Origin: Sphingobacteriia bacterium RIFOXYC2_FULL_35_18
GTDB taxonomy: Bacteria > Bacteroidota > Bacteroidia > Chitinophagales > Chitinophagaceae
Assembly: GCA_001829005.1 (NCBI GenBank)
Contig: MIAG01000001.1
Span: 62,001 to 126,000, forward strand
Reading direction: 5' to 3'
Length of the DNA: 64,000 bases
A program made the position numbers and the translations under genes. Under the pieces are notes generated by a model. That model was not told the origin of the DNA. It worked only from the letters and a program-made list of their open reading frames with translations, and did no database searches. Positions 1 through 64,000 of this stretch are shown here, piece by piece; positions within the stretch are counted from its first letter, which is position 1; every line of letters starts with the position of its first letter.

Positions 1-592
1 CACCTAAAGCATAAATATTTTTCATTACCGCTGCATACTGCACTCCTACTACATCGGTATTCACTACCGTATTAATATAATCAGTTTTAAAACATGCAGC
101 AATGGCAGCAGTTTCTACTTCATCGGCACCTGAAAAAGTGAGATAAGATAATTTTTCCGCAGCTACTTCTTCAGCATGACAGGGTCCTAATAAAGTAAAA
201 TAATTGTTCAATGGAAACTGAACAGTCTCTGCTAAATACTCGTGTAATAATTGGTTCTTAGTAGGCGTAATTCCTTTTACGGCAGAAACAATTTTTTTAC
301 CCACCCATTTTTCTGCAGAAACCTGCATCAAAGCATCTTCCACATAAGCAGAAGGAACGGCAATTACTATTACATCTGAGGCTTCAATTACCGCATTAAT
401 ATCAGTAGTCAATTGTAACTGTGCGGGATTAAAATAAGCGGTGCTTAAGTAATGAGGATTGTGTTTTCTCTTTTTAAAATAATGAATACTATCCTCGTTT
501 CGGATAAACCAATGAATGGTATTGCCGCTATCGGTGAGAATTTTAGCTAAAGCAGTTGCCCAGCTTCCACCTCCAATAATTCCAAACTGCAT
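1..592 (-). CDS. gpsA: NAD(P)H-dependent glycerol-3-phosphate dehydrogenase, 3' truncated by window edge
   Basis: Reverse-strand reading from ATG at 592 gives MQFGIIGGGSWATALAKILTDSGNTIHWFIRNEDSIHYF..., a GxGxWxxALA Rossmann start, with ...SAVKGITP and later VVGVQYAAVMKNIYALG typical of GpsA. Missing from the ORF track because it runs off the window. Confidence 0.9.
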   Translation of the reverse strand, partial: MQFGIIGGGSWATALAKILTDSGNTIHWFIRNEDSIHYFKKRKHNPHYLSTAYFNPAQLQLTTDINAVIEASDVIVIAVPSAYVEDALMQVSAEKWVGKKIVSAVKGITPTKNQLLHEYLAETVQFPLNNYFTLLGPCHAEEVAAEKLSYLTFSGADEVETAAIAACFKTDYINTVVNTDVVGVQYAAVMKNIYALG

Positions 593-630
593 ATGGCTGT
601 TTTATCGCTAATAATTCAGCAAACATACAG

Positions 631-662
631 AAAAACAAATGGACGGTAATTAGCCGTCCATT
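631..662 (-). terminator. Rho-independent terminator downstream of the RND adaptor gene
   Basis: Inverted repeat atggacgg/ccgtccat; on the minus strand it is followed by a T-rich run (tttgttttt). Confidence 0.6.
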
Positions 663-683
663 GTTGAAATATTATCTAAAAAA

Positions 684-2063
684 TTAATCTTTTTTCTTTT
701 CTTCAAATAACTTGTCTTTTTCTACAACAGTAACCAAGTTGCCATCCTTTAGCATCTTGCTTACAATAGAGTAAGGACCAGTAATTACTTTATCGCCTTC
801 TTTCAGACCTTCAGTAATTTCAATATTGTTCAAATCTTGAATGGCAGTTTTTACTTTTACCTTCTTCACTTTATTATCTGCCTGCAAAATAAATACCACT
901 TCTTCAATTGAGTCATCAGAAGAAACAGATTTTTGTTCTACTTTTTCAACTTGAGCTACTTTGTTGTCGGTTTTCTTCTCGTCTTTTTTCTCTTTCTGGT
1001 CTTCTTTACTATCTCTTGTGGTAACGGCATTCAAAGGAACAGACAGTACATTGTATTTACTCTTTGTTTGTATATCAGCACTTGCAGTCATACCCGGACG
1101 GAAAGGAAAAGATCTACCAGGAATAACCAAGTCTTTATAACTTTCTTGCAATAAACGAATATGCACTTTGTAGTTGGTTACTTCGGCACTTGCATTGGCA
1201 GTAAGTGTATTACCTGTGCTAGGATTTGCAATTTTATATACAATGCCTTTGAACTTTCTGCTGGTATAGGCGTCTACTTCTACAATAGCTGTATCGCCTA
1301 ATTTAACTTTAGGAATATCATTTTCACCCACGTCAACCCTTACTTCAAAACTACGCATATCTGCCACTCGCATCATTTCGGTACCAACGTTAAAGCTGTT
1401 ACCTGCAACACGCTCTCCTTTTTTAATAGCCAACAAACTAATCACCCCATCCATTGGTGAAGTAATTAATGTTCTTCCAATATCTTTATTGGCTCTGTTT
1501 AATTGCGCTTGAACACTTTGCACACCCGCTTTTGCGCTTTTGATTCCTTCCATTGCAGCATTGTAATTGGCTCTTGCACTTTTAACTGCTTGCTCAGCTT
1601 GTTCAAATTCTAAGCGGCTGATTACTTTCTCATCCAATAATTTCTTTTGGCGATTGTATTGTGTTTCAGCTTGATCTAATGTGGCTTTAATTGCCGCAGA
1701 CTGCGCGGTTGTGTTTGAAACCTGTGCTTGTTGCTGACTAACGCCTGCAGCCACCTGATCTCTTTGAGAGTTTAATATGTCTGCATAAATTCTAGCCAAC
1801 ACTTGTCCTCTTTTAACAGTGTCACCTTCAGCAACAGTTAATTCAACTATTTCACCGCTTACGTCGGGACTTATTTTTACTTCAATTTCAGGATATACTT
1901 TTCCACTCGCATTTACTGTTTCAATAATTGTTCTGCGTTGTACCGCTTCAGCAGTAACTTTTATTCCTTCTTCTTTACCTATTACTCCTGCTTTCTTTAG
2001 GCCTATGATAACGCCTATGATTACTACTAGGCCTACAATAATCCAGATTAACTTCTTACTCAT
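684..2063 (-). CDS. Efflux RND transporter periplasmic adaptor subunit (HlyD/MacA family)
   Basis: N-terminal TM anchor, biotinyl-lipoyl-like GEIVELTVAEGDTVKRGQVLARI, coiled coil, and ITSPMDGVISLLAIKKGERV. Confidence 0.88.
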   Translation of the reverse strand: MSKKLIWIIVGLVVIIGVIIGLKKAGVIGKEEGIKVTAEAVQRRTIIETVNASGKVYPEIEVKISPDVSGEIVELTVAEGDTVKRGQVLARIYADILNSQRDQVAAGVSQQQAQVSNTTAQSAAIKATLDQAETQYNRQKKLLDEKVISRLEFEQAEQAVKSARANYNAAMEGIKSAKAGVQSVQAQLNRANKDIGRTLITSPMDGVISLLAIKKGERVAGNSFNVGTEMMRVADMRSFEVRVDVGENDIPKVKLGDTAIVEVDAYTSRKFKGIVYKIANPSTGNTLTANASAEVTNYKVHIRLLQESYKDLVIPGRSFPFRPGMTASADIQTKSKYNVLSVPLNAVTTRDSKEDQKEKKDEKKTDNKVAQVEKVEQKSVSSDDSIEEVVFILQADNKVKKVKVKTAIQDLNNIEITEGLKEGDKVITGPYSIVSKMLKDGNLVTVVEKDKLFEEKKKD

Positions 2064-2073
2064 GATTTGTTTT

Positions 2074-3534
2074 TTATAATTTAATGCCTTGACCTTTGTA
2101 AAATTCTAGTAGTTTAATTCTAAAAATATAATCAAACTGGTTATTCAATCTATCTAGTTTTGCTCTTAGCAAATTATTCTGATTAGTAATCAAATCTAAC
2201 GTGTTAGACAAACCAGCTTCAAAACGTTTGCGTGCGTAATCATAAGCTTTTTGAGATGCTTCTACCGATTTATCGCTCGCATGAAAACGTTGAATAGCAG
2301 CCATTGCATTGGTATGTGCTTGATAAATATTTTGCTGCAAGGTTAAATCTGCTTGTTGTCTTGATACTTGTGCTGTTCTTAAATTTAATTTAGAACGCTC
2401 ATAGCCTAATTTAGCTGAACCTGCATTAAAAATGGGAATCTGAACGTTTAACCCAAAGTTTTGCCTAAAGTTTTGTTCTAGTTGTCCACCCCAACCGCTC
2501 CACATTTGAAAGAAGTTTCTTTTAGAAGAAGTCAACTGAATATCTGGCTGAAATACTTGATAGTTCTGGTTATTCACCGTTACAAAATTAGTAGTAGGTC
2601 TTGTACCAATCACATTTGCACCAGTAATAGTGGTAGCGGCATTAGCAAAGTTAGACCCCAATCCACCAAAAGCAGAAATGGTTGGATAAAATGCAGAGCG
2701 CGCTCTTTTAATAGATGCTTCTGCCGACTTAATTCTTAAGTCGCTTACTTTTTGAGCGGGTTGATTATTCAACGCCAATTGGTATAAAAATGCTGGATCC
2801 AATTCTCCCAATGGTTGCAATGGAATATTATCTACTGCTGGTATTTCTACATCAAATGAAACAGACATATCTAAGTTGATGGCAGCTTTCAACTGAATTA
2901 CGGCTTGTTGAAATGTTGCATTAGCACTAACTAATGAAGTACTGTCTCTTGCTAGTTGTGCTTCAATTTCAGCAGCACTTAATTCTGGTAACGCCCCTGC
3001 TTCTACTCGCTTGCGGGTAAAACCTAACTGAGATTGGGTTTGGCCAACTTGTACTTCAGCAATAGCAATTTGTTGCTTAGCCGCCACTACTTGCAAAAAA
3101 AATGTAGCTATACTTAATGATACATCATTGGTGATTCTTTCAATATCGGCTATTGCTGCTTGTGCATTAAACCCCGCAACCTGACGATCTGCTTTTAGAG
3201 CTCCCCAGTTAAATACAGTGGCATTCACATTCAAATTTACTTGTTGGAACAACAACTGTGTGGTTGTAAACAAGTTGGTAGTAGGATCAATGGATCTACC
3301 AAACTGGGTACCCAAATTGGTATTGGCACTTGCCGATGGATATTGAGACAATTTGGTCCGCTCCACTTCCAATGCAGCCAGTCTTGCCTGTATATCGGCT
3401 TGCTTTACCGAAATATTGTTTTTTGCAGCGTATTCTACACAACGCTGAAGGTTCCATTTGTCTGTTGAACCCTGAGCAACAATTTGCCCAGCGAACGTAA
3501 AACAACCGACCATTAGTAATAGTAAATTCCTCAT
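2074..3534 (-). CDS. TolC family outer membrane efflux protein
   Basis: Signal peptide, WNLQRCVEYAAKNNISVKQADIQ, repeated OEP architecture; just upstream of the adaptor gene on the same strand. Confidence 0.88.
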   Translation of the reverse strand: MRNLLLLMVGCFTFAGQIVAQGSTDKWNLQRCVEYAAKNNISVKQADIQARLAALEVERTKLSQYPSASANTNLGTQFGRSIDPTTNLFTTTQLLFQQVNLNVNATVFNWGALKADRQVAGFNAQAAIADIERITNDVSLSIATFFLQVVAAKQQIAIAEVQVGQTQSQLGFTRKRVEAGALPELSAAEIEAQLARDSTSLVSANATFQQAVIQLKAAINLDMSVSFDVEIPAVDNIPLQPLGELDPAFLYQLALNNQPAQKVSDLRIKSAEASIKRARSAFYPTISAFGGLGSNFANAATTITGANVIGTRPTTNFVTVNNQNYQVFQPDIQLTSSKRNFFQMWSGWGGQLEQNFRQNFGLNVQIPIFNAGSAKLGYERSKLNLRTAQVSRQQADLTLQQNIYQAHTNAMAAIQRFHASDKSVEASQKAYDYARKRFEAGLSNTLDLITNQNNLLRAKLDRLNNQFDYIFRIKLLEFYKGQGIKL

Positions 3535-3638
3535 AGAACAAAAATAAGTTATTCGGCGAGGCTTTCACAGAATTTAGACAGACGGAAAGGAAAGGGATGG
3601 TTTTGTGTTAAAATTAGTATGAAAGGCAGCTTATAGCC

Positions 3639-4982
3639 CTATACTGGCTTTTTAAAACGTTGTGTAATGAAGTAAATAGCCATAAATGCAGCCAGTACAG
3701 CCGTGCCAATTATAGCGGTATTGGGTGTTTGTATGGCTATGCTCACCCCAACAAAACAATAGGTTGCCATAAATATTAAAGGCAATATTGGAAAGAGCTT
3801 CATTTTATAAATACCCGTACCGTCTAAATGTTTGGTTTGTTTTCTTAATTTAAAAATGGTTGCACTTGAAGCCACCATACCAAAACAATCAAGGAAAATG
3901 GTAAAATTTAAAATAGCATCAAAGGTTTGGGCAAAAAATAAAATCAGCAAACAGGTAAGGGTAAACACCGTTAGCGATACTACCAATACCCCATTCTTTT
4001 CGTTTTGCTTTGAAAATATTTTTGGAATGGTTCCTTCATCGCTCATGGCATACATGACTCTAGGATTACTCATCAATAGGGCATTTACATAAGCCAATAC
4101 ACCAAAGAACAAAAAGAAAGAAAAAATAGCTGCACCTCTTTCACCAAATACTTTATCTATAACCACATAAGCAATTTCTTTTTCTCCTTTCATTTGCTCA
4201 AAACCTACAATTTGGTAATAGCTAAAATTAACCAACAAATACAGCCCTATAATGATGGCAATTCCAAAAAATATTCCTTTAGGAATATTGCGTGCAGGGT
4301 CTTTTACTTCGCTTCCAAAATTGATGGTTTGTTGGTACCCGCCATAAGTAAATGAAACTGCAATTAAACTATACCCCAAACTCTGTATCCAACTCATTTG
4401 AGGGGTTGGAGGGATTGTAGCTGATGCAGACTCAGCAACCGCTGCGGCTGTAGAAGATTCATATGGGAAAAACAAAGCCGCAATCAATACCAAGATCATA
4501 CTGATTTTGATGACCATTAAAATATTTTGCGCACGAGAACTCATTTTAAGCCCTCTTAAATTAATAATGTAAAATAAAATGATGGCTCCTGCACTTAACA
4601 AGGCTTTGTCTACATCTGTCCAAGGTGTACCAGGAAAAAGTTTAGCAATATATCCACTTCCAATAATAGCCACCACACTTAAACTAGCAGCATTGCTAAT
4701 TAAAATAATACAGTTGATGGCAAATGCAATACTGGGATGATAGGCATAAGAAAACACTTTATAATAACCCCCAGTTACCGGAAACCTACTCCCGATTTCT
4801 GCATAAGTTAACGCGCCACAGAGGGCTACGAAACCGCCAATTAACCAAGCTGCAAAATATACAGAGGGCTCAATGGCATGCTGGGCGCTGGTTGCAGCAG
4901 ATCTAAAAATCCCCATCCCTATTACTAAGCCCACCACAATCATGGTGAAACTAAAAACATTTAATTGCTGGTTCCCTTTCAT
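3639..4982 (-). CDS. APC family amino acid permease
   Basis: Multi-TM protein with GLVIGMGIFRSAA...GALTYAEIGSRFPVTGGYYKVFSYAY. Start placed at the internal Met (MKGNQQ). Confidence 0.85.
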   Translation of the reverse strand: MKGNQQLNVFSFTMIVVGLVIGMGIFRSAATSAQHAIEPSVYFAAWLIGGFVALCGALTYAEIGSRFPVTGGYYKVFSYAYHPSIAFAINCIILISNAASLSVVAIIGSGYIAKLFPGTPWTDVDKALLSAGAIILFYIINLRGLKMSSRAQNILMVIKISMILVLIAALFFPYESSTAAAVAESASATIPPTPQMSWIQSLGYSLIAVSFTYGGYQQTINFGSEVKDPARNIPKGIFFGIAIIIGLYLLVNFSYYQIVGFEQMKGEKEIAYVVIDKVFGERGAAIFSFFLFFGVLAYVNALLMSNPRVMYAMSDEGTIPKIFSKQNEKNGVLVVSLTVFTLTCLLILFFAQTFDAILNFTIFLDCFGMVASSATIFKLRKQTKHLDGTGIYKMKLFPILPLIFMATYCFVGVSIAIQTPNTAIIGTAVLAAFMAIYFITQRFKKPV

Positions 4983-5004
4983 AAGGATAAATATATACAT
5001 TTGC

Positions 5005-5215
5005 TGCGTTACTGGTTCATCTGCCTCAGTCAGATGATTAAAAGGGAAGTCGGTGTAACTCCGGCGCTATCCCCGTAGCTGTAACCCGCGCCGCAAGGCA
5101 AACTTTTGAATCACTACAACCACTGTCTCGATTATAAAGAGATGGGAAGGACATTCAAAGGGTGGGAAGCCAGAAGACCTGCCAATAGCAAACAAGTATT
5201 CACGGCTTTCGGGTG
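5005..5215 (+). ncRNA. Cobalamin (AdoCbl) riboswitch
   Basis: aaaagggaagtcggtgtaactccggcgctatccccgtagctgtaac (5040-5085), ccactg (5119-5124), gggaaggac, and B12-box agccagaagacctgcc (5168-5183), ahead of a TonB receptor and cob genes. Confidence 0.95.
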
Positions 5216-5315
5216 AAAAGCATGGAATCTAAAGTGCTGCTGCAGCAGTAATTTATTTTTCGCCGTTTTTTTATTTTCCTGGAAGCTCATTGTTGACCTT
5301 TAAATTAAATGGACA

Positions 5316-7247
5316 ATGAGCAAAAAATTAACGCTCCTCCTAACCCTGCTATCAAGCGCTGGCTTGTATGCACAAAAAGACAGTTTACGCACCAGTGTGC
5401 TAGACGAAGTAGTGGTAACTGCCAATAAGCAGGAACAAAAACAAAGTACTACAGGTAAAGTGATTACCGTAATTGGACAAGCTGAATTGTCTAAAAGTTC
5501 GGGCAAATCGTTGGGCCAAGTATTGAATGAAACCGTTGGTATCACCATCAACGGAGCGCTGAACAATGCGGGCACCAATCAAACCGTATTTATGCGCGGG
5601 GCCAATAGCGGTAGAACGTTGATACTAATGGATGGTATTCCTGTGTATGATCCTTCGCAAATTGGCAATGAATTCGACCTGAACCTTTTTTCTATTAATG
5701 ATGTAGAAAGAATTGAAGTATGCAGAGGTGCCCAAAGTACCGTATATGGAAGTGATGCGGTTGCAGGGGTAATTAATATTATTACTGTAAAGCAAAATGT
5801 AAACAAACCCATCAATGTAAAAGCTACTTTAACTGCAGGTAATTTAAATAGTTTTAAAAACAACTTGCAGCTGTATGGTAAGTACAAAAAACTAACTTAT
5901 AGTTTGCGTAATGCCGGTATTCGTACCAATGGGTTTAGTGCAGCCAGTGATACTATTGGCACTAGAAACTATGACGCAGACGGATACAAGGGCAATAGTA
6001 CCAGTGCTGCAGTTCAATATGCCGTAAACAACCAATTATTATTGAAAGGGTTTGGAATGTACAGCCAATACCAGGCCAGCATTGATGCAGGTGTATTTAG
6101 TGATGATAAGCAGTATCTATTGAAAAACAATTTATTGAATACGGGCTTTGGTTTGGTGTATAAAACCAAATCATTGCAGGTAACTGCCAACTATCAATTC
6201 AGTCAAACCAATAGAGGATATGAAAGAGATAGTGCAGATAAAGCAGTATTTAGTTTTTATCAACGCAACAAGTATTTTGGTAAAACACAGTTTGCAGAAT
6301 TGTACGCTTCGTTTAAATTAAATCAATCATTCTCTTTATTGCAGGGTGTTGAATACCGTTTTGCCAGCATGAATAATCAGTTTGAATCGGTAAGTAGTTT
6401 TGGCCCATTTAAGTCGGGTTTTAAAGACACGGGTATTCATCAGTCATCTGTGTACAGTTCTTTACAATTCAATAACCAGAAAGGGTTTTTTGCAGATGCA
6501 GGATTTAGGTTGAATAAACACTCTATTTACGGGAACAGCAGCACTTTTACTTTTAATCCTTCATTTGCGGTTTCAGAACAGCTGCGCCTATTTGGTAGTG
6601 TAGCTACTGCATTTAAAACCCCTTCCTTGTTTCAACTATTTGATTCATTTAGTGGAAGAAGAGATTTAAAAGCAGAAACCAGCACTACTATTGAAGCAGG
6701 ATTTTCGCATAGCTATACGGGTTTTACCAGCAGGTTAGTGGCTTTTTATAGAAATACCAATAATGGAATAGACTACGATTATGTGCGCAACAAGTATTAC
6801 AATTTCATAAAGCAAACCGCTTTTGGGGTTGAATACGAAACCAGTATTCGATTGAGTAATCGTTTGCAAATGAATATGAATTTTAGTTACCTAAGCATGA
6901 TCGATTCTACACAAAGCAGAACCAATTTTAAAGACACTGGCTATATTTATGGACTAAGAAGACCAGGCTTTCAAAGCAATATGAGCGTAAGCTATACGCA
7001 TGAAAAAGCAACTGTTTCTATCATAGGAAAATATGTAGGCAGCCGATCAGATATTGGTGGATTTAGAAGGGCCGATGTATTGTTACCTGAATATTTTATT
7101 TTGGGTGCTTATGCAGAATATCGTTTTAGCGAAAAAATAAAATTATTTGTAGACGCACAAAATATCACGGGCAAGAAATTCACCGATTTAAGAGGGTTTA
7201 ATAGTATTCCATTTTTAATTAACTCAGGTATTAGTATCCATCTATAA
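5316..7247 (+). CDS. btuB: TonB-dependent receptor, BtuB-like (vitamin B12 uptake)
   Basis: Plug domain VLDEVVVTANKQEQKQSTTGKVITVIGQAEL, beta-barrel and C-terminal aromatic end; sits under the cobalamin riboswitch and upstream of cobT. Confidence 0.88.
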   Translation: MSKKLTLLLTLLSSAGLYAQKDSLRTSVLDEVVVTANKQEQKQSTTGKVITVIGQAELSKSSGKSLGQVLNETVGITINGALNNAGTNQTVFMRGANSGRTLILMDGIPVYDPSQIGNEFDLNLFSINDVERIEVCRGAQSTVYGSDAVAGVINIITVKQNVNKPINVKATLTAGNLNSFKNNLQLYGKYKKLTYSLRNAGIRTNGFSAASDTIGTRNYDADGYKGNSTSAAVQYAVNNQLLLKGFGMYSQYQASIDAGVFSDDKQYLLKNNLLNTGFGLVYKTKSLQVTANYQFSQTNRGYERDSADKAVFSFYQRNKYFGKTQFAELYASFKLNQSFSLLQGVEYRFASMNNQFESVSSFGPFKSGFKDTGIHQSSVYSSLQFNNQKGFFADAGFRLNKHSIYGNSSTFTFNPSFAVSEQLRLFGSVATAFKTPSLFQLFDSFSGRRDLKAETSTTIEAGFSHSYTGFTSRLVAFYRNTNNGIDYDYVRNKYYNFIKQTAFGVEYETSIRLSNRLQMNMNFSYLSMIDSTQSRTNFKDTGYIYGLRRPGFQSNMSVSYTHEKATVSIIGKYVGSRSDIGGFRRADVLLPEYFILGAYAEYRFSEKIKLFVDAQNITGKKFTDLRGFNSIPFLINSGISIHL

Positions 7248-7255
7248 TAAACACT

Positions 7256-8281
7256 ATGCTTAAAGATCAGCTGCAAAACAAAATAAATAGCAAGACCAAA
7301 CCCTTGGGTGCATTGGGTTTGCTAGAAGAGATTGCATTACAAGTAGGTTTAATTCAGCAGACCACAGCACCTTTTATTGCAAGACCTACCATTATGGTTT
7401 TTGCAGCTGATCATGGCATAGCCGAAACAGGATTGGTGAATCCTTACCCACAATCTGTTACTGCACAAATGGTCTTGAACTTTTTGAATGGGGGTGCAGC
7501 CATAAATGTATTTACCCAAATGAATCGATTGCAGTTGATTGTTGTAGACGCGGGTGTAAATGCGAATTTGAGCCATCTTGAACAACCGAATTTTATTCAA
7601 GCTAAACAAGGTATGGGCACAGTCAATTATTTAACTGCTCCAGCAATGTCTATGGATTTGGCTTTGAGTTGTATTAAAAAAGGAAAAGAACTGGTTACAG
7701 TTGTTGCAAAAGATGGTACCAATTGTATTGGATTTGGCGAAATGGGAATAGGCAATACTTCATCAGCTGCTTTAATTATGCATGCGATTACGGGTACTCC
7801 TCTGGCCGAATGTGTAGGCAGGGGTACTGGTTCCAATGACGACCAATTGAATACTAAAATAAATACCCTTGAAAAGGTTGCCAGTTTGCATCAACTAAAT
7901 TCACTAAGGCACGAACCCCTGCTATTATTAAGTGCAGTGGGTGGTTTTGAAATTGCTATGATGGTGGGTGCATACTTAGCTGCAGCTTCAGAAAAAATGG
8001 TCATTGTGGTAGATGGTTTTATTGCTACTGCAGCTTTATTGGTTGCTGTACAAATGGAACCTACTGTATTGAATAATTGCATTTTTGCACACAACAGCAA
8101 TGAGCAAGGTCACGCCAATATGTTGCAGTATTTAAAAGCGAAGCCCTTGCTGAATATAGGCCTCAGACTTGGGGAAGGAACAGGTGCAGCATTGGCCATC
8201 CCATTAATTGAATCGGCTGTTGCCTTTTTAAATCAGATGGCTTCTTTTGAACAAGCTGGTGTAAGCACTGCGTCAGAATAA
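7256..8281 (+). CDS. cobT: Nicotinate-nucleotide--dimethylbenzimidazole phosphoribosyltransferase
   Basis: KTKPLGALGLLEEIALQVG, VFAADHGIAETGLVNPYPQSVTAQMVLNFLNGGAAINV, IGFGEMGIGNTSSAALIMHAITG, GRGTGSND. Confidence 0.95.
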   Translation: MLKDQLQNKINSKTKPLGALGLLEEIALQVGLIQQTTAPFIARPTIMVFAADHGIAETGLVNPYPQSVTAQMVLNFLNGGAAINVFTQMNRLQLIVVDAGVNANLSHLEQPNFIQAKQGMGTVNYLTAPAMSMDLALSCIKKGKELVTVVAKDGTNCIGFGEMGIGNTSSAALIMHAITGTPLAECVGRGTGSNDDQLNTKINTLEKVASLHQLNSLRHEPLLLLSAVGGFEIAMMVGAYLAAASEKMVIVVDGFIATAALLVAVQMEPTVLNNCIFAHNSNEQGHANMLQYLKAKPLLNIGLRLGEGTGAALAIPLIESAVAFLNQMASFEQAGVSTASE

Positions 8282-8303
8282 TTATCTTCATTCAAATTTT
8301 TTC

Positions 8304-9146
8304 ATGAAACACCAGTGGCTTCTATTTAAAACAGCGTTGATGTTTTTTACTCGCATCCCTGTGGGCAATCTTCCATTTAAACAAGCGCACTTGCAAGCTT
8401 CAGCCCGCTATTTTAGTTGGGCAGGCATTGTAGTTGGAATAGTAGGTGCGATTGTATTGGTATTGGCCGATCTGCTTTTTTCTCCTGCACTAACTGTTTT
8501 GTTTTCAATGATTGCCACCATTTTATTAACGGGTTCATTTCATGAAGACGGTTTTGCAGATTGTTGCGATGCTTTTGGCGGAGGATGGACCAAAGAAAAA
8601 ATATTGACCATCATGAAAGACAGTCGTCTAGGCACTTACGGGGTAGTTGGATTAATCTTGATCCTGTCTTTAAAATTTTTATTACTACTAGAATTAATGC
8701 AATTTTTTCCTATTGAATTGGTTGCAGTTGCTTTAATAGCAGCTCATGCCAATAGTCGATTTTGGGCTACCACTATCATGCAAAAACTACCCTATGTTCA
8801 AGACATCGATACCAGTAAATCAAAACCTTTGGCAGATCGAATACTAACCAAAGCAGAAATGGGCATACTGGCCTTGGGTTCTTTAATTCCCCTTACCCTT
8901 GTTTTTATTTTAATCTATAGCCCAATTGATCAACTAGATTCTTTACTATTTAGTTATGGGTTCGCCAGCTGGTTATTCTTTTTTATTCTTTGGGTTCAAG
9001 TTCCAGCTTACTTGGTTCAAATATTTGCAGGTAATTATTTTATGAAATGGATTGGTGGTTATACTGGGGATTGTTTAGGTGCCACACAACAGGTTTGTGA
9101 AATTGCATTTTATTTAGGATGTTTACTCTTATGGAAATTTATTTAA
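8304..9146 (+). CDS. cobS: Adenosylcobinamide-GDP ribazoletransferase
   Basis: FFTRIPVGNLPF, TGSFHEDGFADCCDAFGGGWTKEKILTIMKDSRLGTYGVVGL, IGGYTGDCLGATQQVCEIAFYL. Confidence 0.95.
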   Translation: MKHQWLLFKTALMFFTRIPVGNLPFKQAHLQASARYFSWAGIVVGIVGAIVLVLADLLFSPALTVLFSMIATILLTGSFHEDGFADCCDAFGGGWTKEKILTIMKDSRLGTYGVVGLILILSLKFLLLLELMQFFPIELVAVALIAAHANSRFWATTIMQKLPYVQDIDTSKSKPLADRILTKAEMGILALGSLIPLTLVFILIYSPIDQLDSLLFSYGFASWLFFFILWVQVPAYLVQIFAGNYFMKWIGGYTGDCLGATQQVCEIAFYLGCLLLWKFI

Positions 9147-9733
9147 TTAGACATACCACCCCTAAAGTAGAAAAAGGTATCTGCTACGGACAGGCCGATT
9201 TAGATATTACCGAAACTTTTTTAGAAGAAGTAGAAGCCATTAAACCTCATTTGCCTTCTGATGAAATAAAAGTATATAGTAGTCCATTGCAACGTTGTAA
9301 AAAGCTGGCTGATGCTTTATTTGATGGATTAGCAATTGATGTTCATGATGATTTAATGGAGCTCAATTGTGGCCAATGGGAATTACTTCCTTGGAATGAT
9401 ATACCAAAAGAAGAGATACAACCTTGGATGGATGATTTTGTAAACGTAGCAGTTCCTAAAGGAGAGAGTTATGTAGACTTACACAATAGAGTAGTGAAGC
9501 GTTTTAATGAAATTGTTTCCAAACAAGAATCAGCAGTGATAGTGGCACATGGTGGTGTACTCAGAAGTATCCTGTCTCATATTACTTCCACCCCATTAAA
9601 AGAATCTTTTGACGCGTTTACTTTACACTATGGTTGTGTGGTAAAAATTCAAGTAACAGAAGATAGCATGACCCATGAATTGCTCTATAATTACTCTAGA
9701 CAAGGCAAAGAATGGCATAGACCCACTGTTTAG
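9131..9733 (+). CDS. cobC: Alpha-ribazole phosphatase / histidine phosphatase family
   Basis: MEIYLIRHTTPKVEKGICYGQADLDI (RHG-type phosphohistidine motif), SSPLQRCKKLA, VIVAHGGVLRSIL. ATG at 9131 preferred over the 9119 start in the track. Confidence 0.88.
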   Translation: MEIYLIRHTTPKVEKGICYGQADLDITETFLEEVEAIKPHLPSDEIKVYSSPLQRCKKLADALFDGLAIDVHDDLMELNCGQWELLPWNDIPKEEIQPWMDDFVNVAVPKGESYVDLHNRVVKRFNEIVSKQESAVIVAHGGVLRSILSHITSTPLKESFDAFTLHYGCVVKIQVTEDSMTHELLYNYSRQGKEWHRPTV

Positions 9734-9757
9734 TAAAATTGGTATCTTTAAAAAAAC

Positions 9758-10345
9758 ATGCGCATGGAATTTCAAGTAGATCAACTGCTGACAGTTACAT
9801 TTACCCTTTTTGCGGTAATTGATATTGTAGGGTCTATTCCCTTGCTTATTTCATTAAAAGAAAAAATGGGCGGAGGTATTCGTTCGCTTCAAGTGACATT
9901 GATTTCTGGCGCCTTAATGATTTTGTTTTTATTTGCTGGCAAACCTTTTCTAAAAATTCTTGGATTAGATATTCGGTCTTTCGCCGTTGGAGGTTCAATT
10001 GTCATTTTTTTACTAGGTCTTGAAATGGTTTTAGGACATGAAATTTTTAAAGGCGACAACAATGCAAAAAGTGGAAGTGTAGTACCCATTGCATTTCCTA
10101 TTATTGCTGGTTCAGGTACCCTTACCACCATCATGTCATTAAAAGCCAACTTCGATGAAATGTATATCTTGTTTGGAATACTGATTAATCTGGTGGTTGT
10201 TTACATTACTTTAAGATTGCTCAAAGTGATTGAACGTGCACTAGGCGAATCAGGATTACTAGCCGTAAGAAAATTCTTTGGCGTAATCCTGATTGCTATT
10301 GCTGTTAAAATATTCAGTACGAATATTGCAGCATTTGGTAAGTAA
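9758..10345 (+). CDS. MarC family integral membrane protein
   Basis: LTVTFTLFAVIDIVGSIPLLISL, IVIFLLGLEMVLGHE, VVPIAFPIIAGSGTLTTIM. Confidence 0.88.
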   Translation: MRMEFQVDQLLTVTFTLFAVIDIVGSIPLLISLKEKMGGGIRSLQVTLISGALMILFLFAGKPFLKILGLDIRSFAVGGSIVIFLLGLEMVLGHEIFKGDNNAKSGSVVPIAFPIIAGSGTLTTIMSLKANFDEMYILFGILINLVVVYITLRLLKVIERALGESGLLAVRKFFGVILIAIAVKIFSTNIAAFGK

Positions 10346-10351
10346 TGCTAT

Positions 10352-12022
10352 TTACCAAAGTATGGTATACAATGCGGCAATAATTCCAAATAATATTAAA
10401 ACGCCTACCACAAATGCTGGATGCAATTTGAACATGCTTCTGTCTACTTCTAATCCATTGGTTTGAACACCTTTTCTAATATCGTTCATGCTAATAAAAT
10501 ACATTCCCACCAAACAAATCAAGAATACAATTCCCATTCTATCTAAGAATGGAATTTCAAATACACCTTCCCCATTCGCTACCGCATATCCAGAAGTGGC
10601 CAACCAAGAAAGGTCTACATAATTGGGCATGAATTTAAAAATGATGGATAGTACAAATCCACCAATAGTTGCAAACAATGCAGCATTAGAACTGGTTTTC
10701 TTCCAGAAGAATCCTAAGAAGAACATCGCAAATACTCCCGGTGATACAAAGCCTGTATACTCTTGAATATATTGGAATCCTCCTTTTTTATCTATGCCCA
10801 TAAATGGTGCTACTATCATTGCTAATATCATTGCAGCAACAATAGAAATTCTTCCAATATTCACCATCTTTTGCTCTCCTGCTGCTGTGTTGATTTTCTT
10901 TTTGTAAATATCTAAAGTGAATATAGTTGCAATGCTATTGGCTTTTCCTGCTAATGAAGCAACCACTGCTGCGGTAAGTGCTGCGAATGACAGCCCCTTT
11001 AATCCCACCGGTAATAAATTTAATAATACTGGATATGCGCGGTCGGGGTTTACTTCTCCATCTTGCAATAACTCTGTTTGAAAATAGCCTTGTTGATGCA
11101 TCACATAAGCTGCAATACCCGGTAACACTACAATTACAGGCATAATCAATTTCAAGAACCCCGCAAATAACAAACCATTGCGGGCTGTTTTTAAATCGGC
11201 TCCTAATGCACGCTGTGTGATGTATTGATTACATCCCCAATAATTTAAATTGGCAATCCACAATCCTCCAATCAAAACAGTAAGACCTGGCAAGTCGGTA
11301 AAGCTTGGATTATCTGGCTTCAAAATCATATGAAAATGGTCGTCTGCTTTTTCTCTTAATACTGCTAGGCCATTGAGTATTCCACTTGTTCCGTTTTGCT
11401 CTGCTACCAAGTTCAATGCAATATAAGTAGCTGCCAATCCTCCTAAGATTAAAAAGAATACTTGTATTACATCGGTGTATCCAATTACTTTCATTCCCCC
11501 CAATGTAATGAGTACTGCAAAAAATCCGAGTGCCAACATACATACCGTGAAAGAGATTCCGGAAATACTACTAATGGCCAATGCGCCTAAGAATAAAATA
11601 GAAGTAAGGTTTACAAATACATATAATAGCAACCAGAATACGGCCATAATCATTGCTACGGTATCGTTGTAACGTACCTGCAAAAACTGCGGCATCGTGA
11701 ATATTTTGTTTTTCAAATAAACAGGCATAAAGAAAATGGCCACTACTATTAATGTTACCGATGCCATCCACTCATAACTAGCAATAGCTAAACCCATTTT
11801 AAATCCACTTCCACTCATTCCAATGAATTGCTCCGTTGAAATATTAGAAGCAATTAACGATGCGCCAATGGCCCACCAGGTTAAAGATCCTTCTGCTAAA
11901 AAATAGTCTTTAGAACTGGCTTCCTTTGCTTTCTTTCTTCGGTATACCCAAATACCATATCCAGCAACAAGAATAAAATAGAATAGAAATACCAAGTAAT
12001 CGGTTTGGTGCAATGCATTCAT
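10352..12022 (-). CDS. Sodium/solute (SGLT-like sugar) symporter
   Basis: SSS family: YFLAEGSLTWWAIGASLIASNISTEQFIGMSGSGFKMGLAIASYEWMA, NYWGCNQYITQRALGA. Confidence 0.9.
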   Translation of the reverse strand: MNALHQTDYLVFLFYFILVAGYGIWVYRRKKAKEASSKDYFLAEGSLTWWAIGASLIASNISTEQFIGMSGSGFKMGLAIASYEWMASVTLIVVAIFFMPVYLKNKIFTMPQFLQVRYNDTVAMIMAVFWLLLYVFVNLTSILFLGALAISSISGISFTVCMLALGFFAVLITLGGMKVIGYTDVIQVFFLILGGLAATYIALNLVAEQNGTSGILNGLAVLREKADDHFHMILKPDNPSFTDLPGLTVLIGGLWIANLNYWGCNQYITQRALGADLKTARNGLLFAGFLKLIMPVIVVLPGIAAYVMHQQGYFQTELLQDGEVNPDRAYPVLLNLLPVGLKGLSFAALTAAVVASLAGKANSIATIFTLDIYKKKINTAAGEQKMVNIGRISIVAAMILAMIVAPFMGIDKKGGFQYIQEYTGFVSPGVFAMFFLGFFWKKTSSNAALFATIGGFVLSIIFKFMPNYVDLSWLATSGYAVANGEGVFEIPFLDRMGIVFLICLVGMYFISMNDIRKGVQTNGLEVDRSMFKLHPAFVVGVLILFGIIAALYTILW

Positions 12023-12156
12023 ACAGCTTATTTATAATCGTTAAACTGTCGTAAGCTATACAATTATCAAATGCGGTAGAATTTATTGAGAGAGAATATT
12101 TTATCAAATATGGGGTGCATATGTATCGGGGGTTGCCAGGACATCTTCCTGTCTTT

Positions 12157-12397
12157 GCCAAGATTGTCAGCCTGCGGCTGACTTCCTTATTCGCCAAGAT
12201 TGTCAGCTTCACTTCGTTCAGCTGACTTCCTCCCGTATTGAACTTACTCAAAGCCTTTACGGCAACCTTCGGTTGCCTAGTCTGTTCCATTTTTGTCTTC
12301 GCCAAGATTGTCGGTCGAAGACCGCCTTCCTCCCGTATTGAACTTACTCAAACCCTTCGCACGTCAACCTTCGGTTGCCCTGCGGGTTTTTAGTCTG
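12157..12397. repeat. Imperfect tandem repeat array rich in hairpins (2 full copies and 1 partial)
   Basis: GCCAAGATTGTC begins at 12157 (partial copy), 12193 and 12301. The 27-mer CTTCCTCCCGTATTGAACTTACTCAAA is identical at 12226-12252 and 12326-12352. Both full copies then carry CAACCTTCGGTTGCC and TAGTCTG (12278, 12391). Confidence 0.85.
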
Positions 12398-12433
12398 CTC
12401 ACTTATACGAGTAAACTCGTAACGTTCGCAATC

Positions 12434-12466
12434 TAAAAACCCCCGCAGCTTTCGCTGCGAGGGTTT
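12434..12466 (-). terminator. Terminator downstream of tRNA-Arg
   Basis: Minus strand: aaaccctcgcagcgaaagctgcgggggttttta, a GC-rich stem followed by T5. Confidence 0.8.
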
Positions 12467-12467
12467 G

Positions 12468-12539
12468 TGGTCTCGCCAGGAATCGAACCTGGATCTGGAG
12501 CTTCGGAAACTCTTATACTATCCATTGTACTACGAGACC
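12468..12539 (-). tRNA. tRNA-Arg (anticodon CCG)
   Basis: Minus strand: GGTCTCG TA GTAC-AATGGATA-GTAT A AGAGT-TTCCGAA-GCTCC AGAT CCAGG-TTCGATT-CCTGG CGAGACC A. 7-bp acceptor stem, TTCGATT T-loop, anticodon loop TTCCGAA (CCG). One apparent A/C mismatch at the outer anticodon-stem pair. Confidence 0.9.
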
Positions 12540-12569
12540 AATAATTGTTGCAAATGTAATTGAAGCAAA

Positions 12570-13499
12570 TTAATTCTTCTTGATCTCTGCAAAAATGCGA
12601 TCGGTATCTGATAATGAGCAAAGCTCTGTTCCTTTATGTAAAGTAGCTGCAGAACCTGCGGCTACACCGTATTGTAGAACCTGCTCCCATCCCCATCCTT
12701 TAGTTAAAGCTGCCAACATGCCTGCCACCATGCTATCCCCTGCCCCTACTGTACTCAATACAGGCGCTTGAGGTGCAGCCGCTTTATAATGTTCTGTGGC
12801 TGTAATTAACATAGCGCCATCTGCTCCCATTGAAACTGCCATGGCTTTACAAGCACCTGCTACAATTACTTGACGGGCTGTTACAATAACATCAGCCATA
12901 TCAATCCATTCTTTACCTACTAAAGATGCTAATTCGCGCAAGTTGGGTTTGATTAAATACAAGCCTTCTTTAACTGCGGCTTTTAATCCATCACCTGATG
13001 TGTCTACAATTAATTTTGCATTTAACTGTTGCGCAATAATGGCTATTTCGTGAAATACTGTAGTTGATGTTCCGGGAGGTAAACTTCCACTCAATACAAC
13101 ATAATCAACATGTGCGCAATTTCCTATGGCTTGCATTAACAATCCTAACTCCTGATCAGAAACACGCTCCCCTGGCATTCCAAATCGATATTGCAATTTT
13201 TTATCTTCATCAAACACCACAAAATTCTCACGAGTGTCCCCTTCGGTTTCTATAGCAGTAAAAGCAACTTGTTCCTTAGACAATAAAGCTTCTAATGTTT
13301 TTCCTGTGTATCCACCAGATAAAATAATTGCTTCGGAAGCCACTCCTAATTTTTTCAAAGCTCTTGAAATATTGATACCGCCACCGCCCGGCTCTACTTT
13401 TGCAGATAGTGCACGTAACTTTTTTTCTGGAACCAGTTCGGGTACTGAAATACTTTTATCTAGTGCTGGATTCAATGTAATGGTTACAATATTTGCCAT
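12570..13499 (-). CDS. 1-phosphofructokinase / 6-phosphofructokinase II family sugar kinase (PfkB family)
   Basis: MANIVTITLNPALDKSISV, GGGGINISRALKKLG, STVGAGDSMVAGMLAAL. Confidence 0.88.
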   Translation of the reverse strand: MANIVTITLNPALDKSISVPELVPEKKLRALSAKVEPGGGGINISRALKKLGVASEAIILSGGYTGKTLEALLSKEQVAFTAIETEGDTRENFVVFDEDKKLQYRFGMPGERVSDQELGLLMQAIGNCAHVDYVVLSGSLPPGTSTTVFHEIAIIAQQLNAKLIVDTSGDGLKAAVKEGLYLIKPNLRELASLVGKEWIDMADVIVTARQVIVAGACKAMAVSMGADGAMLITATEHYKAAAPQAPVLSTVGAGDSMVAGMLAALTKGWGWEQVLQYGVAAGSAATLHKGTELCSLSDTDRIFAEIKKN

Positions 13500-13508
13500 T
13501 GCATGAAA

Positions 13509-14687
13509 TTACATCAATTGCTTCATCTCATGAAAAGCAGCAGGTAAGAATATACCTGTTGGAACACTGCTCATTATTTTCAAATCGGTCATTAAACTAC
13601 TTTCATTATCTAAAAAAGCCAATACATTACTTGCTTTATTCTTTTTGAAAATAGATGCGAAAATTTCATCTCCTGGCATTTTACGATTGTGTAACACATT
13701 CAATAAAACAGCATCGTACAAATGTCCTTTTGAATCTTTCAACGATTTCCCAAAAGAAAGATCTTTACCTTTTTTGATGGCATCAATCAAAGCAGCTGTT
13801 CTTTTTTGAATAAACTTAAATGCATACCCACTGCTTGCTTTGGCTTGTCCGCCTGCAATTCCAATGTATATATTTCCACCTTTGTAATAAGGAAATTTTT
13901 TGGTGGTCATAGGAATCACGCCTTTTTCTTCGTGCAATATTTGGTAGTCGTTTATTTGCAATTTTTCACCAATGTATTTTTTAAGCGCCATATCATAGGC
14001 TGCATCTTCTATGAGCTGTTCGGTAAATAAAGTGTATTCTACTAATGCTGTATTTGGAGAAGTGGGCAACACGTACATAAAAGTGGTTCCATGTTCTTGC
14101 GATACCCTAAAATCCATGAATACGGCTTTACTTGAATCAAAACAATCTGTTGCTGTTTTAATTTCCCATCCTTTAAAATGCTGTAAAAAATGGTATTCTG
14201 TAGCAGCTGCTTTGATGGGTTCAAATAAAATGCTGCTGAATACATAATCCGCATAAATGATTTCACCATCTACCAATTCAATACCCGCTATTTCGTTTGA
14301 GCCTACAAATTCAAAAGTGGTATTTACTAATTTGTTAACTGTGGCATTTCGCCATTCAATATTGGGTGATTTAGAGACACTGGCTTTTACATAGTTGTAA
14401 AAATCAATCCCCCTTATCATTTTATAAGTATACGGTTCAATGGATAATTCAGAAGAAAAATGATTGGAATAAAAATCAAGTTTTTTCCATTGATGATGTA
14501 CTATCGGCTCAAAAAGATCAGGTGCTGTTTCCCAGAAACACCAGGTACGATCGTTTTGTTGCTTAGCATCTGCATCAACTACTAATATTTTTTTTGAAGC
14601 AAAAAATGGGTCAACTACCATTCGCATCAATAAACTCATGCCCGCACAACCTGCTCCAGCTATAATATAGTCGTATTGTTTTTGCAA
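13509..14687 (-). CDS. crtY: Lycopene beta-cyclase
   Basis: YDYIIAGAGCAGMSLLMRM, NDRTWCFWE, GIAGGQAKASSGYAFKFIQ; within the crt operon. Confidence 0.88.
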   Translation of the reverse strand: MQKQYDYIIAGAGCAGMSLLMRMVVDPFFASKKILVVDADAKQQNDRTWCFWETAPDLFEPIVHHQWKKLDFYSNHFSSELSIEPYTYKMIRGIDFYNYVKASVSKSPNIEWRNATVNKLVNTTFEFVGSNEIAGIELVDGEIIYADYVFSSILFEPIKAAATEYHFLQHFKGWEIKTATDCFDSSKAVFMDFRVSQEHGTTFMYVLPTSPNTALVEYTLFTEQLIEDAAYDMALKKYIGEKLQINDYQILHEEKGVIPMTTKKFPYYKGGNIYIGIAGGQAKASSGYAFKFIQKRTAALIDAIKKGKDLSFGKSLKDSKGHLYDAVLLNVLHNRKMPGDEIFASIFKKNKASNVLAFLDNESSLMTDLKIMSSVPTGIFLPAAFHEMKQLM

Positions 14688-14690
14688 AGA

Positions 14691-15158
14691 CTATACTGCT
14701 TTTAACTTTTCGTCTCTCCTGATTTTATCCCAATATTTTTTAGCAACGATTAACATCCCAAAACTCTCACCTTCTTCTTTGTGCAAATGTTTGTGGTGCA
14801 TTTTGTGCGCCCACCTAATAGCCCTAATGTATCGGTTATTACTGCGGGTAAATAATTTAATGCGCTGGTGTATAATGATTTCATGTACTAAAAAATAAGC
14901 GAAGCCATATAGAGCAATTCCTGCTCCAATGCTAACAGCCCAATAATTTTGATTCATGCTCCCCAACATAATACATAACCAGCTGGGTATGGCAAAAATT
15001 ACAAAAAAAGCATCGTTCTTTTCCCAAAATCCCGGACCTTTTTGGTGATGGTCTTCATGCAAATACCACAAAAATCCATGCATTACATATCGATGGGTTA
15101 GCCAGGTAATCCCCTCCATTACAACAAATACCAATAAGGTCACTAATACATAAATCAT
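14691..15158 (-). CDS. crtZ: Beta-carotene hydroxylase (fatty acid hydroxylase superfamily)
   Basis: THRYVMHGFLWYLHEDHH, HEIIIHQR, HKMHHKHLHKEEGESFG: conserved His clusters of CrtZ. Confidence 0.9.
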   Translation of the reverse strand: MIYVLVTLLVFVVMEGITWLTHRYVMHGFLWYLHEDHHQKGPGFWEKNDAFFVIFAIPSWLCIMLGSMNQNYWAVSIGAGIALYGFAYFLVHEIIIHQRIKLFTRSNNRYIRAIRWAHKMHHKHLHKEEGESFGMLIVAKKYWDKIRRDEKLKAV

Positions 15159-15159
15159 C

Positions 15160-15834
15160 TTATAAGAAAATTCTAAGTGATAGAAAAAATAAAGCCTGTA
15201 TGATCAACAAATGTATGGCAAAATGGTTTTGTGCTTTTATTTTCAGCTGTTGTTGAATAGCCAATAAAATAGCACTTATTACAAACCAACATGCATAATT
15301 TAACATAGGAATGGCACCTCCCTCCCATGTCCAGAACCCTAATTGAATAGCAACTGGCTCCATTAACCAATCAAAAAAAGTAGCCATCACTGCACCGTCA
15401 ATTACAACCGACCATTTGATAATTGACCTTGGAATGGGTGCTTCATATTTTGCCAACATTACTTTATTCAATTGTTGCATTAAAGACCCACAACAAAAAA
15501 CAATCACAAACCAATTCATTCCTATCAAAAATGGCACGCCCATTAGCTTTGGCCCCATAACCCTTCCATAAGTATAGTTTCCAAATAATATTCCTGTATT
15601 TACCCCAATCATTTCAGTAACCATTCCTGTTGCAAAAGCTAATAAAAAAAATCCTACAAATCCTTTTTCTAGCCGCTCTTGACTTGCTGCAAGCAATACA
15701 CCCATTAACAACAAAGTGAAAGGTGTATTATTAATGAACCAATCTTTATATGGGGTAAACAGAATCCCTATCACACCAGTAATATGAAATAATATTGCTA
15801 AAAACAGTGGTATTCTTGGCTTTGCGTATAACAT
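15160..15834 (-). CDS. Carotenoid biosynthesis protein, CruF-like (DUF422; 1',2'-hydratase family)
   Basis: TEMIGVNTGILFGNYTYGRVMGPKLMGVPFLIGMNWFVIVF, VIDGAVMATFFDWLMEPVAIQLGFWTWEGGAIPMLNYACWF. Confidence 0.8.
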   Translation of the reverse strand: MLYAKPRIPLFLAILFHITGVIGILFTPYKDWFINNTPFTLLLMGVLLAASQERLEKGFVGFFLLAFATGMVTEMIGVNTGILFGNYTYGRVMGPKLMGVPFLIGMNWFVIVFCCGSLMQQLNKVMLAKYEAPIPRSIIKWSVVIDGAVMATFFDWLMEPVAIQLGFWTWEGGAIPMLNYACWFVISAILLAIQQQLKIKAQNHFAIHLLIIQALFFLSLRIFL

Positions 15835-15840
15835 GTTCGC

Positions 15841-17343
15841 TTAATGCTTTAATTTTTGCTGTTGGTCTACCAGATTGGCCATTATGGCTGCACTTGACAA
15901 ACAGAGTGGGATTCCTCCTCCTGGATGAACGCTCCCACCTACAAAATACAACCCTTTTGTGGTATTGCTAAAATTAGGGTGTCGCATAAATGCCGCAGTT
16001 TTGCTATTAGAGCTGGTTCCATATAAAGAACCCATATAAGAAGCTGTTTTAGATTCTATGCTTACTGGAGATAATACTTCTTCGACTTCTATAAGTGGTT
16101 CAATATCTTCTCCTAATAAGTTACTCAATTTTTTGAGTACTGCGCTCTTATAGAAGTCTTTAATAGACTCCCAATCTTGCCCTTTATTAGCAGGTGCATT
16201 CACCATTACAAACCAATTCTCCTTACCTATTGGGGCTTGAATAGATGGTTCTCTTTTACTGGTTATATTGATGTAAACTGTTGGATCCTCAAATGGTTTT
16301 TTTGTTTTAAACAACGATTCAAATTCCTTCTCGTAGTCATTGCTAAAAAATATATTATGCAAATCTAATTGCGAGAAATTTTTATTAATGCCCCAATAAA
16401 ATATAAAAGCGCTACTGCTTCTTTCTTGTCGTAAAACTTTAGCTGCTTTAATCTGATCACCTAATAATTGCTGGTACGTGAAATATACATCCATATTACT
16501 TACCACTATATCAGCAAAATGATTTTCATTATTGACTACCACTCCTTTTACTACTCCTTGTGTACGAATAATTCTTTCAACCCCATTTCCAAAATGAAAT
16601 TCTACCCCCTTCTTTAAAGCTAATTGATACAATGCATTGGTAATACTGATCATTCCCCCTTTAGGATAAAAAGTTCCTTCATTGTGTTCCAAATGTGGAA
16701 TCAAAGAGAGCATAGCTGGCGCTTTATAAGGGTTGCTTCCATTATATGTTGCATACCGATTAAATAGTTGAACCAACTTGGGCGATTTAAATGATCGTTG
16801 GTTATAACTGTTTAACGAATTAAACAGATAAGGCCATTTTACCGTTTGAATGGCTTTAAAAATGGGTGCTTTAAAAAGTGTTTGTAATTTATGTAGTGAA
16901 TACTGTAAGAATATTCCGGCAATATGGTTGTATGCGTCAGCAGACTTATTCAAATACCTGTGCAAATTTTCTGCGGGCTCATTGGTTTTGGCCTGTAATT
17001 CAGCTGCAAATTTTTCATGATCTGCAAAAGCGCTAATGATTGTTCCGTCTTCGTAAAAATAATTACAAGCTATAGGCACCCTTTCATAACTAAAATAGTC
17101 TTCAATAGGCTCGCCTGCAAATTCAAATAACTCTTCTATTAATTGAGGACGTGTAAACAAACTAGGACCAGCATCAAATTGATATCCACCTAATTCAAAA
17201 TGGCTCAACTTGCCTCCAGGATAATCATTCTTTTCAAAAACGCTAACCCCGTATCCCATCACTTGCAAACGAATAGCTGCTGCTAAACCAGCAACACCTG
17301 CTCCAATTACGATTGCTTTTTTAGTTGGGATGGTATTACTCAT
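15841..17343 (-). CDS. Phytoene desaturase family protein, second copy (CrtD-like carotenoid 3,4-desaturase)
   Basis: AIVIGAGVAGLAAAIRLQVMGYGVSVFEKNDYPGGKLSHFELGGYQFDAGPSLFTRP; C-terminal GLYFVGGSVHPGGGIPLCLSSA. Confidence 0.8.
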   Translation of the reverse strand: MSNTIPTKKAIVIGAGVAGLAAAIRLQVMGYGVSVFEKNDYPGGKLSHFELGGYQFDAGPSLFTRPQLIEELFEFAGEPIEDYFSYERVPIACNYFYEDGTIISAFADHEKFAAELQAKTNEPAENLHRYLNKSADAYNHIAGIFLQYSLHKLQTLFKAPIFKAIQTVKWPYLFNSLNSYNQRSFKSPKLVQLFNRYATYNGSNPYKAPAMLSLIPHLEHNEGTFYPKGGMISITNALYQLALKKGVEFHFGNGVERIIRTQGVVKGVVVNNENHFADIVVSNMDVYFTYQQLLGDQIKAAKVLRQERSSSAFIFYWGINKNFSQLDLHNIFFSNDYEKEFESLFKTKKPFEDPTVYINITSKREPSIQAPIGKENWFVMVNAPANKGQDWESIKDFYKSAVLKKLSNLLGEDIEPLIEVEEVLSPVSIESKTASYMGSLYGTSSNSKTAAFMRHPNFSNTTKGLYFVGGSVHPGGGIPLCLSSAAIMANLVDQQQKLKH

Positions 17344-17348
17344 ATCCT

Positions 17349-17873
17349 TTATTTATTTTGCTGCAACCACCAAGCTTGTACCTTAGGAAAAGCAATTAAA
17401 AACCAGCTGGTAAATTCCGTAGGTGCTGTTGCAATTAGTTGATTGATGTTTTCAAATGTACGGAAAGCATAGTCTTTAACCTCTAAAGGATTGGGATGAA
17501 TATTTCCTTGATACCGACCTACAAATACATGATCGAACTCGTATTCGGTTAACCCATTGTCGAATGGGGCTTTATAAACAAAATCAAAGGCTTTTTCTAA
17601 GGGAGTATCAAAGCCCATTTCTTCTTGCAATCTCCTATGTGCAGCACTCTTGGTTAGTTCACCTGGCTTGGGATGACTGCAACAAGTATTCGTCCATAAA
17701 TTAGCACTATGGTATTTGCTGCTCGCTCTTTGTTGTAACAACATTTCACCAGCATCATTAAATATAAAAACACTAAAAGCTCGATGCAACACCGCTTTTT
17801 CATGTGCTTCCATTTTTTCCATAAAGCCTAATTCCTGATCGGCTTCATTTACCAGAATCACTTGTTCTAACAT
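17349..17873 (-). CDS. idi: Isopentenyl-diphosphate delta-isomerase (type 1)
   Basis: HRAFSVFIFNDAGEMLLQQRASSKYHSANLWTNTCCSHPKPGE: Nudix-like type 1 IDI with TNTCCSHP. Confidence 0.94.
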   Translation of the reverse strand: MLEQVILVNEADQELGFMEKMEAHEKAVLHRAFSVFIFNDAGEMLLQQRASSKYHSANLWTNTCCSHPKPGELTKSAAHRRLQEEMGFDTPLEKAFDFVYKAPFDNGLTEYEFDHVFVGRYQGNIHPNPLEVKDYAFRTFENINQLIATAPTEFTSWFLIAFPKVQAWWLQQNK

Positions 17874-17877
17874 GTAT

Positions 17878-18714
17878 TTAGAGCAGATTTAATTGACTTC
17901 TAATACCCGCTTTTGCCAAGATAAACATCTTACCGTGGTCTGGTATTCTAACTCTTGTATCTAGAACTTTTTGTGGCTGAAGCTTCTTGATCTTTTTAAA
18001 CAAACTCAAATAATATTTATACGCAACATAAACCCCAAAACGGGCTTTCAATGGTAATTGTAATATGCCTTCATAAGCATGATCAAAATCTCTTTGAATG
18101 TCTTCTTCTATTTTTAACTTATCTGCCTGAGTAAAATTACTGAAGTCGCATCCAGGAAAATACATTCTATCTAATCCTTCGAAATCTGCTTTTAAATCTC
18201 TTAAAAAATTCACTTTTTGAAATGCTGATCCTAGGCTACAAGCATAGGGTTTCAGGTGTTCGTAGCTGCTTTGATCGCCATTGCAAAAAACATATAAACA
18301 CATTAAACCAACTACTTCTGCACTTCCATAAATATATTCTTCATAGCCCGATTTGTCGTATTGCTTCTTACCCAAGTCCATTTCCATGCTATGCAAAAAA
18401 GCATGAATCAATTGGCGATCAATTTTAAACTCATTCACCGTTAATTGAAAGCTGTGCAAAATGGGATTTAAAGAAATTTTCTGGTCAATTGCCTTATAGG
18501 TTTCTGCTTTAAATTCCGCGAGTAATGTTTCTTTATCAAAGTCATGAAATGTATCTACAATCTCATCTGCAAATCTTACAAACCCATAAATATTGAATAC
18601 GGGTGTTCTAAGGTCTTTGTGCAAGAGACGAATTGACGAAGAAAAACTAGTGCTATACAGCTCTGTAGTAATTCTGCTACATTCTTGACTTACTTGGTGA
18701 AACAGTTTAATCAT
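17878..18714 (-). CDS. crtB: Phytoene synthase
   Basis: YGFVRFADEIVDTFHDFD, GSAEVVGLMCLYVF, KVNFLRDLKADFEGLDRMYFP. Confidence 0.92.
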   Translation of the reverse strand: MIKLFHQVSQECSRITTELYSTSFSSSIRLLHKDLRTPVFNIYGFVRFADEIVDTFHDFDKETLLAEFKAETYKAIDQKISLNPILHSFQLTVNEFKIDRQLIHAFLHSMEMDLGKKQYDKSGYEEYIYGSAEVVGLMCLYVFCNGDQSSYEHLKPYACSLGSAFQKVNFLRDLKADFEGLDRMYFPGCDFSNFTQADKLKIEEDIQRDFDHAYEGILQLPLKARFGVYVAYKYYLSLFKKIKKLQPQKVLDTRVRIPDHGKMFILAKAGIRSQLNLL

Positions 18715-20206
18715 ATAATTTCGAAATTTCTTTAGCCACTACTTCACCGCTAATTAAGCTAGGAGGTACTCCTGGCCCAGGAACGGTAAGTTGCCCTGTA
18801 AAGAAAAGGTTTTTTACTTTCTTACTTCTGCATGACGGCTTTAAAACAGCAGTTTGTAGTAAAGTGTTCGCTAAACCATATGCATTTCCTTTAAAAGCGT
18901 TGTATTCGCTAATAAAATCGCTTTGAGCAAAGGTTTTTTTATAAATAATCGCGTCTTTGATTGACTGGCCAATCTGTTTTTCAATCCGCTCTACAATCAA
19001 GTTAAAATATTTTTCTCTTAATTCATCTGTATCACCAGACAAGCCAGTTGCAACAGGAATTAATAAAAATAAATTTTCACAACCTTCTGGCGCCACAGTA
19101 GGGTCTGTAACTGAAGGTACACACATATAAAACAGTGGATCTGTTGGCCATTCTTTGGTAGTATAAATTTCTTTACCGTGTAGTCCAAAATCGGTATCAA
19201 AAAATAGCGAATGATGAGGAACCCCAGTTAAGCGTTTGTTTAATCCAATATAATACAGCAAACAGCTAGGGGCCATTACGCGTTTATCCCAATAGGAAGG
19301 AGTATAGGTTTGGTATTTAGGTTGCAATAAATCTGTTTCAACATGGTGATAATCTGCTCCGCCAACTATAACATCTGCTTCAAGCTCAATCATTACTTTT
19401 CCTGCGGGTGTATTAGCCATACAAGAAACCGATTTTGCTATACCATTTTCTACGTTGATTTGATTTACACTATGGTTAAACCTAAAATTAACTCCTAATG
19501 AAACCGCTAAATCATACATCCCCTGAACAATTTCGTACATACCCTTATTAGGATACCAGGTTCCTCCTTTGATATCAGCATAATTCATTAAACTGTATAA
19601 TGCTGGGGTATGTTCGGGTAAAGCACCTAAGAACAAAACAGGGAATTCCATTAATTCAACCAGTTTGGGATTCTTAAAATACTTGCCCACATGAGATTTC
19701 ATTGAATTGAACACATCCAATTTAAAAACTCCTTTTACTAAATCAATATCTAAGAATTCAGTAAGTGATTGCCCTGGTTTAAAAACCAACTTGTTTACCC
19801 CTACTTCATATTTGTAAGCAGCTTCTTTCATGAACAAGTCTAACTGCTTCCCTGCACCTGGTTCTAATTTTTCAAATAAGGCTTTTAATTCTTGGTAATT
19901 AGCAGGTATATCTGTTACATCATCTGGCCAATATACCCTATAAGAAGGGTCTAATCGGGTAAGTTGATAATAGTCGCTTACTTTTTTTCCAAACTGTTCA
20001 AAGTATCGCTCAAATACATCGGGCATCCAATACCAACTTGGTCCCATATCAAAGGTGAATCCTTGGGCTGTGTACTTTCTAGCCCTCCCACCTGGTAATT
20101 CGTGCTTTTCTAGTACGGTAACATTCCAGCCCGATCTGGCTAGAAAGGAAGCCGCGGACATGCCCGCGAAACCACTTCCGATAACGATCGCTTGCTTATT
20201 CTTCAC
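18707..20206 (-). CDS. crtI: Phytoene desaturase
   Basis: AIVIGSGFAGMSAASFLARSGWNVTVLEKHELPGGRARKYTAQGFTFDMGPSWYWMPDVFERYFEQFGK; C-terminal NLFFTGQLTVPGPGVPPSLISGEVVA. Confidence 0.93.
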   Translation of the reverse strand: MKNKQAIVIGSGFAGMSAASFLARSGWNVTVLEKHELPGGRARKYTAQGFTFDMGPSWYWMPDVFERYFEQFGKKVSDYYQLTRLDPSYRVYWPDDVTDIPANYQELKALFEKLEPGAGKQLDLFMKEAAYKYEVGVNKLVFKPGQSLTEFLDIDLVKGVFKLDVFNSMKSHVGKYFKNPKLVELMEFPVLFLGALPEHTPALYSLMNYADIKGGTWYPNKGMYEIVQGMYDLAVSLGVNFRFNHSVNQINVENGIAKSVSCMANTPAGKVMIELEADVIVGGADYHHVETDLLQPKYQTYTPSYWDKRVMAPSCLLYYIGLNKRLTGVPHHSLFFDTDFGLHGKEIYTTKEWPTDPLFYMCVPSVTDPTVAPEGCENLFLLIPVATGLSGDTDELREKYFNLIVERIEKQIGQSIKDAIIYKKTFAQSDFISEYNAFKGNAYGLANTLLQTAVLKPSCRSKKVKNLFFTGQLTVPGPGVPPSLISGEVVAKEISKLYD

Positions 20207-20231
20207 TTGAAACGTAAGTTAATGAAATTTC

Positions 20232-20732
20232 TTAGAAACGCTGTACATGCGCTTTTAGCAGTTTCCTTGCGAAGTGGATTCTGCTTTTGATGGTACCCAA
20301 AGGTTCTTCTAACATCTCTGCAATTTCATGGTACTTGTAGCCATCGAAATACAACAAAAATGGATTTCTGAAAATCTCTGGTAAATCATGAATGGCTTGT
20401 TTTACCTCTTTCATATTTATTCCAGCAATGGCTTCATTGGCAACAGCACCCTGATTAAAATCTAGTAAGAATTCGTTGGGAGTATTGTCGAAAATAGTTG
20501 CTTGCTTAGATTTTCTTCTGTAGTTGTTGATGAAAATATTACGCATAATCGTATACAACCATGCTTTAATATTTGTGCCAACATTGTACTTGTCTTTATT
20601 AGCCAATGCCCTAAACAAAGTTTCCTGGTAAAGGTCTTTGGCCGCTTCTTGATCGCGTGTTAAGGTAACCGCAAATGGTTTCAAAAAATCCGCATTATTA
20701 ACCAGCATTTGATTGAAATCTAGCGTAGACAT
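20232..20732 (-). CDS. ECF-type RNA polymerase sigma factor
   Basis: Sigma region 2 (AAKDLYQETLFRAL...NIKAWLYTIMRNIFINNYRR) and region 4 (LPEIFRNPFLLYFDGYKYHEIAEMLEEPLGTIKSRIHFARKLL). Confidence 0.9.
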   Translation of the reverse strand: MSTLDFNQMLVNNADFLKPFAVTLTRDQEAAKDLYQETLFRALANKDKYNVGTNIKAWLYTIMRNIFINNYRRKSKQATIFDNTPNEFLLDFNQGAVANEAIAGINMKEVKQAIHDLPEIFRNPFLLYFDGYKYHEIAEMLEEPLGTIKSRIHFARKLLKAHVQRF

Positions 20733-20784
20733 GGCGTATTGTTTAATTTATTAGAGCATAAAGCTAAACATAATATTCGGTATG

Positions 20785-20792
20785 CAAAGATA
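20785..20792 (-). promoter_or_regulatory. Candidate Bacteroidota -7 promoter box upstream of the ECF sigma/crt operon
   Basis: Minus strand TATCTTTG matches TAnnTTTG, about 50 nt upstream of the sigma start. No convincing -33 TTG at standard spacing. Confidence 0.45.
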
Positions 20793-20828
20793 TTTTTGTT
20801 TAATTTTTACTAAAGAAATGTGAAACAA

Positions 20829-20849
20829 AAAACCCGCTGATAGCGGGTT
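20829..20849 (-). terminator. Terminator between the MerR/B12 regulator and the ECF sigma gene
   Basis: Minus strand aacccgctatcagcgggttttttg: perfect stem plus T run just downstream of the regulator CDS. Confidence 0.8.
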
Positions 20850-20882
20850 GATTGATTGCTGTTTAAACATTAGACTTTTATG

Positions 20883-21761
20883 TTATAGCGCAGTCATGTA
20901 CTCCATAACTTCGGTTAACGACTTCTTAAATGATACATTTGTTGGAATTCGCTTCTTATAATTTTGGGTTAATGCACCTGAAACAATTACCTGAAACTCT
21001 GGTATTCTATTCTGCACATTTACAAGGAATTTTTCAAAATTGAAATTATTGGCCACTGAGGTTAAATGAGAATATAAAAGGTCGGGCTTTTTTAAAGTGG
21101 CCACATATTCCACATCTTTTAAGGGAACATTGGCACCCAAATAAATCACTTTAATTCCCCTGCTTTTAAATAGATAATAAGTAAATAAGACCCCTAGTTC
21201 ATGGTGTTCTCCTTCAGGCAAGAATACCAATACGGTCTTTTTGGGGTTTAAAGCTGATTGACAGGTTTCAATACCCATGATCAATTTCTGACGGATGATA
21301 TTGGTTACCAAATGCTCTTGCGCAGGGTTGATATGGTTGGTTATCCATAATATTCCGATGCGTTCCAAGAAAGGGAAAATGATTTGTGGGATTGTTTTCT
21401 CAATTCCTTTAGATTTGATATAACCATCTAAAAGCATTTCGAACTCCTCAATCTTCATATCAACCATACAACTGATTAACTCATTTACCATTCGCTCAAT
21501 TTGAGCTTGAGCTTGGTTTAAAGAGAGTGTTTTATCGCGCATTTCGGCGATACTCATCTTGTCGATATGAGAGATCTTAAACCCATACTTGTTCAATAAT
21601 GCAATATTGAGTACGGTCTTTAACTCATCACCTGAATAGTAACGGATATTGGTTTCTGTGCGCTGTGGGTTTAGGAACGAATACCGCTGTTCCCAAATAC
21701 GGATGGTATGCGCTTTAATACCCGACAGGTTTTCTAAATCTTTGATTGTAAAGGCATTCAT
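20883..21761 (-). CDS. MerR-family transcriptional regulator with cobalamin-binding domain (CarH/LitR-like)
   Basis: N-terminal MerR HTH (FTIKDLENLSGIKAHTIRIWEQRYSFLNPQRTETNIRYYSGDEL). B12-domain signatures Wx9EH (W-ITNHINPAQ-EH) and ExHxxG (EHHELG). Confidence 0.9.
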   Translation of the reverse strand: MNAFTIKDLENLSGIKAHTIRIWEQRYSFLNPQRTETNIRYYSGDELKTVLNIALLNKYGFKISHIDKMSIAEMRDKTLSLNQAQAQIERMVNELISCMVDMKIEEFEMLLDGYIKSKGIEKTIPQIIFPFLERIGILWITNHINPAQEHLVTNIIRQKLIMGIETCQSALNPKKTVLVFLPEGEHHELGVLFTYYLFKSRGIKVIYLGANVPLKDVEYVATLKKPDLLYSHLTSVANNFNFEKFLVNVQNRIPEFQVIVSGALTQNYKKRIPTNVSFKKSLTEVMEYMTAL

Positions 21762-21800
21762 ACCATAGTAACGCTGCGAATCCAGATTTGTTTAAAAGAT

Positions 21801-22664
21801 TTACAAAACCTTTAAACGCTTTAGGTATTCCCCATACCCACTCTTAGCATATTTCTCCCCTAAAAGCATCAATTGCGCTCTATCAATAAAGCCCATTCTG
21901 TAGGCAACTTCTTCAATACAACCTACTTTCTGGCTCTGGCGTTTTTCTATTACGCGAACAAATTCGCAAGCGTCAGCAAATGAATCAAAAGTACCCGTAT
22001 CTAACCAGGCGGTACCCCTATTCATGATACCTACTTGCAAAGTTCCTTTTTCTAAATAAACCCTGTTTACATCGGTGATTTCATATTCACCTCTAGGTGA
22101 AGGAGCTATATTTTTAGCTATTTCTACAACACTGTTGTCATAAAAATATAAGCCAGGCACTGCATAATTAGACTTAGGCTGCTTGGGTTTTTCTTCTATT
22201 GAAATCGCTTGCTTTTGTTCATTAAATTCTACCACACCATAACGCTCTGGATCATTTACTTCGTAAGCAAAAACAGCTGCTCCATTTACATCATTGAAAC
22301 TTTGTACCAACTTACTAAAGCCTGCACCGTAAAAAATATTGTCGCCTAATATCAAACAAACTTTATCGTTCCCGATAAATTTTTCTCCAATTACAAAAGC
22401 TTGTGCCAACCCATTTGGCTCGTGCTGTACTTCATAAGAAAAACTGCATCCGATTTCTGAACCATCTCCCAAGAGTCTTTTAAACTGGTCTTGATCTTGT
22501 GGTGTAGTAATGAATAAGATTTCTTTTATTCCTGCTAACATCAATACCGATAAGGGATAGTAAATCATTGGCTTATCATAAACAGGCATCAACTGTTTAC
22601 TGATTCCTTTGGTGATAGGATATAACCTAGTTCCTGATCCGCCTGCTAAAATGATTCCTTTCAT
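21801..22664 (-). CDS. rfbA: Glucose-1-phosphate thymidylyltransferase
   Basis: [46 protein letters not shown]. Confidence 0.96.
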
Positions 22665-22686
22665 AATATTGGTATTAAGCGTTGAA

Positions 22687-23244
22687 TTAAAATTCTAAAG
22701 TATTTACTGTATCGCGCAATAAAGGCAAAGTCAAATCTTTTTCGGATAACTTAATTTCATCTGGTGATAATTTCCAATCGATGGCTAAATCTGGATCGTT
22801 GTATATGATTCCGCCCTCTGATGCTTTATGGTAATAATTATCTACTTTATAAAAAAAAGTGGCTTGTTCACTTAATACAATGAATCCATGTGCAAACCCG
22901 CGTGGCACAAAAAATTGGGTTCGGCTCTCGCCCGTTAATTCTACTGCAACGTGCTGACCAAAGGTTTTAGAATCTTTGCGGAGGTCTACAGCAACATCCA
23001 GCACCGATCCACTCAACACCCTTACCAATTTAGCTTGGGCAAATTCACCATTTTGATAATGCAATCCACGTAACACCCCTTTAGAGGAATTGGATTGGTT
23101 ATCTTGAACAAAATCAATGGCCACTCCTGTTTTTTCTAGAAAAGTATTTCTATTAAAACTCTCAAAAAAATAACCACGACTATCACCAAAAAATGTGTCG
23201 TGAATAATAAAGCAACCTTCAATGGGGGTATATTCAATTTGCAT
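22687..23244 (-). CDS. rfbC: dTDP-4-dehydrorhamnose 3,5-epimerase
   Basis: [57 protein letters not shown]. Confidence 0.95.
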
Positions 23245-23246
23245 GA

Positions 23247-24302
23247 TTACTTATTGCTGTACATAGATTCATAATAGTGTTGATAGTTGCCGCTGGTTAC
23301 ATTGTTTAACCATTCTGTGTTGGCTAAAAACCAATCGATGGTTTCACTTAATCCTTCTTGGAAGGTAACACTTGGTTTCCAACCCAATTCACGATTTATT
23401 TTAGATGCGTCAATGGCATATCTTCTATCGTGGCCAGGTCTATCTTTAATATAAGTGATTAATTGCTCACTGGTACCTGCTGGCTTACCCAGTTTCTCGT
23501 CCATTTGGGTACACAATAACTTTACTAAGTCAATATTTTTCCATTCGTTAAATCCGCCAATATTATAAGTTTCTCCTGTTACACCTTTATGAAAAACCAT
23601 ATCAATGGCAATTGCATGATCTTTTACATACAACCAATCACGGGTATATAATCCATCTCCATAAACAGGCAATGGTTTGCCTTGTATGATATTATTGATA
23701 AATAAGGGGATCAATTTCTCCGGAAAATGAAATGGTCCATAGTTATTCGAGCAGTTAGATATTACCGTTTGTAAATGATAGGTTTCATGATACGCTCTTA
23801 CAAAATGATCAGATGAGGCTTTACTTGCTGAGTAAGGGGAGCGTGGATCATACGCAGTTTCTTCAGTAAACAATCCCTCGGCACCTAAGCTTCCATAAAC
23901 TTCATCGGTAGATACATGATAAAAACGATGATTGTTTAAATCTGCTGCCCATTTTTGCTTAGCAGTATTTAATAAATTTACCGTGCCAATTACATTAGTG
24001 TATACAAAATCTAAAGGGGAAACAATAGAGCGGTCTACATGCGACTCTGCCGCCAAATGAATTACATCGGTCACCTGGTATTGATCGAACAATTCCTCCA
24101 CCGCTTTTACATCCAAAATATTCACTTTGGCAAAACGATAATTGGGCTTGTTTTCTATATCTCTTAAATTTTCTAAGTTGCCCGCATAAGTAAGGGCATC
24201 TAGGTTGATGATTTGGTATTCAGGATATTTATTTACAAATAATCTTACAACGTGAGAGCCAATAAATCCTGCTCCACCAGTGATAACAATGTTTTTAGAC
24301 AT
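23247..24302 (-). CDS. rfbB: dTDP-glucose 4,6-dehydratase
   Basis: NIVITGGAGFIGSHVVRLF, LAAESHVDRSI, STDEVYGSL, YSASKASSDHFVRAYHETY. Confidence 0.96.
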   Translation of the reverse strand: MSKNIVITGGAGFIGSHVVRLFVNKYPEYQIINLDALTYAGNLENLRDIENKPNYRFAKVNILDVKAVEELFDQYQVTDVIHLAAESHVDRSIVSPLDFVYTNVIGTVNLLNTAKQKWAADLNNHRFYHVSTDEVYGSLGAEGLFTEETAYDPRSPYSASKASSDHFVRAYHETYHLQTVISNCSNNYGPFHFPEKLIPLFINNIIQGKPLPVYGDGLYTRDWLYVKDHAIAIDMVFHKGVTGETYNIGGFNEWKNIDLVKLLCTQMDEKLGKPAGTSEQLITYIKDRPGHDRRYAIDASKINRELGWKPSVTFQEGLSETIDWFLANTEWLNNVTSGNYQHYYESMYSNK

Positions 24303-24359
24303 AATGTATTTCTTAATAATATAAAGGTACTATTTTGTACGCTTGTTTAACTTTTTACC

Positions 24360-25295
24360 CTAATTATTCCATGGTGCGTTTTTAACCAATTCATACACCA
24401 TTGAAATGCCTTGATGCAAGTCTATCCTAGCTTTCCAGCCAAATTGATTAATCTTCGTGACGTCCATTAATTTTCGAGGAGTACCATCTGGTTTGGATAA
24501 GTCTAACACAATTTCTCCGGTATAACCAGTTACTTGCTTTACCATTTGGGCTAATTCTAAAATAGTAACATCTATACCTGTTCCAATATTGACTAATCCT
24601 TTTTCATTATAGTGCTCCATCAAGTACATACATGCTTCTGCTAAATCATCAACATGCAGAAATTCTCTTTTGGGTGTTCCAGTTCCCCAAATAGTAACCG
24701 ATGGGTCGTTATTTTCTTTAGCCGTGATAAACTTTCGAAGCATTGCAGGCAGCACATGGCTTTTTTCTAAATCGTAATTATCGTTGGGGCCATATAAGTT
24801 GGTGGGCATGGCAGAAATAAAATTACAGCCATACTGTGCTCGGTAACTATCGCATAATTCGATGCCAGCAATTTTTGCAATCGCATAAGGTTGGTTGGTT
24901 TCCTCTAAATAACCACTTAATAGGTATTCTTCTTTTAAAGGCTGTGGCGCCATTTTTGGATAAATACAAGAGGAGCCCAAAAACAATAATTTTTCTACCC
25001 CATTAACATAACTCTGATGAATAATATTGCTCTCCATCATTAGGTTATCATAAATGAATTCTGCCCGATAAGTATTATTGGCAACTATACCACCTACTTT
25101 GGCTGCAGCTAAAAAAACATAAGCTGGTTTTTGGGTTGCAAAAAAATCGGCTACAGCTTGTTGATTTCTCAAGTCTAATTCAGCAGAAGTTCGTGTAATA
25201 ATATTAGTGAATCCCGCTGCTTTTAATTGTCTAACAATAGCACTTCCAACCATTCCTCTATGGCCTGCTACATATACACTTGCATTCTTATTCAT
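24360..25295 (-). CDS. fcl: GDP-L-fucose synthase
   Basis: [66 protein letters not shown]. Confidence 0.95.
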
Positions 25296-26403
25296 GTTCT
25301 TTCTCTATAGTGAATCCGTTGTTTTGCAACAACTGTTCTTTTTTAAATACAATAATATCTGCTGCCACCATTTCTTTTACCATTTCGGCTAATGTATACT
25401 GTGGCGTCCAATTTAATTTTGTTTTTGCCTTGGTTGCATCGCCAATTAATAAGTCTACTTCAGTTGGGCGATAATAACGTGGGTCTACTTTTACAACAGC
25501 TTGTCCCAATTTCATTCCTTGGGTGGTTGTATTATTTATTTTACTGATCACTCCAACTTCATTCACCCCTTCTCCTGTAAAACTTAATTCAACCCCCACT
25601 TCTGCAAATGCCATTTTTACAAAATCTCTGATATAAGTGGTAATGCCTGTTGCCAAAACAAAATCCTCTGGCGTTTCTTGTTGTAGCATGCGCCACATAC
25701 CTTCTACATAATCTTTAGCATGCCCCCAATCTCTTTGTGCATCTAGGTTTCCAAGGTAAAGGGTTTCTTGTAACCCCATCGAAATTCTGGCTACTGCTCT
25801 AGTAATTTTTCTAGTTACAAATGTTTCTCCGCGCAATGGACTTTCATGATTGAATAAAATTCCATTACAAGCATACATACCATAAGCTTCTCGATAATTA
25901 ACCGTAATCCAATAAGCATATAATTTAGCTACCGCATAAGGACTTCTTGGATAAAACGGCGTGGTTTCACTTTGTGGAACCGCTTGTACTAAACCGTACA
26001 ATTCAGAAGTAGATGCCTGATAAAATTTAGTCTTCTTAGTTAAGCCCAATAATCGAATGGCCTCTAAAATTCTAAGCGCCCCAACTCCATCTGCATTAGC
26101 AGTATATTCTGGGGTTTCAAAACTAACATGCACGTGACTCATTGCAGCTAAATTGTAAATTTCATCTGGCTGCACTTCTTGTATAATTCTTATTAAATTA
26201 GTGCTGTCGGTAAGGTCTCCATAATGCAATACCATATGACGATCGGGTATATGTGGATCCTCATAAAAATGATCAATTCTCTGTGTATTAAACAAAGAAC
26301 TTCTGCGCTTGATCCCATGTACTTCATAGCCTTTCTTCAGCAGTAATTCTGCTAAATACGCACCGTCTTGTCCGGTTATCCCTGTTATTAATGCTTTTTT
26401 CAT
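25288..26403 (-). CDS. gmd: GDP-mannose 4,6-dehydratase
   Basis: [75 protein letters not shown]. Start set at the internal Met. Confidence 0.96.
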
Positions 26404-26499
26404 GACACTGAATTGATGCAAATATGCAACCTTAAATGCATATCTATATAAATTGGCTCACTAAAGCATTTGAATTATCTTAGCTACAACAGTTTAATT

Positions 26500-27651
26500 A
26501 TGGGTAATAGATACTATTCCTTAGATGTTTTTAGGGGGGCTACAGTGGCACTCATGATCTTGGTAAATAATCCAGGTAGTTGGAGCCATATTTTTGGGCC
26601 TTTAAAACATGCCCCATGGCATGGTGTAACGCCTACCGATTTAGTGTTTCCGTTCTTCTTATTTGCCGTTGGAAATGCAATGGCTTTTGTAATGCCGCGC
26701 TTTGAAGCTGCTGGTGCTGCTGAGTTTTGGAAAAAAGTGATTAAACGCACTTTACTCATTTTTGGAATTGGGGTACTACTACATTGGAGTCCATTTATTA
26801 AATGGGATGGCGATCAATTGGTAGGGAAATCTTGGGAAAATGTGCGGATTTTAGGTGTTCTTCAAAGAATTGCACTTTGTTATTTCTTTGCTTCTGTGAT
26901 CGTTTTTTATGGCAAAACCAAGGGAGCGTATATTATTGGGATGTCTATTTTATTACTTTATTGGTTCGCTTGTTATGCCTTGGGAGCAGATGGAGACCCT
27001 TATAGTTTGCAGGGTTGGTTTGGCAACCCCATTGATATTGATATTTTAGGTGTTACCCATATTTATAAAGGCGAAGGGGTTCCTTTTGATCCCGAAGGAT
27101 TTATGAGTACCCCTGCTGCCATTGTGCAAGTAATTTTTGGATTTTTGGTGGGTCAGTATATTCAATTAAAAGGGAAGAATACCGATATGTTGAGTGGTTT
27201 ATTAGTGGCGGGTCTTGTTTTAACCTTTACAGGCTATTGCTGGGACTTAGTATTCCCTATCAACAAAAAAATATGGACCAGTAGTTACACCATTTATACC
27301 ACTGGCTTGGCCATACTAACCATTGGAGTAATGATTTATGCTATTGAGTTTAAAGGGGCTAAAGGTGCTTGGAGTAGATTCTTTGATGTATTTGGAAAAA
27401 ACCCTTTATTCATTTTTGTTTTAAGTGGTTTTTTACCTAGAGTATTAGGAATGTTTAGATGGGTAAATGAAACGGATGCCGATGGTACCAAACATTACAC
27501 TTCTTTCTTACCCTGGTTTTACAATACTTTATGCAAACCCATTGCCAATGACCCTAGAGTAGGCTCATTGGTTTACGCCTTATTAATGATTGGATTTTAT
27601 TGGCTCATCGTTTATGTACTAGACAAGAAAAAAATCTATATCAAAGTGTAA
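26500..27651 (+). CDS. Membrane acyltransferase, heparan-alpha-glucosaminide N-acetyltransferase-like (DUF5009/NagX-like)
   Basis: YYSLDVFRGATVALMILVNNPGSWSHIFGPLKHAPWHGVTPTDLVFPFFLFAVGNAMAF; multi-TM. Confidence 0.85.
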   Translation: MGNRYYSLDVFRGATVALMILVNNPGSWSHIFGPLKHAPWHGVTPTDLVFPFFLFAVGNAMAFVMPRFEAAGAAEFWKKVIKRTLLIFGIGVLLHWSPFIKWDGDQLVGKSWENVRILGVLQRIALCYFFASVIVFYGKTKGAYIIGMSILLLYWFACYALGADGDPYSLQGWFGNPIDIDILGVTHIYKGEGVPFDPEGFMSTPAAIVQVIFGFLVGQYIQLKGKNTDMLSGLLVAGLVLTFTGYCWDLVFPINKKIWTSSYTIYTTGLAILTIGVMIYAIEFKGAKGAWSRFFDVFGKNPLFIFVLSGFLPRVLGMFRWVNETDADGTKHYTSFLPWFYNTLCKPIANDPRVGSLVYALLMIGFYWLIVYVLDKKKIYIKV

Positions 27652-27691
27652 CAGCAAAATACTTTGTAGCGAAACAATTTTCAAAATTATT

Positions 27692-28150
27692 CTACCGAAT
27701 TTTCCGAGCTGGATTTCCTGCATATACGCCCGGCTCTGTAATATCTTTAGTTACCACCGACCCTGCCCCTATGACCACTTGGTCGCAAATATGTACAGGC
27801 AGAATTGTGGCATTACTGCCAATAGAAACATGGTTGCCAATGCGTGTTGGTTGCCATTTTGTTTGATCACCTGCAGGTTTTCCTTCTGTAAATAAATCAT
27901 TGATAAACATCACGCCATGCCCAATAAAACAATCATTTCCTATGGTGACTAAACTACAAATAAAACTATGCGACTGTATTTTACATCGCTCGCCTATATA
28001 CACGTCTTTTTGAATTTCGGTGAATGGCCCAACAAAAGAGTCGTGCCCAATATGGCATTCGTAAATATTAGCAGGTCCAACAACGGTTACATTTTTTCCA
28101 AATTGAACCTCTCTAACAGATGACTCAATTAAATTAAAAGTAGGTAACAT
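27692..28150 (-). CDS. Left-handed beta-helix acyltransferase (WbpD-like sugar N-acetyltransferase family)
   Basis: Hexapeptide repeats: VTIGNDCFIGHGVMFINDLF, RIGNHVSIGSNATILPVHICDQVVIGAGSVVTKDI. Confidence 0.85.
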   Translation of the reverse strand: MLPTFNLIESSVREVQFGKNVTVVGPANIYECHIGHDSFVGPFTEIQKDVYIGERCKIQSHSFICSLVTIGNDCFIGHGVMFINDLFTEGKPAGDQTKWQPTRIGNHVSIGSNATILPVHICDQVVIGAGSVVTKDITEPGVYAGNPARKIR

Positions 28151-28180
28151 AGTACTTGAATTTTATTCAAGTTAATTCAA

Positions 28181-29209
28181 TTATCGTGCCTGATATATGA
28201 GATTAATCAGGTCAATCGTGTCCTTAGCCTCTTCAATTGTTGTGTAATAAGGAGTTTGATGCAACAGGGTGTTGATTAAACTATTGTATACCTGATAATG
28301 ATTTCGCATGCTGCCTTTATACTGACCGTAATCGTTGGCTGAAAACTGCTCTTTATTGATTGTATCCAATTGTATTTGCAATATAGAAGCCAACTCAACA
28401 TCATCAACTTCAAACTCCAATGTATTTAAATAAGAACCGCCAGCCTTAACAATTCCCTTCAAAGAAAAAATAGTAAGTGACCCTTCCCTATTTACAGAAG
28501 GTTCATTTACTGAGTAGTCCATGCTAGCTTTTATTCCAGACTCAAATTCCAATTGAATATGTCCTTCGTCTTCAAATTCAATTAATCCCTGGTGATTCCT
28601 GTTTTTAAATTGTCCTTCTGCAGTTTTTACCCTTCCAAATAACCAACAAAGCAGGTCTATAAAATGGCTAAACTGGGTGAACAAAGTGCCTCCATCTAAT
28701 GCCATTGTTCCATGCCAACTATTTGTATAATAACTGGCCGGTCTATGCCAAAAGCAATTTATTTGAACATGATCAATATTACCCAATACTTTCTTTTGCA
28801 ATAATTCATGAATCAGTTTCACAGGTGGATTGAATCGATTCTGCATGACCGAAAAAATTTGTTTTCCGGTTTGATTAGCTACTGATTGCATTTGTTGAAT
28901 GGCTGCTCCTGTAAGTGCAATGGGCTTTTCTACTAAAACATGATACCCAGCTTGCATTGCTTCAATGGCTTGTTCCGCATGCAATCCGTTGGGAGTAGCT
29001 ATTACCACTACATCTAATTTTTGTACTGAAGTATATAATGCTGAACTGGTTTCAAAAAATGGAACCCCATATTGATCACCCATTTTTTTGGCTTTAGCAA
29101 GATTGGTATCAACTACTGCAACCAAAATTCCTACACGGGTTATTTGTGTAGCATGTTCTGTAGCAATATTGCCACAACCAATCAGTGCAAAATGAATAGG
29201 TGTATGCAT
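28181..29209 (-). CDS. Gfo/Idh/MocA family oxidoreductase (WbpB-like)
   Basis: FALIGCGNIATEHATQI, VVIATPNGLHAEQAIEAMQAGYHVLVEKPIALT. Confidence 0.88.
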   Translation of the reverse strand: MHTPIHFALIGCGNIATEHATQITRVGILVAVVDTNLAKAKKMGDQYGVPFFETSSALYTSVQKLDVVVIATPNGLHAEQAIEAMQAGYHVLVEKPIALTGAAIQQMQSVANQTGKQIFSVMQNRFNPPVKLIHELLQKKVLGNIDHVQINCFWHRPASYYTNSWHGTMALDGGTLFTQFSHFIDLLCWLFGRVKTAEGQFKNRNHQGLIEFEDEGHIQLEFESGIKASMDYSVNEPSVNREGSLTIFSLKGIVKAGGSYLNTLEFEVDDVELASILQIQLDTINKEQFSANDYGQYKGSMRNHYQVYNSLINTLLHQTPYYTTIEEAKDTIDLINLIYQAR

Positions 29210-29928
29210 TAAAAAAATAAGCTGGCTGCTTTGGTTAAACTTTCAGGCTTTCCTACATCTAGTAATAATGCACCGGTATGATCAAAACAATAAATATTTT
29301 CTGTAGCACATAAGTCTAGGTAAACATCTACCATCGAAAATTTTCCCTCTTGTTTTATTTTTGCAAATAGGGATTGTTGTACAACATGAATTCCACTAAA
29401 TGCTCTACTGTGTAAGCCACTGGTATCAAGGCCTGCAGGCTTTACTTCGCCTGTTCCTTCGTGCTTCCACCCTTTTAATTTGCTGTCGTCTCCAAACAAA
29501 AAATACCTTGAAGTGGTTCTTTGTGATACTGCCAATGTTGCCAATGCATTTGTTTGCTTGTGTTGCTGTATCATTTGGTCTAATTGCATATTCGTTAAAA
29601 TATCTGCATTCATGATAACCAACTGCTCTTCATCTTTAAAAAAATGCGCTGCTTTCTTTAAACCTCCACCCGTTTCTAAAACTTCATCTGATTCATCTGA
29701 AATAAAAATAGTAGATCCCCATCCATCATTGGTTTCAATTGCTTCAATTATTTGACTAGCAAAATGGTGCACATTCACTACCACTTCCTTAATTCCATAT
29801 TGTTGTAAGTACAATATATTCCGCTCTAATAACGACTTCCCATTTACTTGGGCCAATGCCTTAGGATGCTTATCTGTCCAAGGTTTCAGCCTGCTCCCCA
29901 ATCCCGCTGCAAAAATCATTGCTTTCAT
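29209..29928 (-). CDS. Nucleotidyltransferase, MurU-like (NDP-sugar synthase)
   Basis: MKAMIFAAGLGSRLKPWTDKHPKALAQVNGKSLLERNI: LGxGxRxxPxTxxxPKxL signature; next to an AmgK-like kinase. Confidence 0.82.
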   Translation of the reverse strand: MKAMIFAAGLGSRLKPWTDKHPKALAQVNGKSLLERNILYLQQYGIKEVVVNVHHFASQIIEAIETNDGWGSTIFISDESDEVLETGGGLKKAAHFFKDEEQLVIMNADILTNMQLDQMIQQHKQTNALATLAVSQRTTSRYFLFGDDSKLKGWKHEGTGEVKPAGLDTSGLHSRAFSGIHVVQQSLFAKIKQEGKFSMVDVYLDLCATENIYCFDHTGALLLDVGKPESLTKAASLFF

Positions 29929-29936
29929 ACGATGCT

Positions 29937-31376
29937 TTATTTAACCCAATTGGCGCTATTGGTATGTGTTAAATTAACTTTCAGTTTGTATTTGTTTCTT
30001 AAGTGTCTGGCTGTTTGTTCTGCTGCATATACACTTCTGTGTTGTCCACCCGTGCAACCGAAATTGATCATCAAATTGGCGAATCCCCTGCTTAAATATT
30101 CTTCTACTGTTATATCGATCAAATCCCAAACACTATTTAAATATTTATCCATTTTAGTTCGCTGTTCTAAAAAATCTTGCACAGGTTTGTCTTTACCTGT
30201 TAGCTTTTTATACTCATCAAATCTTCCAGGGTTTAAAATACCGCGCATATCAAACATGAAGCCTCCTCCATTTTCTGTATCGTCTACGGGTATGCCACGT
30301 TTGTAACTAAAACTATTTACTTCAATTGTTAATGGGGTGTTTTCATTGGCTTGAGGAGCAACAAACTTATTGATCATATTTTGATCTACCACTAGCTTTA
30401 ACACTCTGTCGAATTCAGGTGTAACAATGCCGACTCGCTTATGCTCAATAAAAAATTTAAGGTTCTGCAAAGCCAATGGTATACTCGCTAAAAAATGTGC
30501 TTTCCGCTCAAATAAACCTCTAAATCCATAAGCACCCAATACTTGCAACAAACGAATCAATACATATCCATTGTATTGACTTACAAAAGTAATTCGGTCT
30601 ACTGGCTCTTCTAACAATGGGTCTACTTGATCCATATAATATGCTAGCAAATTATCTTTCCATTCTTCACTTAATTCTGCTTTTGCTTGCCATAATAAAG
30701 AAGCCACATCATATTGTAATGCCCCTTGCATGCCTCCTTGATAATCTATAAAATGTACCTGATCATTTTGTACAATAATATTCCTGCTCTGAAAATCGCG
30801 GAACATAAAAAACTTATTCTGCGTTCTGGTTAAATAAGTACTAAGTGCATCAAAATCATCTAGCATTGCCTGCTTATCGTAAGGCAATTGTAGGGTATCT
30901 AAAAAATAATATTTAAAATACAAGAGGTCACTCATGATGGCCTGCTTGCCAAATTCTTTTGCAGTTAAACACCAACTATAATCTAACCCTTTATGTCCTA
31001 ACACTTGCACTTTGGCCAATTGCGCCAAGCTCTGCTGAAATAATTGATACGAATAATCGCCATGCCCGTGGGCTTCTAATTTATTCAATAAAGAATCAGT
31101 TCCTAAGTCTTCTTGTAAATAAATGGTATTGGTGTCATTCACACCCAAAATAGCTGGGACAGGTAAATTAGCTTGCTTAAAATGCTTACTGAAATAAACA
31201 AATGTGGCAGTTTCTTTTGTATTGATATTATACGTGGCTATCCATGTTTGCTCACCCGCATATACCCTAAAATAAATTCGGTCGCTTCCACTTTGTGGTA
31301 GTTTTTCAATTCGATCGGGCGCCAGCCCTACTGCCTGCTGACAAAGTGCTTCAATTGCTGCTATAACTGATTCCAT
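29937..31376 (-). CDS. Fusion: N-terminal AmgK-like (APH-fold) sugar kinase and C-terminal RapZ-C domain
   Basis: Kinase motifs MFRDFQSRNIIVQNDQVHFIDYQGGMQGALQYDVASLLWQ; C-terminal EVNSFSYKRGIP...FMFDMRGILNPGRFDEYKKLTGKDKPVQDFL...LMINFGCTGGQHRSVYAAEQTARHL (RapZ C-domain signature). Confidence 0.88.
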   Translation of the reverse strand: MESVIAAIEALCQQAVGLAPDRIEKLPQSGSDRIYFRVYAGEQTWIATYNINTKETATFVYFSKHFKQANLPVPAILGVNDTNTIYLQEDLGTDSLLNKLEAHGHGDYSYQLFQQSLAQLAKVQVLGHKGLDYSWCLTAKEFGKQAIMSDLLYFKYYFLDTLQLPYDKQAMLDDFDALSTYLTRTQNKFFMFRDFQSRNIIVQNDQVHFIDYQGGMQGALQYDVASLLWQAKAELSEEWKDNLLAYYMDQVDPLLEEPVDRITFVSQYNGYVLIRLLQVLGAYGFRGLFERKAHFLASIPLALQNLKFFIEHKRVGIVTPEFDRVLKLVVDQNMINKFVAPQANENTPLTIEVNSFSYKRGIPVDDTENGGGFMFDMRGILNPGRFDEYKKLTGKDKPVQDFLEQRTKMDKYLNSVWDLIDITVEEYLSRGFANLMINFGCTGGQHRSVYAAEQTARHLRNKYKLKVNLTHTNSANWVK

Positions 31377-31431
31377 TAAACCTTGCTGTTTTAACGAAAA
31401 TAAAGCTAAGTCTTCAAAGCAAGGGCATCAA

Positions 31432-31914
31432 TCAGGGTTTAAGCCCAAATACATTTACTTGGCGATAATCGTCTTGCTCATAACGCTTGCGCATCAGCAC
31501 CAATTCGGTAATGGTAAATAATGCCGCAAAACAAGGTTGGTTAATGCGTAAATAAGGCCTTACACTAAAATAAATTTCCTTGCACTGGTAACTGCTGATG
31601 TATTGACTCACTACGTTTAATTGCGTGGCCAGTTGCTGAAAGGGTGTGGTGTCTGCAATGCGCACCTGCAATCTGCCGGTGGCATCGTCTATTTGTTGTT
31701 CTATTTGAATGGAAAATTGTTCTTTATTGCTGATGATTCGATGCATCCAACGGATAATCGTTTCTTCCATTTGTTCGGTGGCTTCAAATACCGCAATTTC
31801 AATGGGGAGGACCGCTGCATCGGCAAAACGAGGATAAGCCATTAGTAAATACTGCTCCCTTTCACTACTAATAGTGGTCTGTTGAGCGCTGTTCAAAACA
31901 TATCCTGCCTGCAT
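31432..31914 (-). CDS. Hypothetical protein, possibly a degenerate 2H-phosphoesterase-like fold
   Basis: ORF with start at ATG 31914 (track start at 31920 is TTG). C-terminal FTITELVLMRKRYEQDDYRQVNVFGL resembles the final strands of 2'-5' RNA ligase-like proteins. Motif positions read PIEIAVFE and PYLRINQ instead of PHITL/PHLTI. Confidence 0.6.
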   Translation of the reverse strand: MQAGYVLNSAQQTTISSEREQYLLMAYPRFADAAVLPIEIAVFEATEQMEETIIRWMHRIISNKEQFSIQIEQQIDDATGRLQVRIADTTPFQQLATQLNVVSQYISSYQCKEIYFSVRPYLRINQPCFAALFTITELVLMRKRYEQDDYRQVNVFGLKP

Positions 31915-31951
31915 AAACAAAAATTTAATTGATAACTATTTTAGTATAAAT

Positions 31952-31970
31952 TTACTAAATTATTTAGTAA
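31952..31970. promoter_or_regulatory. Palindromic operator candidate between the divergent 31914(-) gene and umuD
   Basis: TTACTAAAT-T-ATTTAGTAA, perfect 9-bp arms. A third half-site, TTTAGTA, lies about 13 nt to the left (31940-31946), opposed to TACTAAA (31953-31959). Confidence 0.6.
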
Positions 31971-31985
31971 GTAAAAATTTATTTT

Positions 31986-32420
31986 ATGGATGGGGAAATC
32001 GGGTATGGGGCCGCCTACAAGGGCTCTAAGCAATATACGCAATGGGAAGTGCCCACTGCCAATGCCACCGGATTTGGGGCTGCTGCCGACGATTATATGG
32101 AGCGAGGCATCGACCTAAATGAACAGTTGGTACACAATAAACCGGCCACATTTTTCTTTAGGATGAACAGTGATGCTATGACGGGCGCAGGTATTTTTAG
32201 CGGAGACACCCTGGTGGTAGACCGAAGTATCAAAGCGATGAGCGGTAAAATCATCATCGCCATTTTAGATGGAGAATTACTGGTGAGAAGATTGCACAAA
32301 AATTTTAATCAACTAACCCTGGTGGCCGAGAACAAAAAGTTTTCGGATATCCAACTCAATGGTTTTGATGAACGTGCCCAGGTTTGGGGAGTAGTTACCT
32401 ATTCTATTCATGCGGTGTAA
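31986..32420 (+). CDS. umuD: UmuD-like LexA/S24-fold protein with substituted catalytic dyad
   Basis: ATGFGAAADDYMERGIDLNEQLVHNKPATFFFRMNSDAMTGAGIFSGDTLVVDRS...ILDGELLVRRLHK...WGVVTYSIHAV; aligns along its length with UmuD and lies upstream of umuC. Confidence 0.85.
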   Translation: MDGEIGYGAAYKGSKQYTQWEVPTANATGFGAAADDYMERGIDLNEQLVHNKPATFFFRMNSDAMTGAGIFSGDTLVVDRSIKAMSGKIIIAILDGELLVRRLHKNFNQLTLVAENKKFSDIQLNGFDERAQVWGVVTYSIHAV

Positions 32421-32452
32421 TCATTCAAGAGTATGCTTATTATCTAAACAAG

Positions 32453-33733
32453 ATGATTGGAATAATTGATTGTAATAGTTTTTACTGTTCTTGTGAACGA
32501 CTTTTTTTGCCTGCCTTACAAGACGCGCCTGTAGTGGTACTCAGCAACAACGATGGGTGCATTGTATCGCGCAGCGACGAAGCCAAGCAAGCAGGTGTAA
32601 GTATGGGTATCCCTTATTTTCAAGCCAAACAATTGATTGAACAAAAAGGCATTCATACTTTTTCTTCCAACTATAATTTGTATGGGGATCTTAGCTGGCG
32701 TGTAATGGAAACCCTGCGGCAGCTCTTGCCCCCTGGTGCAGTAGAAGTGTATTCGGTAGATGAATGTTTTATTACGCTCGACCATATTGCGAGGGAACAG
32801 TTGGCGGCGTTTTCGCTCCACCTAAAAGATACCGTAGAGCAATGGACAGGCATTAAAGTATCCATTGGTGTGGCGCCCACTAAAGTATTGAGTAAAGTGG
32901 CCAACAGATTGGCTAAAAAAAATAAAGTGGCCACCAATTGTATTCTGGTACTTGACACACCAGAAACCATTGCCAACGCATTGCAACAAACTGCTGTTGA
33001 AGATATTTGGGGCGTGGGTAGACAGTATGCTGAAAAATTACGCAAATACAATATCAATACGGCTTTTGACTTACGCAGCATGCCCGCTACATGGGTACAA
33101 AAAAATATGGGGGGTATTGTAGGAGAACGACTATTGAGAGAACTAAACGGCATCAAGAGTATTGAAATGAAAGACCCATTACTCAATAAAAAAATGATTG
33201 CTACTACTCGTATGTTTGGTAAAAATGTAACCAGCAAAGAACATATCAAAGAAGCCATTGCTACTTATATTACTAGGGCTGCAGAAAAATTAAGAAGACA
33301 ACAAAGTGCTGCTTCGGTCATTTATGTTTTTGTGGTACCCAAACAAGAAAACAATGGAGGAAAATTCAGGCATGGAAATAGTGTAGGTGGATACATTCAT
33401 TTGCCACTTGCAACGGCAGCTACTAATGAATTGATTAAACCTGCAGTGGAACTGGTAGATCAATTATTTGAAGAAGGATGCATCTATAAAAAAGCTGGCG
33501 TGATTTTGAGCAGCATTGTTCCAGATGAATCCGTTCAAGGAAATTTGTTTGCACCAAAAGTTCCTCAACAAAATAGATTACTCATGAGCACCATCGACAA
33601 TATCAATTTTGCCATGCGCAACGATATGATTCAGTTTGCTACCGCAGGCACCCAGCGCAACTGGAAAATGCGTCAAGAACTTCGGAGCCCTCGCTACACT
33701 TCGCGTTGGGAAGAATTGTGTACGGTTCGATAA
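32453..33733 (+). CDS. umuC: Y-family DNA polymerase V catalytic subunit
   Basis: MIGIIDCNSFYCSCERLFLP, VVLSNNDGCIVSRSDEAKQAGVSMG, YSVDECFITLD, C-terminal clamp-binding QGNLF. Start at ATG 32453. Confidence 0.93.
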   Translation: MIGIIDCNSFYCSCERLFLPALQDAPVVVLSNNDGCIVSRSDEAKQAGVSMGIPYFQAKQLIEQKGIHTFSSNYNLYGDLSWRVMETLRQLLPPGAVEVYSVDECFITLDHIAREQLAAFSLHLKDTVEQWTGIKVSIGVAPTKVLSKVANRLAKKNKVATNCILVLDTPETIANALQQTAVEDIWGVGRQYAEKLRKYNINTAFDLRSMPATWVQKNMGGIVGERLLRELNGIKSIEMKDPLLNKKMIATTRMFGKNVTSKEHIKEAIATYITRAAEKLRRQQSAASVIYVFVVPKQENNGGKFRHGNSVGGYIHLPLATAATNELIKPAVELVDQLFEEGCIYKKAGVILSSIVPDESVQGNLFAPKVPQQNRLLMSTIDNINFAMRNDMIQFATAGTQRNWKMRQELRSPRYTSRWEELCTVR

Positions 33734-33772
33734 GCTTGCGAAAAAAAATTATTCTTTACGCGATACTACAAT

Positions 33773-34315
33773 TTACTGCACTGGAAATTTGCCGAATAAT
33801 GCCTTTACGCCTTTGTCTGCAAATGCAGCCACTTTGGTACTATCATCAGGCAATGATCCCCGAAGGGTAGCTGTCCATAACATATGATTTTTAGCTGCAT
33901 CAACTATATGCAGCGTAATCGCTCCTCTTCTATACCTGCCTACTTCAATTTCTTTAGCCTCCCATTTGTAATTGCGTTGCCCCATGTACTTCATCATTCC
34001 ATCTGTTCTCCAATCGGTTTCTCTGGTTTGTACTTCTAGCTTAATAGCAATTCCAATATTAATCAAGAGGTCTGCATTATTACTCACTTGTTTAAACTGA
34101 CGTTGCTCCATTTCTGATGCAATAACTTTTTTTAAGTAGCCAACACGGTCATTAAATACTTCGGTAATGGTATCGCCAAACGCAGTGAGTTCATAAAATG
34201 CAAAGGTTTTATACTTACTAAAGTCAGCTTCTGGTGCTGTAGACACGTCTAATACTTTAGGGCTGGCACAAGCAATTAGGCTAACAGAGAAAAGGATTAT
34301 AATGAGCTGTTTCAT
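33773..34315 (-). CDS. DUF4136 domain-containing lipoprotein
   Basis: Lipobox LIACASPK; DFSKYKTFAFYE...; ADLLINIGIAIK...; GAITLHIVDAAKNHMLWTATLRG. Confidence 0.75.
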   Translation of the reverse strand: MKQLIIILFSVSLIACASPKVLDVSTAPEADFSKYKTFAFYELTAFGDTITEVFNDRVGYLKKVIASEMEQRQFKQVSNNADLLINIGIAIKLEVQTRETDWRTDGMMKYMGQRNYKWEAKEIEVGRYRRGAITLHIVDAAKNHMLWTATLRGSLPDDSTKVAAFADKGVKALFGKFPVQ

Positions 34316-34432
34316 GTAAAATATTTTGTAAATGGTATTTGACGCTTCATCAAATTTAAATTAAACAATTGGCATTTAAAATGAATGATGAAAACCAAAG
34401 CGAATAATTCATCGTAAGTAAAAATAAAAACT

Positions 34433-35251
34433 ATGAAAAAGCTTAAACTATTCGCATCAATTATTGCAGCAACTGCTTTATTTGCTTCTTGTAAAAAAAA
34501 TGACAGTGCTCCAGAAGCACAGGTAGTAAAGGAAATTATGGTGTCATTGGCAGCTGCCAATGAAAATCCGCAACCTGCTGGCAGAATGGAAAAAGGAATG
34601 GCCATGATTAAAATTTACAATGATAATTCTATTATGGTAGATGCTTCTTTAACCGGCTTTTCTGCTACCGACAACTTAACGTTAGCGCATATTCATGCGG
34701 GTGACCCTGTTACCAATGGTCCAGTGGTATTAGATTTAATGCCTGCATTTACTGGTAGCTCACTTAAATCATCTGTTAAGGGCATTAGAACATCTTTGAT
34801 AGATAGTTTAAAAGCAGGCACTGCCGATTTATACCTCAATATACATTCAACACAAGTGGGATCTGGTATAGTAAGAGGGCAATTATTTAATGAAGTTACT
34901 TTTGCTAGCAGTGTAGCTTTATCTGGCGCTAACGAAGTTCCTTCTGTAACAACAACCGCTACTGGAATGGCTCTTTTACGGATAACTGCCGACAATAAAT
35001 TATACAGCAAAGTAACTGTAACCAATTTAGAATCTGCAGACGCGTTAAGCGCAGCGCATATTCATACTGGTGCTGCTGGAACCAATGGGGGTGTTCTTCT
35101 AGGAATTTGTGGCAGTGCTGCGGATTTTGGAGTAACAAAAATATTTTCACCAACCACTGCAATTATCAATTCAATTAAAAATGATGCACTGTATGTGAAT
35201 GTACATTCTACTATGAGACCATCTGGTGTGGTTAGAGGACAAATTAGGTAA
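34433..35251 (+). CDS. Lipoprotein with two CHRD domains
   Basis: Lipobox ALFASCKK; two copies of the pattern L..AHIHAG...GPVVLDL...LYLNIHS..VGSGIVRGQL / LSAAHIHTGAAGTNGGVLLGI...LYVNVHSTMRPSGVVRGQI. Confidence 0.85.
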   Translation: MKKLKLFASIIAATALFASCKKNDSAPEAQVVKEIMVSLAAANENPQPAGRMEKGMAMIKIYNDNSIMVDASLTGFSATDNLTLAHIHAGDPVTNGPVVLDLMPAFTGSSLKSSVKGIRTSLIDSLKAGTADLYLNIHSTQVGSGIVRGQLFNEVTFASSVALSGANEVPSVTTTATGMALLRITADNKLYSKVTVTNLESADALSAAHIHTGAAGTNGGVLLGICGSAADFGVTKIFSPTTAIINSIKNDALYVNVHSTMRPSGVVRGQIR

Positions 35252-35287
35252 GGAAAAAAAATAACTGCCAAAATAGTTCAGAGACCT

Positions 35288-35295
35288 TAATTTTG
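35288..35295 (+). promoter_or_regulatory. Candidate -7 promoter box upstream of the carB half-gene
   Basis: TAATTTTG matches TAnnTTTG, 18 nt upstream of the ATG at 35313. Confidence 0.4.
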
Positions 35296-35312
35296 CAGAA
35301 TTCTTGTAAAAA

Positions 35313-36506
35313 ATGAACCCTACACTGAACTCCAACGAATCAATCCCTTCTAAAAAGAAAAAAATAATTGTTTTAGGTAGCGGCCCCAACCGCATTGGAC
35401 AGGGAATTGAATTTGATTACTGTTGCGTACATGGTCTGTTAGCCATAAAAGAATGTGGATACGAAGCCATTATGGTGAATTGTAATCCTGAGACGGTTTC
35501 CACCGATTTTGATATGGCAGACAAGCTTTATTTTGAGCCTGTATTTTGGGAGCATTTATGGGAAATAATTGAACTAGAGCAGCCAGATGGAATCATTGTT
35601 CAGTTGGGTGGTCAAACTGCTTTAAAGTTGGCCAAACGTTTACATGAGAAAGGTATTCCAATTGTAGGTACTTCTTTTGAGAACATGGATATTGCAGAAG
35701 ACAGGGGTCGTTTTAGTGATTTATTAAAAGAATTAAATATACCTTATCCGGAGTACGGAACCGCATACAATGCTGAAGAAGCCATTGAGGTTGCCAACAA
35801 AGTAGGGTACCCCGTTTTGGTTAGACCTAGCTATGTAATTGGTGGACAACGGATGAGAATTGTGATTAACGACGAGGAAGTAGAGAAGGCTGTAATCAGC
35901 TTGCTAAAACATATTCCTGGTAATAAAATCTTAATTGATCATTTCTTAGACAGGTGCCAAGAAGCAGAAGTAGACGCCATTTTTGATGGAGAAGAATTTC
36001 ATATCATGGGCGTAATGGAACATATTGAACCGGCTGGTATTCATAGTGGAGATAGTAACGCGGTTTTACCTGCTTTTAATTTAACACCCTTGGTAATAGA
36101 GACCATGGAATTTTACGCAGAAAAAATTGCACGTGCTTTAAATATCAAAGGGCTAATCAATATTCAATTTGCTATTAAAAATGGTAAAGTGTATGTGATT
36201 GAAGCTAACCCTCGTGCATCTAGAACCACTCCATTTATTGCGAAAGCATATCAAATTCCTTATTTGAATATTGCTACCAAAGTAATGTTGGGTGCTGCTA
36301 AGTTGTCTGAGTTTACTATGGAGAAAAAATTAGAAGGCTATGCCATTAAAGAACCTGTATTTAGTTTCGATAAATTCCCTGGTGTGAATAAAGAACTAGG
36401 ACCTGAAATGAAGAGTACTGGTGAAGCCATTCGATTTATTAAAGACCTAAGAGATCCTTACTTCAGAACGCTGTACAAAGAGCGTAGTATGAACCTGAGT
36501 AGATAA
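35313..36506 (+). CDS. carB: Carbamoyl-phosphate synthase large subunit, stand-alone C-terminal ATP-grasp half
   Basis: KKIIVLGSGPNRIGQGIEFDYCCVHGLLAIKECGYEAIMVNCNPETVSTDFDMADKLYFEPV...GGQTALKLAKRL...VRPSYVIGGQRM...FPGVNKELGPEMKSTGE: matches the second half of CarB only. Confidence 0.88.
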   Translation: MNPTLNSNESIPSKKKKIIVLGSGPNRIGQGIEFDYCCVHGLLAIKECGYEAIMVNCNPETVSTDFDMADKLYFEPVFWEHLWEIIELEQPDGIIVQLGGQTALKLAKRLHEKGIPIVGTSFENMDIAEDRGRFSDLLKELNIPYPEYGTAYNAEEAIEVANKVGYPVLVRPSYVIGGQRMRIVINDEEVEKAVISLLKHIPGNKILIDHFLDRCQEAEVDAIFDGEEFHIMGVMEHIEPAGIHSGDSNAVLPAFNLTPLVIETMEFYAEKIARALNIKGLINIQFAIKNGKVYVIEANPRASRTTPFIAKAYQIPYLNIATKVMLGAAKLSEFTMEKKLEGYAIKEPVFSFDKFPGVNKELGPEMKSTGEAIRFIKDLRDPYFRTLYKERSMNLSR

Positions 36507-36526
36507 GGTATTAATACCTGATTTTG

Positions 36527-36555
36527 AGGCTGCAGCAAAAAACTGCAGCCTTTTT
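36527..36555 (+). terminator. Rho-independent terminator after the carB half-gene
   Basis: aggctgcag-caaaaaa-ctgcagccttttt. Confidence 0.88.
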
Positions 36556-36570
36556 ATTTAGGTTTATTCT

Positions 36571-38601
36571 ATGGCAACTATTTTTAAGGATAAAAGTTGG
36601 TGGCAATTTACTTTAACCAGAATTACCCTCTCACTGATTGTTGGCATTCTATTGGGGAAATATGTATTCATTCCGAAATGGTTGCTATTATTGATTTTGA
36701 GTGGATCTATTATTGTTTGGATAATGGTAGATCAACTTTCTATGATCGCTTATTTCAAAAAAAGATGGATCAGTGGATTATCGATTCTGGTGGTCTTCAT
36801 TGGTGTAGGGATAAGCGTATATCAACTTGCTACCAAAACAACTATTCAAATTAAAGCAAGGGTAATTTTGCAAGGAATCCCCATCAAAAAACCCAATAGC
36901 TATCAAACTACTGCGGCAATGGGAGAAACACTTTTACTAATTTACTTTCACCCATATACTAATATTCATTTACTTAATGCAGGCACCATTATTCACTTGC
37001 ATAAAAAACCATTGCCCATAGCTAATACTAGTAACCCTGGTGGATTTAATTTCAAGGAATATGCTGCAAGTCAAAAAACACACCACCAGATTTATTTAAC
37101 AAGTAAAGATTTTAGCATTGTTGGTGAAACCAATTTATCTTTTTCAATTTCGCTTTTGATTAAAGCCCAACAATATGTACTAAAAACATTAGAAAAGTAT
37201 ATTCATAATCTCAGAGAAAGAAGCGTTTCTGAAGCTTTATTAATTGGATATAAAAAAAATCTAGATAAAGAATTAATGAATGCTTATAGCAATACTGGTG
37301 TGATACATATTATTGCTATAAGTGGCTTGCACCTTGGAATGATTTATGCACTCTTACGCTGGTTATTTAAACCAATGAATCACTTAAAAAAAATGCAATG
37401 GTTAAAAAGCAGCGCTATTTTATTCATTATATGGGGCTTCACTTTACTCACTGGTGCAGGGGCTTCGGTATTAAGAGCCGCAGTCATGTTTAGTTTTTTA
37501 TTATTGGGAGCGCATCAAAATAAGCCCAATCATATCATTAATACCCTTGCTGCGTCTGCTTTCTGCCTTTTATTGTATCAACCTCTATTCTTATGGGATA
37601 TTGGATTTCAATTGTCTTATGCTGCGGTAATTGGGATAGTGCTTTTTGCAAAACCAATTGAAAAGTGGATATATATTGAAAATAAAATATTACGCTATTG
37701 TTGGCAACTAAGCAGTGTAACTTTTGCAGCTCAACTACTAACATTCCCTTTACTGCTTTATTATTTTAATAGCTTCCCCAATTTATTTTTGTTTACCAAT
37801 TTTATTGCAGTACCAATCTCTGGATGTATACTTTATTTGTTGATCGGTTTATTGCTAATTGCGCCATTTAGCATTATTGCAAAACCAATTGGTACAATCA
37901 TTGAATGGTTGATTTTACAAATGAATAGCTTCATTCAAAATAGTGCTACGTTACCCTTTGCAATCAACGAATATATTCAAGTGTCGTTGGCACAAACTAT
38001 TTGCTTATACATATTTATCTTAGCTTGGGCAGTTTGGATAGCGCAAAAAAATCGAGTGTCATTTTGGTTGGGCTGTAGTGGTGTATTATTTTTTATTGCT
38101 ATTCGTTCCATTGATTTGATTCAGTTACAAAATCAGCAAAAATTAATAGTATACCATGCGCCAAAATATACGGCCATAGATATTCTAGAGGGATTGGGGC
38201 ATCGGTATTTGGGAGACCGCGCATTAGAGCGGAACACCATTTTAAAAAATAATTACCTCTCGCCAACCCGAACACTTTATAGAGTAGGTCTTCCACTGCA
38301 ACAAACTACAATGATGTTACGCGCACCATTTGTGATTAGTCGCAATAAGAAAGTGTTGTTGGTTCACCCTAGATTAGCTTTTCCTGAATTATATATGATA
38401 CCAGAAATTGATTTAATCATCTTTCTAGGAGGGCCATCCATTCCCTTTACCAAAATTGCAAGCCGATTCCCTAAAACCATATTGGTTTTTGACAGCAGCA
38501 ACCCACTGTGGAAAATACAGCTATGGAAAAAAGAGGCAGACCGCTTACATTTGCGCCATCATTCAGTTCCCGAACAGGGTGCGTTTGAATACAATCTCTA
38601 A
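36571..38601 (+). CDS. comEC: ComEC/Rec2 family competence/membrane protein
   Basis: SEALLIGYKKNLDKELMNAYSNTGVIHIIAISGLHLGMIYALL, GAGASVLRAAVMFSFLLLG, LWDIGFQLSYAAVIGIVLFA. Confidence 0.88.
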   Translation: MATIFKDKSWWQFTLTRITLSLIVGILLGKYVFIPKWLLLLILSGSIIVWIMVDQLSMIAYFKKRWISGLSILVVFIGVGISVYQLATKTTIQIKARVILQGIPIKKPNSYQTTAAMGETLLLIYFHPYTNIHLLNAGTIIHLHKKPLPIANTSNPGGFNFKEYAASQKTHHQIYLTSKDFSIVGETNLSFSISLLIKAQQYVLKTLEKYIHNLRERSVSEALLIGYKKNLDKELMNAYSNTGVIHIIAISGLHLGMIYALLRWLFKPMNHLKKMQWLKSSAILFIIWGFTLLTGAGASVLRAAVMFSFLLLGAHQNKPNHIINTLAASAFCLLLYQPLFLWDIGFQLSYAAVIGIVLFAKPIEKWIYIENKILRYCWQLSSVTFAAQLLTFPLLLYYFNSFPNLFLFTNFIAVPISGCILYLLIGLLLIAPFSIIAKPIGTIIEWLILQMNSFIQNSATLPFAINEYIQVSLAQTICLYIFILAWAVWIAQKNRVSFWLGCSGVLFFIAIRSIDLIQLQNQQKLIVYHAPKYTAIDILEGLGHRYLGDRALERNTILKNNYLSPTRTLYRVGLPLQQTTMMLRAPFVISRNKKVLLVHPRLAFPELYMIPEIDLIIFLGGPSIPFTKIASRFPKTILVFDSSNPLWKIQLWKKEADRLHLRHHSVPEQGAFEYNL

Positions 38602-38643
38602 CTTTTGCCCCATTTAACTGCCTTCGGGCTGAAAGCAAAACTT

Positions 38644-40137
38644 ATGCAAAAAAAAATTAATTCTGCGCTGATTTCTGTTTTTTACAAAGATGGTTTAGAA
38701 CCTATTGCTCGTCAATTACAATCATTAGGCATCACTATTTATTCTACTGGTGGTACCCAAACTTTTCTAGAAAATTTGGGAATCAACTGTGTACCAGTAG
38801 AAAGTTTAACTACTTACCCTTCCATTTTAGGGGGCCGAGTTAAAACTTTACATCCAGTTGTATTTGGCGGTATCTTAGGTAGAAGATATGAAGCGCAAGA
38901 TCTGCAAGAGATGCAAGAATACAAGATTCCTGAAATAGATTTAGTTATAGTGGACCTCTACCCATTTGAGGAAACCTTGAAGAGTACGAATGAAGAGAAA
39001 TTGATTATTGAAAAAATTGATATTGGCGGACCATCCATGATTCGTGCTGCTGCAAAGAATTTTAAAGATGTTACTGTTATAGCAGCGAAAGACAGTTACG
39101 CTGAATTAGAAACATTACTCATTAGTCAAAAAGGGGAAACAACCATTGAACAAAGAAAAGCATTTGCTGCAAAAGCATTTGAAGTAGTGATGCACTACGA
39201 CATTGCCATCAGCAATTATTTTAACCCTGGCGCAGAGCAGGTGTTACGCTATGGAGAAAACCCTCATCAAAAAGCCAGTTTTAAAGGAGACTTATCAAAA
39301 GTATTTACACAATTAAATGGTAAGGAACTTTCTTATAATAATTTAGTAGACGTAGATGCTGCAATACAATTGATTGCAGAATTCAGCAATTACAATGAAG
39401 CAGTATTTGCCATAATTAAACATACCAATGTTTGCGGAGTTGCTGCTAGAGCAACGGTTAAACAAGCATGGGATTCAGCATTAGCAGGCGACCCAGAAAG
39501 TGCTTTTGGCGGAGTATTGGTTTGTAATAATCCCATTGATGCAGCAACTGCAGAAGCCATTAATGAAATATTTTTTGAAGTATTGGTTGCACCTGCATTT
39601 AATGAAGATGCATTAACTGTTTTAAAAAGTAAAAAGAATAGAATTTTATTACAGCTGAATCAAAAGGATTTTAAAACTGCCATTATGCAGAAATCTATTT
39701 TGAATGGCACACTTATTCAAGATACCGATCAAGGAAACTTTGAAAAATGGGAGGAAGTAGGTGGAAGAACTTGCACACCATCAGAAAAAGATAACCTAGT
39801 ATTTGCCAATATTATTTGTAAGCATTTAAAAAGTAATGCGATTGCATTGGTTAAAGATTTACAATTGGTAGGTAAAGGATGTGGCCAAACAAGTAGAATT
39901 GATTCTTTGCGTCAATCTATAGACAAAGCCAAACAATTCAATTTCGATTTAAAAGGAGCCGTATTAGCATCTGATGCTTTTTTCCCATTTAATGATTGTG
40001 TTCAAATTGCCCACGCAGCGGGAATGGAAGCATTCATTCAACCTGGTGGATCTGTAAGAGATAAAGACAGTGTTGAATATTGCGTTACTAATCAACTAGC
40101 CATGGTTATGACTAGTACTAGACACTTTAAACACTAA
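38644..40137 (+). CDS. purH: Bifunctional phosphoribosylaminoimidazolecarboxamide formyltransferase/IMP cyclohydrolase
   Basis: ALISVFYKDGLEPIARQLQSLGITIYSTGGTQTFLE, GGRVKTLHPVVFGGIL, LRYGENPHQKASF, AFFPFNDCVQIAHAAGMEAFIQPGGSVRD. Confidence 0.95.
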   Translation: MQKKINSALISVFYKDGLEPIARQLQSLGITIYSTGGTQTFLENLGINCVPVESLTTYPSILGGRVKTLHPVVFGGILGRRYEAQDLQEMQEYKIPEIDLVIVDLYPFEETLKSTNEEKLIIEKIDIGGPSMIRAAAKNFKDVTVIAAKDSYAELETLLISQKGETTIEQRKAFAAKAFEVVMHYDIAISNYFNPGAEQVLRYGENPHQKASFKGDLSKVFTQLNGKELSYNNLVDVDAAIQLIAEFSNYNEAVFAIIKHTNVCGVAARATVKQAWDSALAGDPESAFGGVLVCNNPIDAATAEAINEIFFEVLVAPAFNEDALTVLKSKKNRILLQLNQKDFKTAIMQKSILNGTLIQDTDQGNFEKWEEVGGRTCTPSEKDNLVFANIICKHLKSNAIALVKDLQLVGKGCGQTSRIDSLRQSIDKAKQFNFDLKGAVLASDAFFPFNDCVQIAHAAGMEAFIQPGGSVRDKDSVEYCVTNQLAMVMTSTRHFKH

Positions 40138-40142
40138 TTCTA

Positions 40143-41069
40143 TTGACAACCAAACAAAAAGCATATTTAGCACTTTCTGTTACTAGCATTGTATGGGGTA
40201 CCAGTTGGGTTGCCAGTAGATATGCTGTACAAAATGCACCTGCTTTACAAGTTTCTGCAACTAGGCAATTGATTGCAGGAACATTATTTGCTGGTTTCTT
40301 TTTATTGAAAGGTGAAAAACTCCCTAGCCTTAAACAAATGGTTTGGCTAGCGGGCATGTCGGTGCTCTTGTTTGTATTTGCAAATGGTTTAGCAACAGTA
40401 GGCGTAAAATATATTTCTAGTGGATTGGCTGCACTTATTGCGGCGCTTTACCCATTAAGTGTGGTAATCATAGAAAAAATATTTTTTAAAAATACCCGCA
40501 TAGGGTTATTTACTTTTATAGGAATTCTCTTGGGCATTAGTGGTATTGCCATTGTATTTTACGACAATGCTTTTCACCATCAAAGCCCAAACTATTGGAT
40601 AGGCATTTTGGTTTCTGTTATTGCCATGCTCAGTTGGAGTGTGGGTACCATCATTATTGCAAGAAAGCAAATTAATATCAATCCTTACTATGCTATTGGC
40701 TGGGAAATGATTTTTGCTTCCTTGATATTATTTATGACTGCCGGAGTTACCAATAACTTGATTCCATTTTCACAATTTCCCGCACAAACCTGGTATGCAA
40801 TTGCTTATTTAGTAGTCATGGGATCTTTAATTGCTGTAGTTGCATTCTTGTATACTATGAAGCATCTTGAAGCTTCGGTTGCAGCCCTGTATGCCTATGT
40901 TAACCCAATTGTTGCAATTGTAATTGGCTCCTATTTAGTACATGAGCCTTTAACCAAAGAAATTGTTGTTGGATCAATCATTACCATTATTGGGGTATAT
41001 ATGGTTAACCAAAGTTTGAAAAAACAAAAGGCACTAAAGCAGTCTGGTTTAGATAAAAAAACACCCTAA
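40143..41069 (+). CDS. EamA/DMT family transporter (TTG start)
   Basis: 10-TM EamA pattern: SVTSIVWGTSWVASRYAVQNAPALQVSATRQLIAG, AYVNPIVAIVIGSYLVHEPLT. Confidence 0.88.
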   Translation: MTTKQKAYLALSVTSIVWGTSWVASRYAVQNAPALQVSATRQLIAGTLFAGFFLLKGEKLPSLKQMVWLAGMSVLLFVFANGLATVGVKYISSGLAALIAALYPLSVVIIEKIFFKNTRIGLFTFIGILLGISGIAIVFYDNAFHHQSPNYWIGILVSVIAMLSWSVGTIIIARKQININPYYAIGWEMIFASLILFMTAGVTNNLIPFSQFPAQTWYAIAYLVVMGSLIAVVAFLYTMKHLEASVAALYAYVNPIVAIVIGSYLVHEPLTKEIVVGSIITIIGVYMVNQSLKKQKALKQSGLDKKTP

Positions 41070-41102
41070 TCTTTTCTGTCCTTTATTAGTAATACACGCG
41101 TT

Positions 41103-42425
41103 TTATTTTGTGCAGTATTTTAATAAAAAATCAGCGTACATATTTCTCCAACCAATAAATTCAGGCTGTGTAGTCAAAAAATTATTATGAAAAATCGGAA
41201 TAAAAACACCTCCGTATTTTTGGTATAATTTATACATATCCTCCAGTGTTTTAGTGGCTTCAGCTACGGTTCTCTTTTCATTAAAAATAACGGTGGCATC
41301 CATATAACAAAATGGATAAATCACTAAAGGAGTAGGCTGGTTGGCTACCAAATCAAACCAAATAAATGGTTTTGTAAAAGATGCCCTAAACCCAGTTATT
41401 TGCGGATAGCCCATTGAGTAGTCGGCTTCAACACCTGAATTTACAAGGGCTCTGTAGGTTTCAGGGAAATTCAAATGAACATAATGTTGTCTTGAATTCT
41501 TTACAGGTTCTTGAATAATTTCTGCCAACAGTTTGATTTCTTTTTCCAAAACTTGTTCTCTTGTTCCGGTAATTGAAATTGAATTATGTTGAATTACAGA
41601 AGGATGTATGCCCACTGTATACTTTTTAGCATGACCCCTTATCAATAATTGCATTGCTCCTGAATTGGGTGAAATATTTTTATGCAATGCATCTCGCTTT
41701 GAAGCAAGCAAGAAAAAATACATTGGTTTTAATTGTAAGCTTTCGTGTAATAAATGAAGCCAATCATACTCATCATAAGGATCTTTTTGAACACCAGCCA
41801 ACACTTGTAAGCGCTCCACTAGCTCATTAAATTTCAGATTTACTAGTTGCTTAAAATAACCCAAAGCATTCCTGAAACTGCTATGGTGCAAGTAGCTGTA
41901 TGCAATATCAATATCATAACTGGGCTTGAAGAAGAATTGACGGCTTACTTGAACATTCAATTTTTTTGCTAATTCATCTAACCAATAATTAACCAAAGGG
42001 AATTGTAGAAAACCATTTTGATATGCCAATGATTGTTCCGGTAAGTACCTTCCGTAGCTATCTTTTTGATGTGGTAGCCATTCTTCGTATCGGGTAATTA
42101 AATAAAAAGCTGCTGAAAACAAATCGAATGGAATAGTTCCTTCAGTATTAAAAAAAGCGGGATGGTCTTTCCATTTGGAGAAAAGAATGTCTTGTTTGCA
42201 TATATTGCTTTGTTCCAATAAACCATAAGGATAAATATGGCAGGGTATGGAGGAAATATTAGTAGAGGAATAATTTAATCTAGGCCCTTCATACTTTTTA
42301 AAATATTCAAGATCAATAGTAGTTCTTGCTTGTTCTTGAAATAAAGTAGATACAATATATTCTAAGCGGGGTGTAAGCTTGTCTGCATAAATCAAAAGGA
42401 TATTTGATGCTGACATACTCATCAT
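41103..42425 (-). CDS. Polysaccharide deacetylase-like protein (DUF7033-type)
   Basis: TIPFDLFSAAFYLITRYEEWLPHQKDSYGRYLPEQSLAY, KPSYDIDIAYSY, VGIHPSV. Confidence 0.7.
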   Translation of the reverse strand: MMSMSASNILLIYADKLTPRLEYIVSTLFQEQARTTIDLEYFKKYEGPRLNYSSTNISSIPCHIYPYGLLEQSNICKQDILFSKWKDHPAFFNTEGTIPFDLFSAAFYLITRYEEWLPHQKDSYGRYLPEQSLAYQNGFLQFPLVNYWLDELAKKLNVQVSRQFFFKPSYDIDIAYSYLHHSSFRNALGYFKQLVNLKFNELVERLQVLAGVQKDPYDEYDWLHLLHESLQLKPMYFFLLASKRDALHKNISPNSGAMQLLIRGHAKKYTVGIHPSVIQHNSISITGTREQVLEKEIKLLAEIIQEPVKNSRQHYVHLNFPETYRALVNSGVEADYSMGYPQITGFRASFTKPFIWFDLVANQPTPLVIYPFCYMDATVIFNEKRTVAEATKTLEDMYKLYQKYGGVFIPIFHNNFLTTQPEFIGWRNMYADFLLKYCTK

Positions 42426-43798
42426 GAATGATTAGCCTCTTTCCATAATTCATTAAATGTTTTGGCGCTAAAATCTAACTCCGATCGATGTGCTGTCCAA
42501 CCTTGAAATACTTTATTCACTACCCAGTTTTTCATTTTTCCATTTCCAGCATTCATCAAAACCCTATTTAAGCTAGCTGTTTTCCAAACCTTCCAAGCTA
42601 TTCGTTCAGCCAAACTGCTATTCCCTTGTACTACTGCTTCATGCCTATTATCTAATAATAATTCATGCAAATTGATTCTTACTGGGCAAACTTCTGTACA
42701 ATTGCCACAAAGTGATGAAGCATAACTTAAATGTTTATACTCGTCCAATCCTTTTAAATAAGGCGTAATTACTTTTCCTATAGGACCACTATAAGTTGTA
42801 TCATACGCATGGCCTCCAATATTTTTGTATACAGGACAAGCATTTAAACAAGCTCCGCATCTTATGCAATACAATGCTTCTCTAGCAGTTTTGTTGGCCA
42901 ATAAATTGGTTCTTCCATTGTCTAACAAAATCACAATCATTTCTTCTGGTCCATCTGTTTCATTGGCTTGCTTGGGGCCTGAAATAATGGTATTGTATAC
43001 TGTTACCTTTTGGCCTGTACCATAAGTAGATAACAACGGCCAGAATAATGCCAAATCATGCACAGAAGGAATTACTTTTTCAATACCCACAATCACGATA
43101 TGGGTTTTAGGCCAGGCACAACTCAACCTTCCATTTCCTTCATTTTCAGTTATGGCTATTGCACCTATATCAGGTAAAATAAAATTTGCTCCTGTAACGC
43201 CAATTTCTGCTTGAACATATTTTTCTCTCAATTTTTGTCTGGCAACCAAGGTTAGTTCTTCAGGACTTAACCCACCTGGAACTCCTAATTTGTCAGCAAA
43301 TAAACGCGCCACGTCTTCTTTACTTTTATGCATAGCAGGAGTTACAATATGATAAGGTGCTTCTCCGTCTAACTGCTGTATATATTCTCCTAAATCTGTT
43401 TCTACACTTTCTATCCCATTTTTTTCTAAATAACTATTGAGATGTATCTCTTCGGTGACCATGCTCTTGCTTTTCACCAAGGTTTTACATTGCTTTTCCT
43501 TACAAATAGCCCCTATTTGAGTCAACGCTTCTTCGGCAGTTTCGGCCCACAATACTTTGGCTCCCCTTGCAGTAATTTTTTCTTCAAATTCTAATAAATA
43601 TTGGTCTAAATGTTCAATGGCATCCCATTTTTTATTCTTTGCTATTTCCCTTGCCTGCATTACATCGGTAAACTGCTTCTTCCCAATTGGAACTACTGCA
43701 TTGTATTTTCCAATATTGAAGTTTATTTTTCTTCTATGCTCTAAGTCAGCCGCTTTAATGGTGCTCTTCGCAATAAAGGTTGCTGCAGTATTACTCAT
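42422..43798 (-). CDS. LutB/LldF-family iron-sulfur lactate utilization protein
   Basis: CIRCGACLNACPVYKNIGGHAY and LCGNCTEVCPVRINLHELL ferredoxin motifs; KSKSMVTEEIHLN; VTGANFILPDIGAIAITENEGNGRL. Confidence 0.9.
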   Translation of the reverse strand: MSNTAATFIAKSTIKAADLEHRRKINFNIGKYNAVVPIGKKQFTDVMQAREIAKNKKWDAIEHLDQYLLEFEEKITARGAKVLWAETAEEALTQIGAICKEKQCKTLVKSKSMVTEEIHLNSYLEKNGIESVETDLGEYIQQLDGEAPYHIVTPAMHKSKEDVARLFADKLGVPGGLSPEELTLVARQKLREKYVQAEIGVTGANFILPDIGAIAITENEGNGRLSCAWPKTHIVIVGIEKVIPSVHDLALFWPLLSTYGTGQKVTVYNTIISGPKQANETDGPEEMIVILLDNGRTNLLANKTAREALYCIRCGACLNACPVYKNIGGHAYDTTYSGPIGKVITPYLKGLDEYKHLSYASSLCGNCTEVCPVRINLHELLLDNRHEAVVQGNSSLAERIAWKVWKTASLNRVLMNAGNGKMKNWVVNKVFQGWTAHRSELDFSAKTFNELWKEANHS

Positions 43799-44384
43799 TG
43801 TTGTTCTTTTTCATTTCTGCTGCGGTGGCAGCTAATGTTTCATAAAATTCTTCCCCATATTTTCTAATCAATGCATCTTTTAAAAAAACATATACGGGTA
43901 CTTTTAGTTTATTTCCCAACTTGCAGCCTGGCTTACATAAATCTTCACGGGGGTGGTAGTTTACATATTCTACATCTGGGTCTCTTTTACTTTTTTTAAT
44001 TAGGATAGGAAATAAATGACAACTCAAAGGCTTTTTCCAATCGAGTTTTCCGTCATTATATGCTTGTTCAATTCCACATATAATAGTGCCTGTTGCATCC
44101 TTTTTTCCGTAAGCACATATGCCTCCATTTATAGTGGGCGTTACCCAACCAAATTCACGATCATACGTGTATTTCCCAACTCTTTCTACTTCCGCTTTTC
44201 CCTCTTCGGTCATATAAGGAAGAATCTCATTAAAGTATTGATCTAATTTTTCCAATTCCCATTTTTCCATTGGCGCACCAGCGTCACCATCTTCACAACA
44301 TCCCCCTTTGCACTTAGTAAGATCACATACAAAATGCTCTTCTACAACTTCATCACTTATTAGTATCTGGTCTATTGCTATCAT
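43791..44384 (-). CDS. DUF3109 family protein
   Basis: VVEEHFVCDLTKCKGGCCEDGDAGAPMEKWELEKL; Cys-rich with CHLFPI. Confidence 0.85.
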   Translation of the reverse strand: MIAIDQILISDEVVEEHFVCDLTKCKGGCCEDGDAGAPMEKWELEKLDQYFNEILPYMTEEGKAEVERVGKYTYDREFGWVTPTINGGICAYGKKDATGTIICGIEQAYNDGKLDWKKPLSCHLFPILIKKSKRDPDVEYVNYHPREDLCKPGCKLGNKLKVPVYVFLKDALIRKYGEEFYETLAATAAEMKKNNNE

Positions 44385-44420
44385 GAATTCATTCTTATTG
44401 GTTAAAGATACTCCTTTAAT

Positions 44421-45020
44421 TTATGGCTGTTTACGCCAAGTAAAACTATTGATTAAGTGTTTAATATCTTCCATTAAAAACTGGTTTACAATATTCAACG
44501 AATCTTCATTAGGTGTTGCGTCAAAATACAAAGCTCCTCTTAAGAAATGCCTACTTGAATCTGTAAGAAAAAATTGATTAGCAGTAGCAACATCCCCTCC
44601 CACTTTAAAAAAAACTCCCTCTACATTGTAAGGATTTACTAATAATGAATCGTCTATGGAATATGCTTTAGAAGTATGCTTACCTGTTAGTGTAAATGCG
44701 TCTCTTATTAAAGTGTCAAAATTATTTTGAGCACCAATTTGCTTATAACTTATATAAATTCTTCCGCTGAACTGTGGGAAATCAATATTGATCCACCATG
44801 GGTTTTCAGTGGTTTCACCAAAGAAAGTACTGTCTTTAGTTATTCTTGCATATACTGGATATTCAAAGCTATAAGGATAGCCCGGCTCTTGGAAAAGCTG
44901 GTATTTTTTAGAAGGAAAATCTATTTTAAAATAGCCCGTTGGCTTGGGTGTAAACGAACTATTACAAGCATAGAAAAAAACAAGTGCAATAAAAAAAAAA
45001 CTAGCTGCTATTTTACTCAT
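44421..45020 (-). CDS. gldD: Gliding motility lipoprotein GldD
   Basis: Lipobox FFYACNSSFTPKPTGYFKIDFP; adjacent to gldE. Confidence 0.85.
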   Translation of the reverse strand: MSKIAASFFFIALVFFYACNSSFTPKPTGYFKIDFPSKKYQLFQEPGYPYSFEYPVYARITKDSTFFGETTENPWWINIDFPQFSGRIYISYKQIGAQNNFDTLIRDAFTLTGKHTSKAYSIDDSLLVNPYNVEGVFFKVGGDVATANQFFLTDSSRHFLRGALYFDATPNEDSLNIVNQFLMEDIKHLINSFTWRKQP

Positions 45021-46362
45021 CTGTTCCTTCTTTAATGGTCAACTTAACTTTTAAAATTCTATTCTTAGCAACTTCTAACACAGTAAAATCAAACTCATCA
45101 GTAGTAACTACTTGATTTACCTGAGGAATTTCACCCGCTATTTCTAATACCAATCCTGCCAATGAATCACTCTCCCCTCTTTGTGCATCAAACGTATTGA
45201 GGTCAATATTCATGATTTTGCATACATCGTTAATCATCATTTTTCCCTCAAAAATATAGTTATGCTCATCCAATTTTTTATAACCAGCATCTTCCTCATC
45301 AAACTCATCCTTTATTTCGCCAATTACTTCTTCTAAAATATCTTCTAATGTTATTATACCGCTTGTGCCGCCAAACTCATCTACCACAATAGCAAAATGA
45401 ATTCGCTTCATTTGAAACTCTTGCAGCAAGTCTTCAATCATTTTTTGTTCATGAACAAAAAATGGTGGCCTTAACAAACTCTTCCAATTAAAATTAGCTG
45501 GTTCATCTAAATAAGGCAATAAGTCTTTGGTATGAATCATCCCAGTAATATGGTCTAACCCTTCTTTATACACAGGCAATCTACTGTAGTTCAGGTCTCT
45601 TACAATATCTAATAATTCTGCAAAACTAATTTCTTCATCAACCCCATGCACGTCTACCCTTGTTTTCATTACCTGCTTTACAGAGATATTACCAAACTTT
45701 ACGATGCCTTTAAGTATATTTTTTTCGTTTTCAGAAGCGGTATTATCAGTAGTAATATCAATGGCATGATCTAATTCTTCTAAACTATAGGCATTGCCAT
45801 TTTTATTATTCAATACCCTTTCTAATTTATCAGAATATTTAACCAATTTTTTTCCTAATCCAGTGCATAAATAGGTCATTGCTTGTACAATGCCCCCGAA
45901 GTCTTTTGCAAAGCGAATATTGTTTTGGGTAGCCAATACTTTAGGCATCACTTCTCCAAATAAAACCAACATAAATGATACTGCTACTACTTTAATGACA
46001 AACTCTACCCAGGCCGCTCCATATTGTTCAAAATTGAATAAATCATCAATGAGTAAATTGGAGACAATAATAATAGTGATATTAACAAAACTGTTTGCAA
46101 TTAACAATGATGCCAAAAATGATTTGGGCTCTTCTAACAAATCTACAATTCTTTGGTAGGGTGGTATTTGTTTAGACCTTAATAAATTGATGTCTTTATG
46201 CGTCAAAGAAAAGAATGCAACTTCTGCACCAGATAACACAAAAGATAGGAAGAACAAGAAGAGCAACACCATTACTAAAATAGTTGTGCCTTGTGCCTGC
46301 AATGCTGCTAGTATTTGAAATGTAGAAAGTAAATCGGTTACAGGATAATAATCCAAAGCCAC
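45013..46362 (-). CDS. gldE: Gliding motility-associated GldE (CNNM/CBS domain hemolysin-like)
   Basis: DUF21 TM region, CBS pair (MKTRVDVHGVDEEISFAELLDIVRDLNYSRLPVYKEGLDHITGMIHTKDLL), CorC C-terminal domain. Confidence 0.88.
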   Translation of the reverse strand: MALDYYPVTDLLSTFQILAALQAQGTTILVMVLLFLFFLSFVLSGAEVAFFSLTHKDINLLRSKQIPPYQRIVDLLEEPKSFLASLLIANSFVNITIIIVSNLLIDDLFNFEQYGAAWVEFVIKVVAVSFMLVLFGEVMPKVLATQNNIRFAKDFGGIVQAMTYLCTGLGKKLVKYSDKLERVLNNKNGNAYSLEELDHAIDITTDNTASENEKNILKGIVKFGNISVKQVMKTRVDVHGVDEEISFAELLDIVRDLNYSRLPVYKEGLDHITGMIHTKDLLPYLDEPANFNWKSLLRPPFFVHEQKMIEDLLQEFQMKRIHFAIVVDEFGGTSGIITLEDILEEVIGEIKDEFDEEDAGYKKLDEHNYIFEGKMMINDVCKIMNIDLNTFDAQRGESDSLAGLVLEIAGEIPQVNQVVTTDEFDFTVLEVAKNRILKVKLTIKEGTDE

Positions 46363-46402
46363 TGAATTTGGTTAAAAAGCAAAAATATCGTTTCTGCAAC
46401 AA

Positions 46403-46792
46403 TTAAAATGGAAGAGATTCATAATCTGGCTCACCAGAACCTGGGCCTGCTGTTCCATCGGCTCTTTTATCTAACATAATCAAGTTATCTGCAACTACTT
46501 CTGTAGCAAATTTTTTATTCCCATCCTTATCTTCCCAACTTCTGGTTCTTAATCTTCCTTCGATGTATATTAAACTTCCCTTATGTAAATATTTTTCTGC
46601 TAAATCAGCCAAACCACGCCACAGAACTACTGTATGCCATTCAGTTTGAGAAACCAGCTTTCCCGTCCTGTCTTTGTACGTTTCGGTTGTGGCCAAAGGG
46701 AATTTAGCAACGCCAATATTTCCTTCTAATTGCTGGATATCTGGGTCTTTACCCAAATTACCAATAAGCATCACTTTATTTACTCCACGCAT
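46403..46792 (-). CDS. ssb: Single-stranded DNA-binding protein
   Basis: VNKVMLIGNLGKDPDIQQL...EWHTVVLWRGLADLAEKYLHKGSLIYIEGRLRTRSWEDKDG; acidic tail ending LPF. Confidence 0.93.
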   Translation of the reverse strand: MRGVNKVMLIGNLGKDPDIQQLEGNIGVAKFPLATTETYKDRTGKLVSQTEWHTVVLWRGLADLAEKYLHKGSLIYIEGRLRTRSWEDKDGNKKFATEVVADNLIMLDKRADGTAGPGSGEPDYESLPF

Positions 46793-46863
46793 ATGAATTG
46801 TTTTAGAAAAACTGCTTCTTAAAAATACCCATTTTTTTATTAACCTACTATCTTCCTAACTAT

Positions 46864-47952
46864 TTAACTGTTAAATGTTTCCATATAAGCGGTTATCAAT
46901 CTTGGAAAAGCAAACTGTTTGAGCTCTTTCTCATTTATCCAAATAAGACCCTTTAAAGCCTTTGGAGACTGTGTTAATTGAATATGTATAAACTGACTAG
47001 TTATCTGTTGGTGGGTTAATTGCTGGGTTCTTACTGATGAAATACTTAAAACACTTGCCTTACTAATGCCAATTTGGTTTTGTAACCAATTATTTACAGT
47101 TTCTTCATTCCAAACTAAACCAGCTGAAGCTTCAATAGCATAAAACTCATTTAGTCCTTGCCATATATCTTTTTGCATTCTTTGTTTTATACCAATACTA
47201 CCCTTATAATGAAAAACCATATAGTAAATCCATCTCTTTTTTCGGCTGATGGTTTTCAGTTTAATAGGCAATTGATTCACCTGACTATTTATTTTGGCAG
47301 CACAATTGCTTGCCAATACACAACTATTGCATAAAGGCAATGCAGGCTTACATATAGTTGCACCAAAATCCATTATAGCCTGGTTGTATTTGCCAGGTTG
47401 AGATTGATCTAATAATTTGGTAGCAAGTGCTGTGAAATATTTTTTACCCTCATTGGTATCTGTCGGTTTTTCAATTCCGAAATACCGGGCAATTACTCTG
47501 AATACATTACCATCTACTACTGCATAAGGGTAGTCAAAAGCAAATGAAGTGATTGCTGCCGCTGTATAAGGCCCTACTCCCTTTAGGTTCAAAATTGATT
47601 CATAGTTGTCTGGAAATTGTCCCCCTAATTCAAAAACAATATATCTGGCTGTAAACAATAAATTTCTACACCTACTATAATATCCTAACCCTTCCCATAA
47701 CTTGAAAACGGATTCATCTTTGGCATTAGCCAACAAGTCAATCGTAGGAAAGGTTTCAATAAATTTGTTATAGTAATCTAATCCCTGTTCTACCCTAGTT
47801 TGTTGTAACATGACTTCACTTAGCCATATTTTGTAAGGATCTTTTTCTCCTTTCCATGGCATTTTTCTATTATTCTCCTTTTTATCCCATAGCATGAGTT
47901 GTTCCGTAAAAAAGGCATTTGAGTTCGACTTTAAGCTATTTTTAATGAGCAT
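46864..47952 (-). CDS. mutY: A/G-specific adenine glycosylase
   Basis: MPWKGEKDPYKIWLSEVMLQQTRVEQ; LKGVGPYTAAAI; VVDGNVFRVIAR; Fe-S CKPALPLCNSCVLASNC. Confidence 0.94.
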   Translation of the reverse strand: MLIKNSLKSNSNAFFTEQLMLWDKKENNRKMPWKGEKDPYKIWLSEVMLQQTRVEQGLDYYNKFIETFPTIDLLANAKDESVFKLWEGLGYYSRCRNLLFTARYIVFELGGQFPDNYESILNLKGVGPYTAAAITSFAFDYPYAVVDGNVFRVIARYFGIEKPTDTNEGKKYFTALATKLLDQSQPGKYNQAIMDFGATICKPALPLCNSCVLASNCAAKINSQVNQLPIKLKTISRKKRWIYYMVFHYKGSIGIKQRMQKDIWQGLNEFYAIEASAGLVWNEETVNNWLQNQIGISKASVLSISSVRTQQLTHQQITSQFIHIQLTQSPKALKGLIWINEKELKQFAFPRLITAYMETFNS

Positions 47953-48114
47953 ATCAGGTTATTTGGCCGTTCATTTTGTTAATATATAATCAAATTTACA
48001 ATCGTAACTAATTGAATTATTTGATAATGTCACAAAAAACAAGGGCTAATTTTTGGGTAATTCACCTTTTTTTTGTTACTTTAAACCAACAACTTATTAT
48101 AAAAACAATTAATA

Positions 48115-48399
48115 ATGAGAAAATCAGATCTCATCAATAACATTTCAGAAAAAACAGGCATCCCAAAAGTAGATGTTTTGGTGACGCTTGAGACAATGTT
48201 TAAAGAAGTAAAAGAAAATCTGTCTCAAGGCCAAAACATTTATATACGTGGGTTTGGTAGCTTTATTACAAAAAAGAGAGCTGCTAAAATTGGTAGAAAT
48301 ATCAAGAAAAATGTGGCTGTTGAAATTCCTGAACATTTTATTCCAGCATTTAAACCTGCTAAAGAATTTGTTAGTGAAGTAAAAAGCAAGCGTAAGTAG
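48115..48399 (+). CDS. HU/IHF family DNA-binding protein
   Basis: MRKSDLINNISEKTGIPKVDVLVTLETMFKEVKENLSQGQNIYIRGFGSFITKKRAAKIGRN. Confidence 0.93.
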   Translation: MRKSDLINNISEKTGIPKVDVLVTLETMFKEVKENLSQGQNIYIRGFGSFITKKRAAKIGRNIKKNVAVEIPEHFIPAFKPAKEFVSEVKSKRK

Positions 48400-48400
48400 T

Positions 48401-48408
48401 TACCTTTG
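48401..48408 (+). promoter_or_regulatory. Candidate -7 promoter box for the TPR gene
   Basis: TACCTTTG matches TAnnTTTG, 18 nt upstream of ATG 48426. Confidence 0.35.
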
Positions 48409-48425
48409 CCGAAACTGAACTAAAA

Positions 48426-49289
48426 GTGAAAAAACAACAATACGTTCTTTCTGCAATTGCATTGATTCTTTGTATTGCGCTTTACGTAGGCGGCAAAACA
48501 GTTCCAGATAAAACAGCAGCCACAACCCATACAGAAGGTGATGGACACGACCATTCTGCTGAATCCCCCCAAAAAATTGATTTTAAAACTATTTTAGCGT
48601 CAGCTAAGGCTAATATTACGCCCATTCAGGCCCAAAGATTGACTGCTTTGGAAAATTCTGTCACCAGAGGTGATGTAAAAGAGCAGCAAATTCATGCATT
48701 TCATGAAATGGCTAGATTCTGGTTAGACTCTGCCAGAAAGTTTGAATTATACGCATATTATACTTCTGAAGCTGCGAAGTTGGAAAATTCTGAAAAAAGC
48801 CTCACCTTTGCCGCCCGCTTGTTTTTAGACCGCCTGATGATGTCTGGCGATCCAGCCATGCAAACATGGTTAGCAAACAATGCGAAAGTTCTTTTAGAGA
48901 ATGCCCTTAAAGTCAATCCTGCAAATGATTCAAGCAGAATTGGACTAGGTTCATGTTACCTATTTGGCAATATTAGTTCTAACCCTATGGAAGGGATTAA
49001 TATGATTCGCCAGGTAGTAGAAAAGGACCCTGGAAATATTTATGGGCAGATGATGCTTGCGCTCGGAGGTAAAAAAAGCGGTCAATACGATAAAGCAATT
49101 GAACGTTTTTTACTAATTGTGCAAAAGGAACCAGACAATATTGAAGCCATATTTCATATAGCTGAATGTTATGACCTTAAAGGAGACAAACCAAATGCAA
49201 TTGTTTATTACGAAAAAGCAAAACAATTGGTGAAAATTCCGCAGGCTAAAGAGGAACTGAACAACAGAATCATGGAATTGAAAAAATAA
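48426..49289 (+). CDS. Tetratricopeptide repeat protein
   Basis: N-terminal TM segment; PANDSSRIGLGSCYLFG, AIERFLLIVQKEPDNIEAIFHIAECYDLKGDKPNAIVYYEKAKQL. Confidence 0.85.
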   Translation: MKKQQYVLSAIALILCIALYVGGKTVPDKTAATTHTEGDGHDHSAESPQKIDFKTILASAKANITPIQAQRLTALENSVTRGDVKEQQIHAFHEMARFWLDSARKFELYAYYTSEAAKLENSEKSLTFAARLFLDRLMMSGDPAMQTWLANNAKVLLENALKVNPANDSSRIGLGSCYLFGNISSNPMEGINMIRQVVEKDPGNIYGQMMLALGGKKSGQYDKAIERFLLIVQKEPDNIEAIFHIAECYDLKGDKPNAIVYYEKAKQLVKIPQAKEELNNRIMELKK

Positions 49290-49319
49290 ATTATTTTTTA
49301 ACTATTTAAATCTCTTTGT

Positions 49320-49415
49320 ATGCCTTGTGGTAAGAAAAGAAAGCGTCATAAAATTGCGACGCACAAAAGAAAAAAACGTCTAAGAAAGAATCGTCATAAG
49401 AAGAAGAATAAATAA
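49320..49415 (+). CDS. 31-aa highly basic protein, AURKAIP1/COX24-domain-like (possible ribosome-associated micro-protein)
   Basis: ATG...TAA encodes MPCGKKRKRHKIATHKRKKRLRKNRHKKKNK; below the ORF-track length cut-off. Confidence 0.8.
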   Translation: MPCGKKRKRHKIATHKRKKRLRKNRHKKKNK

Positions 49416-49435
49416 TTCTCCTTTTGCACATATTT

Positions 49436-49467
49436 AAATGCATTGTACCAATGGGTGCAATGCATTT
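49436..49467 (+). other. Long stem-loop between the micro-ORF and rng
   Basis: aaatgcattgtacc-aatg-ggtgcaatgcattt: 14-bp stem with one U-G wobble in the + strand RNA. Confidence 0.75.
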
Positions 49468-49608
49468 AATACTTATCTACCATTTGCTGTTGCCTCCTAA
49501 TTTTCTGCAACTTTACTCCTCCTCCTTCTTCAGCAGCATTGTTTAGGTTAAGTAGATGATAGGTCCTGCAATTAGGTACCTATTACTGTATTTTAAAGTT
49601 GCGAACCT

Positions 49609-51165
49609 GTGAATAAAGAATTAATTATCAATGCCGGAACAACCGGTGTAGAAATAGCTTTACTAGAAGATAAAAAATTGGTTGAGCTTCATAGCGAAAG
49701 TACCGATATGAACTTTGCTGTGGGCGACCTTTATTTGGGAAAAGTAAAGAAGCTCATTCCTGGTCTAAATGCTGCATTTGTAGACGTTGGATACGAAAAG
49801 GATGCGTTTCTTCACTACACCGATTTAAGCCCTTATGCCAGGTCAATCATTAAATACACCCAATTGGCCATGCACGACAAAGAGCCAAATGGATTTGATT
49901 TTTCAAAATTTCAAACCGAACCTGAAATTTTAAAAACAGGAAAAATTAATGAGGTATTAAATGGTAAACCCAATGTGCTAGTTCAAATATTAAAGGAGCC
50001 CATTGCTGCCAAAGGTCCTCGTTTAAGTTGTGAAATTTCTTTGCCTGGTCGTTTTGTAGTAGTTACACCATTCAATGAAATAGTAGCTGTTTCTAAAAAA
50101 ATACATTCTGGTGATGAGCGTAAGCGCTTACATAAAATTGTGGAAGCAATTCGTCCTAAAAACTTCGGAATTATTGTAAGAACCGCTGCTGAAGGTAAAA
50201 GTACAGCTGAATTACACCAAGATTTATTAAGTATCATTGAGAACTGGAATGGCATTCAGAAAAAATTAAAAGGAGCTGTAGCTCCTGTTAGGATTTTAAG
50301 TGAAGAAACTAAAACAACCAGTATACTTAGAGATTTGCTTAGTGCAGACTTTAATAAAGTAGTTGTAAACGATACTACGATTTTTAATGATATCCAATCT
50401 TATATTCAAAGGATTGCACCAGATAAACAAGATATTGTAAGCCTGTTCCAAGGAAATGGTCTTCCCATTTTTGATCACTATGGCATAACAAAGCAAGTTA
50501 AAAGTTCATTTGGCAAAACAGTTAATTTACCAAGTGGTGCATATTTAATTATTGAGCATACAGAAGCTTTACATGTAGTTGATGTAAACAGCGGATACAA
50601 AAGTGTAAGCAACAATCAAGAGGAAAACGCGCTTCAAACTAATCTAGAAGCAGCCGAAGAAATGGCTAGGCAGTTAAGACTAAGAGATATCGGCGGAATT
50701 ATTGTGGTTGATTTCATAGATATGAAATTGCCCGATAACAAAAGAAAATTACAAGAAGCTATGGAAGGTTTTATGAAGACCGACCGAGCCAAGCATTCAG
50801 TTCTTCCAATATCTAAGTTTGGGTTAATGCAAATTACCCGTCAACGCATGCGACCTGAAGTCAACATTAATACTGCGGAAGTTTGCCCAGTATGTAAAGG
50901 CTCTGGCAAAATCACTTCAACCCTTTTATTAGAAGATGAGATTGAAAAGCGTTTGTATTATTTAACATCCCATGCGCATAAAAACCTCACGTTGGTAGTT
51001 AATCCAATTGTTTATTCTCATTTAACCAAAGGACTTTTCTTTAGTTCTATCATTAGAAAATGGAATAAAAAATTCAAGACAAAAATTAGCATTAAAGCCA
51101 ATACCAATTATCATATTGTAGAGTTCCGTTTCTTTAATGAACACGAAGAAGAAATAAAACTATAG
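49609..51165 (+). CDS. rng: Ribonuclease G/E family (GTG start)
   Basis: S1-like GDLYLGKVKKLIPGLNAAFVDVGYEKDAFLHYTDL; IEHTEALHVVDVNSG; IDMKLPDNKRKLQEAM; CPVCKGSGKI. Confidence 0.93.
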   Translation: MNKELIINAGTTGVEIALLEDKKLVELHSESTDMNFAVGDLYLGKVKKLIPGLNAAFVDVGYEKDAFLHYTDLSPYARSIIKYTQLAMHDKEPNGFDFSKFQTEPEILKTGKINEVLNGKPNVLVQILKEPIAAKGPRLSCEISLPGRFVVVTPFNEIVAVSKKIHSGDERKRLHKIVEAIRPKNFGIIVRTAAEGKSTAELHQDLLSIIENWNGIQKKLKGAVAPVRILSEETKTTSILRDLLSADFNKVVVNDTTIFNDIQSYIQRIAPDKQDIVSLFQGNGLPIFDHYGITKQVKSSFGKTVNLPSGAYLIIEHTEALHVVDVNSGYKSVSNNQEENALQTNLEAAEEMARQLRLRDIGGIIVVDFIDMKLPDNKRKLQEAMEGFMKTDRAKHSVLPISKFGLMQITRQRMRPEVNINTAEVCPVCKGSGKITSTLLLEDEIEKRLYYLTSHAHKNLTLVVNPIVYSHLTKGLFFSSIIRKWNKKFKTKISIKANTNYHIVEFRFFNEHEEEIKL

Positions 51166-51228
51166 CGATTCAATTTTCAATTGTAATACTTTTAAGATCA
51201 CTATTCAATTTTAAGGTTTATCCAAAAT

Positions 51229-51262
51229 AAAAACCCGGTTCATTTAAAATGACCGGGTTTTT
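51229..51262. terminator. Bidirectional terminator between rng (+) and susD (-)
   Basis: aaaaacccggtcattttaaatgaaccgggttttt-type inverted repeat with A-run and T-run on both sides. Confidence 0.88.
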
Positions 51263-51293
51263 ATTTATTACAAAAGTTATTCTTAGTAAACGA

Positions 51294-52682
51294 CTAGTAT
51301 CCTGCGTTCTGAACAAGATTCTTGTTTACATCTGTTTCTCTTCTAGGAATTGGTAAAACCAACTTTGCATCGTTCCAAGCCAAAGTACCCACTGAAGTTT
51401 GTAAACGCTTAGCTTCAATTAAAGTATGTCCTTCGAAAGCTAATTCAAATGATCTTTCTTTGGTAATATCAGCCAATGAAACAGTTAGCAATGAAGCCAA
51501 ACCAACTCTGTTACGGATTCTATTGATATCAGCCAAAGGAGTTGCTCCTATGATGGTTCCTAAACGTTGGTTACATTCTGCGCGAGTAAGGAACATTTCG
51601 GCCAAACGAATAATTGCTACATCACCAAAACGATCTAAATGTTTATTGGTGTAATAGTTACCTCCGCTTAATGTGAAATATCCTTTTCTAAAATCACCCG
51701 TTTCATATGCATTAATATGTGTTAGTCTGATTTTACAATCACTTCTACCATTGGTTCCAGCAATACCTACGTTTCTTCCGAAATAAGTGTTCTGAGAATT
51801 GGTGCCATCTTGTGCAGTTACTTTCAAAGAGAATAAGTATTCTCCTGGAGTAGCACCTGCATTATTAAGGAATGTGAACCAGTTGCTACCAAAATTAGCC
51901 GCAAGATTTTTACCGCTTCCAGTAATTACACGGTTAGCAGCATCTCTTGCATTAGCATAATCTTTTACCATTAAATATACTCGGCTTAATTGTGCAGCAG
52001 CAGCCCATTTGCTAACGTAGTTGCCATTAGAATTTGGCAATAAAGTCTCCGCTTTAACTAGGTCTGCAATAACTTGGTCATAAACCGCTTTTACAGTAGC
52101 TCTAGCTGGATAGTTTGCATCAGTTACGTTACCAGTTGGTGTTAAAACCAAAGGAACACCTGGGTTAGTTGCATAATCGCCATCGCCCACAAACTTTGCA
52201 TACAATCTTACTAATTCAAAGTACATTGACGCTCTAAGCATTAATGCTTCCCCTTCTACTGAATTTCTTTTAGTAGTTGAAGAAGTTACTTTAGCTACAG
52301 CAGACAAAACGTTATTACAACGATTAATGGTATTGTAACAAGCTGCCCAAGTATCTCTAGCGAAAGAGTTATCAGACACCATTTGTGTTTGGTAAGCATC
52401 AGATAATCCAGCGAATGTACCCGTGAAGTTAATATTGGTTGAATTACCAATCAGGTCATTCAATACCATGATATCTCCTCCATAGGCTGCAGCACTTTGT
52501 GCACCGTCATAAGCACCTACTAGGGTTACCAATACATCACCTTCTGTGTTTAATGCAAGGTTATCAGCAATACTTGCCGTTGGAGCAATATCCAATCTCT
52601 TCTCGCAACTTACCAAAGTAATAGTACCTAAAAGCAAAGCTGCTTTAAAGTAGTTACTCATGTTGTTGATTAATATTTTCAT
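51294..52682 (-). CDS. RagB/SusD family nutrient uptake outer membrane lipoprotein
   Basis: LVSCEKRLDIAPTASI lipobox; ACYNTINRCNNVL; ARATVKAVYDQVIADLVKAETLLP; RLAEMFLTRAECNQRLG. Confidence 0.93.
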   Translation of the reverse strand: MKILINNMSNYFKAALLLGTITLVSCEKRLDIAPTASIADNLALNTEGDVLVTLVGAYDGAQSAAAYGGDIMVLNDLIGNSTNINFTGTFAGLSDAYQTQMVSDNSFARDTWAACYNTINRCNNVLSAVAKVTSSTTKRNSVEGEALMLRASMYFELVRLYAKFVGDGDYATNPGVPLVLTPTGNVTDANYPARATVKAVYDQVIADLVKAETLLPNSNGNYVSKWAAAAQLSRVYLMVKDYANARDAANRVITGSGKNLAANFGSNWFTFLNNAGATPGEYLFSLKVTAQDGTNSQNTYFGRNVGIAGTNGRSDCKIRLTHINAYETGDFRKGYFTLSGGNYYTNKHLDRFGDVAIIRLAEMFLTRAECNQRLGTIIGATPLADINRIRNRVGLASLLTVSLADITKERSFELAFEGHTLIEAKRLQTSVGTLAWNDAKLVLPIPRRETDVNKNLVQNAGY

Positions 52683-52701
52683 AATAGTTAGTATTAATTA
52701 A

Positions 52702-55700
52702 TTAAAAACCTACGTTCACACCAAATAAAATAGTTCTTGGTTGTGGTGATGTATAGAAATCGTTTCCTTTAGCAATATTTGAATCGAAAGAGTCAGCATT
52801 AACTTCTGGATCCCAATAAGTGTAATTGGTAAAGGTTAACAAGTTCTGAGCCGATACATACAATCTTAAACGCTCGATTTTAAATTTAGACAATTGCTTT
52901 GCATTGAAAGTGTAACCCAAAGAAACTGTTCTTAAACGGATATAAGAACCGTCAACAATATAACGGCTGCTTGCCTGAGAACCATTCACTCTGTACAAAC
53001 GTACTTGAGGAACATCGGTGATATCACCAGGCTTCTGCCATCTTCTTAACTGGTCTGCAGTATTATTGTCTTCGTATAACATACTTGCAGAAGAGTATCT
53101 ACCCATACCATAGATATTGTTCTCGTTACCCAATACCCCATTAAAGAAAATAGATGCATCAAATCCTTTGTAAGAGAAACTATTGGTAATACCTAAGATA
53201 TAGTCTGGGTTCGGATCTCCTGCTACTATACGTTGTGCTTGAGAATAAACACTGGTTGTTCCTTTATTTAAAGAACCATCTGCATTCTTGGTATTTAAAT
53301 AGAATAAAGCGTTTCCGTTTGCAGGATCAACTCCAGCATATTGTGGTGTGTAGAAAACACCCACTGCATATCCTTCTTGCACACGGTTCATGCTGCTGAT
53401 ACCACCTTCAATAATTTGACCTTGAATATCAGTTACTTTACCAATGTTGCGAGCGATATTAAAGCTCGTATTCCATTTGAAAGCACCAATTAAGTTTTGT
53501 GTATTCAATACAAATTCAAAACCTTTATTCTCTAATTTACCTACGTTTCTAACTTGACTATTGAAACCAGTTGTTGCAGGAATATTCACGTTCAATAATA
53601 AACCATCGGTTTTCTTAACATAGTAGTCAATTTCACCGGTAATACGGTTATTCAAGATACCGAAGTCGATACCAATGTCGAACTGCTTAGTGGTTTCCCA
53701 CTTTAAGTTATCGTTTCTAAGTTGAGAAGGACGCTGACCCGCAGCACCTGCATAACCAGCATCTCCAGAGAATAAACCCAATTGAGGGAAGTTTCCAATT
53801 TCTGCGTTACCTACGATTCCGTAACTAGCACGTAATTTTAAGAAACTAAAGATTTTGCTGTCTTGTAAGAACTTCTCATTACTCATGATCCATCCCGCAG
53901 AAATTGCTGGGAAGAAACCAGATCTTGAGTTTTTACCAAATCTAGATGATTGGTCAATACGTGCACTAGCTGCAACAATATACTTTTCATCGAAAGTATA
54001 GTTGGTTCTTAAGAAATAAGATAAGAAGCGGAAATCAGTTTGAGATGAACTACCACCAGAAATGGTTGCAGCACTTGCAATCTTCTGGTAAGAATTAGAA
54101 GGGAATGCAGTACCTTCTGCGAAGTTATATTTAGCCTGAGACTGTTGGTACTGAGTACCTAAAGTAGCACTAATATTATGCTTCTTAACTACTGTACTAT
54201 AATTGAAGTAAGACTGTGTATTGTAATTTGTTACAAAAGCGCCTCTATTAGTACCTAATCCTGCAGAAGCCCTGGTTTGGTTTCTAACTGTTTGATTTTG
54301 AAAATAACCTTCCTCATTTTGGCTTAAGTAATCCATTCCAAACTCAGTTTGGAAAGTTAATCCTTTAGCTAAATAAGCTTTGATATAAGCATTACCAAAT
54401 GTTCTGTAAACATCTTGTGTGTACTTAGCATAGTTTACAGACAAAATTGGGTTGTAGTACAATGGAATATTTACATCTCCAGGAGGGGTACCAGAAGGTA
54501 AACCTGTATTTGGATCGGTAAAAGGATTCATTGGCATCAATGCGATTGCCTGCAATGGATTAGAGAATGCATTGTCATCTGGTAAACGTCTGTTATAGGT
54601 TCTTGAAAGGCTTAAAGAAACCCCCATATCTAACCAATCATTTACTTTTTGGTCAATATTTAAACGACCAGTTGTTCTTTGCAATTCGTTACCAATCATG
54701 GTACCAGTTTGCTCTAAATGTTGGAATGAAGAGAAAAATTTGGTTTTATCTGAACCACCTCTAATTTGTAAATCAGCTTGTCTGTAAGGTGCTTTTTGAA
54801 AAACAGCATCTTGCCAGTCATAGGTTTTTTTAGGATCTTTAGACCAGTTGCCATAACTGTAATAATCCATTACCCCGTCTTTAACATATGCTGTCCAGCT
54901 ATTAGGGTCTGTAATTGGCGTACCATCTAAATCATCACGGTATTTAGCTCCTTCTAAAATAAGGGTAGCATATTCCTCAGAATTCAACATTTTCAAACGC
55001 TTGGTTGCTTCAGCAGCACCAGTTTGATAGTTGAAAGTAACTTGTGTTTTACCTGCACGTCCTTTTTTAGTAGTAATTAAAACTACCCCATTTGCAGCAC
55101 GAGATCCGAAAATGGCTCCTGCAGATGCATCTTTCAATACTTCAATAGACTCAATATCGTTCGGGTTAAGGTCAACCAATGGATTGGTTGCACCACCATA
55201 AGAACTTTGGCTATTAGAAGTCATTGGAATACCATCTAATACATATAAAGGCTGGCTATTCGCACTGATTGAAGAGTTACCTCTTACACGTACGGTTACT
55301 GCCTGACCTAATTTACCAGATTGGCTGTTCACAAATACACCAGCAGCTTTTCCTTGAAGAGCAGCATCCACACTTGGGGTTGGCATGTATTCAATGTCTT
55401 TACCTTTTACACGAGCAATGTTACCGGTAACTTCTCTTTTAATTTGAGCGCCACCAAAACCTGTAACAATTACTTCACTAAGGTTAGAAACAGCTGAATT
55501 CAAGGCAACATCTACAGATACACCTCTTACAGGAGCTTCTACATCACTGTATCCTACATAAGAGAATACCAATGTTTTTACACTTGAAGTAACTTTAATG
55601 CTGTAAGCACCATCGGCACCTGTTACAGAGGTAACAGCTGTACCCTTTGCTTTTACGGTTACACCTCCTAAAGGAGCCCCGTTTGCTGCGTCGGTAACTT

Positions 55701-55779
55701 TACCAGACACAGTGGTTTGTGCATGAGCCACCACAACACAGAAGAGGGCAAAAAGCCCTACTAGCAGTTTTTTTCTCAT
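52702..55779 (-). CDS. SusC/RagA family TonB-linked outer membrane protein
   Basis: Carboxypeptidase-like N-domain (VSGKVTDAANGAPLGGVTVKAKGT), LSEVIVTGFG, PNDIESIEVLKDASAGAIFGSRAANGVVLITTKKG. Confidence 0.95.
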   Translation of the reverse strand: MRKKLLVGLFALFCVVVAHAQTTVSGKVTDAANGAPLGGVTVKAKGTAVTSVTGADGAYSIKVTSSVKTLVFSYVGYSDVEAPVRGVSVDVALNSAVSNLSEVIVTGFGGAQIKREVTGNIARVKGKDIEYMPTPSVDAALQGKAAGVFVNSQSGKLGQAVTVRVRGNSSISANSQPLYVLDGIPMTSNSQSSYGGATNPLVDLNPNDIESIEVLKDASAGAIFGSRAANGVVLITTKKGRAGKTQVTFNYQTGAAEATKRLKMLNSEEYATLILEGAKYRDDLDGTPITDPNSWTAYVKDGVMDYYSYGNWSKDPKKTYDWQDAVFQKAPYRQADLQIRGGSDKTKFFSSFQHLEQTGTMIGNELQRTTGRLNIDQKVNDWLDMGVSLSLSRTYNRRLPDDNAFSNPLQAIALMPMNPFTDPNTGLPSGTPPGDVNIPLYYNPILSVNYAKYTQDVYRTFGNAYIKAYLAKGLTFQTEFGMDYLSQNEEGYFQNQTVRNQTRASAGLGTNRGAFVTNYNTQSYFNYSTVVKKHNISATLGTQYQQSQAKYNFAEGTAFPSNSYQKIASAATISGGSSSQTDFRFLSYFLRTNYTFDEKYIVAASARIDQSSRFGKNSRSGFFPAISAGWIMSNEKFLQDSKIFSFLKLRASYGIVGNAEIGNFPQLGLFSGDAGYAGAAGQRPSQLRNDNLKWETTKQFDIGIDFGILNNRITGEIDYYVKKTDGLLLNVNIPATTGFNSQVRNVGKLENKGFEFVLNTQNLIGAFKWNTSFNIARNIGKVTDIQGQIIEGGISSMNRVQEGYAVGVFYTPQYAGVDPANGNALFYLNTKNADGSLNKGTTSVYSQAQRIVAGDPNPDYILGITNSFSYKGFDASIFFNGVLGNENNIYGMGRYSSASMLYEDNNTADQLRRWQKPGDITDVPQVRLYRVNGSQASSRYIVDGSYIRLRTVSLGYTFNAKQLSKFKIERLRLYVSAQNLLTFTNYTYWDPEVNADSFDSNIAKGNDFYTSPQPRTILFGVNVGF

Positions 55780-55798
55780 AATTAGTTTTTTAGTTCAC

Positions 55799-55818
55799 CA
55801 TTGGTTAATAAACCAATG
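55799..55818. promoter_or_regulatory. Inverted repeat in the susC 5' leader
   Basis: cattggtt-aata-aaccaatg: perfect 8-bp arms, about 20 nt upstream of the susC start. Confidence 0.5.
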
Positions 55819-56137
55819 AAGCCCTAAATTAACATAAATTTCATTTGCAAAGAAATTGTTAAAGGTTTTTTTAAGGTTTGTTCAAGTGTTGAACGGTTAA
55901 AACAACCAAGAATACAGTTAAAAGCGGGTTCCCTCTTTCAAAATATAAAAACTTACGAGCAAAAGTTTTATGAATAGATTTTTTTTATATATTTTTATTA
56001 CAGCATTTGTATTTATTTGATATTCAACAATATTAATGATTCAGCGGTGCATAAAACAGATTGTGTGAACAAAAATTAATTTTGCAGTTTGGCCTATTTT
56101 GGTAATTTAGTGGTAGAATTTAATGGGTTAGTAAGTA

Positions 56138-56169
56138 AAAGGGTCAACATCATTGTTGGCCCTTTTGCG
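56138..56169 (+). terminator. Terminator-like hairpin upstream of radA (leader attenuator or end of a small transcript)
   Basis: agggtcaacatcattgttggcccttttg: 9-bp stem (one wobble) followed by T4, about 40 nt before the radA ATG. Confidence 0.6.
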
Positions 56170-56209
56170 TTTAAAATATCTCCCTGAAAAGTCCCTTATA
56201 TTTTCATTT

Positions 56210-57583
56210 ATGAGCAAGATTAAAACCGCTTTTTTTTGTAGCAACTGTGGATATGAAAGCACCAAGTGGATTGGAAAATGTCCTTCATGTAATCAATGGA
56301 ATACTTTTTCAGAAGAAATAATTCAAAGTGGAGATGCAAAAGAAAAAACAACTTGGGAAGATTATCCTGAAAAAAAACGAACCAACAAAACAATTGCGCT
56401 GAGCGATATTGATTTTAAAGAAGAAAAAAGAATTGTAACCAGTGATGCAGAATTAAATAGAGTGTTGGGGGGAGGAATTGTTCCAGGCAGTTTAGTTTTA
56501 GTTGCAGGTGAACCAGGCATAGGAAAGAGTACTTTGTTTTTACAAAACGGACTTTTAATAAAACAATTAAAAGTTTTATATATCAGTGGAGAGGAAAGTG
56601 AACAACAAATTAAAATGCGAGCAGATAGACTAAAAATAAGTAACGATAATTTTTATCTACTCACAGAAACTGATACGAATATTATTTTTAAAGAAATCAA
56701 AAAACTAAAACCAGAATTAGTTATTGTAGATTCCATTCAAACCATTCAATCAAATTTAATTGATTCATCTGCAGGTACAGTTTCACAAATTAGAGAGTGT
56801 GCTGCATCTTTTCAACGCTTTGCTAAAGAAACCAATACACCTGTCTTTTTAATTGGTCATATCACCAAAGATGGTGCCATTGCAGGACCAAAAATATTAG
56901 AGCATATGGTTGATACGGTGTTGCAATTTGAAGGTGATAGACATTATGCATATAGAATATTAAGAACGCTTAAAAACCGCTTTGGCTCTACATCTGAGCT
57001 AGGTATATATGAAATGAGTGGGGCAGGAATGAGAGTGGTTACTAATCCATCAGAAATATTAATTGCACAAAGAGAAGAAGTATTAAGTGGTAGTGCAATT
57101 GCTGCTGCATTAGAAGGAATGCGTCCTTTATTAATTGAGGTACAAGCTTTAGTTACTCCAAGTGTTTATGGAACACCTCAACGAACAGTTACTGGATTTG
57201 ATTTAAGAAGATTACAATTGTTATTAGCCGTTTTAGAGAAAAGAGGTGGATTTCAATTTGGTTTAAAAGATGTATTCGTAAATATTGCAGGGGGAATAAA
57301 AATAGAAGACCCTTCTACAGACCTTGCAGTAATATGCGCATTATTATCTTCTTATGAAGACAACCCTCTTCCAAAAAATATTTGCTTTGCAGGCGAAGTT
57401 GGATTGAATGGAGAAATTAGAGCAGTGAATAGAATTGAACAAAGAATTGCTGAAGCACAAAAATTAGGGTTCGAAAAAATTATCGTTTCTAAATTCAATA
57501 AAAAAAGTTTTGACCCTAAAGCATTTTCAATTCAAGTAATTGCATTGAGTAGAGTTGATGAAGTATATCAACAACTCTTTTAA
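56210..57583 (+). CDS. radA: DNA repair protein RadA
   Basis: MSKIKTAFFCSNCGYESTKWIGKCPSCNQWNTF; Walker A GEPGIGKST; KNRFGST; start corrected to the internal Met. Confidence 0.95.
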   Translation: MSKIKTAFFCSNCGYESTKWIGKCPSCNQWNTFSEEIIQSGDAKEKTTWEDYPEKKRTNKTIALSDIDFKEEKRIVTSDAELNRVLGGGIVPGSLVLVAGEPGIGKSTLFLQNGLLIKQLKVLYISGEESEQQIKMRADRLKISNDNFYLLTETDTNIIFKEIKKLKPELVIVDSIQTIQSNLIDSSAGTVSQIRECAASFQRFAKETNTPVFLIGHITKDGAIAGPKILEHMVDTVLQFEGDRHYAYRILRTLKNRFGSTSELGIYEMSGAGMRVVTNPSEILIAQREEVLSGSAIAAALEGMRPLLIEVQALVTPSVYGTPQRTVTGFDLRRLQLLLAVLEKRGGFQFGLKDVFVNIAGGIKIEDPSTDLAVICALLSSYEDNPLPKNICFAGEVGLNGEIRAVNRIEQRIAEAQKLGFEKIIVSKFNKKSFDPKAFSIQVIALSRVDEVYQQLF

Positions 57584-57659
57584 ATACATCCGTTAAAAAA
57601 CTATTTTCTTTTCGGCTTTCACGTTGATTTTAATTTATTGGATTGTCTAGTTTAACATC

Positions 57660-58361
57660 ATGGCAATTCCAATTAATACTTACATCAATGCATTTCAACA
57701 ATTGTTCTTTCCACATATTTGTAGTGGTTGTGGGGCAGACTATATTCATCATAATGCATTCCTTTGTGCAGCATGTAATCATACCCTTCCAATAACCCAT
57801 TTTTTTGAACGTTCAAACAACCCTGTTGAGCAGGTTTTTGCAGGTAGAATTCCTCTGATTTCCGGAGGATCAAGTTTTTATTTTTACAAATCTGGGCTAG
57901 TTCAACACCTTATAGCCCAATTAAAATACAAGAACAACCTCGCGGCTGGGCGTTTTTTAGGTAGATGCATGGGAAGAGAATTGCGTCAATCTGAACGATT
58001 TGCCCATATTGACCTATTAATTCCATTACCCCTACACCCCAAAAAGGAATTTCAGCGGGGGTATAACCAAGCAAGAATTATTTGTGAAGGGATCATGGAG
58101 GTTTGGCCAAAAAAACTCTGCACGCAAGCGGTTAGCAGACTCATTTATACCAGCAGCCAAACACAGGGCAATCGTTTGAATCGCTGGAAAAACATGGAAG
58201 ATGCTTTTTGGGCTTCTGAACCAAATATGATAAAAAATAAAAATATTTTATTAATAGACGATGTAATCACCACTGGGGCTAGTTTAGAAGCCTGCAGTAG
58301 AGCCATACTTCAAGTTCAAGGCACTTCAATAAGTATTGCTACTGCCGCATATACCGTTTAA
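57660..58361 (+). CDS. comF: ComF family phosphoribosyltransferase
   Basis: CSGCGADYIHHNAFLCAACNHTLP; LIPLPLHPKKEFQRGYNQARI; NILLIDDVITTGASLEACSRAI. Confidence 0.9.
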   Translation: MAIPINTYINAFQQLFFPHICSGCGADYIHHNAFLCAACNHTLPITHFFERSNNPVEQVFAGRIPLISGGSSFYFYKSGLVQHLIAQLKYKNNLAAGRFLGRCMGRELRQSERFAHIDLLIPLPLHPKKEFQRGYNQARIICEGIMEVWPKKLCTQAVSRLIYTSSQTQGNRLNRWKNMEDAFWASEPNMIKNKNILLIDDVITTGASLEACSRAILQVQGTSISIATAAYTV

Positions 58362-58410
58362 CATTTAACTAAACAAATTCCACTTACATTCGTTGTATAA
58401 ATAAAAATTC

Positions 58411-58944
58411 ATGAAATATATTCTTTCCATTGCTGCTTTTATTATGCTAAGCGCTTTTAACTTCCCTGGTGTAAACAGCATTCATAGTTTTAAAGTAAAA
58501 TCTATTGAAGGCAAAACCATTGATTTTTCTTCTTTTAAAGGCAAGAAAATTTTAGTAGTAAATACTGCATCTAAATGTGGTTATACTCCTCAGTATGATG
58601 CTTTACAAAAAGTGTACAACCAGTACAAAGACAAACTAGTGATTGTAGGTTTCCCTGCCAATAATTTTGGCGGTCAAGAACCAGGTAGCGATAGTGAAAT
58701 TCAAGATTTTTGTAAAGCCAACTATGGGGTAAGTTTTCCTATGGCAAGTAAAGTAAGTGTAAAGGGTAGTGATATGGCCCCTATTTACAAATGGCTTACT
58801 TCTAAAACAGAAAATGGTGTTTTAGATGCAGAAGTTGGTTGGAACTTTGGTAAGTTTTTATTAGATGAAAATGGTAAACTATTGCAATACTTCCCAAGTA
58901 AAGTAAAGCCTGATAGTGATGAAATATTAAAGTTTGTAAAGTAG
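58411..58944 (+). CDS. Glutathione peroxidase family
   Basis: GKKILVVNTASKCGYTPQYDALQKVYNQYKDKLVIVGFPANNFGGQEPGSDSEIQDFC; WNFGKFLLDENG. Confidence 0.93.
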   Translation: MKYILSIAAFIMLSAFNFPGVNSIHSFKVKSIEGKTIDFSSFKGKKILVVNTASKCGYTPQYDALQKVYNQYKDKLVIVGFPANNFGGQEPGSDSEIQDFCKANYGVSFPMASKVSVKGSDMAPIYKWLTSKTENGVLDAEVGWNFGKFLLDENGKLLQYFPSKVKPDSDEILKFVK

Positions 58945-58965
58945 TTTAATCCGCTATTTTTGTAA

Positions 58966-58994
58966 AAAGAGAATGTTCGCACATTCTCTTTTTT
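58966..58994 (+). terminator. Terminator after the glutathione peroxidase gene
   Basis: agagaatg-ttcgca-cattctctttttt. Confidence 0.8.
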
Positions 58995-59020
58995 ATTTGC
59001 GCACTATTTTAAATTGGTCA

Positions 59021-60220
59021 ATGCTTTTTTCAGATATTATAGGTCATGATGCCATCAAACAACATTTAGTTGAAATGGTAGAGCACAATAGGCTTAGCCA
59101 TGCATTGTTATTTCTAGCAAAAGAAGGAGCTGGTGGGCTTCCATTGGCAATGGCTTTTGCGCAATACATTGTAAGTCTTCCTGCAGAAGCCCCTGTGGTA
59201 GAAGACCTGTTTGGTGGAATGACCGCTTTGGCACCTACACCAGCTTTTATCCACCCAAATCAAATTGGAACTGAACCTGCTTATTTACGTGCAGACAAAC
59301 TAGTTCACCCCGATTTGCATTTTACCTATCCGGTGATTCCTCGTAAATCTGGTGACAAACCCATCAGTTCCGATTATATTGAAGAGTGGAGAAGCTTTGT
59401 TCAAACAATGCCTTATGGAAATGTGTACGATTGGTTGCAAAGTATTGGTGCAGATAACAAACAAGGAAATATTACTGCAGAAGAATGCAATCAAATCATT
59501 AAAGAACTCAGCTTAAAAAGTTTTGAAAGCAAATACAAAGTACTATTAGTCTGGATGCCTGAATACTTAGGCAAAGAAGGAAATAAATTATTGAAACTAA
59601 TTGAAGAACCTCCTCCCAATACCATTTTCTTATTGGTAGCAGAGAACGAAGAGCAAATGCTCGCTACTATTTTAAGTAGATGTCAATTGGTTAGAATTCC
59701 TGCTCTAGAAGATAAAGATATTGAACAAGCATTAATAGAGCGTGCGAAAGCAAATGAAGAAACCGCCCGACAAATCACTGGTATTTGTGAAGGAAATTAT
59801 AGAGAAGCATTACAACTCTTGCAACATGCCGATGAAGATTGGCAATCCTTATTAAGAGAGTGGTTAAATGCAATGCTTAAAACAGGTCCTGCTGCTCAAC
59901 TTAAATTTATAGACGAGATTAGTAGACTGGGTAGAGAAAAGCAGAAACAGTTTTTACGCTATTTTAATCATTTATTAGAACAGAGTATTCGTATTAGGGT
60001 AATTGGAGAAGACTTGGTTAAACTAGGTGAACCTGAAAAAGACTTTGCCAAAAGGCTTAATAAAATTGCTTCTGTTAGTCAACAAGAATGCATCATTGAA
60101 GAACTGGACAAAGCTGCTTATTATATAGAACGCAATGCACACGCTAAAATGCTGTTTCAAGCACTCACTATTAAACTATACCATATCATTCAGAACAAAA
60201 CCCTAATTTTGAGTAGTTAG
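59021..60220 (+). CDS. holB: DNA polymerase III subunit delta'
   Basis: MLFSDIIGHDAIKQHLVEMVEHNRLSHALLFLAKEGAGGLPLAMAFAQYI; GNKLLKLIEEPPPNTIFLLVAENEEQMLATILSRCQ. Start corrected. Confidence 0.9.
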   Translation: MLFSDIIGHDAIKQHLVEMVEHNRLSHALLFLAKEGAGGLPLAMAFAQYIVSLPAEAPVVEDLFGGMTALAPTPAFIHPNQIGTEPAYLRADKLVHPDLHFTYPVIPRKSGDKPISSDYIEEWRSFVQTMPYGNVYDWLQSIGADNKQGNITAEECNQIIKELSLKSFESKYKVLLVWMPEYLGKEGNKLLKLIEEPPPNTIFLLVAENEEQMLATILSRCQLVRIPALEDKDIEQALIERAKANEETARQITGICEGNYREALQLLQHADEDWQSLLREWLNAMLKTGPAAQLKFIDEISRLGREKQKQFLRYFNHLLEQSIRIRVIGEDLVKLGEPEKDFAKRLNKIASVSQQECIIEELDKAAYYIERNAHAKMLFQALTIKLYHIIQNKTLILSS

Positions 60221-60255
60221 GTACATATTATAGAACTTCTTATTATTATATATAT

Positions 60256-61602
60256 ATGGGATGTGGATCTTGTGGAACAGGGAAGCCAAATGGTTGTAAA
60301 AGTAACGGAGGCTGCAGCACGGGGGGATGTAATCGTTTAAACGTGCACGATTGGTTAATGAATTTGCCTTTTAGCGATCCTGAAAGCAATTGCAGAATTG
60401 TTGAAGTAAGCTTTAAACAAGGAAGCAGAAAAGAATTTTTTAGAAATACTACTCTACAATATTTAGAGAAAGGAGAATACGTAACCGTTGAAGGGGTTAG
60501 TGGTTTTGATGTGGGTGAAGTAAGTCTTACTGGAGAATTAGTAAGGATGCAGTTGAAGAAAAAACAAGTAGACGAATTCAGCCCTGAAATAAAAAAGATT
60601 CTTCGCAAAAGCACCGATAGGGATATTGAAAGCTTCGAAATAAGCAAAAGCAGGGAAAAAGAAATTCTTGCTAGAAGCCGCACTATTGCTCGTAGTTTAA
60701 ACTTACAAATGAAGTTGAGCGAAGTAGAAATTCAGGCTGATGGTAAAAAAGGAACTTTCTTTTATACTGCAGATGATCGAGTAGATTTTCGTGAAATGAT
60801 TAAAATATTTGCTGGCGACTTTAAGATTAAAGTAGAAATGAGGCAAATAGGTATTCGTCAGGAAGCAGCTAAACTAGGTGGGATTGGTTCTTGCGGAAGA
60901 GAGCTTTGTTGCAGTACTTGGTTAAACGATTTCAAAAGCGTTAATACCACTGCAGCTCGTTACCAAAACCTTTCTATCAACCAAACAAAATTGAGTGGTC
61001 AGTGCGGAAGATTAAAATGCTGTTTAAATTATGAGTTAGATACTTATTTAGATGCATTGCAACAATTCCCTGATTATGCAGATACTTTAGATACTGCAAT
61101 GGGTACGGCTCATTTGATTAAAAAAGATATTTTCAAAAATTTGATGTGGTATATTCTTCCTAATAATACCAAGCATTATCCTTTAACCATTGATAGAGTT
61201 AAAGAAATAAAAAGACTGAACAAACAAGGGCAACGAGTAGATGAATTACAAGCTGTTGAAATTGTTAACAGCAAACAAAAAGAGGCTGAACCTGCATTTG
61301 TTGAATTAGTTGGTCAAATCAGTTTAAAATCCTTGGAGAAAAACGATAGAAGAAGAAGAGACCAACAACGAGGCAGCCAAAACGGACCACAACAAAATAG
61401 ACCACAAGGGAACGGTCCGCAGAGAGGGCCAAATAGACCTCCTCAACAAGGGCAAGGACCTAATCAAGGTCCAAACCAAGGCCCGCGAAGACCGCAGCAG
61501 AATAATCCGCAAGGGCCGCGTGGACCTAGAGGGCCTCAACAAAATAGACCCCCTAGACCTGCTCAAGGCAATAATCCACCCAATGGACCTAAGCCCGAAT
61601 AA
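60256..61602 (+). CDS. PSP1 / RicT-like protein with Cys-rich N-terminus and disordered GPQNR-rich C-terminus
   Basis: VSFKQGSRKEFFRNTTLQYLEKGEYVTVEG; KLGGIGSCGRELCCSTWLNDF...SGQCGRLKCCLNYELDTY; tail GPQQNRPQGNGPQRGPNRPPQQGQGPNQGPNQGPRRP. Confidence 0.9.
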   Translation: MGCGSCGTGKPNGCKSNGGCSTGGCNRLNVHDWLMNLPFSDPESNCRIVEVSFKQGSRKEFFRNTTLQYLEKGEYVTVEGVSGFDVGEVSLTGELVRMQLKKKQVDEFSPEIKKILRKSTDRDIESFEISKSREKEILARSRTIARSLNLQMKLSEVEIQADGKKGTFFYTADDRVDFREMIKIFAGDFKIKVEMRQIGIRQEAAKLGGIGSCGRELCCSTWLNDFKSVNTTAARYQNLSINQTKLSGQCGRLKCCLNYELDTYLDALQQFPDYADTLDTAMGTAHLIKKDIFKNLMWYILPNNTKHYPLTIDRVKEIKRLNKQGQRVDELQAVEIVNSKQKEAEPAFVELVGQISLKSLEKNDRRRRDQQRGSQNGPQQNRPQGNGPQRGPNRPPQQGQGPNQGPNQGPRRPQQNNPQGPRGPRGPQQNRPPRPAQGNNPPNGPKPE

Positions 61603-61609
61603 CCTACTA

Positions 61610-63331
61610 TTATTTTAGCTGATCCATTTCGGTCTTTACAAATTCCATTAAAGTCTTAATATAAGCTGGTGTTAGATTAAATTCTAACCCAGCTGTTTTA
61701 TATAGTTGAGGCAAGGTTTTAGTACCGCCTAAACTCAACGCATTCATATAGTTATCTAATGCCATTTTGGGGTTCTGTTTATATTGCATCCACAACCCAA
61801 TTGCCCCAAGCTGGGCAATACCATATTCAATATAATAGAATGGCACTTCAAATAAATGTAATTGCCTTTGCCATCCTATTTTTCTAAATTCATCTAGCCC
61901 TGTATAATCAATACTATTGGTAGAAAATTCATTTAAAATGCGCATCCACTCAGCAGTTCTTTCTTCAACTGTATGTGTTGGATGCTCATATACCCAGTGT
62001 TGAAATTGATCGATGATGGCAATCCAAGGGAAAATGGTAATGGTTCTTTCTAATTGGTGTTCTTTCGCTCTTTTTAAATCAGCTTCATTTTCAAAAAATG
62101 CCTGCCAATGATCCATACTAAAAAGCTCCATTGCCATGCTAGCAACTTCTGCAATTTCCATCGGATACTCCTTGAAGGCAGACAATTTTAAAGGATGTGC
62201 CAAAAAAGAATGTACTGCATGTCCACCTTCATGAACCATGGTAGTAACATCGCTCATTTGTCCTGCAGCATTCATAAAAATAAACGGAGCTCCACTTTCT
62301 GCTAATGGACAATTGTATCCACCAGGTGCTTTGCCTTTTCGGCTTTCTAAATCAAAATGATTCAGCTCTTTCATCTTGCGCAAACAATCTGCGAAAAAAG
62401 GATTGAGTTGGTCAAAACATTTCACTGTTTTCTCGTACAATTCTTCACCAGTAGTAAATGGCTTTAAAGGCTCGGTACCAGCGGGTTCGGCTTCGGTATC
62501 CCAAGGTTTTAAGGTATCTAATTGTAGCTTTTGTTTTTTGCGATCATAAATTTCATTCACTAAAGGAAGCACGTATTGCTTTACTGCATCATGAAACTGA
62601 AAGCAGTCTTCTTTGGTATAATCAAACCTCCCCAACTCTTTAAATTTATAATCTCGATAATTCTCAAACCCAGCATTAAGGGCTATTTGATGACGCTTAG
62701 CAATTAATGAACTATACAATTCATGCATGGGTTGTTCATCTTGCTTTCTCCTTTCTTGAATTTTATAATAAACTGCCTCTCTAATTTTTCGGTCACTACT
62801 TTCTAGGAATTTAGCTGCTTGTTGTAACGTATACTCTTTTCCATCAACTTCAACAGTCATTTTACCTGCAATGGTTCCGTACTGTTGTTGTAAAACGCTC
62901 AATTCTGCTAATATGGGAATATTTTCTTCTCTAAATAATTCAATGCTTTTTTTAACTGAACGTAAATAGGTATGGTATGCTGATTGATCTAACTCAGCTG
63001 TAAATGGACAATTCACTAATTTTTTATTGAGGGCATCGGCATATTGCTGCAGTTTAGGCTGAATTTCCATACAGAAGTAGGTAAATGCCTCTTCCAAGCT
63101 CTTATCAGTGGTATCACAAGTCATTTTGATTTGTCTCCAACATGCATCTTCACTTACTACCGCTTCCAATTCACTTAAATCAGCTAACCAACCTTCCAAT
63201 TCCTGCTTACTATTTATAGTTCTTTCACTTAATTCTTTGAAAAAAGGTTCTAATCCATTCCAATCTGTTACGGTATAATCTTTTGGTAATAATGTACGTG
63301 GATTCTTCTCTATATTGGCTTTTGGATGCAT
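61610..63331 (-). CDS. M3 family oligoendopeptidase (PepF-like)
   Basis: Zinc motif TMVHEGGHAVHSF; PGGYNCPLAESGAPFIFMNA; IEYGIAQLGAIGLW. Start at Met 63331 favoured because a -7 box overlaps the track's start. Confidence 0.9.
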   Translation of the reverse strand: MHPKANIEKNPRTLLPKDYTVTDWNGLEPFFKELSERTINSKQELEGWLADLSELEAVVSEDACWRQIKMTCDTTDKSLEEAFTYFCMEIQPKLQQYADALNKKLVNCPFTAELDQSAYHTYLRSVKKSIELFREENIPILAELSVLQQQYGTIAGKMTVEVDGKEYTLQQAAKFLESSDRKIREAVYYKIQERRKQDEQPMHELYSSLIAKRHQIALNAGFENYRDYKFKELGRFDYTKEDCFQFHDAVKQYVLPLVNEIYDRKKQKLQLDTLKPWDTEAEPAGTEPLKPFTTGEELYEKTVKCFDQLNPFFADCLRKMKELNHFDLESRKGKAPGGYNCPLAESGAPFIFMNAAGQMSDVTTMVHEGGHAVHSFLAHPLKLSAFKEYPMEIAEVASMAMELFSMDHWQAFFENEADLKRAKEHQLERTITIFPWIAIIDQFQHWVYEHPTHTVEERTAEWMRILNEFSTNSIDYTGLDEFRKIGWQRQLHLFEVPFYYIEYGIAQLGAIGLWMQYKQNPKMALDNYMNALSLGGTKTLPQLYKTAGLEFNLTPAYIKTLMEFVKTEMDQLK

Positions 63332-63349
63332 ATTCAAATAATTTGAGTG

Positions 63350-63357
63350 CAAATTTA
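63350..63357 (-). promoter_or_regulatory. Candidate -7 promoter box for the M3 peptidase gene
   Basis: Minus strand TAAATTTG matches TAnnTTTG. Confidence 0.4.
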
Positions 63358-63442
63358 CTTAACTCTTCCTTGCAGATGGAGTAGGAATCTTATTTTTACA
63401 AACTTTTATTCATTAGAACAGTAGCGTAGAAAGACATTTATT

Positions 63443-64000
63443 GTGAGCAATATCATTCATTTATTACCCGATCATATAGCCAATCAAATAGCGGCAGGAG
63501 AAGTTATTCAAAGACCAGCCAGTGCGGTAAAAGAACTATTAGAAAATGCAGTAGATGCAGGAGCTACCAAGGTTAAATTATTGGTAAATGATGCTGGCAA
63601 AGCATTGATTCAGGTAATCGACAATGGCAAAGGGATGAGTGCCGAAGATGCAACAATGGCATTTGAAAGACATGCTACTAGTAAAATAAGCCATATAGAT
63701 GATTTGTTTAAAATTAAAACGATGGGCTTTAGGGGTGAAGCATTGGCTTCTATTGCTGCTGTTGCTCAAGTGGAATTAAAAACAAAAAGAGCAGAAGACG
63801 AATTAGGCATATTGGTTGAAGTAGAGCATAGTAAAATTATTAAACAAGAACCCTGCGTTGCACCAGAAGGTACCAGCATTAGCATGAAGAATCTTTTCTT
63901 TAATGTTCCTGCAAGAAGAAATTTTTTAAAAAGCAATGCTGCAGAAATGCGGCATATTATGGATGAATTTATTCGGGTAGCCATGGCTTATCCAGAAATA
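63443..64000 (+). CDS. mutL: DNA mismatch repair protein MutL, N-terminal part (GTG start, truncated by window edge)
   Basis: GTG-initiated (M)[69 protein letters not shown]...HATSKI...[22 protein letters not shown]. Confidence 0.95.

Follow-up and report, generated by a model that had tools for sequence, protein, structure and literature searches.

In the textbook account, SOS mutagenesis is held back post-translationally by a brake, the RecA-triggered self-cleavage of UmuD: UmuD normally must cut itself to switch its DNA-damage polymerase on. The umuDC operon described here lies in a window of 64,000 nucleotides, the whole stretch of DNA that was analysed, and it raises the question of what becomes of that switch when the UmuD homologue carries neither residue of the catalytic Ser-Lys dyad.

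A UmuD homologue without a catalytic dyad

The umuD homologue is a reading frame of 144 codons with an ATG start (31986-32420, + strand). Its product scores 129.4 bits against the NCBIfam UmuD subfamily model NF007621, above the curated cut-off of 110, and 80.9 bits against Pfam S24. With phmmer, it aligns to E. coli UmuD' and UmuD (1umu, 8gmt, 1i4v) at E-values of about 1e-18, ungapped over both catalytic sites. Assignment of the gene to the UmuD family is solid by these sequence comparisons. The alignment pairs GDSM of E. coli UmuD with SDAM, and GEFTVKKL with GELLVRRL, such that the position of E. coli Ser60 is taken by Ala64 (codon GCT, 32175-32177, + strand, within MNSDAM) and that of Lys97 by Arg101 (codon AGA, 32286-32288, + strand, within GELLVRRL). 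The first-pass annotation, made from the letters of the window, had proposed exactly these Ser-to-Ala and Lys-to-Arg replacements, which the ungapped alignment bears out; its description of both umuD and umuC was accurate.

A dyad in a shifted register was considered and rejected. The serine two residues upstream of Ala64 (in NSDAM) is glycine in many relatives, and a lysine near position 101 is not conserved among them. Column conservation within the focal clade, the clade to which this UmuD belongs, also revealed no newly conserved Ser, Thr or Cys near the site that might act as substitute nucleophile or base. The protein very probably cannot cleave itself. The Ser-Lys dyad that defines a self-cleaving S24 peptidase is absent, as is the V/I-x-A/C-G scissile site that defines a self-cleaving UmuD, where N-A-T-G stands instead. 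Because both of these defining features are missing, the protein, which is a UmuD by homology, fold and operon, should be named a UmuD-family pseudo-protease rather than an autoproteolytic subunit. Automatic annotation errs when it labels such dyad-less UmuDs "autoproteolytic subunit".

In an AlphaFold2 model, the body of the protein is predicted with confidence (about 90), with UmuD', the LexA C-domain and RecA-bound UmuD as the best PDB matches. Foldseek returns 1ay9 and 1umu with a probability of 1.00, and the TM-score to UmuD' is about 0.86, as expected for the S24/UmuD' fold. The N-terminal arm is modelled with low confidence and without strands, whereas the control, a model of an intact homologue within the same family, has two arm strands at a pLDDT of 70-77. 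This contrast hints weakly that the focal arm may no longer dock on the active site, given that the two alignments differ in diversity and the focal one is the less diverse.

Replacement of the cleavage signature and conservation of the arm

The arm comprises 28 residues (31986-32069, + strand), and it is followed by a GFGAAADD segment (32070-32093, + strand) in place of the GFPSPA that comes after the scissile bond; the old P1 residue is Thr28. Cleavable UmuDs of the Bacteroidota have a conserved V or I at P3 and a conserved A at P1, their scissile bond is followed by a conserved GFPSPA, and their arm varies in length and sequence. In the focal clade, A-N-A-T stands before the same Gly and is succeeded by FGAAADDY, with V/I at P3 replaced by N and A at P1 replaced by T. 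The arm itself is near-constant in length, with exactly 28 residues in most members, and its residues Y11, G13, K15, Q19 and A25-N26-A27-T28 are more than 90% conserved. Columns conserved in the focal clade only include Ala64, Arg101, GAA31-33, R40, G41, K52 and P53. With both the dyad and the cleavage signature replaced, self-cleavage has lost its enzyme half as well as its substrate half.

Purifying selection on the gene is strong, as low dN/dS indicates, and its partner umuC is under purifying selection as well. Pairwise dN/dS values against close relatives, taken only where dS is unsaturated, are about 0.01-0.12 over umuD, and values for the arm are mostly low too. Met38 is frequent in the focal clade.

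An intact polymerase partner

The umuC gene starts 32 nt past the umuD stop and encodes a Y-family polymerase with a DUF4113 tail (32453-33733, + strand), in which SVDE and QGNLF are intact. The earlier claim that this UmuC, with its SVDE and QxxLF motifs, is not decayed is confirmed, and the active site is also kept across relatives: in UmuC of non-dyad operons, D6 and S[VIA]DE are retained wherever the sequence covers them. A umuC gene lies directly downstream in 144 of the 169 non-dyad umuD loci counted. REP/IS200-like transposases are inserted between umuD and umuC in L202, L212 and L240, and a radical-SAM (SplB-like) gene follows umuD in L077, L093, L113, L192, L197, L198 and L227.

The UmuC residues specific to the focal clade are I4, C12, V100, M252, N379 and R385, and M252 recurs in an independent dyad loss, that of family f44 (see below). 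These residues offer a lead, as possible signs of a rewired interface.

Distribution among relatives

The closest named relatives of the locus belong to Sediminibacterium and other Chitinophagaceae. In 111 relatives (56 to 100% identity), the Lys position is always Arg and the Ser position is Ala except in 3 loci; within the focal clade, conservation is 100% for Arg101 and 95% for Ala64. Comparison of the two catalytic columns across Chitinophagaceae, which the first-pass annotation had put forward as a check, thus finds that relatives share the losses. A recent strain-specific mutation, which would have undone its reading, is excluded, since the loss is common to the whole clade.

A wider sample was drawn from the order and phylum, with near-identical copies of one genome included, and its 261 UmuD ORFs comprise 151 with Ala/Arg, 91 with Ser/Lys, 9 with Ser/Arg and 10 others. 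Of the 35 Chitinophagaceae genera in the sample, 32 have the focal type; g49 and g74 have an intact dyad instead, and g52 has an inactive UmuD of another type. For the most part, Ser/Lys with an A-G cleavage site is kept in the other families of the order and of the phylum. Some relatives also carry an intact UmuD (G156, G368).

The Lys is missing from all focal-clade relatives and the Ser from 95% of them, whereas 78 of 80 viral UmuDs retain Ser/Lys; the dyad loss is thus far from chance. The exceptions among the viral proteins, one Ala/Arg and one Ala/Lys, are rare forms on IMG/VR viral contigs (L303 and L346). Carriage of dyad-less UmuD by phages or plasmids was also considered and set aside: the best plasmid and phage matches examined retain Ser/Lys, with the Ser position ambiguous in one of them, the HumD of phage D6.

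Unusual copies occur as well. Orphan inactive UmuDs with scrambled arms and no umuC are found in other Chitinophagaceae (L230, L232, L234, L235, L236 and L237), and several of the genomes that hold them also have an intact umuDC. A 280-residue ORF (L218, in G416:C2) has two separate UmuD matches, which suggests two UmuD-like domains in tandem within a single reading frame.

Repeated loss of the dyad and direct encoding of UmuD'

The active or inactive state changes at least 8 times on a UmuD tree, built with the dyad columns removed, and at least 8 times on a UmuC tree, a number that is approximate because many deep forks are poorly resolved. At least three separate dyad losses can be safely stated from these trees. 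A single origin for all inactive UmuDs was rejected when they were constrained to one clade on the UmuD alignment (p = 0.0004). Grouping the focal clade with f44, a family of another class with Ala/Arg, is compatible with the data on UmuD alone (p = 0.70); on the longer UmuC tree, f44 is placed beside an intact lineage. The UmuC tree also places the focal clade (support 98) as sister to operons of family f9 with Gln/Arg or Asp/Asp (support 96), so the focal loss predates the family.

On the UmuC tree, loci L199, L200 and L204 belong to a second Chitinophagaceae paralogue and are nested among its intact operons. In L199 and L200, a Met exactly replaces the P1 residue (MGFPSP...) and an in-frame stop lies just upstream, such that these genes encode UmuD' directly. 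L204 and L238 probably share the same type of Met start. The HumD of the P1-like phage D6 has an identical start, MGFPSPAADY. The recurrence of dyad loss in the phylum, as read from these trees, and the loss of the substrate half of the reaction go beyond what the first-pass annotation had claimed.

Predicted SOS control and neighbouring genes

A perfect CTAA-N5-TTAG box, TTACTAAATTATTTAGTAA (31952-31970, no strand assigned; core 31955-31967), lies upstream of umuD and is the only exact match of its pattern in the genome. In the relevant passages of PMC8565304, CTAA-N5-TTAG is the box of the Bacteroidetes non-canonical LexA. The box precedes 114 of 118 distinct focal umuD genes, where chance would give 0.7, and usually lies 31-33 nt ahead of the ATG. 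Elsewhere in the genome, a gene with HTH_3 and S24 domains (L002, 1381-2133, - strand, in G000:C2) retains GDSM, the Lys and an A-G site and has its own CTAA-N5-TTAG box just before the start codon; its product is a candidate repressor, a putative COG2932-type non-canonical LexA. The focal operon thus has what the sequence of a non-canonical LexA SOS regulon calls for, an operator and a cognate repressor in the same genome.

Besides its single UmuD, the genome has two S24 loci, which encode the repressor and a helicase fusion, so cleavage in trans by another UmuD is unavailable in this organism. In the fusion (L003, 1-1914, in G000:C1 near 490078), a Schlafen group 3 helicase domain is joined at its C-terminal side to an S24 peptidase-like domain in which GDSM is present.

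A divergent gene of about 160 codons (31432-31914, - strand) shares the intergenic region with the SOS box and has no Pfam or NCBIfam match. Given this position, and that its homologues adjoin umuD in many relatives, it may be an uncharacterised SOS gene. Farther out in the window, a gene at 29937-31376 (- strand) fuses an aminoglycoside-phosphotransferase/AmgK-like kinase domain to a RapZ C-terminal domain and adjoins a nucleotidyltransferase-like gene (29209-29928). A cobalamin riboswitch (4996-5200, + strand) immediately precedes cobalamin-pathway-like genes and a large gene at 5316 that resembles those for outer-membrane receptors.

Proposed mechanism and alternatives

The central proposal of the first-pass annotation, a UmuD that does not cleave itself beside an intact polymerase, survived tests of register, relatives, selection, substitute residues, the UmuC site and the promoter. 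It had left two options for Pol V, a permanently uncleaved checkpoint state or activation without proteolysis. We infer that the second is to be favoured, since inactive relatives encode UmuD' directly and UmuC stays catalytic. The focal protein would then be an SOS-induced accessory subunit of Pol V without the RecA-triggered self-cleavage switch. Its 28-residue arm would never be removed by UmuD itself; undocked from the dead active site, the arm would be free or join the polymerase, and the uncleaved dimer would work like UmuD' in the mutasome. Control of Pol V would pass to transcription, by way of the non-canonical LexA, and probably also to RecA and protein turnover. That the focal UmuD works in such a UmuD'-like, active way seems the better bet, with considerable room for doubt. 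The broader reading is offered more tentatively, at somewhat below even chances: Chitinophagaceae, and convergently several other Bacteroidota lineages, may have discarded the proteolytic switch of Pol V, made the arm of an uncleaved UmuD a permanent working part of the mutasome and kept the polymerase active under control that is purely transcriptional, along with RecA.

Studies of the E. coli protein point both ways. The uncleavable UmuD-3A can mimic UmuD' when its arms are released (PMC5342242), and mimicry of UmuD' by uncleavable UmuD with freed arms is also credited to Beuning 2006 in a passage of PMC3901139. A published model of Pol V places the N-terminal end of UmuD' beside the active site of UmuC (PMC11791011), and with such a placement an arm that is reshaped and uncut could conceivably form part of the polymerase. 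Uncleaved E. coli UmuD-S60A makes cells more sensitive and reduces mutagenesis (PMC3901139), so lack of cleavage does not guarantee activity. The focal protein has a conserved arm, whereas the armless inactive genes have none, so the arm has a job, and that job could be inhibitory.

The main rival, which is unlikely but deserves to be taken seriously, builds on such inhibition: a permanent UmuD-like inhibitory or checkpoint state would slow replication or, once the SOS response is induced, hold UmuC inactive, with translesion synthesis by this UmuC minor or absent. Retention and conservation of the full arm would suit such a role, as would the suppression of mutagenesis by E. coli UmuD-S60A together with UmuC (PMC3901139). 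However, a silenced polymerase would not need the catalytic residues that UmuC keeps in essentially all such operons, the arm has lost the residues conserved in cleavable UmuDs and is undocked in the model, and other inactive lineages have dropped the arm altogether. A slightly smaller chance is given to a cut in trans, made by a housekeeping protease or by a second S24 peptidase (the non-canonical LexA, or intact UmuD where present), which would remove the arm and still yield UmuD'. E. coli UmuD-S60A is cut in trans by an active partner (PMC5342242), and relatives such as G156 and G368 would have such a partner in their intact UmuD, but the E. coli reaction took place inside UmuD heterodimers, the focal genome has no second UmuD, and the P3/P1 signature was lost together with the dyad.

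The remaining alternatives carry far less weight. A short active form, made either by self-cleavage that persists through other residues or by translation that starts internally at Met38, is very improbable. The frequent Met38 and the few members that keep Ser with Arg at the Lys position are consistent with it, but no substitute nucleophile or base is conserved, and a start at Met38 would delete the UmuD' arm, in the absence of which UmuD' is inactive in mutagenesis (PMC11791011). Decay of the operon, with neutral substitutions, is hardly credible: degenerate orphan copies without umuC exist elsewhere, but no support for decay was found for the focal operon, and the low dN/dS in arm and body, conservation over 32 genera, the intact UmuC and the conserved SOS box argue against it.

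Activation without proteolysis remains the preferred reading, and it has a wider meaning. A large family keeps a selected Pol V operon without the cleavage brake, and dyads have been lost independently elsewhere, in some cases in genes that encode UmuD' directly, a natural experiment which suggests that cleavage is dispensable. "What is the switch for?" becomes a directly testable question in non-pathogenic bacteria.

Comparison with known systems

A distant and weak structural match to the focal UmuD is SipA (PDB 4n31), a signal-peptidase homologue that has likewise lost its dyad; its function is unrelated, as it is required for pilus polymerisation. In Bacteroidetes with a non-canonical LexA, the CTAA-N5-TTAG box precedes umuDC, as in the focal genome, and the passages of PMC8565304 that concern this arrangement do not comment on a missing UmuD dyad. 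A search of the open-access literature brought up no publication on an entire family whose full-length UmuD naturally lacks the dyad. Precedents for parts of this state are already known, both engineered, in non-cleavable UmuD, and natural, in HumD.

The HumD of P1-like phages is a natural UmuD relative that skips cleavage, like L199 and L200. HumD has no arm and keeps the Lys, whereas the focal UmuD retains its conserved 28-residue arm rather than starting at the old cleavage point, and scores 72.6 bits against the HumD model, below the cut-off of 120. The focal protein resembles E. coli UmuD/UmuD' (NF007621; 1umu, 1ay9, 8gmt) in fold, in its operon with umuC, in predicted SOS control and, by homology, as a dimer-forming S24 protein. 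It differs in the absence of the Ser-Lys dyad and the V/I-x-C/A-G site, in a different, conserved 28-residue arm, and in FGAAADDY in place of FPSPAADY. The engineered UmuD-S60A bears the same Ser-to-Ala change as the focal UmuD. UmuD-S60A and UmuD-3A, however, are laboratory mutants, whereas the focal state is natural and ancient, and is combined with loss of the Lys and a new arm.
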